From Candidatus Cloacimonadota bacterium (GTDB lineage Bacteria; Cloacimonadota; Cloacimonadia; Cloacimonadales; Cloacimonadaceae), in assembly GCA_027318475.1 (NCBI GenBank), contig DAHVPC010000002.1, positions 1 to 46,089 on the forward strand: a stretch of DNA of 46,089 nt, written 5' to 3'. Below the pieces are notes generated by a model. That model did no database searches and had not been told where the DNA came from. It saw only the letters and a program-made list of their open reading frames with translations. Positions 1 through 46,089 of this stretch are shown one piece after another. Position numbers and translations under genes: made by a program. Numbering within the stretch: position 1 is the first letter of the stretch; each line of letters opens with the position of its first letter.

Positions 1-359
1 GCTGGACCCGCTACGAATATGATGAGATCAACCAAATCTTCTCCGGTGCGGACCTCCCCATCGTGCGCCTGGACAACAACTATTTGATCGCCAACGCCAC
101 GCTGGAATACACGCCCCGCGCCACGTTCAAGGTCTCTTTGGGCAGCGCGCTCAGCACCTATGAGCAGCCGGGAAGGTCCGCCGCACTCAGTTATTACGGT
201 AATCTGCGCTACGAGTTCCGCCCGGAGTATTTCCTATATCTGGGCTTCAAGTCCGCCCAAACCCAGCTTGAGCCCTCCACCCTTTCCGATCCTGTGGGAA
301 ATTTCCGCAAAGACCTGGCCACCGTCTATGCCAAGGTCAGCGCGACGTTTGGGCTGTAG
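1..359 (+). CDS. C-terminal end of a probable outer-membrane beta-barrel protein (partial, 5' end outside window)
   Basis: The reading frame is open from base 3 (WTRYEYDEINQIF...) through the listed GTG at 63 to the stop at 357-359, so the GTG is internal and the gene enters from the left. About 119 residues are visible. They show alternating polar/hydrophobic strands rich in Tyr, Phe and Arg (YGNLRYEFRPEYFLYLGFK) and end in ATVYAKVSATFGL, the pattern of the last strands of a transmembrane beta-barrel. Barrel proteins of this kind sit in the outer membrane as receptors or porins. The substrate cannot be read from this fragment. It could instead be another outer-membrane strand-rich protein such as a surface-assembly factor. 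Confidence 0.6.
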   Translation, partial: WTRYEYDEINQIFSGADLPIVRLDNNYLIANATLEYTPRATFKVSLGSALSTYEQPGRSAALSYYGNLRYEFRPEYFLYLGFKSAQTQLEPSTLSDPVGNFRKDLATVYAKVSATFGL

Positions 360-477
360 ATTACAGACATTGTGAGAGTGGAACATCGTAAGATTGAATC
401 CAGATTCGCGCTAATTCAGGTTTAGCCACCGAGGGCCTATTCCGTCTTCAGGCCTGGCCCCACATCCTTACGCGAAG

Positions 478-547
478 CTCCGCCGCGCCTCCCGCGGTTT
501 TCGCGGGGGATCCGGGAGTGGCCCGGGAGGGGAGGGCGGTCCAGCCC
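478..547 (+). repeat. Dispersed repeat family B, copy B1
   Basis: This begins CTCCGCCGCGCCTCCCGCGG and continues TTTTCGCGGGGGATCCGGGA, then GTGG. The same core recurs at 9446-9522 (plus) and at 26109-26155 (minus). It lies between the beta-barrel gene and the 3' end of the threonine aldolase gene. Copies B1 and B2 also share the 3' end (CCAGCCCTTAG here, CCAGGCCTTAG in B2). Confidence 0.7.
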
Positions 548-1573
548 TTAGAGCATATCCTTCAAGGTCTGCACAAATTCCGCGATCATCTCCGGCGTGG
601 TGTTGTAACTGCACATCAGGCGCACTTCGTTGAGGGCCTCGTTCCACATGTAGAAATGGAAGCGTTCCTGCAAGGCCGGCGTGATGGCGCGCGGCAGGAT
701 CACATAGACGGAATTGACGGCCACGGGCTGGGTAATGCGCAGCTGCGGAATTTCTGCCAGGCGCGAAGCCAGCAGCGCCGCCATGGCATTGGCGTGGAGA
801 GCGTTGACGCGCCACAGGTCACCTTCCAGATAGGCCTCGAACTGCGCGGCGATATAGCGCATCTTGCTGAAGAGCTGCGTGCATTGCTTGCGGTAGAAAC
901 GTATGTCCGCCGTAAACTCAGGCCGGAAACTGACCACCGCCTCGCCTAACAGCAGGCCGTTTTTGGCGCCGCCCAAGCTCACGATGTCCGCGCCGATATC
1001 TTTGGTCATGGCCTGCAGGGAGCAGTTCAGCGCGGCGGCGGCGTTGGCCAGCCGGGCACCGTCGATGTGCAGAAACATCCCGTTCTGATGGGCGAACGCC
1101 GCCAGCGCCTGCAGTTCTTCCAAGCTGTAGAGGGTGCCGTATTCGGTGCTTTGGGTGATGGAGACGACGCGCCCCTGGGAATGGTGCTGGTCGCGGTTGT
1201 TGAGCAGTTTGGGGTAGATCAGGGCGGGAGTGAGTTTGCCGTCCGGGGTGTCGATGACCTGGAGCCGGGCCTGGGTGAATTTCTGCACGGCGCCGCATTC
1301 ATCGACGTTGATGTGGGCGGTGGCGGCGCAGAAAACCGCGTGGAAGGAACGGACGTAATTCTGCAGGGAAACCACGTTGGCGCCGGTGCCGGTCATCACG
1401 AAGCAAGCCTCGCAGCCGCCACCGAAGAGGGTTTCTATCCTGGCCAGGACTTCCAGGGTCAGGGGATCGTCGCCATAAGCGGGGCAATAGCCCGAATCCG
1501 CTTTGCGCAAGGCTTCCCAGACCTGGGGATGCACTCCGGAATGATTATCGCTGCCAAAACTGACGGGAAACAT
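548..1573 (-). CDS. ltaE: Low-specificity threonine aldolase / beta-eliminating lyase family (PLP enzyme)
   Basis: This is a PLP-dependent fold-type I enzyme of the threonine aldolase family, which cleaves L-threonine or L-allo-threonine to glycine and acetaldehyde in the cytoplasm. The protein opens with FGSDNHSGVHP, has the family-typical GDDPLT and FVMTGTGANV segments, a PLP-contacting Asp in HIDGARLANA (about 169-178), and the Schiff-base lysine in LGGAKNG (Lys204). I chose the ATG at 1573 (341 aa) rather than the longer frame at 1636 because AGGAG sits 8 nt upstream and the protein then begins at the conserved domain start. It is the last gene of the minus-strand run from ackA, 72 nt after the metallopeptidase-like gene. 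Activity on related beta-hydroxy amino acids is equally possible. Confidence 0.88.
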   Translation of the reverse strand: MFPVSFGSDNHSGVHPQVWEALRKADSGYCPAYGDDPLTLEVLARIETLFGGGCEACFVMTGTGANVVSLQNYVRSFHAVFCAATAHINVDECGAVQKFTQARLQVIDTPDGKLTPALIYPKLLNNRDQHHSQGRVVSITQSTEYGTLYSLEELQALAAFAHQNGMFLHIDGARLANAAAALNCSLQAMTKDIGADIVSLGGAKNGLLLGEAVVSFRPEFTADIRFYRKQCTQLFSKMRYIAAQFEAYLEGDLWRVNALHANAMAALLASRLAEIPQLRITQPVAVNSVYVILPRAITPALQERFHFYMWNEALNEVRLMCSYNTTPEMIAEFVQTLKDML

Positions 1574-1645
1574 CTGAACTCCTATGTAATCGTATTCAAA
1601 ACCCACTTGCCGCGTGTTGCGTTTTGGGTCAACCAAAATCCGCGC

Positions 1646-2563
1646 TCAGCCTTCATCCTCCGGCTCTGCAATCTCTTCATCGCTGGGAGGAAGTGGCAGA
1701 TCTGGCAGTTCGCGCATCCTTTTCCGGTAGCGCAGCACGCCATAAATCACCAAAAAGGGCAGCAGGGCGAAGAGCAGGGAATTAGCGCCGATGACCAAGT
1801 AGATCCAGGCTTGGCGCTTGCTGGCCGCCGCAAACTCCAGATTGAAGGCGTAAAGGTTGGTGTGATAAGCGGCGCCAAAGGCTGAAGTGAAGCGTGTTTC
1901 GCGGCCTTGCCCGGCGTTTTCCGCCACGTTCTGCCAAAACTGCCGCCAGGCCTCCGGATCCTTGTCCTGCATGTATTTGACGGCGAAGTAAGACGAAAGG
2001 TAATACATCTCCCAATCTTTGCGCGCCTGCGGATACTCGTAAGCCAGGCTGAAGAGGTCCATTTTGTTGCCCCAAAAGCGTTCCCGGACATAGTAGAGGT
2101 AGCGGTCGAGTCCCAACTGGTTGCCGGCTTGGGTCGCCAGACCCTCGTGAAACCAGAGCGGAGCGCCCATCAGCAGCTGGTCCAGGTACCAGTGGGCGTA
2201 TTCGTGGAGGATGACACCGCCAAAGTTGGACCAGATCTGGTCGGAGCTGCGGATGTAGATGCGCTGTTCCTGCGAGGAGTAAAAGGCGTCGCTGAATTCC
2301 ACGAGGGCGCTTTTGCCGCGGGCCAGGTTCTGGTATCCGGCGCGGTCTGGCACCACATAGATCTCCGCTTTGGCGTCCAGATACACTCCGGTGCTCATCT
2401 GCAGGGCGTCGATGCGGCGGTTTAACGCGTCCAGGAATTCCTGACTCCCAGTAAATCTGCCGTCAACGCTGTGGACGGTGAAATTTGGCGTATCCGCCAC
2501 CACCTGATACTGCGCTCCCAGAACGCTCCAGCAGAGCAGAACCAGGAGCGGCAGGCTCCGCAT
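1646..2563 (-). CDS. Membrane-anchored gluzincin-like metallopeptidase (peptidase MA-like)
   Basis: The 305-aa protein has an N-terminal signal segment (RSLPLLVLLCWSVLGA), a zinc-peptidase motif HEYAH at residues 120-124 and a likely third ligand in WFHEGLA (Glu140). A C-terminal hydrophobic helix at about 253-276 is followed by a basic RYRKRMRE stretch and an acidic cytoplasmic tail. This places a HExxH...E catalytic domain outside the inner membrane. The HExxH...EGLA arrangement is that of the peptidase MA / M1-like families. The substrate is unknown. The gene starts 8 nt after the S4-domain gene, with GAGG as ribosome site, so it is co-transcribed with ackA and the S4 gene. It could be a non-catalytic relative, but all three metal-ligand positions are present. 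Confidence 0.75.
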   Translation of the reverse strand: MRSLPLLVLLCWSVLGAQYQVVADTPNFTVHSVDGRFTGSQEFLDALNRRIDALQMSTGVYLDAKAEIYVVPDRAGYQNLARGKSALVEFSDAFYSSQEQRIYIRSSDQIWSNFGGVILHEYAHWYLDQLLMGAPLWFHEGLATQAGNQLGLDRYLYYVRERFWGNKMDLFSLAYEYPQARKDWEMYYLSSYFAVKYMQDKDPEAWRQFWQNVAENAGQGRETRFTSAFGAAYHTNLYAFNLEFAAASKRQAWIYLVIGANSLLFALLPFLVIYGVLRYRKRMRELPDLPLPPSDEEIAEPEDEG

Positions 2564-2571
2564 AACGGGCC

Positions 2572-2835
2572 TCAGGATTCTATTTCGGCGCGGCTCAGCA
2601 GCGTGTAATATGTGGCGGCGTCCTTTTTGGCGACGTTGCCCGCGGGGACTTTCTCTACGCGGATCTCGTGGTCGAAGCCGTAGAGTTGGAAGTGGATGAG
2701 GTCGCCGGCTTTGACCTCGGACGAGGCCTTGGCGGTCTTGCCGTTGATGCCCACCAGGCCTTTGTCGCAGGCTGTCTTGGCGATGCTGCGGGTGCGTGTC
2801 AGGCAGAGTTTGTTCAGCAGCAGATCGATGCGCAT
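2572..2835 (-). CDS. S4-domain RNA-binding protein, Hsp15-like
   Basis: This is a small (87 aa) basic protein made of one S4 RNA-binding domain: MRIDLLLNKLCLTRTRSIAK, then GLVGINGKTAKASSEVKAGDLI. Proteins of this type (Hsp15/RlbA-like) bind structured rRNA or stalled 50S subunits. The start is ambiguous. The ATG at 2835 gives the usual family N-terminus MRID. A TTG at 2847 would place AGGAG only 4 nt upstream and add four residues (MGTA). The ribosome site follows directly after the ackA stop codon, so translation may be coupled to ackA. The C-terminal tail after residue 65 (AGNVAKKDAATYYTLLSRAEIES) is short, as is typical. Confidence 0.8.
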   Translation of the reverse strand: MRIDLLLNKLCLTRTRSIAKTACDKGLVGINGKTAKASSEVKAGDLIHFQLYGFDHEIRVEKVPAGNVAKKDAATYYTLLSRAEIES

Positions 2836-2858
2836 GGCGGTTCCCAAATGTCTCCTGG

Positions 2859-4061
2859 TCAGGGGGTCAGCAGGCGTTTGGTTTCCAGGGCGATCATCAG
2901 TTCTTCGTCGGTGGGGATCTTGAGGACGGTCACGCGGGAATCCGGAGCGCTGATAAGTTCGATGCGGTCACTGTGGACGGCGTTGGCGGCGTGGTCTATG
3001 CGGATGCCCAGGGCTTCCAGGTTGGCGCAGGCCTGTTCGCGCATGATGGCCATGTTTTCGCCGACGCCGCCGGTGAAGATGAGGACGTCAAGGCCGTTCA
3101 GCGCTGCGAAGTAAGCGCCGATGTATTTCTTGATGCGGTAGCAATAGACGTCGTGGGCGGTGATGGCGGCGGGGTTGTTGTGGAGCACGATCTGGTCCTC
3201 GATCTCGCGCATGTCGTTCGAGATCTGGGAAAGGCCCAGCATGCCGCTTTTCTTGTTCAGGATGGAGTTCACTTCGTCCACGCTGAGGCCCAGGTTCTGC
3301 TGCATGTGGACGGGCAGGGCGGGATCGATGTCGCCGCAGCGGGTGCCCATCATTAAGCCTTCCAGGGGCGTGAGGCCCATCGAGGTGTCCACGCTTTTTC
3401 CGCCATCGATCGCGGTGATGGAAGCGCCGTTGCCCAGATGGCAGCTGATGATCTTCAGAGAGGAGATATCGCGCCCAAGATACTCCGCGGCCTTGAGGCT
3501 CACATACTTGTGCGAGGTGCCGTGGAAGCCGTAGCGGCGGATCTTGTGGGTGCTATAGAAATCCAGCGGCAGGGGATAGAGGTAGGCGTGCTCGGGCATG
3601 GTCTGGTGGAACGCGGTGTCGAACAAGCCGCACTGCGGGACTTCCGGCATGTTTTTCGTGACGGCCTCGATGCCCTTAAGGTTGGCGGGATTGTGCAGCG
3701 GAGCCAGCGAAATGCATTCCTTCATCACACCGGTCACATGGTCGGTGACGACCACGGCGTCCGAATAGTGCTCCCCGGCATGCACCAGGCGGTGTCCCAC
3801 GGCGTCGATCTCGCTTTTATCCACGATCACGCCGTTGACCTTGTCCAGCAGCGAATCGATGATCAGTTGCAGGCCCTGCTCATGGTTGTCGATCACCATT
3901 TCGCGCTTCTTCTTGGTGTACTTGGCGCTTTTGTAGGTGAAGAGGGCGATGTCTTCCCCGATCTTTTCGGCGATGCCTTCGGCGAGGACGTTCTGGGTGT
4001 CCATGTCCCGGAACTGGTACTTGATGGACGAACTGCCGCAATTGAGCACTAAAATCTTCAT
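2859..4061 (-). CDS. ackA: Acetate kinase
   Basis: The enzyme converts acetyl phosphate plus ADP to acetate plus ATP in the cytoplasm, the substrate-level phosphorylation step of many fermenters. The 400-aa length is normal. Family signatures are clear: MKILVLNCGSSSIKYQ (phosphate loop), AVGHRLVHAGE, FDTAFHQTMP, YGFHGTSHKYVS, SCHLGNGASITAI, GLMMGTRCGDIDP and FTGGVGEN. The start ATG at 4061 follows GAGG. A TTGACA element lies at 4119-4114 with TG 22 nt further on (see promoter entry). No phosphotransacetylase gene is adjacent, which is unusual since pta and ackA are often paired. Downstream lie the S4, peptidase-like and threonine aldolase genes on the same strand. Confidence 0.97.
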   Translation of the reverse strand: MKILVLNCGSSSIKYQFRDMDTQNVLAEGIAEKIGEDIALFTYKSAKYTKKKREMVIDNHEQGLQLIIDSLLDKVNGVIVDKSEIDAVGHRLVHAGEHYSDAVVVTDHVTGVMKECISLAPLHNPANLKGIEAVTKNMPEVPQCGLFDTAFHQTMPEHAYLYPLPLDFYSTHKIRRYGFHGTSHKYVSLKAAEYLGRDISSLKIISCHLGNGASITAIDGGKSVDTSMGLTPLEGLMMGTRCGDIDPALPVHMQQNLGLSVDEVNSILNKKSGMLGLSQISNDMREIEDQIVLHNNPAAITAHDVYCYRIKKYIGAYFAALNGLDVLIFTGGVGENMAIMREQACANLEALGIRIDHAANAVHSDRIELISAPDSRVTVLKIPTDEELMIALETKRLLTP

Positions 4062-4090
4062 GGCTAACCTCGATGGTTGTTTTTCTGTGC

Positions 4091-4119
4091 AAGGCGCTGG
4101 AGGAGCGCGATATTGTCAA
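4091..4119 (-). promoter_or_regulatory. Predicted ackA promoter (TTGACA-N22-TG)
   Basis: On the minus strand TTGACA (4119-4114) is followed by a 17-nt spacer, the hexamer CGCCTT and then GC. The -35 is consensus and the -10 is poor by sigma-70 standards. Only the final T and the following G match the pattern seen at other genes in the window. It is 53 nt upstream of the ackA start. Confidence 0.4.
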
Positions 4120-4191
4120 CTGATTTGCCGGAACTGGTATTGGACGGGCGCGGACTTAATGCGATCCCGGCGCTGTATTCGCTCTCTGCGC

Positions 4192-5835
4192 CTAGGTCAG
4201 TTTTTTATCCTTCATCGAGTAGGTCAGGTTTACGTATCTCCGGTGCCATTTCAAGAGGTGCAGGGCGTTTTTGAGGTCCGACATCGTGATCTTGAGGGAG
4301 GCAAAATCGGCGGCACTTTCGTCATCGAGGCTGATGGCCTTGGTTTCGATCGCCTTTCTGATCGCCACCATAGCCGCTTCCCTGGCCAGGAACGTGATTT
4401 CCGCCGCGGAATACCCCATCACCGCTTCCGAAAAGGCAAACAGGTCCACGTCGTCGTCCAGGGGCATGCCTCTGGTCGCGATCTCCAGCACCCTTTTGCA
4501 GCCCGGCAGATTGGGCTTGCGGATCTCCAGCTTGTAGTCGAACCGTCCAGGCCTCAGCAACGCGGCATCCAGAAGGTCGGGCCGGTTGGTGGACGCCAGG
4601 ACGGTGACGTTTCCGTAGTCCTTGATGCCATCCATCAGGGACATCAGTTGGTTGACCACGGTCGAATACCATTTCGAGGATTCCCCGGAGAGCCTGGTTT
4701 GGGCGATGGAATCGATCTCGTCGATGAAGATGACCGAGGGTTGGTAGTCCCTGGCTTCATCGAAGATGTCGCGCAGGTTCTTTTCGGACTGGCCGAAGTT
4801 CTTGTTCAGGATATCGGGTCCGGAAACGGGGATGAAATGGGCGTTGACTTCGTGCGCGATGGCTTTGGCGATGAGGGTTTTGCCGTTGCCGGGGTCTCCC
4901 CAGAGCAAGATCCCCCGATAGGGCCTCACGCCCAGATGCTCGTACAACTGGGGCTTCACGATGGGCAGTTCGACCACGATCCGGATGTTCTGGATGATCT
5001 CGTCCACCCCTCCGATATCGGCAAAACTGGTTTCGGGAACGTATCTCAGGTTCTGGGCATCGGAGGTCTGGGCAACGTTTTTCTGCCTGCCTTCCAATCC
5101 AGATACGCCATGATCAAAGCCAGGCGTCGCGCCTTCAGTTTCCTCCGGGGAAGAGGTTCCCAAGTGCTGGATGCCAACGGGTTCCCAGCGTTTGGCGATG
5201 TTGCTGGCGTCGTTCAGATACACCAGGCCCCAGTTATGGGAATCCGCCAGATGCACCAGCGCCGGAAGTGCCGCCACATACCTGCGGAAAAACTGCAGCT
5301 GGAAAACCGGGCAGAAATCCAAACTCTGCTTCCCGACGATCTTTTCCAGATCCCGGGTGAGGGCTTCCTTGTCGATCCGCCAGGTGTTTTTATCCAGGAA
5401 TTCCCCGTATTGGTACCAGTATCTGGCGTTTTTATCAAAGGGGGTTTTGGCGTGGCGCAGGATGATCCCTTTGAACAGACGGCAGCCCCAGCATTGGGGG
5501 TTTTTGCTGTCGCAGTATTCCTCCTGGTTTTCCGTGGCCAGATATCCTTGATGGCAGGCTGCCACCGCGTATTTCTCCGGCAGTGAGAACTCCGCGGGCA
5601 GCATCTCTTTCTGGTCGTGGATCACTCGCGCGGAATCCCAGTCGCGGATGGTGTCCAGCAGTTTCCGGAACACCTCAAATTTGGCCAAAGCCTCGTGATT
5701 GCTGGTCTCCACGAGGTGCAGCCCCGATCCGGAACCAGCGGGCGTATACTTCCTGAATTTGGTAGCGTATTCCAACACTTTGAGGTAATCCGGAATATTG
5801 GGATTTCCAAAGCGGACAGCAAAATCAAAGTCCAT
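4192..5835 (-). CDS. Single-domain Cdc48/VCP-like AAA+ ATPase with an unrecognised cysteine-containing N-terminal domain
   Basis: The C-terminal half (about residues 265-547) is a classical AAA module: SFADIGGVDEIIQ entry, Walker A GDPGNGKT (313-320), Walker B VIFIDEID (368-375), sensor 1 Asn in STNRPD (417), arginine-finger region LLRPGRFD (428, 431) and a helical lid. This is the Cdc48/PAN/FtsH type that unfolds or remodels proteins as a hexamer. The N-terminal 250 residues match no family I know. They contain Cys94, Cys108, Cys115 and Cys118 (YCDSKNPQCWGCRLF), which could bind metal. There is no protease motif and no transmembrane helix, so it should be cytosolic. I chose the ATG at 5835 (547 aa) after AGGATGG; the frame upstream to 6180 has no ribosome site and runs into the divergent promoter region. 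It lies 130 nt upstream of ackA. Confidence 0.85.
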   Translation of the reverse strand: MDFDFAVRFGNPNIPDYLKVLEYATKFRKYTPAGSGSGLHLVETSNHEALAKFEVFRKLLDTIRDWDSARVIHDQKEMLPAEFSLPEKYAVAACHQGYLATENQEEYCDSKNPQCWGCRLFKGIILRHAKTPFDKNARYWYQYGEFLDKNTWRIDKEALTRDLEKIVGKQSLDFCPVFQLQFFRRYVAALPALVHLADSHNWGLVYLNDASNIAKRWEPVGIQHLGTSSPEETEGATPGFDHGVSGLEGRQKNVAQTSDAQNLRYVPETSFADIGGVDEIIQNIRIVVELPIVKPQLYEHLGVRPYRGILLWGDPGNGKTLIAKAIAHEVNAHFIPVSGPDILNKNFGQSEKNLRDIFDEARDYQPSVIFIDEIDSIAQTRLSGESSKWYSTVVNQLMSLMDGIKDYGNVTVLASTNRPDLLDAALLRPGRFDYKLEIRKPNLPGCKRVLEIATRGMPLDDDVDLFAFSEAVMGYSAAEITFLAREAAMVAIRKAIETKAISLDDESAADFASLKITMSDLKNALHLLKWHRRYVNLTYSMKDKKLT

Positions 5836-5949
5836 TGCCAACCATCCTGATGTTCTTTTCTTCCCTCTGAAACGGGGCGTCATCTTGTCAAGGACTATCT
5901 GGCCGGCCTTTGCCAGAGCGTCTGTTATTCCGGCGGCGGGAATTTTCGC

Positions 5950-5978
5950 TTGACAGAGTTTTATCGCCCGGTTTTCTG
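5950..5978 (+). promoter_or_regulatory. Predicted promoter of the clan CD lipoprotein gene (TTGACA-N21-TG)
   Basis: TTGACA at 5950-5955 is preceded by CGC and followed 21 nt later by TG. The -10 hexamer is weak (TTTTCT). The lipoprotein start codon is about 100 nt downstream, leaving a leader of roughly 70 nt. Confidence 0.35.
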
Positions 5979-5998
5979 TTGCGGAGTTAGATTTGATG

Positions 5999-6015
5999 CC
6001 GGAGTCACACTCCGG
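5999..6015 (+). other. Small perfect hairpin in the predicted 5' leader
   Basis: CCGGAGT-CAC-ACTCCGG forms a 7-bp perfect stem with a 3-nt loop, 40 nt before the start codon of the lipoprotein gene. It may stabilise the leader or be an operator. There is no T-run, so it is not a terminator. Confidence 0.4.
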
Positions 6016-6055
6016 ACCCGTATTTGCAAACCTACGATACTTGAAGGAGTATGTT

Positions 6056-8341
6056 ATGAAAAACGTGGCACGGACATCCCTGCTCCTGCTGCTTGGTTTG
6101 ATGTTCTTCCTCAGCGCCTGCGACTGGCTGATGCCCTCCGACGACGAGGAAGCCCCCTCCCTGTTGATCAATACCCCCACATCCTATTTTTCCTGGGCGA
6201 CCACCAGCGCAACCCTCGATATTGCAGGCACCGCGACGGACAATGAAGAGATCAAATCCGTAAAAATCAGCGTCAACGGAGGCTCCTGGGTTTCCGCCGA
6301 AGGCAAAGCAGCCTGGTCGCTGGAAGACCTGTCTTTGCAGATGGGCGAAAACACCGTCGTCTGCGAAGCCAAGGACAAAGCCGGCAACGCAGCCAAAGAC
6401 ACCCTCTGGGTGACGCGGAACACGGACGTCGAATTCACCAGCGCGCCCACTTTCGCCCAAAGCAACTTCTTTGCCGGGCAAACCGGCTACACGGCAGTCA
6501 TCCAGGCTTTGCAGCCAGCAGCCGGAAAAGCCATCACCTCGGTCAAACTGGCCCGCCTCAATGCCGACCTGACCGTGCTTCAGGAAGTGGGCGACCTGTA
6601 TGACGACGGCAATTTGGGCAACAACGACGAGATCTCCGGAGACGGCCTGTACTCCGGCAACATCGGCATCTACGAGCAGGACCCCGGTTCCTTTCTCTAC
6701 CGCGTGGTGGCCTACACAGGAAGCAAGGTTGCGAACTACTCGCCGCTTTTCCGGGTCAACGTCTTCGAGCCCATGTCCACAGCCGACATCGCTGTGCTGA
6801 CAGATACTTACGACCAGATCGACGACGTCCTCAACGCCAGCACAGCCACCAGCTTGGACCAGGGCGTGACCGTGCTGAAGAACTGGTTTGAAGATCAGGA
6901 AGGCGTGGCTTCCGTCGAGGAAGTGGACGGCTCCCTGCAGATCACCTACACCAGCGGCATCACCAGCGGCGTCATCTTCTCCGAAACCGATGCCGACGGC
7001 TACATCATCACGAAAGGCGGCTCCGGAACTCCAGAACGCCAAAAGCCAAGCGTGCCCATGCACAAGCAGACCCGCGGAGTCAATCCCTACGCCGGTATGA
7101 CCCCCTACGTGAACTGGAGCCTGCCCAAAACTGTGGATCCCAATGCCATCCTGGACAAGGACGTGCTGATCTGGGCGCCCTTTGAAGACGCCTTCGGCAT
7201 CGATATGCGGCCTTCCCTGGAAACCATCTTCGGCAACAGCGACCTCGACCTCAACGTCGTCTCGCTCACCAATCAGGCCTGCACCATCGCCTCGCTGAAC
7301 AACCTCGCCGAATACGGCACCGTCATCTTCGATACCCATGGTTCCGGCGGCGAACACATCCTCACCGGAGAACTGATGACCGCCAGCAACTTGATCGAAC
7401 ATCTGCTGGACATCATCGGAAACAAGATTTCCTACTTCGAGAACATCACCTACAGCAACGTTGGCGGTTTCGTGAAGAAAGGCACGGTCTACAGCGTCCG
7501 CAGCGCCTACATTGCCAGCCTTGCCGGCACCATGCCCAACAGCCTGATCTTCAACGGCTCCTGCGAAAGCTCCAAGACCCTCAACCTCTCCAATGCCTTC
7601 CTGGGCAAAGGCGCCAAGGCCTACTTCGGCTTCAACAAGATCGTCAGCACCAGCTTCTGCAAGGCCAAATGCGACGAACTCTTCCAAAAGATGGCAGTGG
7701 AATTGAAGAACAACGGCCAGGCCTTCACCGCCGGCCAATCCGATCCCGGCAGCCACCACGCAACCTACACCATGAACGCCTCCACCAACGAACTGCACTA
7801 CTCCTTCGACCTCATCAACGGCGACTTCGAATTGGGCAACCTCACCGGATGGTCCAGGGAGGGCGATGGCCGCGTTATCACGCAATTGGCAGGCACGGCG
7901 CCCACGCAAGGCAACTTCATGGGCATCATTTCCACCGGACTGGGTTACACCACGAGCAGCGGCAGCATCGCCCAATCCTTCAAGGTGCCGGACTCCGTCT
8001 CCAACCTCAAGATCAAGTGGAACTTCATGTCCGAAGAGTTTATGGAATGGGTCGGCTCCCAATATCAGGACTACCTCACTTTCGCGCTGCGCGACAGCAA
8101 CGGCGTGGAACACGAACTCTTCCACAATACCATCGACAGCTTCGTCGGCTTTGGCCTGATCGACGTCTCGCCGCCCGTTTACTTCGACCACGGCGACTGC
8201 TACGGCACGGACTGGCGGGAGTTCGTGGCGGATATCGTGCCTTATCGTGGCCAGGTGGTGCGCTTGATCGTACGCATCGGCGATGTGGGCGACAGCGCCT
8301 ACGATTCCGCCTGTTTGCTGGACGAGATCTCGATTTATTGA
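6056..8341 (+). CDS. Lipoprotein with Ig-like, caspase-like (clan CD) and C-terminal jelly-roll-like domains
   Basis: The 761-aa protein starts at ATG 6056, 6 nt after AAGGAG; the ORF-track start at 5993 has no such site. Residues 1-22 are a lipoprotein signal ending in LSAC (Cys22). Residues about 35-120 look like a bacterial Ig-like domain (TSATLDIAGTATDNEEIKSVKISVNG...). The middle part carries a His in VIFDTHGSGGEH (His428) and a Cys after a hydrophobic strand in SLIFNGSCESS (Cys503). That is the order and spacing style of the His/Cys dyad of caspase-like peptidases (clan CD, e.g. C11/C25). The C-terminal 170 residues (NGDFELGNLTGW...) resemble a carbohydrate-binding-like jelly roll. I infer a surface lipoprotein peptidase. 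The small lipoprotein gene follows with translation coupled across the stop codon. Confidence 0.75.
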   Translation: MKNVARTSLLLLLGLMFFLSACDWLMPSDDEEAPSLLINTPTSYFSWATTSATLDIAGTATDNEEIKSVKISVNGGSWVSAEGKAAWSLEDLSLQMGENTVVCEAKDKAGNAAKDTLWVTRNTDVEFTSAPTFAQSNFFAGQTGYTAVIQALQPAAGKAITSVKLARLNADLTVLQEVGDLYDDGNLGNNDEISGDGLYSGNIGIYEQDPGSFLYRVVAYTGSKVANYSPLFRVNVFEPMSTADIAVLTDTYDQIDDVLNASTATSLDQGVTVLKNWFEDQEGVASVEEVDGSLQITYTSGITSGVIFSETDADGYIITKGGSGTPERQKPSVPMHKQTRGVNPYAGMTPYVNWSLPKTVDPNAILDKDVLIWAPFEDAFGIDMRPSLETIFGNSDLDLNVVSLTNQACTIASLNNLAEYGTVIFDTHGSGGEHILTGELMTASNLIEHLLDIIGNKISYFENITYSNVGGFVKKGTVYSVRSAYIASLAGTMPNSLIFNGSCESSKTLNLSNAFLGKGAKAYFGFNKIVSTSFCKAKCDELFQKMAVELKNNGQAFTAGQSDPGSHHATYTMNASTNELHYSFDLINGDFELGNLTGWSREGDGRVITQLAGTAPTQGNFMGIISTGLGYTTSSGSIAQSFKVPDSVSNLKIKWNFMSEEFMEWVGSQYQDYLTFALRDSNGVEHELFHNTIDSFVGFGLIDVSPPVYFDHGDCYGTDWREFVADIVPYRGQVVRLIVRIGDVGDSAYDSACLLDEISIY

Positions 8342-8351
8342 GGCGTTTGAG

Positions 8352-8816
8352 ATGCCACGGATGCTAGCGCTGCTTGCCCTGGTGGTTCTGATCGCCAGCT
8401 GCTGCGTGGCCAAATCCGCCCAAAAAAGCCAGGTAAAAGCCACGCTCTGGCAGGCTGGACAAGCCACGGAACCGGCTGAGCCCGATTCCCTGGCCGCCAT
8501 TGCTTTGCGCCTGCTGGCCTCTGCGGATGACGAACTGCGCTTGATCGTGACTCCGGAAATGGTGCAGGGCATCCTGGATCAGGACATCGCGCTGGAACTC
8601 GTCTGGTCCGAAACGTTCACGGCGGACACGGCGTTTGGAGTGAAACAGGAGATCGACCGCGTCCTCATCCCTCTCACCGGAGAATACGGGCCGCCAGATG
8701 ATCTGGCCTCCGCCGTCATCCTTTTCGGCGACGGCAAGGGCTATGTCACCGGCCCCAACCAAAACAACTTCGCCCGGCCGGACTTGTTGAAATTGCGGGA
8801 ATTGCTCAAACTGTAG
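8352..8816 (+). CDS. Small lipoprotein, function unknown
   Basis: The gene encodes 154 aa starting at ATG 8352, 10 nt after the preceding stop. GAGG overlaps that stop codon, so the gene is coupled to the clan CD lipoprotein. The N-terminus MPRMLALLALVVLIASC is a lipoprotein signal with a lipobox (IASC). The rest is an acidic alpha/beta domain (LAAIALRLLASADDELRLIVTPEMVQGILDQDIALELVW... PDDLASAVILFGDGKGYVTGPNQNN) that I do not recognise. Context suggests a partner, chaperone or inhibitor of the preceding protein, but nothing in the sequence proves that. A strong terminator follows. Confidence 0.75.
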   Translation: MPRMLALLALVVLIASCCVAKSAQKSQVKATLWQAGQATEPAEPDSLAAIALRLLASADDELRLIVTPEMVQGILDQDIALELVWSETFTADTAFGVKQEIDRVLIPLTGEYGPPDDLASAVILFGDGKGYVTGPNQNNFARPDLLKLRELLKL

Positions 8817-8839
8817 TTCCGGCGCAGGATATATCAAGA

Positions 8840-8871
8840 GGGAGCGGAACTGGTTTCCGCTCCCTTTTCTT
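8840..8871 (+). terminator. Rho-independent terminator
   Basis: GGGAGCGGAA (8840-8849), loop CTGGT, TTCCGCTCCC (8855-8864), then TTTTCTT. The 10-bp stem is perfect. It ends the 6056-8816 transcription unit. Confidence 0.9.
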
Positions 8872-8902
8872 CGCCTTGATTTGTAGATTGAATAAGATTG
8901 TC

Positions 8903-8953
8903 GCATGCCCGGAACACTGCCTTTAGGCTTTCGGTCCGCCGCGTTTACGTGGT
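8903..8953 (-). repeat. Dispersed repeat family D, copy D1
   Basis: Read on the minus strand it gives ACCACGTAAACGCGGCGGAC ... GGCAGTGTTCCGGGCATGC. It resembles D2 (9322), D3 (18100), D4 (18199) and D5 (31262) over the ACC(G/A)CGT(G/A)AACGC and GTGTTCCGG blocks. Confidence 0.55.
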
Positions 8954-8981
8954 AAAAAGCAGAAATCACGATCTCAATTGT

Positions 8982-9040
8982 AAGCCCCGGAGGGTGCGAC
9001 ATATCATAGCCCAGGGTGGAGCGTAGCGGAACCCCGGGTC
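8982..9040 (+). repeat. Dispersed repeat family A, copy A1
   Basis: AAGCCCCGGAGGGTGCGACA followed by TATCATAGCCCAGGGTGGAG and CGTAGCGGAACCCCGGGTC. Copies A2 (9206-9258) and A3 (9606-9656) are the same sequence in the opposite orientation, with few differences. Confidence 0.85.
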
Positions 9041-9070
9041 AGGGACAAACATTACTTTGATGTGAATATA

Positions 9071-9126
9071 CCCCAACCCTCCCTTTGGAAACTGCCGAAT
9101 GGCAGTTACCAAAGGGAGGGTTGGGG
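9071..9126. repeat. Long near-perfect hairpin (26-nt arms, GAAT loop)
   Basis: Arm CCCCAACCCTCCCTTTGGAAACTGCC (9071-9096) faces GGCAGTTACCAAAGGGAGGGTTGGGG (9101-9126): 25 of 26 positions pair, with one A-A mismatch and a 4-nt loop. No T-run follows on either strand, so it is not a simple terminator. It lies between repeat copies A1 and A2. Confidence 0.9.
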
Positions 9127-9205
9127 ATTTCTGAGATTTAGTGCCGGCAGCTCATGCCCCAGGGTTCCGCAAACCACCCCGTCGCCATGCTCCGCATGAC
9201 GTCGA

Positions 9206-9258
9206 GGACCCCGGTCGCTACACCCTGGGCTATGATATGTCGCACCCTCCGGGGCTTA
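9206..9258 (-). repeat. Dispersed repeat family A, copy A2
   Basis: The minus strand reads TAAGCCCCGGAGGGTGCGAC, then ATATCATAGCCCAGGGTGTA and GCGACCGGGGTCC. It matches A1 almost base for base over the first 40 nt. Confidence 0.85.
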
Positions 9259-9321
9259 CCCACTTGATTTGTAAGAGACTCTTTTATGACTGCTTGACCA
9301 GACACTGCCATCCCCGGACCG

Positions 9322-9350
9322 ACCGCGTGAACGCAGTGTTCCGGCCATGC
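9322..9350 (+). repeat. Dispersed repeat family D, copy D2
   Basis: ACCGCGTGAACGCAGTGTTC then CGGCCATGC. It is nearly identical to D5 at 31262-31290 (ACCGCGTGAACGCATTGTTC, CTGCCATGT). Confidence 0.65.
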
Positions 9351-9445
9351 AAGGATTACCCGCTTGTCTTGATGTGCTCCGAGTAAGGGAATTCTTACCT
9401 TCCTACGTAACCGCGTCATCGAGGCTGGGCCTCGATATTCTCAGG

Positions 9446-9522
9446 CTCCACTGCCGCGCCTCCCCCGGTTTTCACGGGTGGTCCGGGAGTGGTTCGCCGG
9501 AGGTAGGGGTGCCAGGCCTTAG
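9446..9522 (+). repeat. Dispersed repeat family B, copy B2
   Basis: CTCCACTGCCGCGCCTCCCC, CGGTTTTCACGGGTGGTCCG, GGAGTGG ... CCAGGCCTTAG. It shares both ends with B1 (478-547). Confidence 0.7.
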
Positions 9523-9605
9523 GGCGGCAAAAACACCAATTTCTGGCTCTTTTCCAAACTAAGTGGATGGAACGTGTCAGTACTACTCATCTCAATCCCA
9601 TTGAT

Positions 9606-9656
9606 AAGCCCCGGTCGCTACACCCAGGGCTATGTTATATCGCAACCTCCGGGGCT
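9606..9656 (-). repeat. Dispersed repeat family A, copy A3
   Basis: The plus strand reads AAGCCCCGGTCGCTACACCC, AGGGCTATGTTATATCGCAA, CCTCCGGGGCT, i.e. family A in minus orientation. In all three copies the frame across the element encodes a peptide like GRYTxGYxxSxPPGL or its reverse. Confidence 0.8.
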
Positions 9657-9733
9657 ACCCGCTCAAATTGAACTTGCGCCTTCTTTTCTTCTAGCCAATT
9701 ATGCCGCCCCAGCCCCTTCCGAACAAATCCTGC

Positions 9734-9763
9734 TTGACATATTTCAACTTGCCGGATTAACTG
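9734..9763 (+). promoter_or_regulatory. Predicted promoter of the DUF1838 gene (TTGACA-N22-TG)
   Basis: TTGACA (9734-9739) is preceded by TGC and followed after 17 nt by TTAACT and GC. It lies 38 nt upstream of the start codon when measured from the TG. Confidence 0.5.
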
Positions 9764-9800
9764 CAATAATACAGCGCAAAGTCTGATAAATGGAGGTCCA

Positions 9801-11156
9801 ATGCCGCGTAAAGCCCTGATTGTTTTGGCCGTGCTTATGTTGATGGCGCCTCTGGCTCTGTCTGCGGAGGAATGGGCCACGCATACGGATGGCCAGAAAG
9901 GCTACAGCGTCCGCCATCCCGTATCCTGGCAGGTCACGAGCGACTCCGCCACGGGCTTTTTCGAGGCGCGGACCCAGCCCGACAAAGCCGCTCCCGCCAG
10001 CACTTTCTCGGTGGTGGTGACTGAACTGAGCGAACTGGACCGCAACAGCGATTTTTACGATTACATGGCCAAGGGGCAGGCGGAACTGAAGCGCGAATTT
10101 GAGGCCAACGGCTTCCGGAACATCCGGGTTGTAAGTTCCGTGGCGGACACCCTGAACGGATCTGTAGTGCACAGGCTGGAACTGCGTTCCGACCAATACG
10201 GCAGCCTCGCCATGCGCACGCAGATCGTGCGGATCAGGCACAAGAACTGGCATTTCACGCTCACATGTTCTGCGGAAGACGGCTACTACTACGATCTGGC
10301 GAGGGACGACTTCGAGGGCATGATCTCCAGTTTCCGTTTCCAGGTCAACCTGCCAGCCTACCTGAAGGACTATGTTCGAGTGCGCGCCGATCTGGACGGC
10401 CGGGAAACGGTTTGGCACTGGCAGGGCACAGTCTATGGCCTGGTTCCAGGCGAAAAACGCCGTGAACTCTTCGCGCTGGAAGGCTACTACATCGTAAGGG
10501 CGGAATCCCGCGACAACGGCTATGTGCTCGTGGGACGCGAAGCCTCGCTGCTGCTAGACCACCGTACCGGCCTGATCGCCGAAACCTGGCGCAATCCCTA
10601 CACCGGCAAAGACGTCCCGGTGCTGCAGATCTTCAATGATCCGGTGAATCAGGACCTGACTTTCGAGGAGCAGGACTTCCCTTTCCTGCCCCAGATCCTG
10701 CCCCGGTCTGAATTGGGCGGCAAGCTGGCCTATTACAGCGAGATCTTTCCCTATTCCACCAATCCGCTGCAGCGCAAGGATTTTCCCCTCAATTCGCAAA
10801 ACAACACCTATCAGGCCGCGGAGTTCAGCCAATACCTGGTTGACGCCGCTGACCTTGCCGGCCCTGCTCTGACGGGGGTTCCGGCGGTATATACCTTCAC
10901 CAGGATCCAACCCTGGCTGCCCTTCATGCTGATGGGTGAACGGGCGGGAAACGTCGTGCTGGTGGGACGCGGCAGCAAGGTGCCGGAGGGCTTCTCCGGC
11001 TTGCCGCAGTATCTGCAGGACTATGTAACGCAGCGGCACCCGGAATTTGCCCACGCGCCGGAAACCTATACCCAGCCCAATGCCACGGCCTGGTCGTACT
11101 TCAAGAAATTGGCGGAGGCGGAGCGATCCACCACGCAGGAACTGCCAGAGCGGTGA
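9801..11156 (+). CDS. Secreted protein with PsbP/DcrB-like N-terminal and DUF1838 C-terminal domain
   Basis: The 451-aa protein starts at ATG 9801 after TGGAGG. A signal peptide (ALIVLAVLMLMAPLALSA) is followed by a domain of the PsbP/DcrB type (GYSVRHPVSWQVTSDSATGFFEAR... FSVVVTELSEL, about residues 25-180). The second part, from about residue 205 to the end, matches my memory of DUF1838: RETVWHWQGTVYGLVPGEKR, then GLIAETWRNPYTGKDVPVLQIFNDPVNQ. That family is known mostly from cyanobacteria and proteobacteria and has no settled function. The export signal points to periplasm or outside. It is first in a run with the sorted surface protein at 11207 (50-nt gap), so they are probably co-transcribed. 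Confidence 0.75.
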   Translation: MPRKALIVLAVLMLMAPLALSAEEWATHTDGQKGYSVRHPVSWQVTSDSATGFFEARTQPDKAAPASTFSVVVTELSELDRNSDFYDYMAKGQAELKREFEANGFRNIRVVSSVADTLNGSVVHRLELRSDQYGSLAMRTQIVRIRHKNWHFTLTCSAEDGYYYDLARDDFEGMISSFRFQVNLPAYLKDYVRVRADLDGRETVWHWQGTVYGLVPGEKRRELFALEGYYIVRAESRDNGYVLVGREASLLLDHRTGLIAETWRNPYTGKDVPVLQIFNDPVNQDLTFEEQDFPFLPQILPRSELGGKLAYYSEIFPYSTNPLQRKDFPLNSQNNTYQAAEFSQYLVDAADLAGPALTGVPAVYTFTRIQPWLPFMLMGERAGNVVLVGRGSKVPEGFSGLPQYLQDYVTQRHPEFAHAPETYTQPNATAWSYFKKLAEAERSTTQELPER

Positions 11157-11206
11157 GGACGGGCATTGCCGGCTTGCTGGAGAAAACTTTTTACCATGGA
11201 GATGAG

Positions 11207-12697
11207 ATGAAAAGAACCATGCTTTTACTTGTTTTGGCGTTTCTGGGCGCGCTGTTGGCAGCCCAGGACTACAATCCCTATCTGAACATGATGCACAGCG
11301 CACGCTGCGCTGATGGCAACCTGAAGGTCCGATGGGACGATGTGAGCGGCAATTTCCTGGGCACCCAGTGCCTCTACAGCGCGGAAGGCTCGGCCTGGCA
11401 GCAAGCCGCTGTGGAGCAGCTCTCGGGCACCCAGATGCAAGCGCTGGTGCCTTACACCTATGGGCAGTCGCTGCGCTACCGTTTGCGCACTGAGATCACA
11501 TATCAGGGCGAGAGTTTGGTGTATATGCAGACGCCGTTTCTAAACGCCGATTCCTGGCCGCCGACGCTCAACTCGTTGGGGCAGATCGGCACCGATGCCA
11601 CGGGCGATTCGGTGACCGTGTACGACGACGTGCTGGATTTTACCGGCTCCTGGTTCGGCAGCACTCCGAACAAACTCTATTCAGCCCTGGGCAACGCCGC
11701 CAACTCTTTCCCGACAATGAACTCCATCACCTCCTACAACGTCTATGGCACCATCATCGCCAATCCAGCCAGCGTTGTGGACACCCTGGCTTTCGCGATG
11801 CTTTATACCTTCAACATCCCCGGAGTGATCTCGCCGGGGCTTTACAAAGCATCCATCGACGACACCGGGATGCCTTTCTACGAGCGCATCGGTGACATCC
11901 AAAGCCAGGTCCTGGGCGGAAAACTCTATCTGGCCTGCAATTGGGCCGACCTCACCGGGGATCCGGATTTCGGCGCCTGGCCCAACGCCTACAACGCCCT
12001 GGCCATATCCAGCCTGAGCATGCGCATGGCCTACAACATCGCCACCGGAGACATCGATTTCGGCATCGGCGACTACAGTCTGCCCGCCGCGCTGCTCTTT
12101 GCCGACAACCACTACGACGTGCCCGTAAACGACCTGCCCCAGGCCCTGAACCTCACAGTCAACTCCGGCTCCAATACGGTCAGCTTCGACTATCTGGATG
12201 CCAACGGCGATTTTCCCCTGCAAGCCGATTTCGTGATCACCGACGGCCCCACGGTCAGCCTGCTGCCGGAGTCTTACGACTACTCCCAAAGTGTTCATTT
12301 CACAGCGGTTCTGCCCTATTTGCCAGCCAGCGGCCAACTGCTGCTCAGCGATAACGGCGTGGACGTGGTGCAAGTGAATTGGGACGGCGTGGACGCTCCC
12401 ATGGAAACGGTTCCGGCGCCCATCCTGTCTTGCCGGATGGCCAATCCGCTGCGTTGGGGTTCCACGCCTTACAGCATCGCCTTGGATGGCTTGGAGCGAG
12501 GGCCTGTCAACGTCGAAGTGTTTAACCTCCGCGGGCAGAACCTGGGTTCGCTGTATGCTGGAACTGCGGATGCCGCTGGCCTGGAACTCAATTGGGACGG
12601 GCAATTGGGCGGCAACGCGCTGGATAGCGGCCTCTATTTCCTGAGGATCACGCAAAACGGCAAGGCGCTGAACCGCAAGTTCGTGCTGGCGAGATAA
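11207..12697 (+). CDS. Secreted surface protein with FlgD-like / type IX-type C-terminal sorting domain
   Basis: The chosen ATG at 11207 (496 aa) has GGAG 8 nt upstream and gives a clean signal peptide (KRTMLLLVLAFLGALLAA); the track start at 11153 does not. The central part is a large beta-rich domain with repeated Tyr/Asn/Asp-rich strands that I do not recognise (FGSTPNKLYSALGNAANSFPTMN...). The last 80 residues form a FlgD-like Ig module: VNVEVFNLRGQNLGSLYAG, LNWDGQLGGNALDSGLYFLRITQNGKALNRKFVLAR. That ending is the usual C-terminal signal of type IX-like cargo in FCB bacteria. Expected location: cell surface or medium. obgE begins 18 nt later on the same strand. Confidence 0.75.
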   Translation: MKRTMLLLVLAFLGALLAAQDYNPYLNMMHSARCADGNLKVRWDDVSGNFLGTQCLYSAEGSAWQQAAVEQLSGTQMQALVPYTYGQSLRYRLRTEITYQGESLVYMQTPFLNADSWPPTLNSLGQIGTDATGDSVTVYDDVLDFTGSWFGSTPNKLYSALGNAANSFPTMNSITSYNVYGTIIANPASVVDTLAFAMLYTFNIPGVISPGLYKASIDDTGMPFYERIGDIQSQVLGGKLYLACNWADLTGDPDFGAWPNAYNALAISSLSMRMAYNIATGDIDFGIGDYSLPAALLFADNHYDVPVNDLPQALNLTVNSGSNTVSFDYLDANGDFPLQADFVITDGPTVSLLPESYDYSQSVHFTAVLPYLPASGQLLLSDNGVDVVQVNWDGVDAPMETVPAPILSCRMANPLRWGSTPYSIALDGLERGPVNVEVFNLRGQNLGSLYAGTADAAGLELNWDGQLGGNALDSGLYFLRITQNGKALNRKFVLAR

Positions 12698-14814
<2,117 letters not shown>

Positions 14815-14920
14815 ATCATTCCGTGCGCAAATCTCTCACTCAATATAAGTAACAACTCTCCAGTTCTCTAGCGCAAACAGCGGCGTTTGCTCTTCAAGGC
14901 GCTTTCTTCAAACATATTGC

Positions 14921-14950
14921 TTGACACAAATCAGGCGATCATCAATTATG
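14921..14950 (+). promoter_or_regulatory. Strong predicted promoter (TTGACA-N17-AATTAT-GG)
   Basis: TTGACA (14921-14926), spacer 17 nt, AATTAT (14944-14949), then G. It lies 53 nt upstream of the start codon at 15003. It is one of the two best sigma-70-like promoters in the window. Confidence 0.7.
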
Positions 14951-15002
14951 GCGAGGTGTTTTTACGGTCTATCGCACAACGCTAAGACAAAGGAGGTGGC
15001 TT

Positions 15003-15776
15003 ATGAGCAAAGCCTTGGTTATTGTCGCCTTGCTCGGCATCATGCCGGGCTTGTTTGCGGAGGTGGGTTTCGGGTATTCGAACATAGCCCAGTTCGATAC
15101 GATCGATCCCGTCCTCACGCTCACTTCGCCTGTAGGTAGCGAAATCTGGTATATCGGAGAAAATTACGACATCATGTGGACCGTGGCGGAAAACCACGTC
15201 CAGTTAAACTCGGTGGCCCTGTGGTACAGCACCGATGGCGGCAATTTGTTCACCAACATCAGCGAGTTCCAACCGCAATCCGGATCCTACGCCTGGACCA
15301 TTCCTCCCGATCCCAGCACCCAGGCGGTTGTCCGTGTGTATGTTTCCGACACCTTTGGCAACATTGGGATGGGGGAGAACGCTTCCTTTTTCGAAATCCG
15401 CTACATGCAGTTGAAGCCGCCGGAAGGCCTGCAGATCAGCATCGTGGACGATACCGACGCCTATCTTAGCTGGATGCCGGTAACGGAAACGGTCAACGCA
15501 GTCCCGCTTCCTGCAGACGGCTACTACATCTTCCACAACGACACCACCAACCTGGACGATTTTCTGTATCTGGACACCGTCAGCACCGCTTACTTCACCC
15601 ATGCCAACGCTGTGGGGCTGTTTCCCCGGTCGTTTTACTACGTCGTGGCCTTCACAGAAGATGACGCCAAACTGCCCCATGTCCAGGCTCTGATCAAGCA
15701 AGGCAAAGCTGGAGTCCAACCGCTATCCTTGCCCAGTTTGCTGAAGATTCTGGACGAACGCGCAGGAGGTAACTGA
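15003..15776 (+). CDS. Secreted beta-sandwich protein (Kre9/KNH-like plus Fn3-like domain)
   Basis: The 257-aa protein begins at ATG 15003 after AAGGAGG. A signal peptide (SKALVIVALLGIMPGLFA) precedes a domain of the Ser-Thr-rich GPI-anchored / KNH type: LTSPVGSEIWYIGENYDIMWTVAENHVQLNSVALWYSTDGG...YAWTIPPDP, residues about 38-125. This is followed by a fibronectin-III-like segment (KPPEGLQISIVDDTDAYLSWMPV... YYIFHND). There is no sorting domain at the C-terminus. The next gene starts 2 nt after its stop and its ribosome site AGGAGG lies inside this gene, so the two are one operon. A role in binding or presenting surface material is a guess. Confidence 0.7.
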   Translation: MSKALVIVALLGIMPGLFAEVGFGYSNIAQFDTIDPVLTLTSPVGSEIWYIGENYDIMWTVAENHVQLNSVALWYSTDGGNLFTNISEFQPQSGSYAWTIPPDPSTQAVVRVYVSDTFGNIGMGENASFFEIRYMQLKPPEGLQISIVDDTDAYLSWMPVTETVNAVPLPADGYYIFHNDTTNLDDFLYLDTVSTAYFTHANAVGLFPRSFYYVVAFTEDDAKLPHVQALIKQGKAGVQPLSLPSLLKILDERAGGN

Positions 15777-15778
15777 CC

Positions 15779-17740
15779 ATGAAAAAAGCGCTTCTTACTT
15801 TCCTGCCGCTTCTTTCCGCTTTGTTTCTGGCAGCCGTTCCACCCCAAGTGGACAACGTCTACACCTTCCAGCGCACCGACGGCTCAAAGATCATCGACAT
15901 CTACTACGACCTCTTTGATCTGGAAAGCGACCTCTGCGACATCAGCGTACTGCTTTCCGAAGACGGAGGGTTGAACTTCACGATCGCTCCGAATCCGGCG
16001 TTTATGACCGGCGACGTGGGCCTTGGCATAGTTCCCGGCCCGGGAAAACACATCGTCTGGGACGCCGGTTCGGAAGATTTCTTTCTGGATGGCGTAAATT
16101 ACGTCTTCCAAATCACCGCCGAGGACAACACGCTTCCTCCTCCGCCTGAATTCACCTGGGTGGAAGGCGGAATGTTCTCCAACGGGACCTCCAATGTGGT
16201 CGTAGGCAGTTTCGAACTCGGCGTCCACGAGGTCACGCAGGCCCAATTCACCGAAGTGATGGGCTACAATCCCGTGCTGAACTATCCTCCGCCTCAATGG
16301 CCGGATTACGGCGTGGGGGCCGATTACCCCGTTTACTATGTTTCCTGGTTCGATGCCGTCGAATACTGCAATCGCCGCAGCATGCTGGAAGGCCGCACGC
16401 CCTGCTACAGCTTCGGCGTCAGCGGCACCGACCCCAACACCTGGCCAGATGGCTGGAACGCCAGTTACGGCACCCACAGCCAGATCAGCTGCAATTGGAG
16501 CACCGACGGCTACCGTCTGCCAACTGAGGCGGAATGGCACTTCGCGGCACATGGCGGCATCAGTTCACTGGGCTATACCTACAGCGGCTCGAACAGCCTG
16601 CCCAGTGTCGGCTGGTATGCCGGCAATTCCGGCCTGGTCTCGCATCCAGTGATGCAGCTGGCTCCCAACGAGGTCGGCACTTTCGACATGAGCGGAAACG
16701 TCCGCGAATGGTGCTGGGACATCTACGGCCCCTATCAGAATGTGCCGCCCTTCAGCGATCCCCTCAGCGACCCGGATGGCGCTTTGACCGGTGATTTCCG
16801 GATCAACCGCGGCGGCTATTTCCAGGATCCCGCGGCGATCTGTGCCGTTGCAGCCAGGATGTGGGCCTATGCCAGCTTGCACGAGCCGGACCAGGGTTTC
16901 CGCCTGGTGCGCTCCGAATGGGATCCGGAGTTCATTCCTGTGGAAGGCGGTACTTTCTTCAACGGCAGCAGCGACGTGACCCTCTCCAGTTTCCAGCTGG
17001 GCATGCATGAGATCACCCAGAAGCAATACGTCTCCACCATGCACGCCAATCCATCCTTCACTTGGTATCCGCCGCCCTATTACGGCCTGGGCAATTATCA
17101 TCCGGAATACTACATCAGTTGGATGGACGCCGTGGCCTACTGCAACATGCGCAGTTACGACGAAAACCTCGCCCCCTGCTACAGCTACGTCGATTCCCAG
17201 GGATATGACTGGGGCAGCAATCCCGAGAGCTGGCCGGATGGCTGGAACAACGCCTATCCGCTGCCCAGGCACGACCTGAACATCGTCTGCAACTGGGATG
17301 CCAACGGCTATCGCCTGCCCACGGAAATGCAATGGCAGTTCGCAGCTCGCGGCGGCAACATGACCCAAAACTACACTTACAGCGGCTCCAACACCCTGGA
17401 TCCGGTCGGCTGGTACGCGAACAATTCCGGCGGCAGCACGCATCCCATTCAGCTGAAAATGCCCAATGAACTGGGCTTTTTCGATATGAGCGGCAATGTG
17501 CGCGAATGGTGCTGGGACCTCTATGGAACATTGCCCCCCGGTCCTTTCACCGATTACACCGGTCCGGTTACAGGCACCTATCGGGTTGCCAGAGGCGGCT
17601 GGGCTAACGATTTCGACCAATGGCCCTGGCCCCATGCCATCGCCACCCGTTTCTACGATTATTCAAACAAACACGAGCCGGATTTCGGCGCGCGCATCGT
17701 GCGGCCATTACCCCGAACCAGTAAAGATAAAAGCAAATAA
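15779..17740 (+). CDS. Secreted protein with two tandem SUMF1 (formylglycine-generating-enzyme-fold) domains
   Basis: The 653-aa protein has a signal peptide (KKALLTFLPLLSALFLAAV), an Ig-like module (VDNVYTFQRTDGSKIIDIYYDL... PGKHIVWDAGSED, about 21-118), and then two complete SUMF1/FGE-sulfatase domains at about 125-380 and 384-645. Both copies have VEGGxFxNGxS, HE(V/I)TQ, YYVSWFDAVEYCN / YYISWMDAVAYCN, GYRLPTE(A/M)(E/Q)W and FDMSGNVREWCWD. The paired Cys that true formylglycine-generating enzymes carry near the C-terminal GGS(F)xxC motif is not seen: copy one has RGGYFQDPAAIC, copy two has none. I infer a binding or scaffold role rather than sulfatase maturation; no sulfatase gene is nearby. 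A terminator follows. Confidence 0.85.
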   Translation: MKKALLTFLPLLSALFLAAVPPQVDNVYTFQRTDGSKIIDIYYDLFDLESDLCDISVLLSEDGGLNFTIAPNPAFMTGDVGLGIVPGPGKHIVWDAGSEDFFLDGVNYVFQITAEDNTLPPPPEFTWVEGGMFSNGTSNVVVGSFELGVHEVTQAQFTEVMGYNPVLNYPPPQWPDYGVGADYPVYYVSWFDAVEYCNRRSMLEGRTPCYSFGVSGTDPNTWPDGWNASYGTHSQISCNWSTDGYRLPTEAEWHFAAHGGISSLGYTYSGSNSLPSVGWYAGNSGLVSHPVMQLAPNEVGTFDMSGNVREWCWDIYGPYQNVPPFSDPLSDPDGALTGDFRINRGGYFQDPAAICAVAARMWAYASLHEPDQGFRLVRSEWDPEFIPVEGGTFFNGSSDVTLSSFQLGMHEITQKQYVSTMHANPSFTWYPPPYYGLGNYHPEYYISWMDAVAYCNMRSYDENLAPCYSYVDSQGYDWGSNPESWPDGWNNAYPLPRHDLNIVCNWDANGYRLPTEMQWQFAARGGNMTQNYTYSGSNTLDPVGWYANNSGGSTHPIQLKMPNELGFFDMSGNVREWCWDLYGTLPPGPFTDYTGPVTGTYRVARGGWANDFDQWPWPHAIATRFYDYSNKHEPDFGARIVRPLPRTSKDKSK

Positions 17741-17753
17741 GACATCCGTTTGA

Positions 17754-17817
17754 CTCAGTCCGCGGCAGGCGCTTCCCGCCATATTGGAGGACCAATGCCG
17801 CGGCTGAGTTTTTTTTT
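17754..17817 (+). terminator. Rho-independent terminator with a large loop
   Basis: CTCAGTCCGCGGCA (17754-17767) pairs with TGCCGCGGCTGAG (17796-17808), with one bulged T, followed by nine T. The 28-nt loop contains GGAGG and an ATG, but the frame runs through the T-run and looks accidental. Confidence 0.8.
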
Positions 17818-17835
17818 CTCCTTGGTTCCTGCCTC

Positions 17836-17913
17836 GCTCCCGGCTTCTTTGCGCCATCACTGCGCGCTCATTACGGGCAAAGCGCGCAATGAGCCCGCAA
17901 TTACCGCGCAATG
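17836..17913 (-). repeat. Dispersed repeat family C, copy C1
   Basis: The minus strand reads CATTGCGCGGTAATTGCGGG, CTCATTGCGCGCTTTGCCCG, TAATGAGCGCGCAGTGATGG. It matches C2 (31323-31411) and C3 (39423-39501). The unit is built from repeated CATTGCGCG words in both orientations and is palindromic overall. Confidence 0.8.
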
Positions 17914-18099
17914 AAAAGGGTGGTGGTGGGGTCAATCCGACGCCGGTTTGATGAAGTAAATTCAGGGTTTGTGGGTGGTTTTAGATAACATCTGATCATA
18001 TTGCGGGGAAAGATATTATGGTGATGGTGTGAAGCAAATACACGCCGTGACCCCATATGTTATGGGGGGATGTTTCGGTCAGGAAGAAAGTATTGCTCA

Positions 18100-18125
18100 C
18101 GGCCGTAACACAGCATTTACGCGGT
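18100..18125 (-). repeat. Dispersed repeat family D, copy D3
   Basis: The minus strand gives ACCGCGTAAATGCTGTGTTA then CGGCCG, which is D2 with four changes. Confidence 0.5.
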
Positions 18126-18198
18126 CGTTCCGCTGCCTTCAGGCGGTTTTTAAGAGTTAATAGACCTGAATCCTAAATTATGATTGAAGTAGATAAAA

Positions 18199-18221
18199 TA
18201 CCACGTAAACGCGGCGGACCG
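18199..18221 (+). repeat. Dispersed repeat family D, partial copy D4
   Basis: TACCACGTAAACGCGGCGGA then CCG is identical over this stretch to the minus strand of D1 (8932-8953). The GTGTTCCGG part is missing. Confidence 0.5.
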
Positions 18222-18302
18222 GCCCTGGGCAACGACATTCCTGATAGAGCCTAAACCCTGGCACAGCATCCCATAAAAACATCAACATAAGGAGACCAAA
18301 TT

Positions 18303-18752
18303 ATGCGAGCCACCCGGGCAAACCTTCTGGGCGAATTCACCGGACGCCTGGACAATCTCATCTACTATCGGCGCGCACCCGGAGGCAAGATCTACGTGCG
18401 CAAGCAGTTCAAACTACAGAACCACCCTTCCCACGTTGGTTTCGCCAACGCGCAAAGGGCGATCTACGCGCTCCAGCCTTCAGCCGGCTACATCCAAAAC
18501 CTTAAGGACTACCTGCCGCTCTACAACCAATTGCCGCAAAACGCCGCCAAGCGCTGCGAAACCTGGAACAACCTTTACAATAAGCTGATGTTCGCCCTGC
18601 AAAAGAAAATGCCGGAACAGGTGCTACTGGCCAATATCACGCGCGCCCAGATCAACGCGCAGGACCTGCCCTGCAAAACACTGAAAGATGCCGTGGAGGC
18701 GGATCTGCTGCCTGCGGTGAAGGGTTACGCGAGATTCACCCAGCCGCTCTGA
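18303..18752 (+). CDS. Conserved-looking hypothetical protein (149 aa), possibly Cloacimonadota-specific
   Basis: The ATG at 18303 follows AAGGAG by 8 nt. The protein is basic, without signal peptide or transmembrane segment. It has an N-terminal block RATRANLLGEFTGRLDNLIYYRRAPGGKIYVRKQFKLQNHPSHVGFANAQRAIYALQPSAGYIQNLKDYL and a helical C-terminal part rich in Asn, Leu and Lys. The pattern LGEFTGRLDNLIYYR...GGKIYVRK is one I associate with small paralogous proteins in Cloacimonadota, but I cannot assign a function. The gene stands alone, with a long repeat-filled upstream region and a convergent neighbour 26 nt downstream. A nucleic-acid-binding role would fit its charge but is not shown. Confidence 0.75.
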   Translation: MRATRANLLGEFTGRLDNLIYYRRAPGGKIYVRKQFKLQNHPSHVGFANAQRAIYALQPSAGYIQNLKDYLPLYNQLPQNAAKRCETWNNLYNKLMFALQKKMPEQVLLANITRAQINAQDLPCKTLKDAVEADLLPAVKGYARFTQPL

Positions 18753-18778
18753 AAATGGACAGCTTGTGCGGATGCGGC

Positions 18779-19342
18779 TCAGAGTTGGAAATCAAGGGCG
18801 TAGCGGTAGCCGAGGGAAAAGGTGAAGCGATTGATGCTGCCGATCTGGTAGCCTTGCTGTTCGAGGTCTTCCACGCGCTGGAACACTCCGGAGGAAACGA
18901 TGTAGAGGAGGTCGAGATCGAAGCCGTGCTTTTTGGCCTTGCCGAACATGAATTGCGAGCCCAGCCCAACTGTGAAGCCCCGGAAAGCCTCGGTGCGGTC
19001 GCCCGCCACTTCATCCTCGATCACCAAAACCTTGTTCACGCCGTAGAGCAGGGCGATCTGGGGCCGCCAGGTCTTGTTGGGAGAGCCATGAAAATACTTG
19101 CCGCCCACAGAGAATCCCGCCGCGCGTCCAAAAGATCCCACTCCGGCGGTAAGAGCCGCCGCATCGAAGAAATAGACGTCGGCATTGATGCCCAAACCTC
19201 CGTAGGGCAAGCCCCAGCCCAGGCCGATGCTGCCTCTCTTGGCTGGAGCGGCCAATACATCCGCGGGCAGTTCCTGTGCGAACGCGTTCTCGGCGAGCAA
19301 AGCCGCCAGCAACAGAAAGATGCCTGTTTTGATCACGGTCAT
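18779..19342 (-). CDS. Probable small outer-membrane beta-barrel protein
   Basis: The 187-aa protein starts at ATG 19342, 5 nt after AGGAGG; the longer frame to 19759 runs through the divergent promoter and the neighbouring gene. A signal peptide (TVIKTGIFLLLAALLAENAFA) is followed by alternating amphipathic strands rich in Gly and aromatics (GSIGLGWGLPYGGLGINADVYFFDAAALTAGVGSFGRAAGFSVGGKYFH ... INRFTFSLGYRYALDFQL), typical of an 8-strand type barrel. Ligand unknown. A promoter of the TTGACA-N22-TG type lies upstream at 19405, facing away from the adenosine-specific kinase gene. Confidence 0.7.
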   Translation of the reverse strand: MTVIKTGIFLLLAALLAENAFAQELPADVLAAPAKRGSIGLGWGLPYGGLGINADVYFFDAAALTAGVGSFGRAAGFSVGGKYFHGSPNKTWRPQIALLYGVNKVLVIEDEVAGDRTEAFRGFTVGLGSQFMFGKAKKHGFDLDLLYIVSSGVFQRVEDLEQQGYQIGSINRFTFSLGYRYALDFQL

Positions 19343-19375
19343 GGTTGCCTCCTGGGCTGCGCTTATCTTTGCCGG

Positions 19376-19405
19376 CAAGGTATCCGGACACCAGCAGAAT
19401 GTCAA
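19376..19405 (-). promoter_or_regulatory. Predicted promoter (TTGACA-N17-TACCTT-GC)
   Basis: On the minus strand TTGACA (19405-19400) is followed after 17 nt by TACCTT and GCC. It is 34 nt upstream of the start at 19342, measured from the TG. Confidence 0.5.
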
Positions 19406-19460
19406 GGTTTTTGCGTTTTTCAGGCAGAGGCGTCCGGATTCATCAGAGGAAAACTTTTGC

Positions 19461-19490
19461 TTGACAAGTGCCCTTGCCTCAAAGAAAGTG
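19461..19490 (+). promoter_or_regulatory. Predicted promoter of the adenosine-specific kinase-thpR-recA-recX run (TTGACA-N22-TG)
   Basis: TTGACA (19461-19466) preceded by TGC, 17-nt spacer, GAAAGT, then GC. A GATAAT at 19495-19500 is too far (28 nt) from the -35 to be its partner. Confidence 0.45.
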
Positions 19491-19519
19491 CCGGGATAAT
19501 CAAATGAGAGGTTAGCAGT

Positions 19520-20002
19520 ATGGAACTCCGGCTTGAGCAGCTTCAATTCCCTTCCGACGCCAATATCATCTTGGGTCAGAGCCACTTCATCAAAAGTGTG
19601 GAAGACCTTTACGAGGCGCTGGTCAACAGCGTGCCGGGCATCAAGTTCGGCCTGGCGTTCAGCGAGGCGTCCGGACCCTGCCTGATCCGCAAAGACGGCA
19701 CGGATATGGAACTGATCGACTGCGCGGTGACCAACCTGTTGCGTCTGGCAGCCGGGCACACGTTTCTGATTGTGCTGCGCGACGCCTTTCCCATCAACGT
19801 TTTAAACGCCGTCAAGGACTGCCGGGAAGTGGCCCATGTGTTCTGCGCGACCGCCAATCCGGTGCAGGTGGTCCTGGCCCAAACCGAGCAGGGTAGCGGC
19901 ATTCTGGGGGTGATTGATGGTTCGCCGCCCCAGGAAATTGAATTGGATACCGACATATCCCATCGCAAGAAATTCCTGCGGGACATCGGCTACAAACGCT
20001 GA
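19520..20002 (+). CDS. Adenosine-specific kinase family protein
   Basis: The 160-aa protein matches the Adenosine_kin family (small archaeal/bacterial proteins annotated adenosine-specific kinase): MELRLEQLQFPSDANIILGQSHFIKSVEDLYEALVNSVPGIKFGLAFSEASGPCLIR, then the conserved TAGHTFLIVLRDAFPINVLNAVKDCREVAHVFCATANPVQVVLAQTEQGSGILGVIDG. The length is normal. The exact biochemical role of the family is not well established. The start has GAGG about 8 nt upstream. The thpR start codon follows the stop codon immediately, so this gene leads a four-gene run with thpR, recA and recX. Confidence 0.88.
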   Translation: MELRLEQLQFPSDANIILGQSHFIKSVEDLYEALVNSVPGIKFGLAFSEASGPCLIRKDGTDMELIDCAVTNLLRLAAGHTFLIVLRDAFPINVLNAVKDCREVAHVFCATANPVQVVLAQTEQGSGILGVIDGSPPQEIELDTDISHRKKFLRDIGYKR

Positions 20003-20554
20003 ATGAATTATCGCTGCTTCATCGCCCTGGAAGCCCCTTCAGCCGTGCAATCCTGCCTGGCGGAACGTCTGCGCCTGCTGAGGTCGCAGCCCGGGGTGAA
20101 ATGGGTGGAGGAACGCAACCTGCACCTCACGCTGCTTTTTTTGGGCGATGTGGACAGCGTCCGCGTTCCCGAAATAGAAAGTTGCATCGAAAGTTGCACG
20201 GCGGACTGCCGGCCTTTCCAGCTGGCTTTGCGGGGCCTGGAGATCTTTCCGTCGCGCTCACCCCGTTTGGTTTGGGCTTCTTTAGCGCAGCAGGATGCAC
20301 AGCTCTTCGCCCTGCACAAGGAGCTGCTGGGAGCCTTGCGCCGCGAGGGGTTCACGCCGGATGCCAAGCCGCTGAAACTGCACATCACGCTGGGGCGGAT
20401 CAAGCATGCGCTGCCTGTTTCTTTGGAGCGGGAGATCCTGGCCAGCGCGCTGGACACGAGCGTCCAGGCCTATGACACGCTCACGCTTTACCGCAGCGTG
20501 CTGAAGCCCGAAGGCCCGGTCTATCACGTTTTAAAGCAATACAAACTTACATAA
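20003..20554 (+). CDS. thpR: RNA 2',3'-cyclic phosphodiesterase (2H family)
   Basis: This is a 2H phosphoesterase that opens 2',3'-cyclic phosphates on RNA ends (formerly called 2'-5' RNA ligase). The 183-aa protein has the two HxTx motifs, HLTL at 41-44 and HITL at 127-130, and the family start RCFIALEAP. The gene begins directly after the preceding stop (TGA ATG) and ends 11 nt before recA. A thpR gene just before recA is a common arrangement in bacteria. Confidence 0.93.
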
Positions 20555-20565
20555 AGGACGGAACA

Positions 20566-21621
20566 ATGCAAGACAAGAACAAAGAAGTCGCCCTGAAAAC
20601 CGCGATTTCGCAGCTGGAAAAGAAGTATGGCGTGGGGACCTTGATGCGCCTCGGTGACAGTCCGCAGGTGAAAGTGGACGTGATCCCCACCGGAGCGTTC
20701 AACCTGGATCTGGCTTTGGGCATCGGTGGAATTCCGCGCGGCAGGGTCACCGAGATCTATGGAGCCGAAGCCAGCGGCAAAACCACTCTGGCCTTGCACA
20801 TCGCCGCGGAAGCGCAAAAAATGGACGGCATCGTGGCCTTCATCGACGCGGAGCACGCGCTGGACACCGCCTACGCCAAGAAACTGGGCGTGCGGATCGA
20901 GGAACTGCTGCTTTCCCAACCCGACGGCGGCGAACAGGCCCTGGAAGTCTGCGAGACCCTGGTGCGCAGTTCCGCGGTGGACCTGGTGATTGTGGATTCG
21001 GTGGCGGCCCTGGTGCCTAAAGCGGAGATCGAAGGCGACATGGGCGACAGCCACGTGGGTTTGCAAGCCCGCCTGATGAGCCAGGCCCTGCGCAAACTGA
21101 CCGCCATCGTAGCCAAATCCAACACCGCCGTGGTGTTCATCAACCAGACCCGCATGAAGATCGGCGTCACGGCCTATATGAACCCCGAAACGACCACCGG
21201 CGGAGTCGCCCTCAAGTTTTACTCCTCGGTGCGCCTCGAAGTGCGCTTTGCCGGCGGGATCAAACTCGGCGGCACGGACAGCGACGTCATCGGCGCCAAG
21301 ACGCGCGTCAAGATCGTGAAAAACAAGCTCGCTCCGCCTTTCCGCACCGTGATCTTCCCCATCATCTTCGGCGAAGGAATCTCCAACCTGGACATCATCC
21401 TGGACATGGCGATCGACATGAACATCATCAAGAAAAGCGGCTCCTGGCTGTCTTATGGGGAGATCAAACTGGGCCAGGGCTCCGAAAAGACCAAGCAGTA
21501 CCTGAAGGAAAACCCCCAACTGCTGGAGGAGATCGAAGGCAAGGTGCGCGAGAAAGCCATTCCCGACGAGCTCTTCAACAGCGATAAAAAAGATGACGCT
21601 GAGGATCTGCCCCAAGACTAA
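20566..21621 (+). CDS. recA: RecA recombinase
   Basis: This is a homologous recombination ATPase and SOS co-protease. The 351-aa protein shows the whole RecA core: [94 protein letters not shown], with an acidic C-terminus ([11 protein letters not shown]). The Walker A is GAEASGKT at 66-73, where most RecA proteins have GPESSGKT; the catalytic Gly-Lys-Thr is intact. The start has AGGA 8 nt upstream. The 3' end overlaps recX by 29 nt. I saw no LexA-like operator in the short gap ahead of it. Confidence 0.98.
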
Positions 21622-22201
21622 AGCATCCGTTTGCATCGAACTGGACGGCAGCATCCGCGGCACTTTGCCGCTGCGGGCGCTGCCGCAGTCCTTACCTTCA
21701 GGCTTTGAGGGGGAAATCGCGGCGGAGCAGTCCGAAGCGCTGCTGCAGCAATTGCGGGAATACGCCTTCAACCTGCTGCTGGACTATCTGGCCGCGGCTG
21801 AACACAGTGAGTGGCAATGCCGCAGCATGCTGCGCCGGAGGCAATTTGACGCTTCCCTCAGCCAGAACGCCATCGACCGCTGCAAGGAATTGAATTATCT
21901 GGACAATGCCCGCTTTTCCGAACTGCTCATCAATTCCTGGATCGCGCGCCGAGCCAGCAAACGCGCCATCATTGCCAAACTGCGCGAGCAGCGCATCCGC
22001 GCTTCGGTGTGGCAGCCTCTGTTAGAGGAACTCTATCCCCGCGAACTGGCCTCGGATAACATCGTGGAATTACTGCGGAAATTCTGCGTGGCGCACCGGG
22101 ATTTGCCACGTCCCAAACTCCGGGAAAAAGCCTTCACGTACCTTTATCGCAAGGGTTTTGACCTCGACGCCATCCAGTCGGCTTGGTCGGACCTGGACTG
22201 A
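21593..22201 (+). CDS. recX: Regulatory protein RecX
   Basis: RecX binds RecA filaments and inhibits or tunes them. The 202-aa protein has the RecX three-helix repeats: [65 protein letters not shown], then [22 protein letters not shown]. The first 55 residues are a poorly conserved extension, as usual. The start codon lies inside recA (29-nt overlap) with no clear ribosome site, which suggests translational coupling and lower yield than RecA. Confidence 0.93.
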
Positions 22202-22236
22202 GGCTCCGGGATCAGCCTTAAGAACTGTCCTGCCGT

Positions 22237-22530
22237 TTAGCTGAACTTGTTTACCATTCCTCCCATGGCAGCCATGATAGCGCCCCACATGAAGGCTACC
22301 AGGACCAGCGAAGCCGCCCACAGGATCAGCATGGCGATCGCCCAGTTCTTGCGGTTGGGGTTTTCGTTGTCGCTGACTGCCCAAACGATCATCAGGATGA
22401 TGTTCGCGATCGGGATCATCAGCAGCAGGTAGGTCACCAGCCATTTGCCCACGGTCATCACAGGCGCGGATGGTTCCGGAGGCAAGGGACGGGAATACTG
22501 CGAAAACTGAGAATAGGGTTGTTGTTCCAT
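22237..22530 (-). CDS. Small membrane protein with two transmembrane helices
   Basis: The 97-aa protein starts at ATG 22530 after GGAGG. A hydrophilic Gln/Pro/Ser-rich N-terminus (EQQPYSQFSQYSRPLPPEPSAP) precedes two hydrophobic segments, about 25-50 (VGKWLVTYLLLMIPIANIILMIVWAV) and 63-90 (WAIAMLILWAASLVLVAFMWGAIMAA), separated by a short basic loop (NENPNRKNW). The architecture is that of small inner-membrane proteins seen widely in Gram-negatives, without a known function. It is convergent with recX. A TTGACT lies upstream at 22585-22580. Confidence 0.8.
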   Translation of the reverse strand: MEQQPYSQFSQYSRPLPPEPSAPVMTVGKWLVTYLLLMIPIANIILMIVWAVSDNENPNRKNWAIAMLILWAASLVLVAFMWGAIMAAMGGMVNKFS

Positions 22531-22858
22531 AAGGAACCTCCAGAGAAGTTTTGGCTACTCTCTGGCTGCCGATTTTCCAGTCAAGGAATATTTGGGGGGA
22601 GTGCTCCAGGGGGTTAATAGGTTAGTGGGTTAATGGGTTAATAGGTTTATGGGGTGAGGTGTTAAAGGTTAGAAGTGAGGCTGCGCTGTGTCTGGAATCT
22701 TGTGCCTCAGTATGCTTAGCCCGTTTATCCTGTTGACGTTGCTTCCGTCCCTCTGTTTTACTCAGGTTTTTCAGACAAATCGAGGGATTCAGGCTGAGCT
22801 GGCCATTAAACCGCTATGCGTCAGCCCCTTTTGCCATATCGCCCTTGTACCCTTAATT
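22531..22858. other. Gap with short TTAATAGG-type tandem sequence
   Basis: No gene is supported here. Between 22610 and 22655 there is a low-complexity run of GGGTTAAT / AGGTTAGT / GGGTTAAT / GGGTTAATAGG words. The listed ORF 22688-23545 is the shadow of nth. Confidence 0.5.
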
Positions 22859-23503
22859 TCAGACCCCCACACGCTTGCAATGCTGGCTGATCGGGCACTC
22901 CCGGCATCTGGGTTTGCGGGGCGTGCAGAGGGTTTGGCCGAAAGCCACGATATAGGAATTGTAAATGAGCCAATGCTTTTCCGGCAGGATGCTCCTCAGC
23001 GCCATCTCGCTTTCCAGAGGGTTTGTGGTGCGGATATAGCCCCAGCGGTTGCTGATCCGGTGCACATGGACGTCCACACATATGGCGGGCAGTCCAAAGG
23101 CCACGGAACGCACCAGATTGGCGGTTTTGCGTCCCACTCCGGGCAATTCCAGCAGTTCGTCGATCTCGGATGGAACCTTGCCGCCGAAGCGCTCCTTCAG
23201 CACTTGGGGCAGTTGTTTCAGGTGCTTGGTCTTCTCGTTGTGGAAGCCCACCTGGCGGATGATGGCGTCCAATTCGGCGGCGCTGAGTGCGTCAAAATCG
23301 TCCGCTGTCCCCACTACTTTGAAGAGTTCGGTCACCGCCCGGGATGTGGTTTCATCCTTGGTGCGCGCGCTCAGGATCGTGGCGACGAGCACTTTGAAGG
23401 GGTCTTTGGTCTGGGCCTGGATCAGGTCCACGATCGGGGTTTTCACGCTGTGGAAATACTCCCCCAGTTCCTTCATCACTGCATCGATAGCGAATTTTGG
23501 CAT
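22859..23503 (-). CDS. nth: Endonuclease III
   Basis: This is a DNA glycosylase/AP lyase that removes oxidised pyrimidines in base-excision repair. The chosen ATG at 23503 (214 aa) has AGGA 7 nt upstream and gives the usual length; the track start at 23590 would add 29 unrelated residues. It has the helix-hairpin-helix motif LPGVGRKT (120-127) with catalytic Lys126, catalytic Asp144 in VDVHVHR, and the [4Fe-4S] cluster pattern C-x6-C-x2-C-x5-C at Cys193, 200, 203 and 209. It is divergent from the SRAP gene, another DNA-damage gene, with 99 nt between them. Confidence 0.96.
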   Translation of the reverse strand: MPKFAIDAVMKELGEYFHSVKTPIVDLIQAQTKDPFKVLVATILSARTKDETTSRAVTELFKVVGTADDFDALSAAELDAIIRQVGFHNEKTKHLKQLPQVLKERFGGKVPSEIDELLELPGVGRKTANLVRSVAFGLPAICVDVHVHRISNRWGYIRTTNPLESEMALRSILPEKHWLIYNSYIVAFGQTLCTPRKPRCRECPISQHCKRVGV

Positions 23504-23602
23504 GGTCACGTCCTTTGTGTAGCGTCGGAATGCTACCCTACCTGAAATATATGTTGCCGAATTTCGCGGCACGCTCATTTTGTCAACCATAAGGAGAATG
23601 CC

Positions 23603-24280
23603 ATGTGCGGAAGATTTGCCCAGGTAGTCAAATACGATCAGCTACAAAAACTGGAGAGAGAACTGCGCCTGACCCAGTCAACCGGCCAGCTCGAATTGAA
23701 TTTCAACGTGGCACCCACTCAAACAGTATCCGCGGCGATCAGCCAAACTGCCGGACGCTATCTGGGATCGTTTCGCTGGGGCCTGATCCCATCCTGGAGC
23801 AAGGAAATCCCCGCCTATTCCCTGATCAACGTCCGTGCGGAGACCATCACCGAAAAGCCCTCTTTCCGCGGCGGTTTGCAGCGCCGCAGATGCCTGATCC
23901 CCGCCACCGGATTCTATGAATGGCGCCAAAGCGACAAACAGCCCTTCTTCATCCACGCCGCTGACGGCGATCTGCTTTATCTGGCGGGCATCTACGACGC
24001 CTGGACGGATCCCAACGGTTCTTTCATCCCTTCCCTGGCCATCATTACCACCGACGCCAACCACGCCATGCAGGCCTTGCACCACCGCATGCCCGTGCTG
24101 CTCTTCGGGGATGAACGCCTGGCCTGGCTGGAAAACGAAAGAACTGACGCCCTGGACTTCCTGCCCCTGCTCAAACCCTCTGCCGACGAAGCCATCGCCA
24201 TGCATCCCGTGAGCAAGTTCGTGAACAAGGTGGGTAACAACGCCGAGGAGTGCCTGCAGCCGGTCAATTCTGCTGGCTGA
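23603..24280 (+). CDS. yedK: SRAP-family abasic-site shielding protein (YedK/HMCES)
   Basis: Proteins of this family form a thiazolidine cross-link between the N-terminal Cys and an abasic site in single-stranded DNA, shielding it. The 225-aa protein begins MCGRFAQ, so Cys2 becomes N-terminal after Met removal. Other active-site segments are present: FNVAPTQ (Asn), INVRAETI, CLIPATGFYEW (Glu) and LHHRMPVLL (His). AAGGAG lies 6 nt upstream. It is divergently arranged with nth. The two genes could share control, but no SOS box is evident in the gap. Confidence 0.95.
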   Translation: MCGRFAQVVKYDQLQKLERELRLTQSTGQLELNFNVAPTQTVSAAISQTAGRYLGSFRWGLIPSWSKEIPAYSLINVRAETITEKPSFRGGLQRRRCLIPATGFYEWRQSDKQPFFIHAADGDLLYLAGIYDAWTDPNGSFIPSLAIITTDANHAMQALHHRMPVLLFGDERLAWLENERTDALDFLPLLKPSADEAIAMHPVSKFVNKVGNNAEECLQPVNSAG

Positions 24281-24476
24281 ACGCTCTTTTACTCTCTTTG
24301 GGTGTTTCCCGCAGGTCCCGCGGATGAACAGGCGGATTGCGCGGATTTACCGCAGACGCAGTAAGCGCGTATCATATTGCCCCGTTTTTCCTTATACCCA
24401 TAGACAGCCCCTTTTTTGGGAACACCCCAAAAACGTCTTCACGCTCTTCAATAGCCCCCCTCCGTATCGCCCGGCT
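24281..24476. other. Convergent gap with degenerate CGCGGAT-type sequence
   Basis: Between yedK and the kinase gene there is no gene. GGTCCCGCGGATGAACAGGC GGATTGCGCGGATTTACCGC looks like a degenerate GCGGAT-word repeat. A similar CGCGGAAAAACACGG / TTTCCGCG sequence is at 29938-30035. Confidence 0.35.
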
Positions 24477-25883
24477 TCAGTCGTTAGATTGCAGTACTTC
24501 CAGCACTCTTTCGAAGATGTAGCCCACATGGATGCGGTTGGTGAGGTCGAGTTTTTCCACGTCGATTTCCAAGACGGGGCCATTGTGAAAGCCGAGTTTG
24601 GCAACGTTCGCCCCGTAGGATTTGTACCAGTGGTTCAGGTTGTTGATCTCCGTAGCATTCCAGCCGCCCTCCATTTCCATTTCCCGGCCGCGCTGCTGAA
24701 TGCGTTCCCAGGCCAAAGACGGGCTTCCCTGCAGAAGAATGATCAAGTCCGAGGAAGGCAGTTGCCTGTTTACGGTCTGGAATTGGGTGCCAAGGTTGTC
24801 CAGTTCGTCATCGGTGAGCAGGCCGTCGGCATGGAACTGATTGCAGAAAACCAGTAAATCCTCGGGTAGGGAACGGTCCTTCACATAGCTGCCGGTTCCG
24901 CTTTTACCCAGCCGCCGTTGCTGCGCCCGCATTTCCAGAAAATGCAACTGCAACTCATAACACCATGTTTTCTTATCGCCCAGAAACTTCTCCAGCAGCG
25001 GGTTCTCTTCCGGCTTTTCGTAGAGCGTGTTGATCTTCAGGCTGCGACCCATGATGGCCGCCAGGGTCGATTTCCCCAATCCGACGTTGCCGGCTATGGT
25101 GATCAGTTTCGGGTGTTCGGCGAGGTATGTTTCCAGTTGGCGCTCGACGTCGATGGCCTTGAGCGTGGCTTCGGTTTGAGGCAGGGTGACCCATTCGCTG
25201 ATGCCCGGGCTGGATACGCGCAGTTCCAAAGTTTTGACCTGCTCCGCGATGATATTTACGGTGCGCCGCAGCCACTCCATCTTCTCCACCGCTCTTTCCG
25301 CGTTTATGACCAGGACCGGGCAGTGGACGTGATTGGCGATGAAGTCCTCATACAGATTGTTCAGCAGTTCGAGGTATTCCGCTGAAATCGCCAGTTCGCT
25401 GGCGCGGCCTCGTTCCCGGATCCTTTCCTGGAGGATGGGGACGTCCGCCTTGAAATACACCAGCAGGTCGGGCTCCTTGATCTGTTCCGTCATCAGCCGG
25501 TAGGTGCGCTGATAGGCGATGAACTCCGGCTCGGACATGTTTTGCAGGATGCGCTGGGCTTTGCCGAAGATATGATAATCCTCCGCGAGGGTCCTGTCTT
25601 CCAGCACGATCCCCCGGCAGGTCTGGATCAGTTTCTGGCGGTCCAGCCGGCCGTTGAAGAATTCGATCTGGGCCATGAACGCGTTGGCCACTGGATCTTT
25701 GTAAAAGGAATCCAGCACGATGGGATTGAATTTCTCCGGAAAGGCGAACACCCCTTCGGTGCCGTTGGGTTTGGGATACACGGAGGTCAGGACCTTGTTC
25801 AGGGGCGCGGAACTGGCCGCTTCGATGAAGGTGGATTTGCCCACCCCGATGTTTCCCACGATGCCGATGCGGATGTTCTCCAT
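24477..25883 (-). CDS. Fused tandem deoxynucleoside kinase (two dNK domains in one chain)
   Basis: The 468-aa protein contains two complete kinase domains of the dCK/dGK/TK2 family. Half 1 has Walker A GNIGVGKST (10-18), the DRT version of the DRS motif in VLEDRTLAED (96-98) and lid ERGR (157-160). Half 2 has GNVGLGKST (265-273), DRS in VKDRSLPED (336-338) and QRGR (397-400). Family members phosphorylate deoxynucleosides to monophosphates with ATP, the first step of salvage, and normally are single domains of about 200-220 aa that dimerise. Both halves look catalytically complete, so they may have different base preferences. The start at 25883 has AAGGA 6 nt upstream; TTG at 25904 is rejected. 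A TTGACC-type element lies near 25993-25999. Confidence 0.88.
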   Translation of the reverse strand: MENIRIGIVGNIGVGKSTFIEAASSAPLNKVLTSVYPKPNGTEGVFAFPEKFNPIVLDSFYKDPVANAFMAQIEFFNGRLDRQKLIQTCRGIVLEDRTLAEDYHIFGKAQRILQNMSEPEFIAYQRTYRLMTEQIKEPDLLVYFKADVPILQERIRERGRASELAISAEYLELLNNLYEDFIANHVHCPVLVINAERAVEKMEWLRRTVNIIAEQVKTLELRVSSPGISEWVTLPQTEATLKAIDVERQLETYLAEHPKLITIAGNVGLGKSTLAAIMGRSLKINTLYEKPEENPLLEKFLGDKKTWCYELQLHFLEMRAQQRRLGKSGTGSYVKDRSLPEDLLVFCNQFHADGLLTDDELDNLGTQFQTVNRQLPSSDLIILLQGSPSLAWERIQQRGREMEMEGGWNATEINNLNHWYKSYGANVAKLGFHNGPVLEIDVEKLDLTNRIHVGYIFERVLEVLQSND

Positions 25884-26108
25884 TTTTATTCCTTCCAACT
25901 TCAAATTTCTCTTGGCCCAGAGATATATTACGCCTTGTTAATCCACTTGCTGATCACGTCTCTAGCTTCCAGTAATTTATCCTGGCGCATCTGGTCAAGA
26001 CAATCTTTTTGGGAAGTATCCAGCCGGACTCTCGCGTGAAGAGTAATAGCATTGTCATCCCGGGCTTGACTGTACAAAGCTTGGGGTTTAGCGACCCGGC
26101 CATCCGCA

Positions 26109-26155
26109 CGCCTCTCCCGGACCTCTCCCGGAAACCGCGGGAGGCGCGGCGGAGG
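26109..26155 (-). repeat. Dispersed repeat family B, copy B3
   Basis: The minus strand reads CCTCCGCCGCGCCTCCCGCG, GTTTCCGGGAGAGGTCCGGG, AGAGGCG. It matches B1 for the first 22 nt and again at GGTCCGGGAG. Confidence 0.7.
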
Positions 26156-26215
26156 ATCGGGAGCGGGTGGCGGGCCAGCCTCCGGGGCGTCTTGCCGGAG
26201 CGGCGTAAAAATTGC

Positions 26216-26245
26216 TTGACGTATCTAGCCTATTCCCTGATAATG
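26216..26245 (+). promoter_or_regulatory. Strong predicted promoter of the C25 peptidase gene (TTGACG-N17-GATAAT-GA)
   Basis: TTGACG (26216-26221), 17-nt spacer, GATAAT (26239-26244), then G. It lies 50 nt upstream of the start codon. Confidence 0.75.
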
Positions 26246-26294
26246 ATTATACTGGCAAAAACTATAGGAAAAATGCATCCCAAGGATGAACCAT

Positions 26295-29200
26295 ATGCGT
26301 AAAATGCTTGTATTAATGGGGCTTATCGCCCTTTGTGGAGTAGCCCCAGCGCTCACTCTGAACGTCAATGTGCCGGCCGGCGCTTTCACCGGCCACACCC
26401 GCGGAACGGAAACCGCGCCTCTGCTGGAACCTGGAGTTCCAGCCCTCAATTACCTACCGGTGCGCGTGCTGCTGCCCTTCGGCGAAACCGTGCAGAGCGT
26501 GAGCGTGACTTGCTCCGCGCCGGAAACCCAGCGCGGCGTGAGCCTGGACTATGTGCGGGCGCAGCAGCGGATTTCGCTTCCGGCTCCGGATCTCACCCAG
26601 CCGGATCCCGCCGTCTGGAACCTGGACGCGCCTTATCCCGCCAAAGATTTCGATTATCTGGGCATCCAAACCATGCGCGGCTTCCAAATCGCCGTCATCA
26701 ACCTCTATCCCTGGAAATACAATCCCCTGCGCCGCGAGATCCTGGCCAGCGGCAGCGTGGAAATCCGGGTCGAGACCGTCCGTGACGCTGACGTGGCGCG
26801 GTCGTCCGCCAATTTCTACGCGCCCGCCCGTTCCGACTCCGACATCCGCGCTCTGGTGCTGAATCCGGAAACCGCGGCCACCTACGCCGCCGCCCCTGCC
26901 TGGCGCGACCACACTCCGCAAAGCCGCCTGATCGACCTCAGCGTACCCAAACAGATGATCATCATCACCAATACCGCCAGCGCGCCGCTCTTCCAGAACT
27001 ACATCCAGTGGCGCAGCGCCCAGAACGTGAGCACCGCGGTGTATCTGACCCCCGATATCTACAGCGCTTATCCTGGCGCGGACAATGCCGCCAAGGTGCG
27101 CAACTTCATCAGCGACGCCTATCAGACCTGGGCCGCCACCTCCACGCCCCTGGAATATGTGATCCTGGGCGGTGACGACGAGATCGTGCCGGAACGCGGA
27201 TGTTATGGCCAGGTGGGCGACACGGTGGACAACCGCATGCCCGTGGACCTCTATTTCAGCAACCTGGACGGAAACTGGAACGCCGACGGAGACGAACTTT
27301 TCGGCGAACAACTGGACCAGACGGACATGCTTCCGGAAGTGCACATCGGCAGATTCCCGGCTGAAACGGCGGCCGAGTTTGGCAACATCCTCCGCAAGAT
27401 CCAATACTACGTGGATTACGATACTTTCAGCAACAACATCGCCGTGATGTTCGGCGAAAATCTGAACATGAACCCCGTTACCTGGGGCGGCGACTACAAG
27501 GACGACGTAGCGCTGCACATCCCCGAAACCTATTTCCTGCGCACGATGTACCAGCGCGACGGCACCTACAGCCCGGAAGGCGTATGGCACGCCATCAACG
27601 AAGGCGCGCATGTGATGAACCACATGGGCCATGCCAACGAAACCTTCCTGCTGGGACAGGGGAACAACACCATCGAGCAACTACAGAACACCGAATACGG
27701 CTTCCTCTATTCCCAGGGCTGCTATCCAGCCGCCTTTGACCAAAGGACCAGCGGCGACGGCGAATCCATCGCGGAACACATGGTCACGACCTCCGGCGGC
27801 CTCTTTTCCTTCATCGGGAACACCCGCTACGGATGGTACGCGCCGGGCAGCATCAACGGCGCTTCGCAGTTCTACGACCGGGAGTATTTCATCGGGCTTT
27901 ACGAGACCCTGAACACCAGGCTGGGCCAGGCTCTCAGCTACTCCCGCCTGCAAAACCTGAACGCCGCGCTGAGCAACGACGTGATGCGCTGGTGCTACTA
28001 TGAAGTGGTGCTTTTCGGGGATCCCTCCATCGAGATTAAATACCCCGATCCTGCCTTGCCGCTCCTCACTTTGGAGGACTACAGCATCAGCGACGTGGAA
28101 GGCGATAACGATGGCAGCATCAACCCCGGCGAGATCATCCGCGTCTACCCCGTGATCCGCAACCATCAGGACTGGGCTACGGCTTACAACGTCAGCGTGC
28201 GCCTGGAAAACCTGCCCGCCGGCGTGCAAAACCTGAGCGGCGACCAGGTGCTGGCGCAGCTCCTGCCCGGCCAGACCAACCCGGCGGATTTCTTTCTGCG
28301 CGTGCAATTGCCTGCCGCTGGAACCTATGGGAACTATACCTTCCAACTGGCATTGGAATCCGTGCATCCCAGCACCAACCTGGGCACGGGCATCCGGAAG
28401 TTTGACCTGAACTACAACATCACCCTCATCGACAACCGCTTTCCCTGGGATTGCCAGGTGGGAACAAAATCCGCGCCCATCGTCCATGACCTGGATGGCG
28501 ACGGCAGCCTGGACATCCTGTATCAGGACGTGTTCGGCGAGGCCTATTTCATTGACAGTGAGGGCGAGGATTTCGACGGCTTTTTCTTCGGGCCGCAGAT
28601 GGACATCATGCGCAGCTCCGCTTTGGGCGACATCACCGGCGACGGCAGCCCGGAAATCGTTTTCGCCAGCCGCACCGGTCGCCTTTCCGCTGCTTCCGCT
28701 GCTGGAACCCAAGTCCTGAATTACCAGGCCGGCAGCCCCTTCCTCTTCACCCCCGTGATCGCCCGCATCGACAACTCCGGCACTGACAAAGTGATAGCCG
28801 GTTCCCTGAACGGAAACCTACACGCCGTCAATGCCGACGGCACGCCGGTCAACGGATTTCCGGTCAATCTGGGCGCCGCGTTCTACTCCGAACTGGCAGC
28901 CGCGGACCTCGACTCCGACGGCCTGCTGGAGATCATCGCCGGCACCCAGGACGGCAAACTGCACATCATCAATGGCGACGGCAGCGAAGCGCCCGGATTC
29001 CCCATCCAACTGGACGCCCCGATCACCGGCTCGCCCGTGATTCTGGACAACAACGACATCCTGGTGGGCACGAACAGCCACGCGCTGCTGCTTTCCCACC
29101 AGGGCTACATCCATTTCAACGAACCGATCGCTTCGCCCATGGCTGGTGGAGCGGTGTTGGCGGATATGAACGGCAACGGCGACCTGGAACTGGTGTTCGT

Positions 29201-29906
29201 CACGCTGAACGGAATGCTCTATGTGATGTACCAGAACGGCGATGTGGCGCCAGGCTTCCCGGTTGAGTTGGGCGCCAATTTCAACACTCCGCCGCTGATC
29301 GCCAACCTGGACGGCGACTATTACCCGGAGATCCTGCTCAGTTCCTACGTGAACTCCGTGTATGGCTACAATCAAGACGGCACTCCGCTCGCGGGATTTC
29401 CCTTCATCACCTCCTACAATGGCTGCACGCCCGCCACGCTCTGCGATTTCGACGGCGACGGCATGCTCAAACTGGTGAGCGGTTACTCCACCGGAGTGCT
29501 GATGCTCAATCTGCGCCGCCCGGAAACACCCATCATGCCTTGGGTCACATACAGGGGTTCGCTGAAACGCCAGGGCAGTTATGCCGGCACCGGCTATGTT
29601 TCCGGCGACGATCCCGCCGTTCCAGCAATTTCAACGCAACTGGCGCAGAACTACCCCAATCCCTTCAAGCCCAGCACCACCATCGCCTATCAGACCGCCA
29701 AAGACGGCTCTGCCAAACTCTGCGTTTACAACCTCAAGGGCCAGTTGGTGCGCGTGCTGCAGGACGGCAACCTCGCCAAAGGCGCGCACAGCGTGGTTTG
29801 GGACGGGCGCGACGCCAATGGCAACGCCGTTTCCAGCGGAGTGTACCTTTACCGCCTGCAGAACGGCGGCACGGAACTCACGCGGCGCATGCTGCTGTTG
29901 AAATGA
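26295..29906 (+). CDS. Gingipain-like C25 cysteine peptidase with FG-GAP repeats and type IX-type sorting domain
   Basis: The 1203-aa secreted protein starts at ATG 26295, 8 nt after AAGGA; ATG 26286 has no room for a ribosome site. A signal peptide (KMLVLMGLIALCGVAPA) is followed by a propeptide-like region to about 200. The C25 catalytic domain (about 215-575) has YVILGGDDEIVP, the His in NHMGHANE (His446) and the Cys in LYSQGCYPAAF (Cys476). A beta-sandwich is followed by about six FG-GAP/VCBS-type repeats (DLDGDGSLDILY, DITGDGSPEIVF, DLDSDGLLEIIAGTQDGKLHIIN, DMNGNGDLELVF...). The end is LAQNYPNPFKPSTTI...SGVYLYRLQNGGTELTRRMLLLK. Expected: an extracellular protease with a calcium-binding propeller-like adhesion part. 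Confidence 0.9.
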   Translation: MRKMLVLMGLIALCGVAPALTLNVNVPAGAFTGHTRGTETAPLLEPGVPALNYLPVRVLLPFGETVQSVSVTCSAPETQRGVSLDYVRAQQRISLPAPDLTQPDPAVWNLDAPYPAKDFDYLGIQTMRGFQIAVINLYPWKYNPLRREILASGSVEIRVETVRDADVARSSANFYAPARSDSDIRALVLNPETAATYAAAPAWRDHTPQSRLIDLSVPKQMIIITNTASAPLFQNYIQWRSAQNVSTAVYLTPDIYSAYPGADNAAKVRNFISDAYQTWAATSTPLEYVILGGDDEIVPERGCYGQVGDTVDNRMPVDLYFSNLDGNWNADGDELFGEQLDQTDMLPEVHIGRFPAETAAEFGNILRKIQYYVDYDTFSNNIAVMFGENLNMNPVTWGGDYKDDVALHIPETYFLRTMYQRDGTYSPEGVWHAINEGAHVMNHMGHANETFLLGQGNNTIEQLQNTEYGFLYSQGCYPAAFDQRTSGDGESIAEHMVTTSGGLFSFIGNTRYGWYAPGSINGASQFYDREYFIGLYETLNTRLGQALSYSRLQNLNAALSNDVMRWCYYEVVLFGDPSIEIKYPDPALPLLTLEDYSISDVEGDNDGSINPGEIIRVYPVIRNHQDWATAYNVSVRLENLPAGVQNLSGDQVLAQLLPGQTNPADFFLRVQLPAAGTYGNYTFQLALESVHPSTNLGTGIRKFDLNYNITLIDNRFPWDCQVGTKSAPIVHDLDGDGSLDILYQDVFGEAYFIDSEGEDFDGFFFGPQMDIMRSSALGDITGDGSPEIVFASRTGRLSAASAAGTQVLNYQAGSPFLFTPVIARIDNSGTDKVIAGSLNGNLHAVNADGTPVNGFPVNLGAAFYSELAAADLDSDGLLEIIAGTQDGKLHIINGDGSEAPGFPIQLDAPITGSPVILDNNDILVGTNSHALLLSHQGYIHFNEPIASPMAGGAVLADMNGNGDLELVFVTLNGMLYVMYQNGDVAPGFPVELGANFNTPPLIANLDGDYYPEILLSSYVNSVYGYNQDGTPLAGFPFITSYNGCTPATLCDFDGDGMLKLVSGYSTGVLMLNLRRPETPIMPWVTYRGSLKRQGSYAGTGYVSGDDPAVPAISTQLAQNYPNPFKPSTTIAYQTAKDGSAKLCVYNLKGQLVRVLQDGNLAKGAHSVVWDGRDANGNAVSSGVYLYRLQNGGTELTRRMLLLK

Positions 29907-30076
29907 AGAATACAACCTGGTTCCAAGATCTGAATAAGCCGCGGAAAAACACGGCAAAGCGCGATTTTACACGGATCTCCAGCAGGCTGTCTGTTTCCGC
30001 GGGAATCGACTTTTTCCGGGTGTTTCCGCGTTCCCATCAAGGTTTGAATACACAATAAACATATAAGGAGACTACC

Positions 30077-30997
30077 ATGCCCAAAGTATTGATCGCCACC
30101 GAGAAACCCTTCGCCGCGGAAGCGGTGCAACTGATCAAGGCCGAATTGGACGCCGCCGGATATCCCCATGCCTGGCTGGAAAACTACACGGACGTGAATG
30201 ACTTCCATGCCGCCGTAGCCGACGCTGAGGCCCTCATCATCCGCAGCGACATTGTGGACGAAGCCGTCCTCAACGCCGCCAAACTGCTCAAGATCGTGGT
30301 CCGTGCCGGAGCCGGATATGACAACATCGACCTCAAAGCCGCCACAGCGCACGACGTCGTGGCCATGAACACCCCCGGCCAAAACTCCAACGCCGTGGCC
30401 GAACTGGCGCTGGCCATGATGATCTACATGGCGCGCGGCAAATTCAACGGCAAGAGCGGCACCGAACTCGCCGGCAAGAAACTGGTGCTCTACGGCTTCG
30501 GCTTCGTCGCCCGCTACCTTGCCAAAATGGCCCGGGGCATCGGCATGGACGTCTATGCCTACGATCCCTACCTGAGCGCCGAAATCATGACCAAGGAAGG
30601 CGTAACGGCCCTTTCCACGGTTGAGGACATCTTCAAGACCGGCGACTTCATCTCCCTGCACATTCCCGCCACAGCCGAAACCAAGAAATCCATCAACTGG
30701 AACCTGCTCAGCCTCGTGAAACCCGGCTGCATCCTGGTGAATACCGCGCGTAAGGAAGTCATCGACGAGGAAGCGCTGCTCAAGGCCTTCGCCGAAAAGA
30801 AGAAGTTCCGCTATGTGAGCGACGTCGAGCCGGAATGCCACGCCCAACTCCTGGAAACCTACGCCGACCGCTATTACTGCACCCCCAAGAAAATGGGCGC
30901 CCAGACCGAGGAAGCCAACATCAACGCCGGAGTCGCCGCCGCCAAACAGATCGTGGCCTTCTTCGAGAAAGGTGACAAGACCTACAAAGTGAACTGA
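30077..30997 (+). CDS. serA: D-3-phosphoglycerate dehydrogenase, Bacteroides-type short form
   Basis: The enzyme oxidises 3-phosphoglycerate with NAD in the first step of serine synthesis. The 306-aa protein has the 2-hydroxyacid dehydrogenase fold: VVRAGAGYDNIDL (75-86), nucleotide site LYGFGFVARYLA (GxGxxA instead of GxGxxG), VNTARKEVID with catalytic Arg225, and TPKKMGAQTEEANINAG, where the usual catalytic His of TPHxG is Lys271. The same KKMGAQT motif is what I remember from Bacteroides SerA, so this is a subfamily trait rather than damage. The C-terminal ACT regulatory domain of long SerA is absent. AAGGAG lies 6 nt before the ATG. No serC or serB is adjacent. A terminator follows. Confidence 0.88.
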   Translation: MPKVLIATEKPFAAEAVQLIKAELDAAGYPHAWLENYTDVNDFHAAVADAEALIIRSDIVDEAVLNAAKLLKIVVRAGAGYDNIDLKAATAHDVVAMNTPGQNSNAVAELALAMMIYMARGKFNGKSGTELAGKKLVLYGFGFVARYLAKMARGIGMDVYAYDPYLSAEIMTKEGVTALSTVEDIFKTGDFISLHIPATAETKKSINWNLLSLVKPGCILVNTARKEVIDEEALLKAFAEKKKFRYVSDVEPECHAQLLETYADRYYCTPKKMGAQTEEANINAGVAAAKQIVAFFEKGDKTYKVN

Positions 30998-31023
30998 ACC
31001 CCGGTTTCCGGAGTATAAGCATC

Positions 31024-31053
31024 AAACCCCCGTTGGTAAACGGGGTTTTTTTT
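31024..31053 (+). terminator. Rho-independent terminator of serA
   Basis: CCCCGTT (31028-31034), loop GGTA, AACGGGG (31039-31045), then eight T. Flanking A/T pairs extend the stem. Confidence 0.88.
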
Positions 31054-31261
31054 CAGAGCAAAGAGCAAAGATGATGTCCACGAATTGAACGAACTTAAGG
31101 GAGAGGCGGAAGAGTGGAAAGGTGAAGCAGTGTTCCGGTCTGTGTTTCCCCTTTCCATCTTTCCACTTTCTCCGTCTTTTTCTACCTCAGTGTCTCTGTG
31201 TTGAATAGTCTTTTCCTCTGCCTTTCTCCGCTTTGGCTCCACTATTCTCTGTGTTAAAAAA

Positions 31262-31290
31262 ACCGCGTGAACGCATTGTTCCTGCCATGT
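31262..31290 (+). repeat. Dispersed repeat family D, copy D5
   Basis: ACCGCGTGAACGCATTGTTC then CTGCCATGT. It differs from D2 at three positions. Confidence 0.65.
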
Positions 31291-31322
31291 GCAACGCATT
31301 TTTGCAGTAAAAAAACCGCTGC

Positions 31323-31411
31323 GCTCCCGTCATCACTGCGGTATCACTGCGCGGTCATTGCGCGCTTTGCCCGTAATGACCGCGCAATCATCGCGCAATG
31401 GTAACGGGAGC
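31323..31411 (+). repeat. Dispersed repeat family C, copy C2 (palindromic)
   Basis: The ends are GCTCCCGT and ACGGGAGC. Inside, GCGCGGTCATT (31349-31359) faces AATGACCGCGC (31375-31385) around GCGCGCTTTGCCCGT. The whole element can fold into one long stem with bulges, like a REP/BIME unit. Confidence 0.85.
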
Positions 31412-31532
31412 CGGTTGACGGGTGAACAGGACTGGAAGGCTGAACTTACGTTTCATGCATGGCCTATAATGCTGCCCAATATGCGGAAGGCATGGCCGGG
31501 ATGAATCCAGGCAAGATTAAATAAAATAATTC

Positions 31533-31561
31533 TTGACATTTTGCGCCAAGCGCACAAGTTG
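31533..31561 (+). promoter_or_regulatory. Predicted promoter (TTGACA-N21-TG)
   Basis: TTGACA (31533-31538), TG at 31560-31561. The -10 (CAAGTT) is weak. The leader to the gene at 31713 would be about 145 nt. Confidence 0.35.
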
Positions 31562-31712
31562 CGAACGGTTTTCTTCCGTCATAGTTGTCTGCGTGGCGGA
31601 TGTTTTGAGAATCCTCAAGGCCAGACAGGCAGTTCTGCCGGCGCTCCTCTGCGTTGTGTGGCGGGATTCGCAGGCGTTGTATCAACCGAGTCGCGAGCGT
31701 ATGGAGGTTCAA

Positions 31713-34490
31713 ATGAAATACGTAAGCCTGGCACTTGTTGTTGTATTTTCCCTGGCAGGCAGTCTGCTTTATGCCCAGCAAACCGGCAAGGACCAATCCG
31801 CGGTCAATTCAGCAAACAGCACTTTGAGATATCCGGCGGTCGATCCCGATGCCTATGAAAACGACGATACATCCAACACCGCCCAAGCCATCCAGATCTA
31901 TTCCACCCTGCACACCCAGAACCACACGATCGATTCTCCACCTCCTGCTGCGGACCTCGATTGGTTCAGGTTTTACGCGGAACCGGGCAGGACCTATTAC
32001 TTCTGGTCCACCGGCTCCACCAACACCGGCATCGGTTTGCTCGAGGATAACGGAACCACCCAGCTCGATTCGGATGACGACAGCGGGGACGGCAATAACT
32101 TCTTCCTGCAGTTCGAGCCTGTAAGCGCCGGGTATTACAAACTGCTCGTTTCCGGTTACGCCGCGGGCTCCTATGTGTTTGCCGCCCTCTACACCAACGC
32201 TGATCCCTTTGAGCCGGATGACCTGCCCACCCAATATACGGAACTGGCGTTGACCCCCTCTGCGCAAACCCAAGCCCACACCCTGCATTGGAAATCCGAT
32301 GCCGATTGGTTCGGTTTCCAGGCTGAAGTGGGCAAACTGAGCATCTTCCTGACCACTGGATTCACCAATACCAGCGCCTGGATCTATGCCGACGACGGCG
32401 TAACCCTGCTGGCTTCTGCAGAAAGCGGAGGCACGGAGAGCAATTTCTCATTGGTGTTTGATCCCGGCTACTCCGGCCACTATCTGCTCAAGATCGGCAG
32501 CAACAGTGCCGCGGAAGTAGGACCCTATTTGCTCAGTTACAGATGGGGCATGTTGCCGGATGCCTATGAGCCGGACGATACGATCGCGCAAGCCTACGCC
32601 CTGGACATCCAGGCCGCGGAACAGTCTCAGCCCCGCAACCTGCAATCCGACACCGACCAGGATTGGTGCGCGTTCACGGTCCAGGTTGGCTACACCTATT
32701 CGTTCTGGTCCACTGGGCCGACCGATACCCAGATCTGGATTCACGACACCAGCGGCTACTGGATGCTCGATTATGATGACAACGACGGCGAGGGCTCCAA
32801 CTTCCGTTTACGTTACACCGCCACCACCAACGAAGATCTCATGCTCAAGATCGCAGGCGTTTCCGGTTCTGCGGGCCCCTATTGGTTTCATTACGCCAGA
32901 TCACGGACTTGGGGCAACGATTGGGTTTGGGCGGCCAACGCTCCAGGCAGCGGAGAAGTGCGCGCGTCAGCCACGGATCCCGTCTCCGGCTGCACTTACG
33001 TGACCGGCAGTTTCACAGGAGCGGCGACCTTCAGCGCCACAACCCTCTATGATCTGAACCTCGGCGATATCTTCATCGCCAAGATCGATCCCGCGGGAAA
33101 CTGGCTGTGGGCGGTCCGAGCCGGAGGGTATTATCCGGATTCGGGCACGGATATCGCGGTAAGCTCGGATGGCAGTTATATCTACGTCAGCGGATACTTT
33201 CAGGGAGCTGCCGATTTCGGGCCTTTCGCGCTATCCAGCAACGGTTACTATTCTGATTCCTTTGTCGCCAAACTAAGCAGTTCCGGCAATTGGATTTGGG
33301 TTGCCCAAGCGGGTGGTAACGGCACAGGTAGAGCCGAAACACTGTGTTTGGGCTCTGGTGGCGATATCATCGTGGCTGGGCAGTGTTCCGCCGGCACTTA
33401 TTTCGGGACGGCATACATGGCTTATAACTGCAAATACATCGCCAAACTGTTCCCGGACGGTAACTGGTTCGGAGCGGCGCCAGCCGTCTATACAGACAAT
33501 AGCGGCGGCAACGACATGAATCTGTGCGCGGGTTCAGACGGCTGCTTCTATCTTGCCGCGGCCTTTCACGGCACTGCCCATTTCGGAAGCATCACGCTGG
33601 TCAGCACGGCAACCGGCACGGACACCTTCGTTGCCAAATTCGACTCCAACGGAATTTGGCAATGGGCTGTCGATTCAAACGCGCTTGGCACCTGCTTGCC
33701 GATGAGTATTTGTTTCCAGGGTGACGCCTGCTACTTAACGGGATCTTATGATGGATCGACCTATTTTGGAGATTATGCTCACCTTAGCGGCGATAACGAT
33801 GTTTTTGTGGCGAAGATCGATACCGCCGGCAACTGGATCTGGGCTGTCGGAACAGGTGACTGGGAATATGACTATGGCTACGATATCTGCGCCGATGCCA
33901 ACGGAGTTGTGGTGGTGGGGCACTTTAAGGGCACAGCCCAATTTGGAGCAGTTGAACTGGTCGCCGACGTTGATTGGGGCGATGTCTTCGCGGCCAAACT
34001 CAATTCCTCCGGAAATTGGATCTGGGCAACTCAAGCCGGAGGATCAGGATCTGACGAGGCAAAAGCGGTCAGTTACCATCCTGCCTCGGGGAAACTATCT
34101 GTTGCAGGACGCCACACCGAGACCTGCGATTTCGACACTTTTTCGGTGACCGGCAGCGGATTCTTCGTTGCCCAACTCAGCGATCTCGCTGCGCCTCCAG
34201 GAACGCCACTGGCGCCGCAAAACCTGGATGTATCCTGGTATTCCGTGTTCGATCCCTGGACTCATACTTCGTTCGTGTATGAAAAAGTGACTTGGAATCC
34301 GGTGACGCTGGATACCAACGGGCTGCCTCTGACGCCGAGTTTTTACAACGTCTATTACGCGGACCTGCCTTACGTAACCTACTCCATGCTGGGAACGACC
34401 ACCGTCTGTGAGTTTTCCCGCTTGCTGGGTTCCGCCCATATGCCCATGCCGGCTCGTGGATTCTACTACATTAAGGCGGTCGCGCCGTAA
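31713..34490 (+). CDS. Large secreted protein with three PPC-like domains and SBBP beta-propeller repeats
   Basis: The chosen ATG at 31713 (925 aa) follows GGAGG by 5 nt and gives a signal peptide (KYVSLALVVVFSLAGSLLYA); the track frame starts at 31533. Three domains of the pre-peptidase C-terminal (PPC) type follow, each beginning DxYExDDT / DPFEPDDL and containing ADLDWFRF / DADWFGF / DQDWCAF. The second half has SBBP-type repeats (GNWLWAVRAGG..., VSGYFQGAADFG..., DSFVAKLSSSGNWIWVAQAGG), then a fibronectin-III-like end. No FlgD-type sorting tail is evident. The SBBP part closely resembles the last gene of the window. Likely a surface or extracellular adhesion protein; no catalytic motif is seen. 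Confidence 0.82.
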   Translation: MKYVSLALVVVFSLAGSLLYAQQTGKDQSAVNSANSTLRYPAVDPDAYENDDTSNTAQAIQIYSTLHTQNHTIDSPPPAADLDWFRFYAEPGRTYYFWSTGSTNTGIGLLEDNGTTQLDSDDDSGDGNNFFLQFEPVSAGYYKLLVSGYAAGSYVFAALYTNADPFEPDDLPTQYTELALTPSAQTQAHTLHWKSDADWFGFQAEVGKLSIFLTTGFTNTSAWIYADDGVTLLASAESGGTESNFSLVFDPGYSGHYLLKIGSNSAAEVGPYLLSYRWGMLPDAYEPDDTIAQAYALDIQAAEQSQPRNLQSDTDQDWCAFTVQVGYTYSFWSTGPTDTQIWIHDTSGYWMLDYDDNDGEGSNFRLRYTATTNEDLMLKIAGVSGSAGPYWFHYARSRTWGNDWVWAANAPGSGEVRASATDPVSGCTYVTGSFTGAATFSATTLYDLNLGDIFIAKIDPAGNWLWAVRAGGYYPDSGTDIAVSSDGSYIYVSGYFQGAADFGPFALSSNGYYSDSFVAKLSSSGNWIWVAQAGGNGTGRAETLCLGSGGDIIVAGQCSAGTYFGTAYMAYNCKYIAKLFPDGNWFGAAPAVYTDNSGGNDMNLCAGSDGCFYLAAAFHGTAHFGSITLVSTATGTDTFVAKFDSNGIWQWAVDSNALGTCLPMSICFQGDACYLTGSYDGSTYFGDYAHLSGDNDVFVAKIDTAGNWIWAVGTGDWEYDYGYDICADANGVVVVGHFKGTAQFGAVELVADVDWGDVFAAKLNSSGNWIWATQAGGSGSDEAKAVSYHPASGKLSVAGRHTETCDFDTFSVTGSGFFVAQLSDLAAPPGTPLAPQNLDVSWYSVFDPWTHTSFVYEKVTWNPVTLDTNGLPLTPSFYNVYYADLPYVTYSMLGTTTVCEFSRLLGSAHMPMPARGFYYIKAVAP

Positions 34491-34564
34491 GGTGCCTCAT
34501 TTGAACAGGCCTTGCACGCCACCTCTGCTCCGTTTCCTCTGAGGTGAAAGATGCTTTTGCTGCC

Positions 34565-35731
34565 TCACTCTCCGTAGATGGAAGTAACCTTGTAAAACCT
34601 GTAGACTCCGCTCTCAGGAGCCGACCACTCGCTCGGGCCGAAAGTGCCGCCGAGGTCTTCCGCCCAGGTTCCTTCCGGAAGCGGAGCCGAATAGACCTTG
34701 TAGGTTTCGATGCCGTAGAGGTCTTGCCAGGCCAGGGAAACCACGCCATCGGCAACGCTGATGGTCAGGAAAGCCGGAACGCCGTCGGAGAACTGGCAAC
34801 TGGCGGGAAAGCCCCAGGCTCCTTCGCTGTTTTGGCAGCGGATGTAGAGCGTGTGGTTGCCGTGCTCGACCGGTCCGATGTAGAGGGGCAGGTTCACGCT
34901 TAGGGAAGCGCCGTTGGCCACCTCCACTCCGGTCCCGTTGCCGAAGCCGGGGTCGCTGTCGATGAAGTATTCCAGCCGGGTGATCTGTGCTGCCGGCGCC
35001 ATTGCGGGGTAGGGGATGAAGAACACCAGTTTCTGCGGCATGCTCCAGCGCCCTCCATTGTCGCGGGCGCGCACCAAGATACGGTGAATGCCGGGGACCA
35101 GCGCGGCGGTGCCGATCAGTTGGTCCAATTCCACAGCGTTGCGGCTGTAGATCGGAGTTCCGTTGCCAGCGCCGGGATCGGCGTCGAAGAAGTACTCGAC
35201 CTCAGCCACTGTCCCTTCCTCAAAAGGTGGAGCGTCATAGGGGATGTAAAAGACCTGGCTGCGGGGCAGGCTCCAAACTCCCCCGTCATCTTTGGCGCGC
35301 ACGTAGAGACGGTGGATCCCGGGAACCAGCGCGGCGGTGGCGATCACTTCATCCAGTTCCAACGTGTTGCGTCCATAGAGCGGGATTCCGTTGCCCGGTC
35401 CGGGATCGGCGTCGAAGTAGTATTCGAGTTCCGCCACGGTCCTGGGTTCGAAGGGCGGAGCGTCGTAGGGGATGAAGAAGACCTGGCTGCGGGGCAGGCT
35501 CCAGAATCCTTCGTCGCTGCGGGAGCGCACATAGAGGCGGTGGATCCCGGCGTTGAGCGAGGCGGTGCTGATCGACTGATCGATGTCCACGGCGCTGCGC
35601 CCATAGATCTGGATTCCGTTGCCGGGACCGGGATCGGCGTCAAAAAAGTACTCGATGTGGTCCACCACTGCCAGGCAGAGCGCCATCCCGCCCAGCCAGA
35701 GAACCAGCGCGGCTAATAGCGGCAGTTTCAT
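34565..35731 (-). CDS. Secreted protein with four EYFFDxDPGxGNG repeats
   Basis: The 388-aa protein starts at ATG 35731 (AAGGA 6 nt upstream; the ATG at 35737 has no spacer). A signal segment (KLPLLAALVLWLGGMALCLA) is followed by four repeats of about 75 residues, each beginning (I/L/V)EYFFDADPGPGNG and ending (L)YVR...WSLPRSQVFFIPYDAPPFE. The first three are highly alike even at DNA level; the fourth is diverged. A final fibronectin-III-like domain (TISVADGVVSLAWQDLYGIETYKVYSA) closes the protein. The D-x-D-x-G-x-G-N-G loop could bind calcium. I know the repeat only as a feature of FCB surface proteins of unknown role. It is 22 nt downstream of the beta-helix gene, same operon. Confidence 0.78.
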   Translation of the reverse strand: MKLPLLAALVLWLGGMALCLAVVDHIEYFFDADPGPGNGIQIYGRSAVDIDQSISTASLNAGIHRLYVRSRSDEGFWSLPRSQVFFIPYDAPPFEPRTVAELEYYFDADPGPGNGIPLYGRNTLELDEVIATAALVPGIHRLYVRAKDDGGVWSLPRSQVFYIPYDAPPFEEGTVAEVEYFFDADPGAGNGTPIYSRNAVELDQLIGTAALVPGIHRILVRARDNGGRWSMPQKLVFFIPYPAMAPAAQITRLEYFIDSDPGFGNGTGVEVANGASLSVNLPLYIGPVEHGNHTLYIRCQNSEGAWGFPASCQFSDGVPAFLTISVADGVVSLAWQDLYGIETYKVYSAPLPEGTWAEDLGGTFGPSEWSAPESGVYRFYKVTSIYGE

Positions 35732-35753
35732 GGTCATTCCTTCGCCACGGAAC

Positions 35754-36803
35754 TCAGTTTCCGCTTTGGGCTTCGATATGCACGTCCAGGTTGCCGTCTT
35801 CGTCCACCACCGGGGGACACGTAAACTCGGTGATGCTGGGCAGGCGCGTGAGGTACCAGAGATCGTTGAAGGGCGTGGCGCCGCCGTAGATGCCGATGTC
35901 CTCGCCGTTAAAACCTGCTCCAATGGCGGGGGATCCAGCGACCAAGTGATAATCCCCGGCGTTGACATCCTCCATCACGGTGGATAGATCCACGTTCTGC
36001 AGGTTGCCGGTGCCGCTGATGTTGGTGGAACTGCCTTCGAAGATACAGTATTGGAAATCGTAATAAGAGGCGTTGATCGCGATGACCTCCATGATGCAAT
36101 TCACAAAGTGCAGATCGACGGGGCCGCTATAACCGCCATGCAGCGTATGGCTGCCTTCGCCGCTATTGACAAAGAGGCAATTTGTCAGATAGCAGCTGAG
36201 ATTGTTGTTACCGCCAGTATCGATATGGTTCACATTGCCGCTGAACACGCAGTTGGCGCAAGTGGCGTCGGTCCGTGAGGCAGGCTGAAAGAAACCATTC
36301 AGAGTGCAGCCATGGATCAGAAATCCCGTGGTGTTTGTCGATCCGGCTCCCACATACACCGCACTTTTGCACAGACAGTCTTTCAGCTCGGAATTGGAGG
36401 CCTGTAAACTTATATAGCTGTCAAACCGGCAATTCACATAGTAGGCCTGATAAGTGTTGGTGATCCCATTGTACAGGTGCAAACCGCTGAAAACGCTGCC
36501 TACTCCTCCCGCCTGGTTCACATACAGATTGATCCGGGAGGTGGGCAATGCAGGATTGTCGGGATTGAAACCGCCTCCGATCACGGTAAGCCGTTTCCCC
36601 AGCCCGCCTTCGTTCCAGCCGGGGCCGTAGTCGTAGGGCGAGGGATACAGATAGATGGTATCGCCGTCCGCGGCGGCGTTGTAGGCGGAGATCCAGGTGC
36701 TGTACTGGCCGGTGGGCCGGATGTTGTTATCCACGGTAAAACTGGCTGCGGATAGCGAAATTACCGCGAGGGTGGCGATGAGGGCAAAGACGAAAACTTT
36801 CAT
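35754..36803 (-). CDS. Secreted parallel beta-helix protein
   Basis: The 349-aa protein starts at ATG 36803 after AAGGAG. A signal peptide (KVFVFALIATLAVISLSAA) precedes a domain opening with FTVDNNIRPTGQYSTWISAYNAAADGDTIYLYPSPYD, the typical entry of right-handed beta-helix (pectin-lyase-fold) proteins. It is followed by short repeated rungs rich in Asn, Cys and aromatics (VNCRFDSYISLQASNSELKDCLCKSAVYV..., LTNCLFVNSGEG..., FVNCIMEVIAINASYYDFQYCIFEGSS), ending in the choice-type tail DYHLVAGSPAIGAGFNGEDIGIYGGA. No catalytic residues of known lyases can be pointed out. Probably carbohydrate-related or adhesive. First gene of a two-gene operon with the EYFFD-repeat gene. Confidence 0.8.
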   Translation of the reverse strand: MKVFVFALIATLAVISLSAASFTVDNNIRPTGQYSTWISAYNAAADGDTIYLYPSPYDYGPGWNEGGLGKRLTVIGGGFNPDNPALPTSRINLYVNQAGGVGSVFSGLHLYNGITNTYQAYYVNCRFDSYISLQASNSELKDCLCKSAVYVGAGSTNTTGFLIHGCTLNGFFQPASRTDATCANCVFSGNVNHIDTGGNNNLSCYLTNCLFVNSGEGSHTLHGGYSGPVDLHFVNCIMEVIAINASYYDFQYCIFEGSSTNISGTGNLQNVDLSTVMEDVNAGDYHLVAGSPAIGAGFNGEDIGIYGGATPFNDLWYLTRLPSITEFTCPPVVDEDGNLDVHIEAQSGN

Positions 36804-36829
36804 GGTGCAACTCCTTACAAGGTGTTGGT

Positions 36830-36875
36830 GGGCTCAGGCGCAAGCCCCAAGGTGTTCCTGCCATTTCCTGAGCCC
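36830..36875 (-). other. Inverted repeat at the predicted 5' end of the beta-helix operon mRNA
   Basis: GGGCTCAGG (36830-36838) and CCTGAGCCC (36867-36875) are perfect 9-nt arms around 28 nt that contain another G/C-rich pairing. The predicted promoter TTGACA (36911-36906, TG after 23 nt) would start the RNA at about this hairpin. It may protect the mRNA 5' end. Confidence 0.45.
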
Positions 36876-36933
36876 TGGGGCAAAGACAGCGGTTACGAAT
36901 GTCTTTGTCAAGGTTTTTATTTGCTTATTCCCG

Positions 36934-39093
36934 CTACTTAAGCAGAACCATCCGTTTAGTGATCGCTGTTCCTTTCGCTGAAAGCCTGTAGAGGTAAACT
37001 CCGCTGGCCACCGCTCTGCCAAGTTCGTCTGTGCCGTCCCAGTTGAAGGTATGGATGCCCTGGTGCAGATCGCCGGACCAGACAGCGCGGACCTTTTGAC
37101 CCCGGAGGTTGTATATCTGCAAGTCAACGGACATGGCGTCCGGAAGACTGATCCGCAGCGTTGTGGATGGATTGAATGGATTGGGGTAGTTCTCCAGAGC
37201 GATGCCGTTCGGTGCGGGCACGCCAGGGTCGTTGCCAGCCAGGACACTTAGGTCGTGGATGCCGATGCCTGTAGTTTCCCGGTGCGTGGCGTAGAGCAGG
37301 TTTCCGTCCGTGAACATATCCCAGGTATTGTAGTTATTGGGATAGCGCTTGTAGAGCAGTGGCGCTGCGGGATCGGAGATATCATAGACCAATATCTCAT
37401 GCCAATAGTAGTCCGCGGTGTAGAGCCGGTTTCCCTGCACCTGGCAACGGAGAAAGGAGTTCACCGCGTGGGGTGTGAGCGTGCCCAGTAGAAAGGGGTT
37501 ATCCGGATCGGCAATGTCGATCATCAGCACGCCAGAACTATCCACCACATAAGCCACGGAACCGGACACCGCCACGGATTGACCGTTGTCGAGGTAGAAC
37601 AAGCCCCTCTGGGCAGGATTGTGAGGATTGGAAACATCGATCAGGCGTAGCGATTGCCATCCCACGAGGCAGACGATGTTGCCGGCCAGGGCAAGCGCGA
37701 AGTGATACCCCGGGGGATTGTAAGAGCCGATCAGGGCAGGATTTGTGGGAACAGCCACATCGAACACCTTCAGGCCGTAGAAGTGATCAGTTACATAGGC
37801 GTAGTTGCCGCTTACAGCCAATTCATCCGCTTGATCCTGGACGGGCAGATACCCCATGAGTACTGGATTGGCGGGATTTGCCACGTTCACGATCTCCAAG
37901 CCTCCCGCATTGTCCCAATAACCGCTGGAGAGATAAAGCAGATCGCCCACTTTCACGATGTCGTTCAGGCGGCGCCCGGTGTTTAGGGTTCCGAGGGGCA
38001 GAGGATTGGCGGGGTCGGCCACGTTATAAGTGCGCAGTCCCGCGCTTTGATCGGTCACATAGGCGATCCCGTTTTCTGCAATGACCGCGCCGGCTTCGCC
38101 ATCAGTCTGGATGGTGCCTGCCAAGGTGGCGTCATGGGGCTGCGTCACGTCGATGATGTACAGGCCTCTTTGCGAGTGCGGAATGTAGGCGTAGCGGCTT
38201 GTCGTGCTTAGATATCCGCATCCGAGTACAAAGAAGTATCCTTCCAAAACGGGGTTCTGGGGATCGCCGACATCGACGGAGCGCAGGCCGAAGGCGTTCT
38301 GGATCATACCATACAGGATGTTTCCCTCAAGGGACAGGGTATCCAGCCAAACGCCGGCAAGTTGACTAAGCAACACAGGATTGGAGGCATTACTGAGATC
38401 GAATATGTACAAGGCGTAGGAACTGACGTAAGCCAGACCATCCCGCACCAGCACGTCGTAGGCCCAATTGGGAAGGGGATAGTCAAACAATTGTTGCGGC
38501 GCCAGCGGATTGCTCACGTCAAAGACCTTCAAGCCCTGGATGTCCGCTACGTAGAGCCTGTTCCCGGCCGCGCAGATGCCATTGGTACAGACCGGCAGGG
38601 CATGCCGGTGCAGCAGGAACGGCGCGCCGGGATCGGAGATATCCATGATGTCTACACTGTAATAGGAATTGTATTCGTCCTCGTAACTCCAGAGCAGATA
38701 GAGCCGGTCGCCCTCCAGCGCCATATCCAAAACATAGCCGGGGCAATCGGTAGTGCTGGACAGGAACAGGTTTTCGGGCTGTGCAATCTGGAAAGCCTGC
38801 AGGACATAACTGAAGTATCCAGTTGATCCCAGAGCGTAAATATGGTCTCCGTGGATCTGGACCCTGAACATTTGATAGCCGGTGGAGACGGTGGTGAGGG
38901 TGAAGGGGTTGATGGGATCAGTCAGGTCCAGCACGCGCAGTCCATCATTTCCTACGGCCAGATAGCCGATGTTTCCGTTGATGGCGATCTCACCGGTATA
39001 GCCGGTTCCGGGATAGTATCCCGCCACATGGAACACAGCGCCAAGCGGCAACATCACCGCAAGCAGGAACAAGCACAGGGCTGGCTTTCTCAT
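36934..39093 (-). CDS. Secreted LVIVD-repeat beta-propeller protein with type IX-type sorting domain
   Basis: The 719-aa protein starts at ATG 39093 after GAGG. A signal peptide (RKPALCLFLLAVMLPLGAV) is followed by about a dozen LVIVD repeats of roughly 40-50 residues (GYLAVGNDGLRVLDLTDPINPFTL, NRLYVADIQGLKVFDVSNPLAPQ, YAYIPHSQRGLYIIDVTQPHDATL, AYVVDSSGVLMIDIADPDNPFLLG), which fold as propeller blades. The end has ALENYPNPFNPSTTLRISLP and SGVYLYRLSAKGTAITKRMVLLK, the FlgD-like sorting module. LVIVD proteins are surface proteins of unknown ligand. The gene is alone on its transcript, with TTGACA at 39153-39148 upstream. Confidence 0.88.
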   Translation of the reverse strand: MRKPALCLFLLAVMLPLGAVFHVAGYYPGTGYTGEIAINGNIGYLAVGNDGLRVLDLTDPINPFTLTTVSTGYQMFRVQIHGDHIYALGSTGYFSYVLQAFQIAQPENLFLSSTTDCPGYVLDMALEGDRLYLLWSYEDEYNSYYSVDIMDISDPGAPFLLHRHALPVCTNGICAAGNRLYVADIQGLKVFDVSNPLAPQQLFDYPLPNWAYDVLVRDGLAYVSSYALYIFDLSNASNPVLLSQLAGVWLDTLSLEGNILYGMIQNAFGLRSVDVGDPQNPVLEGYFFVLGCGYLSTTSRYAYIPHSQRGLYIIDVTQPHDATLAGTIQTDGEAGAVIAENGIAYVTDQSAGLRTYNVADPANPLPLGTLNTGRRLNDIVKVGDLLYLSSGYWDNAGGLEIVNVANPANPVLMGYLPVQDQADELAVSGNYAYVTDHFYGLKVFDVAVPTNPALIGSYNPPGYHFALALAGNIVCLVGWQSLRLIDVSNPHNPAQRGLFYLDNGQSVAVSGSVAYVVDSSGVLMIDIADPDNPFLLGTLTPHAVNSFLRCQVQGNRLYTADYYWHEILVYDISDPAAPLLYKRYPNNYNTWDMFTDGNLLYATHRETTGIGIHDLSVLAGNDPGVPAPNGIALENYPNPFNPSTTLRISLPDAMSVDLQIYNLRGQKVRAVWSGDLHQGIHTFNWDGTDELGRAVASGVYLYRLSAKGTAITKRMVLLK

Positions 39094-39422
39094 CGTATCC
39101 TCGCAGGCTGGTCTATTGTATCCAGCAGAATATCAGCGGCGATTATTTGTCAATATATATTTCCAGTGGTTGTTGCTCAACGCTGAGGCGCAATATTGGA
39201 GCGACGGTTTCGGCGGGTTGTTTCACCGCAAATTAGGGATAAGGAGTTTTCCGCGAATCGCACGCTGGAATGTGTTCAAAATGCGTAGTAGGGATAGGGG
39301 TTGAGGTCGGAACACTGGCCTGCTTCCTTCTAAGTCAGCCATCTGCCTGGCGAGGTTCTTCGTAGCGGTCGTTCCCTGGCCAGCAAACGTTTTTCGCCGG
39401 GAGGAAGGGATCGCTCCGGCGA

Positions 39423-39501
39423 CCATTGCGGGGTCATTGCGCGCTCATTGCGCGCTTCGCCCGTAATGACCGCGCAATGATGGCGTAATGGTAACGGGAG
39501 C
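39423..39501 (+). repeat. Dispersed repeat family C, copy C3
   Basis: CCATTGCGGGGTCATTGCGC, GCTCATTGCGCGCTTCGCCC, GTAATGACCGCGCAATGATG, GCGTAATGGTAACGGGAGC. It shares the centre and right end with C2 almost exactly. Confidence 0.85.
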
Positions 39502-39618
39502 CGCGATGGAAGTTAGTTTTGATTTCGGTTGGAAAGAGCCCCAGAGGGAGCGTCAGATCATAGCGGCGGGTGCGTGCAACGAAGGAGCGAAGCCCCCCGA
39601 TACTTGCGTCTCTCACAC

Positions 39619-39647
39619 AAAAAAACCCCGGCACGAAAACCGGGGTT
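39619..39647 (-). terminator. Rho-independent terminator of rplU-rpmA
   Basis: On the minus strand AACCCCGG, loop TTTTCGTG, CCGGGGTT, then a T-run (plus-strand A at 39619-39625). It lies 28 nt after the rpmA stop. Confidence 0.9.
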
Positions 39648-39674
39648 CGCTATCTAAACTGATTACTCTTTGAA

Positions 39675-39941
39675 CTACTCGCTGGCCGTGATGGGTTCCA
39701 CGGACACGAATTTGCGGTCGGCGCCGCGGGTCTCGAATTTCACATGGCCTTCCACCAGGCTGAACAGGGTGAAGTCCCGTCCCATGCCGACGTTGGCGCC
39801 GGGGTGGATTTTGGTGCCTTTCTGGCGGACGATGATGCTGCCGGCCTGGACGTACTCACTGCCGTGCTTCTTCACTCCGCGGTATTTGGGATTGCTGTTG
39901 CGGCCGTTACGGCTGCTGCCAACACCTTTCTTGTGTGCCAT
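39675..39941 (-). CDS. rpmA: 50S ribosomal protein L27
   Basis: The 88-aa protein is full length: [69 protein letters not shown] is the L27 core. L27 sits at the peptidyl-transferase centre of the 50S subunit. The N-terminus starts directly with AHKKG, without the cleaved Firmicutes-type extension. AGGAGG lies 7 nt upstream. It follows rplU by 11 nt, but obgE, which usually completes this cluster, is at 12716. Confidence 0.98.
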
Positions 39942-39952
39942 TTCAAATCCTC

Positions 39953-40267
39953 CTAAACCCGGATTCCGGTGACTTTGATGCTGGTGTATTGCTCACGGTA
40001 ACCTTTCTTCACGCGGTAACCTTTCCGTCTGTGGGTGTGGAAGATCACCTTCTTCTTGCCTTTACCGTGTTCGATCACTTCGGCAAGGACTGCTGCGCCT
40101 TCTACTACGGGTTGCCCGACCTTGATCTCCTCTTCGTCGCGAAGCAGGAGCACCCTGTCAAATTCCAGGGTCTGGCCAGGTTCCGCCGTATTCAGCAGGG
40201 GAACGCGCAGGATGGCGTTGGCTTCGGCCCTGAACTGAAATCCTTTGATATCAACGATGGCGTACAT
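39953..40267 (-). CDS. rplU: 50S ribosomal protein L21
   Basis: The 104-aa protein starts at ATG 40267 (AAGGAG 5 nt upstream); the track start at 40327 would add 20 unrelated residues. [25 protein letters not shown], then [35 protein letters not shown] is the L21 signature. L21 binds 23S rRNA on the large subunit surface. It is first in the rplU-rpmA operon, with a TTGACG-N22-TG promoter close upstream. Confidence 0.98.
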
Positions 40268-40297
40268 CTTGACTCCTTGTATTTTTACATAAGAAGT

Positions 40298-40327
40298 CAC
40301 CTTTTTTGGCGGCCGGATATCCGTCAA
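40298..40327 (-). promoter_or_regulatory. Predicted rplU-rpmA promoter (TTGACG-N22-TG)
   Basis: On the minus strand TTGACG (40327-40322), preceded by CCGC, is followed by 17 nt, AAAGGT and G. It lies 30 nt upstream of the start codon, measured from the TG. Confidence 0.5.
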
Positions 40328-40348
40328 GCGGAAAGTTCCGCCTGGGCA

Positions 40349-40533
40349 GTTTGGAGTTCAAGGCGCTTGGGAAAGTATGCTCGAATCCGAAAAGCCCAAG
40401 AGCGCCTTGGACTTCAAACAGGCAAAGATATGGCTCACTATGCATTTCATTGCCTGGCAACTGCTTGAAGTCCAAGCCGGCCCTGAGCATAAGTGAGGCG
40501 ACGAAAGCAGCTTAGCCGGCTTGAACTCCAAGG
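40349..40533. repeat. Two tandem, related stem-loop units
   Basis: Unit 1: GTTTGGAGTTCAAGGCGCTT (from 40349) against CCCAAGAGCGCCTTGGACTT (from 40395). Unit 2: GCTTGAAGTCCAAGCCGGC (40463-40481) against GCCGGCTTGAACTCCAAGG (40515-40533). All four arms contain a version of TTGGAGTTCAAG or TTGAAGTCCAAG, so one unit looks like a diverged duplicate of the other. Confidence 0.75.
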
Positions 40534-40643
40534 CTGCGAGAAAGTTGCGCTCCGGCGTTTGGAGAATATCATAAAGATTGGAATAAATAATGCAAAGATA
40601 TAAAAACATCCTTGTCAAAGACAAGGAAACCCCGGGAGGAACG

Positions 40644-43478
40644 ATGCGAGTATTTGTGTTTTCGATCCTGGCTGCCATGCTGTTTGGCGTGGCTGGAGCG
40701 GTGATCACGCCATTCACGCAACTTGGCGGCGGGCATTTCGCCGGCAAAATGGGGACCTACGCGCAAGGCGACACGCTGGCGCTGGTCTATTACAGCAAAC
40801 TCAGCCCCAATCCGGATGATCCCGGGCTCATATCCTTCAAGATCAGCACGGATGGCGGCACAAGTTGGAACTACAGTCCGGTCGCCTCGGCTGAAGATTG
40901 CCTCACTCAACCCACGCTGTTTTACTCGCCGGAAGAGATAATCGTTACTTATACCAACGGGATGGAACGCAGATTGGCCAGATCGACGGACGGCGGTTCT
41001 TCCTGGCAGGCGTATCCCACCGATCCGGAATATGTGCCGGCGCGGACCTTTGAGAACAGCCCCTATATTGAGCGGCGGGATGGCGAACTGAAACTCTTCG
41101 CGCTGGATCTGCCCTATCCGGAATACGCGCAGGATGAATACAGCCATCCGGACTATCCGGACCTGTTGCTGGCGCCGCAATACTACTCCGCCACGGAAGA
41201 ATCCCCGAACGAGACCCCCGTCTATTTCTGGGGTCCGGATGTGATCGGCGGGATCGTGCGCAGCAACAGCGACATCTGGATCAAACAGGCTGGAGGGGGC
41301 ACGAACAACGGCTGGCCCACCTTCCAGGCTCCGGTGATCACCAGCGGCGAGATTCAAATTTTCAACGGCGCTTATGATGAAGATCAAGTCTTCCAGGGCG
41401 GATTGATCGAACACGCGCCGGCTCTGGAATGGGAAATCCCTTATGGCAGCGACGTGGCCCAGATCGTGGGCCCGCTGACCTACGATCCCGACCGGATCGT
41501 GATGGTGACGGTCAATGGCGGCACATACGAAGCCATGTTGGGCCAGATCTCTGATCCTTACCGGATATTCGCCGACGTTTATTATCCTTATCCGCCCGGA
41601 GATACGGAGGACTACCTCTTCCGCAACAACTACGATGTCCGCGACACGGTCTGGACCCCTTTGCCCGGTGGAAACTGCGGCAGCAGGACCCTGTGGGTGA
41701 ACAGCAAGCTGTGGATCCGGGGAACCTTTGCCACTAGGCAGACTTGGGCGTCCGCGGATACGATCTGCATCATCGGCGATATCCTGCTCACCGGCACTCC
41801 TCCCGGCACAGATCCCGCCACCAATACCAGCGACCTGGTCAACCTCGTTTCGGAAAAGAGCATCGTGCTCAAATATGGTTATAAGGACCCCGTCGATTCC
41901 CTGCGCTACCATCCGCTTTGCCGTCCAGACACCGAGCCCTCGCGCATCTATGCCAACCTTTACGCATTGGGCGATGGAGCCGGAAATCCGCGCCGGGACG
42001 GTGTTTTCACCTTCGAATACCAGCATCCGCATCCATCGGTGCCGGCAGTTTATTACCTCCAAAACAATGTGCCCACCTATTACGACAATATCGACCTGCA
42101 CCGCTACAGCTTTCCGCAAACTGCTGCCAATCCCTGGCCTTCTGCTCCGGGCAACCCCAATCCGCCCAACATCATCGACTACCCCTGGTATAATCCGCTC
42201 TGGCCGGAACGCACGCCTTACCTGGAACGCGGAACCCTCCAGCTGTGGGGCAGCGTGAACCAACGGCGGCGCGGATTTATGCACCGCACTTACTACGATA
42301 CGGAATACCCCAATCCCAACGGTGTTTGGAACCAGGAACTGGATCTATGCGGTACAACCAGCGCGCCCAACTCTTCCTACACCGATCCGGTATTCGGAAT
42401 ACCGCTGACCACCACGAACTATCCCGGCGCCACTGGTTCCGGCATCGGCTACAAAAAGGATTTCCGCCTGGATAGCCGCCACACTCTCGACGATCTGGAC
42501 AATGGTCCGGCAGCTGACCAGCAGAGCCTGTGGAGGCTGGGCTTGAACCTGAGTTCCTGGGATGGCCTGGCTGAAGAATTCGCCAGCTACCACCGCAAAT
42601 CCCAGAACCTCCGCAGCCGCAGCAAATGCTTTGCCCGCCGGGGTAACAACGCCCTCTACAGCGTGAACGACCTGCTGCTTTTTGCCGCCGGAGATTCGGT
42701 CGCCGATTGGTCCGCCAGCACTGTGGAGGATGGAGAGATACGCGGCCTGGCCTTGTCCGTAGAAGGCGCGGCGCTGGTCTATCAGCACCAGACAACTGCC
42801 ACGGGCTCCACAATGCTGGTCCGCGATCTCGCTGCTGGCACTGGCAGCGTTGCTTATGAATACACGTACCCCGTCAGCACCTCGCTTAACGATGTTGCCA
42901 TTTCGGAGCCCTGGAACAGGATCTGGGCTTTTTACGAAACCAGCGGGCAGATCAGTGTGTGGAAGACGGAGTTTGGCGAATATTTAGCACAGGTGGATAG
43001 TTGGCCGCTGAACGGAATCGACACCAGCCTCTACGATCTGGCCAATTCCCGGCTGTATGTGGCTCCGTCAGGTCCGTACACCTACGAGGTTTTCCTCTGG
43101 TTGCGCGCCTTGGGAAATGAACCCAACCTGCCGGGAACGCTATTCTATGCCCGGGCTTATTTTACGACCGCCAACGTCGATCCCGCGGTTCCTTCCGTTC
43201 CCTCCGCGCAACTGGCCGCCTGGCCCAATCCGGCCTCGCAATTCCTGAACGTGAAAGTGCAAGGTTCCGGAGCCGCGGTTCCCGTTGTGGAAGTGTATAA
43301 CCTCCGGGGCCAATTGGTGCGCCGTCTGGAACTGACTGGTGGCAAGGCGTCCGGCGAGTTTGATAGCAGCTGGGATGGACGCGACTCTGGCGGAATGCAG
43401 GTTGGCCGGGGTATCTACGTCCTGCGTTTAAAACTTGACAGCCTGCCCGTGCTCAGTAAGAGAGTGTGTTGGCTGTAG
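40644..43478 (+). CDS. Large secreted protein with sialidase/BNR-like N-terminal part and type IX-type sorting domain
   Basis: The chosen ATG at 40644 (944 aa) follows GGAGG by 4 nt; the track start at 40590 does not. A signal peptide (RVFVFSILAAMLFGVAGA) is followed by segments resembling Asp-box/BNR repeats (ISTDGGTSWNYSPV, RSTDGGSSWQAYP). A long middle part with many Tyr, Pro and Asn matches nothing I know (IYANLYALGDGAGNPRRDGVFTFEYQHPHP... GTLQLWGSVNQRRRGFMHRTYY). The end is a FlgD-like sorting module (VVEVYNLRGQLVRRLELTGG... WDGRDSGGMQVGRGIYVLRLKLDSLPVLSKRVCWL). It leads an operon with three more secreted proteins. Confidence 0.78.
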   Translation: MRVFVFSILAAMLFGVAGAVITPFTQLGGGHFAGKMGTYAQGDTLALVYYSKLSPNPDDPGLISFKISTDGGTSWNYSPVASAEDCLTQPTLFYSPEEIIVTYTNGMERRLARSTDGGSSWQAYPTDPEYVPARTFENSPYIERRDGELKLFALDLPYPEYAQDEYSHPDYPDLLLAPQYYSATEESPNETPVYFWGPDVIGGIVRSNSDIWIKQAGGGTNNGWPTFQAPVITSGEIQIFNGAYDEDQVFQGGLIEHAPALEWEIPYGSDVAQIVGPLTYDPDRIVMVTVNGGTYEAMLGQISDPYRIFADVYYPYPPGDTEDYLFRNNYDVRDTVWTPLPGGNCGSRTLWVNSKLWIRGTFATRQTWASADTICIIGDILLTGTPPGTDPATNTSDLVNLVSEKSIVLKYGYKDPVDSLRYHPLCRPDTEPSRIYANLYALGDGAGNPRRDGVFTFEYQHPHPSVPAVYYLQNNVPTYYDNIDLHRYSFPQTAANPWPSAPGNPNPPNIIDYPWYNPLWPERTPYLERGTLQLWGSVNQRRRGFMHRTYYDTEYPNPNGVWNQELDLCGTTSAPNSSYTDPVFGIPLTTTNYPGATGSGIGYKKDFRLDSRHTLDDLDNGPAADQQSLWRLGLNLSSWDGLAEEFASYHRKSQNLRSRSKCFARRGNNALYSVNDLLLFAAGDSVADWSASTVEDGEIRGLALSVEGAALVYQHQTTATGSTMLVRDLAAGTGSVAYEYTYPVSTSLNDVAISEPWNRIWAFYETSGQISVWKTEFGEYLAQVDSWPLNGIDTSLYDLANSRLYVAPSGPYTYEVFLWLRALGNEPNLPGTLFYARAYFTTANVDPAVPSVPSAQLAAWPNPASQFLNVKVQGSGAAVPVVEVYNLRGQLVRRLELTGGKASGEFDSSWDGRDSGGMQVGRGIYVLRLKLDSLPVLSKRVCWL

Positions 43479-43519
43479 AATACCAGGCAACGCCTGACCA
43501 TGATAAAGTGAGGTTTAAG

Positions 43520-44563
43520 ATGAAAAAAGTGGTTTTGCTCTGCGGCTTGCTGCTTGTTACATTAGCGGCATCCGCCAATCCTGTGATTGCCCGGATGATC
43601 GCCCGGGTTTGGTTCGACGCCGCCGATAACTTCTACCTAATGGTCGGCGAAGAATCCGTATATTATCCTTCGCTGGCCACCATGACCGTGAGTACCATGG
43701 CGGGGATGTATGCCTTTCCCGCGAACTACACTCCGCCTCCAACAGATGTGTATGTGGTCAACCTCTCCCAAGTGATCCCCGGTTTAACGGTCCAGCGGGA
43801 TTCCGACTACTTCAGCCTGAGTTGGGATGGGTATTCCGAAACTGTGCATTGGGGTCCGGAAGTGAACCTGATCAACGACCTGCACGCCCTCACATCCGGC
43901 CAGTCCGCAGTCCAGGTCAGAGTTTACATCTATCCAGGCTGGGCCTACAATTCCTGGGCCAAGGACAACAGCACCACGGGAACCAGCGCCTATGAACCGG
44001 CATTGAACTGCTCCCTCAGCGTGCATGTGCAGGATCCCATGGGAAATCCCGCCGCCAACATCCCCGTGTATATGAGCCCCCTGGCCAGCATTGACACCAA
44101 CTTCACGCCCTATTATACGGATACGAACGGCGATTGGACCGGTGTCAGCGAAGCGGTGCGCACCCGTCTTATGATCTACGATCCGGCGACCTCCAATCCC
44201 GTCGCGGATGAGATCCTCTTTCCGGAGCCAGGCCAGACTTGCCAGATCAACACTGTGGTAAGCGCAGTGGCGGCTGACGATCCGGTGCAGGTGCCTTCCG
44301 GAGTTATGCAACTCTATCCCTCGGTCCTGAACCGCTCATCCGGAAGCACGCTCCACCTCAAGTATGAGGGCAGCCAATCCCTGCATCAGCCTGGCGAACT
44401 GGCGCTTTATGATCTGCGCGGCAGAATGCTGGCCAACGCGCTGCTGCCTGTTTCCGGTGAGGTGGAATGGGTTTTACCCCCTCTTTCCAATGGCATCTAC
44501 TTCGTCGCCCTGAGGGATTCCGGCATGCAACTTGCCAGGCAGCGCCTGACCGTCATCAAATGA
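43520..44563 (+). CDS. Secreted protein with type IX-type sorting domain, function unknown
   Basis: The ATG at 43520 (347 aa) follows GAGG by 6 nt; the frame from 43466 overlaps the previous gene and lacks a site. A signal peptide (KKVVLLCGLLLVTLAASA) is followed by a beta-rich region without recognisable family. A possible carboxypeptidase-regulatory or Ig-like insert follows (LNCSLSVHVQDPMGNPAANIPVYMSPLA). The end has the FlgD-like module (GELALYDLRGRMLANALLPVSGEVEW... SNGIYFVALRDSGMQLARQRLTVIK). It is 41 nt after the 40644 gene and overlaps the next by ATGA. Confidence 0.72.
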   Translation: MKKVVLLCGLLLVTLAASANPVIARMIARVWFDAADNFYLMVGEESVYYPSLATMTVSTMAGMYAFPANYTPPPTDVYVVNLSQVIPGLTVQRDSDYFSLSWDGYSETVHWGPEVNLINDLHALTSGQSAVQVRVYIYPGWAYNSWAKDNSTTGTSAYEPALNCSLSVHVQDPMGNPAANIPVYMSPLASIDTNFTPYYTDTNGDWTGVSEAVRTRLMIYDPATSNPVADEILFPEPGQTCQINTVVSAVAADDPVQVPSGVMQLYPSVLNRSSGSTLHLKYEGSQSLHQPGELALYDLRGRMLANALLPVSGEVEWVLPPLSNGIYFVALRDSGMQLARQRLTVIK

Positions 44564-45165
44564 AGCATTGCCCGCTGCTCGTCCTGCTGGCGTTGCTGCC
44601 GGTACTGCTTTTGGCCCAGCCGCAGTTGAGTTTTGAGGGCGAGGTGCTGGATTTCGCGCTCATCAGTTCGCTGGCCGGAGGCGACACCTTGCTGTGGAAT
44701 GTGAGCGGGGATTATTACTTCAGCAACCTGTCCGACGCGGCGATCAGCCAGGTGATCGGCTTTCCCGTGCCCTCATCGGATTCGGCATCGGTTGCCGAGA
44801 TCACGGAACTCAGCCTCATCGACCCTGCGGACAGCATGCGCGTGGAACTGCTGCGGCAAACCAACGACGGCTTCGCTTTCCGGCTGGATCTGCCGCCGCG
44901 CAGTTTCGTGGGCGCGCGCATCTCCTACACGCAAAAGATCAGCGGCAACCAGGCCGGCTACGTGCTGCTGACCGCCAATTCCTGGGGGCGTCCTCTGCCT
45001 TCCTGCGAGATCACCCTGTTCGTGGAAGGCGGCCTGGAACTCCGGGATTATCCCCTGCCCGATCCTGTGATCTTCCCTTCCAGCCTCGGTGATACCTATC
45101 ACTGGCAGTTAACTGGTTTCCGGCCCGCAACCGACTTCATGGTAAACCTGGTGGAGAGATTATGA
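44560..45165 (+). CDS. Secreted protein of unknown function
   Basis: The ATG at 44560 overlaps the preceding stop (ATGA), giving 201 aa; the track frame from 44467 lies inside the upstream gene. A signal peptide (KHCPLLVLLALLPVLLLA) is followed by a single beta-rich domain (PQLSFEGEVLDFALISSLAGGDTLLWNVSGDYYFSNLSDAAISQVIGFPVPSS... PPRSFVGARISYTQKISGNQAGYVLLTANSWGRPLP). There are no catalytic or metal motifs and no sorting tail. I do not recognise the family. The tight coupling with both neighbours suggests a shared assembly or secretion product. Confidence 0.72.
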   Translation: MKHCPLLVLLALLPVLLLAQPQLSFEGEVLDFALISSLAGGDTLLWNVSGDYYFSNLSDAAISQVIGFPVPSSDSASVAEITELSLIDPADSMRVELLRQTNDGFAFRLDLPPRSFVGARISYTQKISGNQAGYVLLTANSWGRPLPSCEITLFVEGGLELRDYPLPDPVIFPSSLGDTYHWQLTGFRPATDFMVNLVERL

Positions 45166-46089
45166 AACATTTGCTGCTATCAATCGTTCTGCTGGGGGCA
45201 AGCCTGGCTTTGTGCGCCCAGCCCCAATGGCAATGGGCAAAGGCCGCGGGAGGCGAATACGCGGATCATGCCCGGGGAGTGGCTTGCGATTCCGAGGGGA
45301 ACACCTACGTGACCGGCTTCTTCATCAGCAGCGCCGATTTCGACAGCGTGCATGTGGTTGGTAATGGCGGGCAGGATATCTTTGTGGCCAAATACGATGC
45401 CCAGGGCAAGGTCGATTGGGTCGTCCAAGCCGGAAGCAGCGCGAACGATTCGGGATATTCGCTGGCGGTTGACGCTGCGGGCAACATCTACGTGGCGGGC
45501 TACATTGGCGGACCCGCGGTTTTTGGCGGCAGCAGCCTTTCCTGCACTGGCAGCGCGAACGCTTTCGTGGGGCAACTGAATCCGGAAGGCGTCTGGAATT
45601 GGGTTTGCTCGGGAAATGGAGCGGCCGGAACGATGATCAAGAGTTTGGACCTGGTTTTGGGAGGCGATGGCTATCTGTACACCTGCGGCGAGTACCAAGG
45701 ATTGGTAAGTTTTGGCGGGCAGCTGCTCACTCCGCTCGCCTTAAACGACATCTGGGCGGCCAAATTGGATCTGGACGGCACCTGCCTTTGGGCTGCCAGC
45801 GCTGGCGGTACGGATCAAGACCAGGCCAAGGCCCTGGCTTGGGAACCCGTCGGCGGTGTGGTCCTCACCGGCCTGTGCCGCGGCACTTTGACTTTTGGCA
45901 CCGACACCCTGAACGTCGGGCCGAACTTCGCCGGGTATCTGGCCTGGCTCAGTGAGGAAGGGATCTGGGTCGGCAGCGTAGGATTGAGGGCGATGAGTTC
46001 CGCCGATTGCACCGATGTGGCCGTGAATGCGGACAGCGAGGTGTATGTAACCGGCATAACCCATGGCAACCTCTATGCCGGAAGCATCG
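45162..46089 (+). CDS. Secreted SBBP beta-propeller protein (partial, 3' end outside window; missing from ORF track)
   Basis: The ATG at 45162 overlaps the previous stop (ATGA), with GGAGAG upstream. The frame is open to the last base (309 codons), so the track, which needs a stop, does not list it. After a signal peptide (KHLLLSIVLLGASLALCA) come SBBP-type repeats: QWQWAKAAGGEYADHARGVACDSEGNTYVTGFFISSADFDSVHVVGNGGQDIFVAKYDAQGKVDWVVQAGSSANDSGYSLAVDAAGNIYVAGYIGGPAVFGG and two more. The same repeats form the second half of the protein at 31713. Probably an extracellular propeller; its C-terminus, perhaps with a sorting tail, is outside the window. Confidence 0.85.
   Translation, partial: MKHLLLSIVLLGASLALCAQPQWQWAKAAGGEYADHARGVACDSEGNTYVTGFFISSADFDSVHVVGNGGQDIFVAKYDAQGKVDWVVQAGSSANDSGYSLAVDAAGNIYVAGYIGGPAVFGGSSLSCTGSANAFVGQLNPEGVWNWVCSGNGAAGTMIKSLDLVLGGDGYLYTCGEYQGLVSFGGQLLTPLALNDIWAAKLDLDGTCLWAASAGGTDQDQAKALAWEPVGGVVLTGLCRGTLTFGTDTLNVGPNFAGYLAWLSEEGIWVGSVGLRAMSSADCTDVAVNADSEVYVTGITHGNLYAGSI

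Follow-up and report, generated by a model that had tools for sequence, protein, structure and literature searches.

A two-domain deoxynucleoside kinase of Cloacimonadota with two unlike, conserved halves

In a metagenome-assembled genome of Cloacimonadota (2.34 Mb, 89% complete), we found a gene that encodes two deoxynucleoside kinase (dNK) domains of different subfamilies in one chain. It lies in a 46,089-nt stretch of contig DAHVPC010000002.1, and we refer to this whole stretch as the window. The best explanation overall, which we consider rather probable given the sequence comparisons, is that the protein is a cytosolic salvage dNK with two distinct sites, in which the C half aids the N half and the chain forms an obligate pseudo-heterodimer. 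Two ancient, unlike dNK subfamilies make up this chain as one old fusion lineage, and they would have been joined once by a structured linker. The N half would phosphorylate deoxyadenosine, deoxyguanosine and/or deoxycytidine with ATP, while the C half would bind ATP, would probably hold an active kinase site of other sugar or nucleoside specificity, and would also support its obligate partner.

Gene and domain architecture

The gene and its main parts occupy the following positions in the window.

24477 to 25883, minus strand: two-domain dNK gene, 468 aa, ATG at 25883, TGA stop
25890 to 25896, minus strand: ribosome-binding-like GGAAGGA, 6 nt upstream of the ATG, recognized from the sequence
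25230 to 25883, minus strand: N-terminal dNK domain, residues 1 to 218, canonical substrate residues, insert before strand 2
25116 to 25229, minus strand: inter-domain linker, residues 219 to 256, predicted helices 228 to 232 and 236 to 256, W231 invariant
24486 to 25115, minus strand: C-terminal dNK domain, residues 257 to 466, subfamily seen solely inside the fusion

Residues M1-E2 are kept in relatives. We tested each half against PF01712, for which the curated cutoff is 27 bits, and found two matches within one unbroken frame, at 122.6 bits (E 2e-35, residues 6 to 208) and 99.2 bits (E 3e-28, roughly residues 261 to 449); the full 468-aa protein scores 217.8 bits. The claim of the first-pass annotation that one chain holds two full dNK domains is therefore borne out. 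The same is true of its claim that each half has its own P-loop, DRS/DRT motif and lid arginines: these elements, the DR motif in the form DR[TS]xxED, are conserved over 27 diverse fusions, and together with the substrate Gln they are present in each half (27 fusions; 59 N and 59 C domains). The fusion is a single uninterrupted open reading frame, not two dNK chains from separate genes as in a dAK/dGK heterodimer, and it has no match to PF00265 (the TK1 family), which sets it apart from tandem TK1-type enzymes. Its best sequence matches among solved structures are dAK, dGK, dNK and dCK enzymes. Weak PADLOC matches to two candidate defense models are consistent with general similarity among P-loop kinases.

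AlphaFold models contain two canonical dNK folds (pLDDT 80 and 89), and the best fold matches, taken one domain at a time, are Giardia dAK, Mycoplasma mycoides dAK and human dCK. Foldseek TM scores (target) of 0.83 to 0.87 to the Giardia and M. mycoides dAKs (model me7c57199dcee, pLDDT 89) identify the dNK fold. With a deeper alignment, pTM rose from 0.50 to 0.64 and the linker turned helical, the mutual placement of the halves still being of low confidence. The linker (residues 219 to 256) is as conserved as the domains (mean majority frequency 0.72 versus 0.70) and its Trp231 is invariant; this favors a structural role over that of a slack connection. We predict, with fair confidence, that the two halves pack as a pseudo-dimer.

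The open-access papers that we searched, the subscription literature being mostly outside the search, hold no description of a two-domain PF01712 enzyme, and non-TK1 dNKs are described there as mostly dimers (PMC11662666); single-domain enzymes seem to be the only members of this family on record. The fold and reaction class are known, while the covalent two-domain architecture appears to be new, as does the C-terminal subfamily with its invariant change at a substrate contact.

Origin and distribution of the fusion

We built a domain tree of 74 rows to establish whether the halves are recent duplicates or two old subfamilies, a question raised in the first-pass annotation. All C halves fall into a single clade (100/100) with a long stem, beside bacterial dAK/dCK-type enzymes, with Bacillus subtilis Dck, Giardia dAK and Cloacimonadota single genes as neighbors. 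The N halves group (99/97) with archaeal single-domain genes, apart from the C halves. A joint N + C clade is rejected (p-AU 0.00026), which rules out a recent internal duplication; by this phylogeny, the halves are two old dNK subfamilies and not recent copies. The proposal of a covalent pair is supported for two different dNK subfamilies, with catalytic residues retained in both halves.

Two stand-alone N-type dNKs of 250 aa from Woesearchaeota-labelled genomes (L108, 4044 to 4793; L109, 5938 to 6687) are nested in the N group. Trees that leave them out of this group are rejected, though marginally (p 0.047), so these genes may derive from fusions that have lost their C half. C-type domains score 220 to 385 bits in intact fusions and 145 bits in the contig-cut copy of G414, compared with <117 bits for other dNKs, and none was found outside a fusion in 288 genomes of the archaeal order or 369 genomes of the gammaproteobacterial class. 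This gap in scores therefore confines the C subfamily to the fusion in the sampled genomes. A split form of the halves in relatives, which the first-pass annotation had suggested looking for, did not emerge in the sister order: the two separate dNK genes found in that order, which belongs to the window's phylum, are of ordinary types and group with dAK/dCK-type and dGK-type enzymes.

The same two-domain protein, 466 to 468 aa long, is encoded in dozens of independent assemblies at 55 to 96% identity, a recurrence that excludes chance. Among 61 genomes of the window's kin, 20 carry a full-length or near-full-length fusion, its own genome included, and by hand count the fusion is in about 40 of 125 Cloacimonadota genomes, or about a third. 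A wider survey, in which each species was represented by one genome and scanned by pattern, detected the fusion in many Cloacimonadota and in Gammaproteobacteria (Coxiellaceae, Legionellales, and one uncultured gammaproteobacterial contig). It also detected the fusion in Woesearchaeota-labelled genomes, as well as in two genomes that bear the label Deltaproteobacteria/Myxococcota; since the carriers are mostly metagenome bins, these archaeal and myxobacterial labels are provisional. Fusions outside Cloacimonadota are 55 to 66% identical. A strong dNK is encoded by 6 of 36 genomes in the order to which the Coxiellaceae carriers belong, and in all six it is the fusion; the 288 genomes of the archaeal order yielded eight intact fusions and one cut by a contig end, and an even draw of 369 genomes from the gammaproteobacterial class yielded four. 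That the fusion is an artefact of assembly, frame or annotation, or a recent tandem duplication, is extremely improbable, since the same architecture recurs across so many independent assemblies and a joint clade of the halves is rejected; nothing in this copy hints at an artefact, the nearest signs being a broken frame in one archaeal copy and the truncation of some copies by contig ends. The archaeal-labelled copy in question (L102, 5880 to 7231) has a frame change between its domains, due to decay or sequencing error.

Several candidate carriers and related loci were set aside. A carrier labelled Armatimonadetes (L074) has the same coordinates and size as G080 and so falls inside the window's phylum. 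No fusion was found on phages, viral contigs or plasmids, and a plasmid match at 89% cover is an adjacent Bacillus-like dgk-dck pair rather than a fusion. A Stutzerimonas plasmid record (L116, NZ_CP078512.1) has the Bacillus-like order glycosyl hydrolase-dgk-dck at 5111 to 7263 and is possibly contaminated or mislabelled. In two long archaeal reading frames (L168 and L169), the upstream part reads as read-through before a likely Met start, not as a second domain.

We also observed other arrangements of dNK genes. In one Woesearchaeota-labelled contig (L090, 5161 to 7506), a single-domain N-type dNK lies directly upstream of the fusion on the same strand, placing three dNK domains in a row. Other genomes of the archaeal order have two or three adjacent, divergent single-domain dNK-like genes (L172, 1429 to 3542; L167, 1495 to 2863; L171), and we found no paper on this diversity of adjacent archaeal genes. 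In addition to its fusion, one genome of the window's order (G101) encodes a single-domain dNK at a contig end (L035, 2 to 712) that closely resembles the one in the sister order, reflecting either misbinning or transfer.

Active-site residues and proposed roles of the halves

We assigned roles to residues by alignment, following the published structure of Giardia dAK (PMC11662666). The sites in the two halves are as follows.

25830 to 25856, minus strand: N-half P-loop GNIGVGKST, residues 10 to 18, K16 invariant
25734 to 25736, minus strand: Glu50, probable N-half catalytic base, as judged from its invariance and its place right after predicted strand 2
25701 to 25706, minus strand: Phe60-Tyr61, N half, base-stacking Phe and 3'-OH-binding Tyr (roles from PMC11662666)
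25647 to 25670, minus strand: Gln72...Arg79, N half, base recognition, conserved
25578 to 25598, minus strand: Asp96-Arg97...Asp102, N half (DRTLAED), conserved
25395 to 25412, minus strand: N-half lid arginines R158 and R160 and sugar-binding Glu E163, conserved
25065 to 25091, minus strand: C-half P-loop GNVGLGKST, residues 265 to 273, K271 invariant
25017 to 25019, minus strand: Glu289, C-half catalytic base position, aligned to Giardia E61
24981 to 24986, minus strand: Phe300-Leu301, C half, Leu where other dNKs have the 3'-OH-binding Tyr
24927 to 24950, minus strand: Gln312...Arg319, C half, conserved
24858 to 24878, minus strand: Asp336-Arg337...Asp342, C half (DRSLPED), conserved
24660 to 24704, minus strand: C-half lid R394-W408, extended, Gly406-Gly407-Trp408 invariant

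Across the 27 fusions, the invariant residues are K16, E50, F60, Y61, Q72, R79, D96, R97, D102, F106, R158, R160 and E163 in the N half, and K271, E289, F300, Q312, R319, D336, R337, D342, F346, R398 and E403 in the C half. In the larger set of 59 N and 59 C domains, both halves keep, essentially without variation, the P-loop Lys, stacking Phe, Gln, Arg/Asp pair, DR arginine, second Phe, lid arginines and sugar Glu. The C-half base position is Glu in 58 of 58 domains and aligns opposite Giardia E61. For the N half, the insert before strand 2 leads hhalign and the alignments to pair the canonical Glu with a different residue; E50, which is invariant (27/27), follows predicted strand 44 to 47 and lies one residue closer to the FY motif than the canonical base, is the probable catalytic base. 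Among the top-scoring single-domain dNKs (L218 to L233) of the class that includes the gammaproteobacterial carriers, the DR arginine is mostly replaced by Phe or Tyr, whereas the Gln, Arg and Asp are retained.

Tyr73 of Giardia dAK binds the 3'-OH of the sugar, and in a model it would clash with a 2'-OH (PMC11662666). The equivalent position is Tyr in 59 of 59 N halves (Y61 here) versus Leu in 58 of 58 C halves, so that the C half is without the 3'-OH-binding Tyr. Single-domain entries have Tyr in 50 of 53 cases, the exceptions including L102, a C-half fragment, and L171, a distant kinase, and the distinction between C-type Leu and the Tyr of single enzymes was upheld in every additional domain that we examined. 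The expectation that a half short of its catalytic base or substrate residues would speak against two working sites is thus answered in part: the catalytic set is kept, but the C half has lost one sugar-contacting residue. We assign the C half to PF01712 on sequence and do not claim it as a standard dNK.

The difference between DRT and DRS had been taken as a hint of substrate preference. It is uninformative on specificity, because T and S switch among orthologous C halves (L094 and L074 have DRT) as well as among single-domain enzymes. As far as the alignments indicate, the difference between the halves that is relevant to specificity is Tyr61 versus Leu301, together with the Gly-Gly-Trp of the C-half lid. 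The Arg/Asp pair selects dA, dG and dC over dT in dCK and Drosophila dNK. Because its Arg79/Asp102 pair is of this dCK/dGK/dAK type, which disfavors thymidine, the N half is quite likely a dA/dG/dC kinase.

For the C half, an active site with altered sugar specificity has close to an even chance of being correct, and a role as a helper or sensor domain is possible if doubtful. Loss of the Tyr could mean that the C half perhaps only binds nucleotides and no longer phosphorylates nucleosides. In a rival reading, a catalytic N half is paired with a C half that binds nucleotides without catalysis and serves to increase substrate affinity or to sense dNTPs, by analogy with the tandem thymidine kinase of T. 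brucei, whose two homologous parts jointly allow efficient substrate binding. In its favor, Leu occupies the 3'-OH-binding position in every C half, no C-type domain was found alone in the sampled genomes, and in the literature added subunits or domains raise the affinity of TK1 enzymes, as tetramerization does in Giardia dAK. We consider this reading rather unlikely, because all 27 fusions keep the P-loop Lys, base Glu, DR motif and lid Arg398 of the C half unchanged, which exceeds what nucleotide binding alone would need. Since the Tyr that excludes a 2'-hydroxyl is gone from the C half and its lid has acquired an invariant Gly-Gly-Trp, this half might instead take another class of acceptor (e.g., ribonucleosides or sugar-modified nucleosides) and make the protein a dual-specificity salvage kinase, which we think decidedly unlikely; if true, one chain would hold two chemically distinct salvage sites. 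Both halves could also be ordinary dNKs of overlapping dA/dG/dC specificity, fused to ensure a 1:1 dimer, with the Tyr-to-Leu change neutral. The Gln/Arg/Asp base-recognition set in both halves fits such a pairing, but the subfamilies have stayed separate throughout a long evolution and Leu301 and the lid Gly-Gly-Trp are invariant and have not drifted, making it quite improbable.

Genome context and comparison with known systems

The genome that carries the fusion also encodes a ribonucleotide reductase (PF02867) and a separate TK1 thymidine kinase. Given that PF02867 is present here and in 68 of 71 good Cloacimonadota genomes, we rejected the idea that the fusion stands in for a missing reductase. 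Because both the reductase and TK1 are present, the role of the fusion would most simply be auxiliary salvage of non-thymidine deoxynucleosides, without replacing de novo synthesis. Its neighbors in the window, named by reading, include recA, recX, an endonuclease III-like gene and an SRAP-like gene; none of the window neighbors was found beside the copies of other carriers, and DNA similarity among carriers of the family stops near the borders of the fusion gene.

Between genera, the fusion protein is about 90% identical while its four-fold sites are 41 to 54% identical, having diverged about as much as those of recA, which shows that the whole protein is under strong purifying selection. For comparison, RecA (window 20566 to 21621) is 73 to 79% identical between genera, versus about 90% for the fusion (24477 to 25883), with similar synonymous divergence. 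The higher identity and the unshared neighbors hinted at recent horizontal spread within the window's family, which we rejected given the similarly diverged four-fold sites.

According to the 2024 structural study of Giardia dAK, a gain in affinity through added subunits or domains was known for TK1 enzymes and had not previously been demonstrated for the other dNK family (PMC11662666). The fusion is a natural two-domain non-TK1 dNK across bacteria and archaea and so gives direct access to what a second, covalently attached domain contributes. Its Tyr-to-Leu C half is also a natural system in which to study the exclusion of ribonucleosides by dNKs, and a possible biocatalyst for nucleotide analogues.

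Bacterial dAK/dCK-type dNKs of PF01712, such as B. subtilis Dck and M. mycoides dAK (2jaq/2jas), share with the fusion the fold, P-loop, base Glu, Gln, Arg/Asp pair, DR motif and lid, and with Giardia dAK they are among the closest solved structures; they differ in being single-domain and in having Tyr, not the Leu of the C half, as the 3'-OH-binding residue. Unlike the fusion, dgk and dck of B. subtilis are two adjacent genes. The Lactobacillus dAK/dGK heterodimer, like the fusion, has two unlike dNK sites per unit, but on two chains from separate genes. Another longer chain with a PF01712 domain, on a Flavobacteriaceae contig (L114), is a FolK-like/dNK fusion whose partner reads as HPPK (FolK) from its sequence. 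Giardia intestinalis dAK (8puu), the top structural match to the halves, is the nearest structural precedent, being a non-TK1 dNK whose affinity is raised by added quaternary structure; it differs in having one domain per chain, in forming a homotetramer through terminal extensions, and in keeping Tyr73. In function, the closest precedent is found in Trypanosoma brucei, whose tandem thymidine kinase has two homologous domains in one chain that are reported to cooperate in substrate binding (PMC4433323 and its reference 35), although this eukaryotic enzyme belongs to the TK1 family, which is structurally unrelated to PF01712 dNKs.
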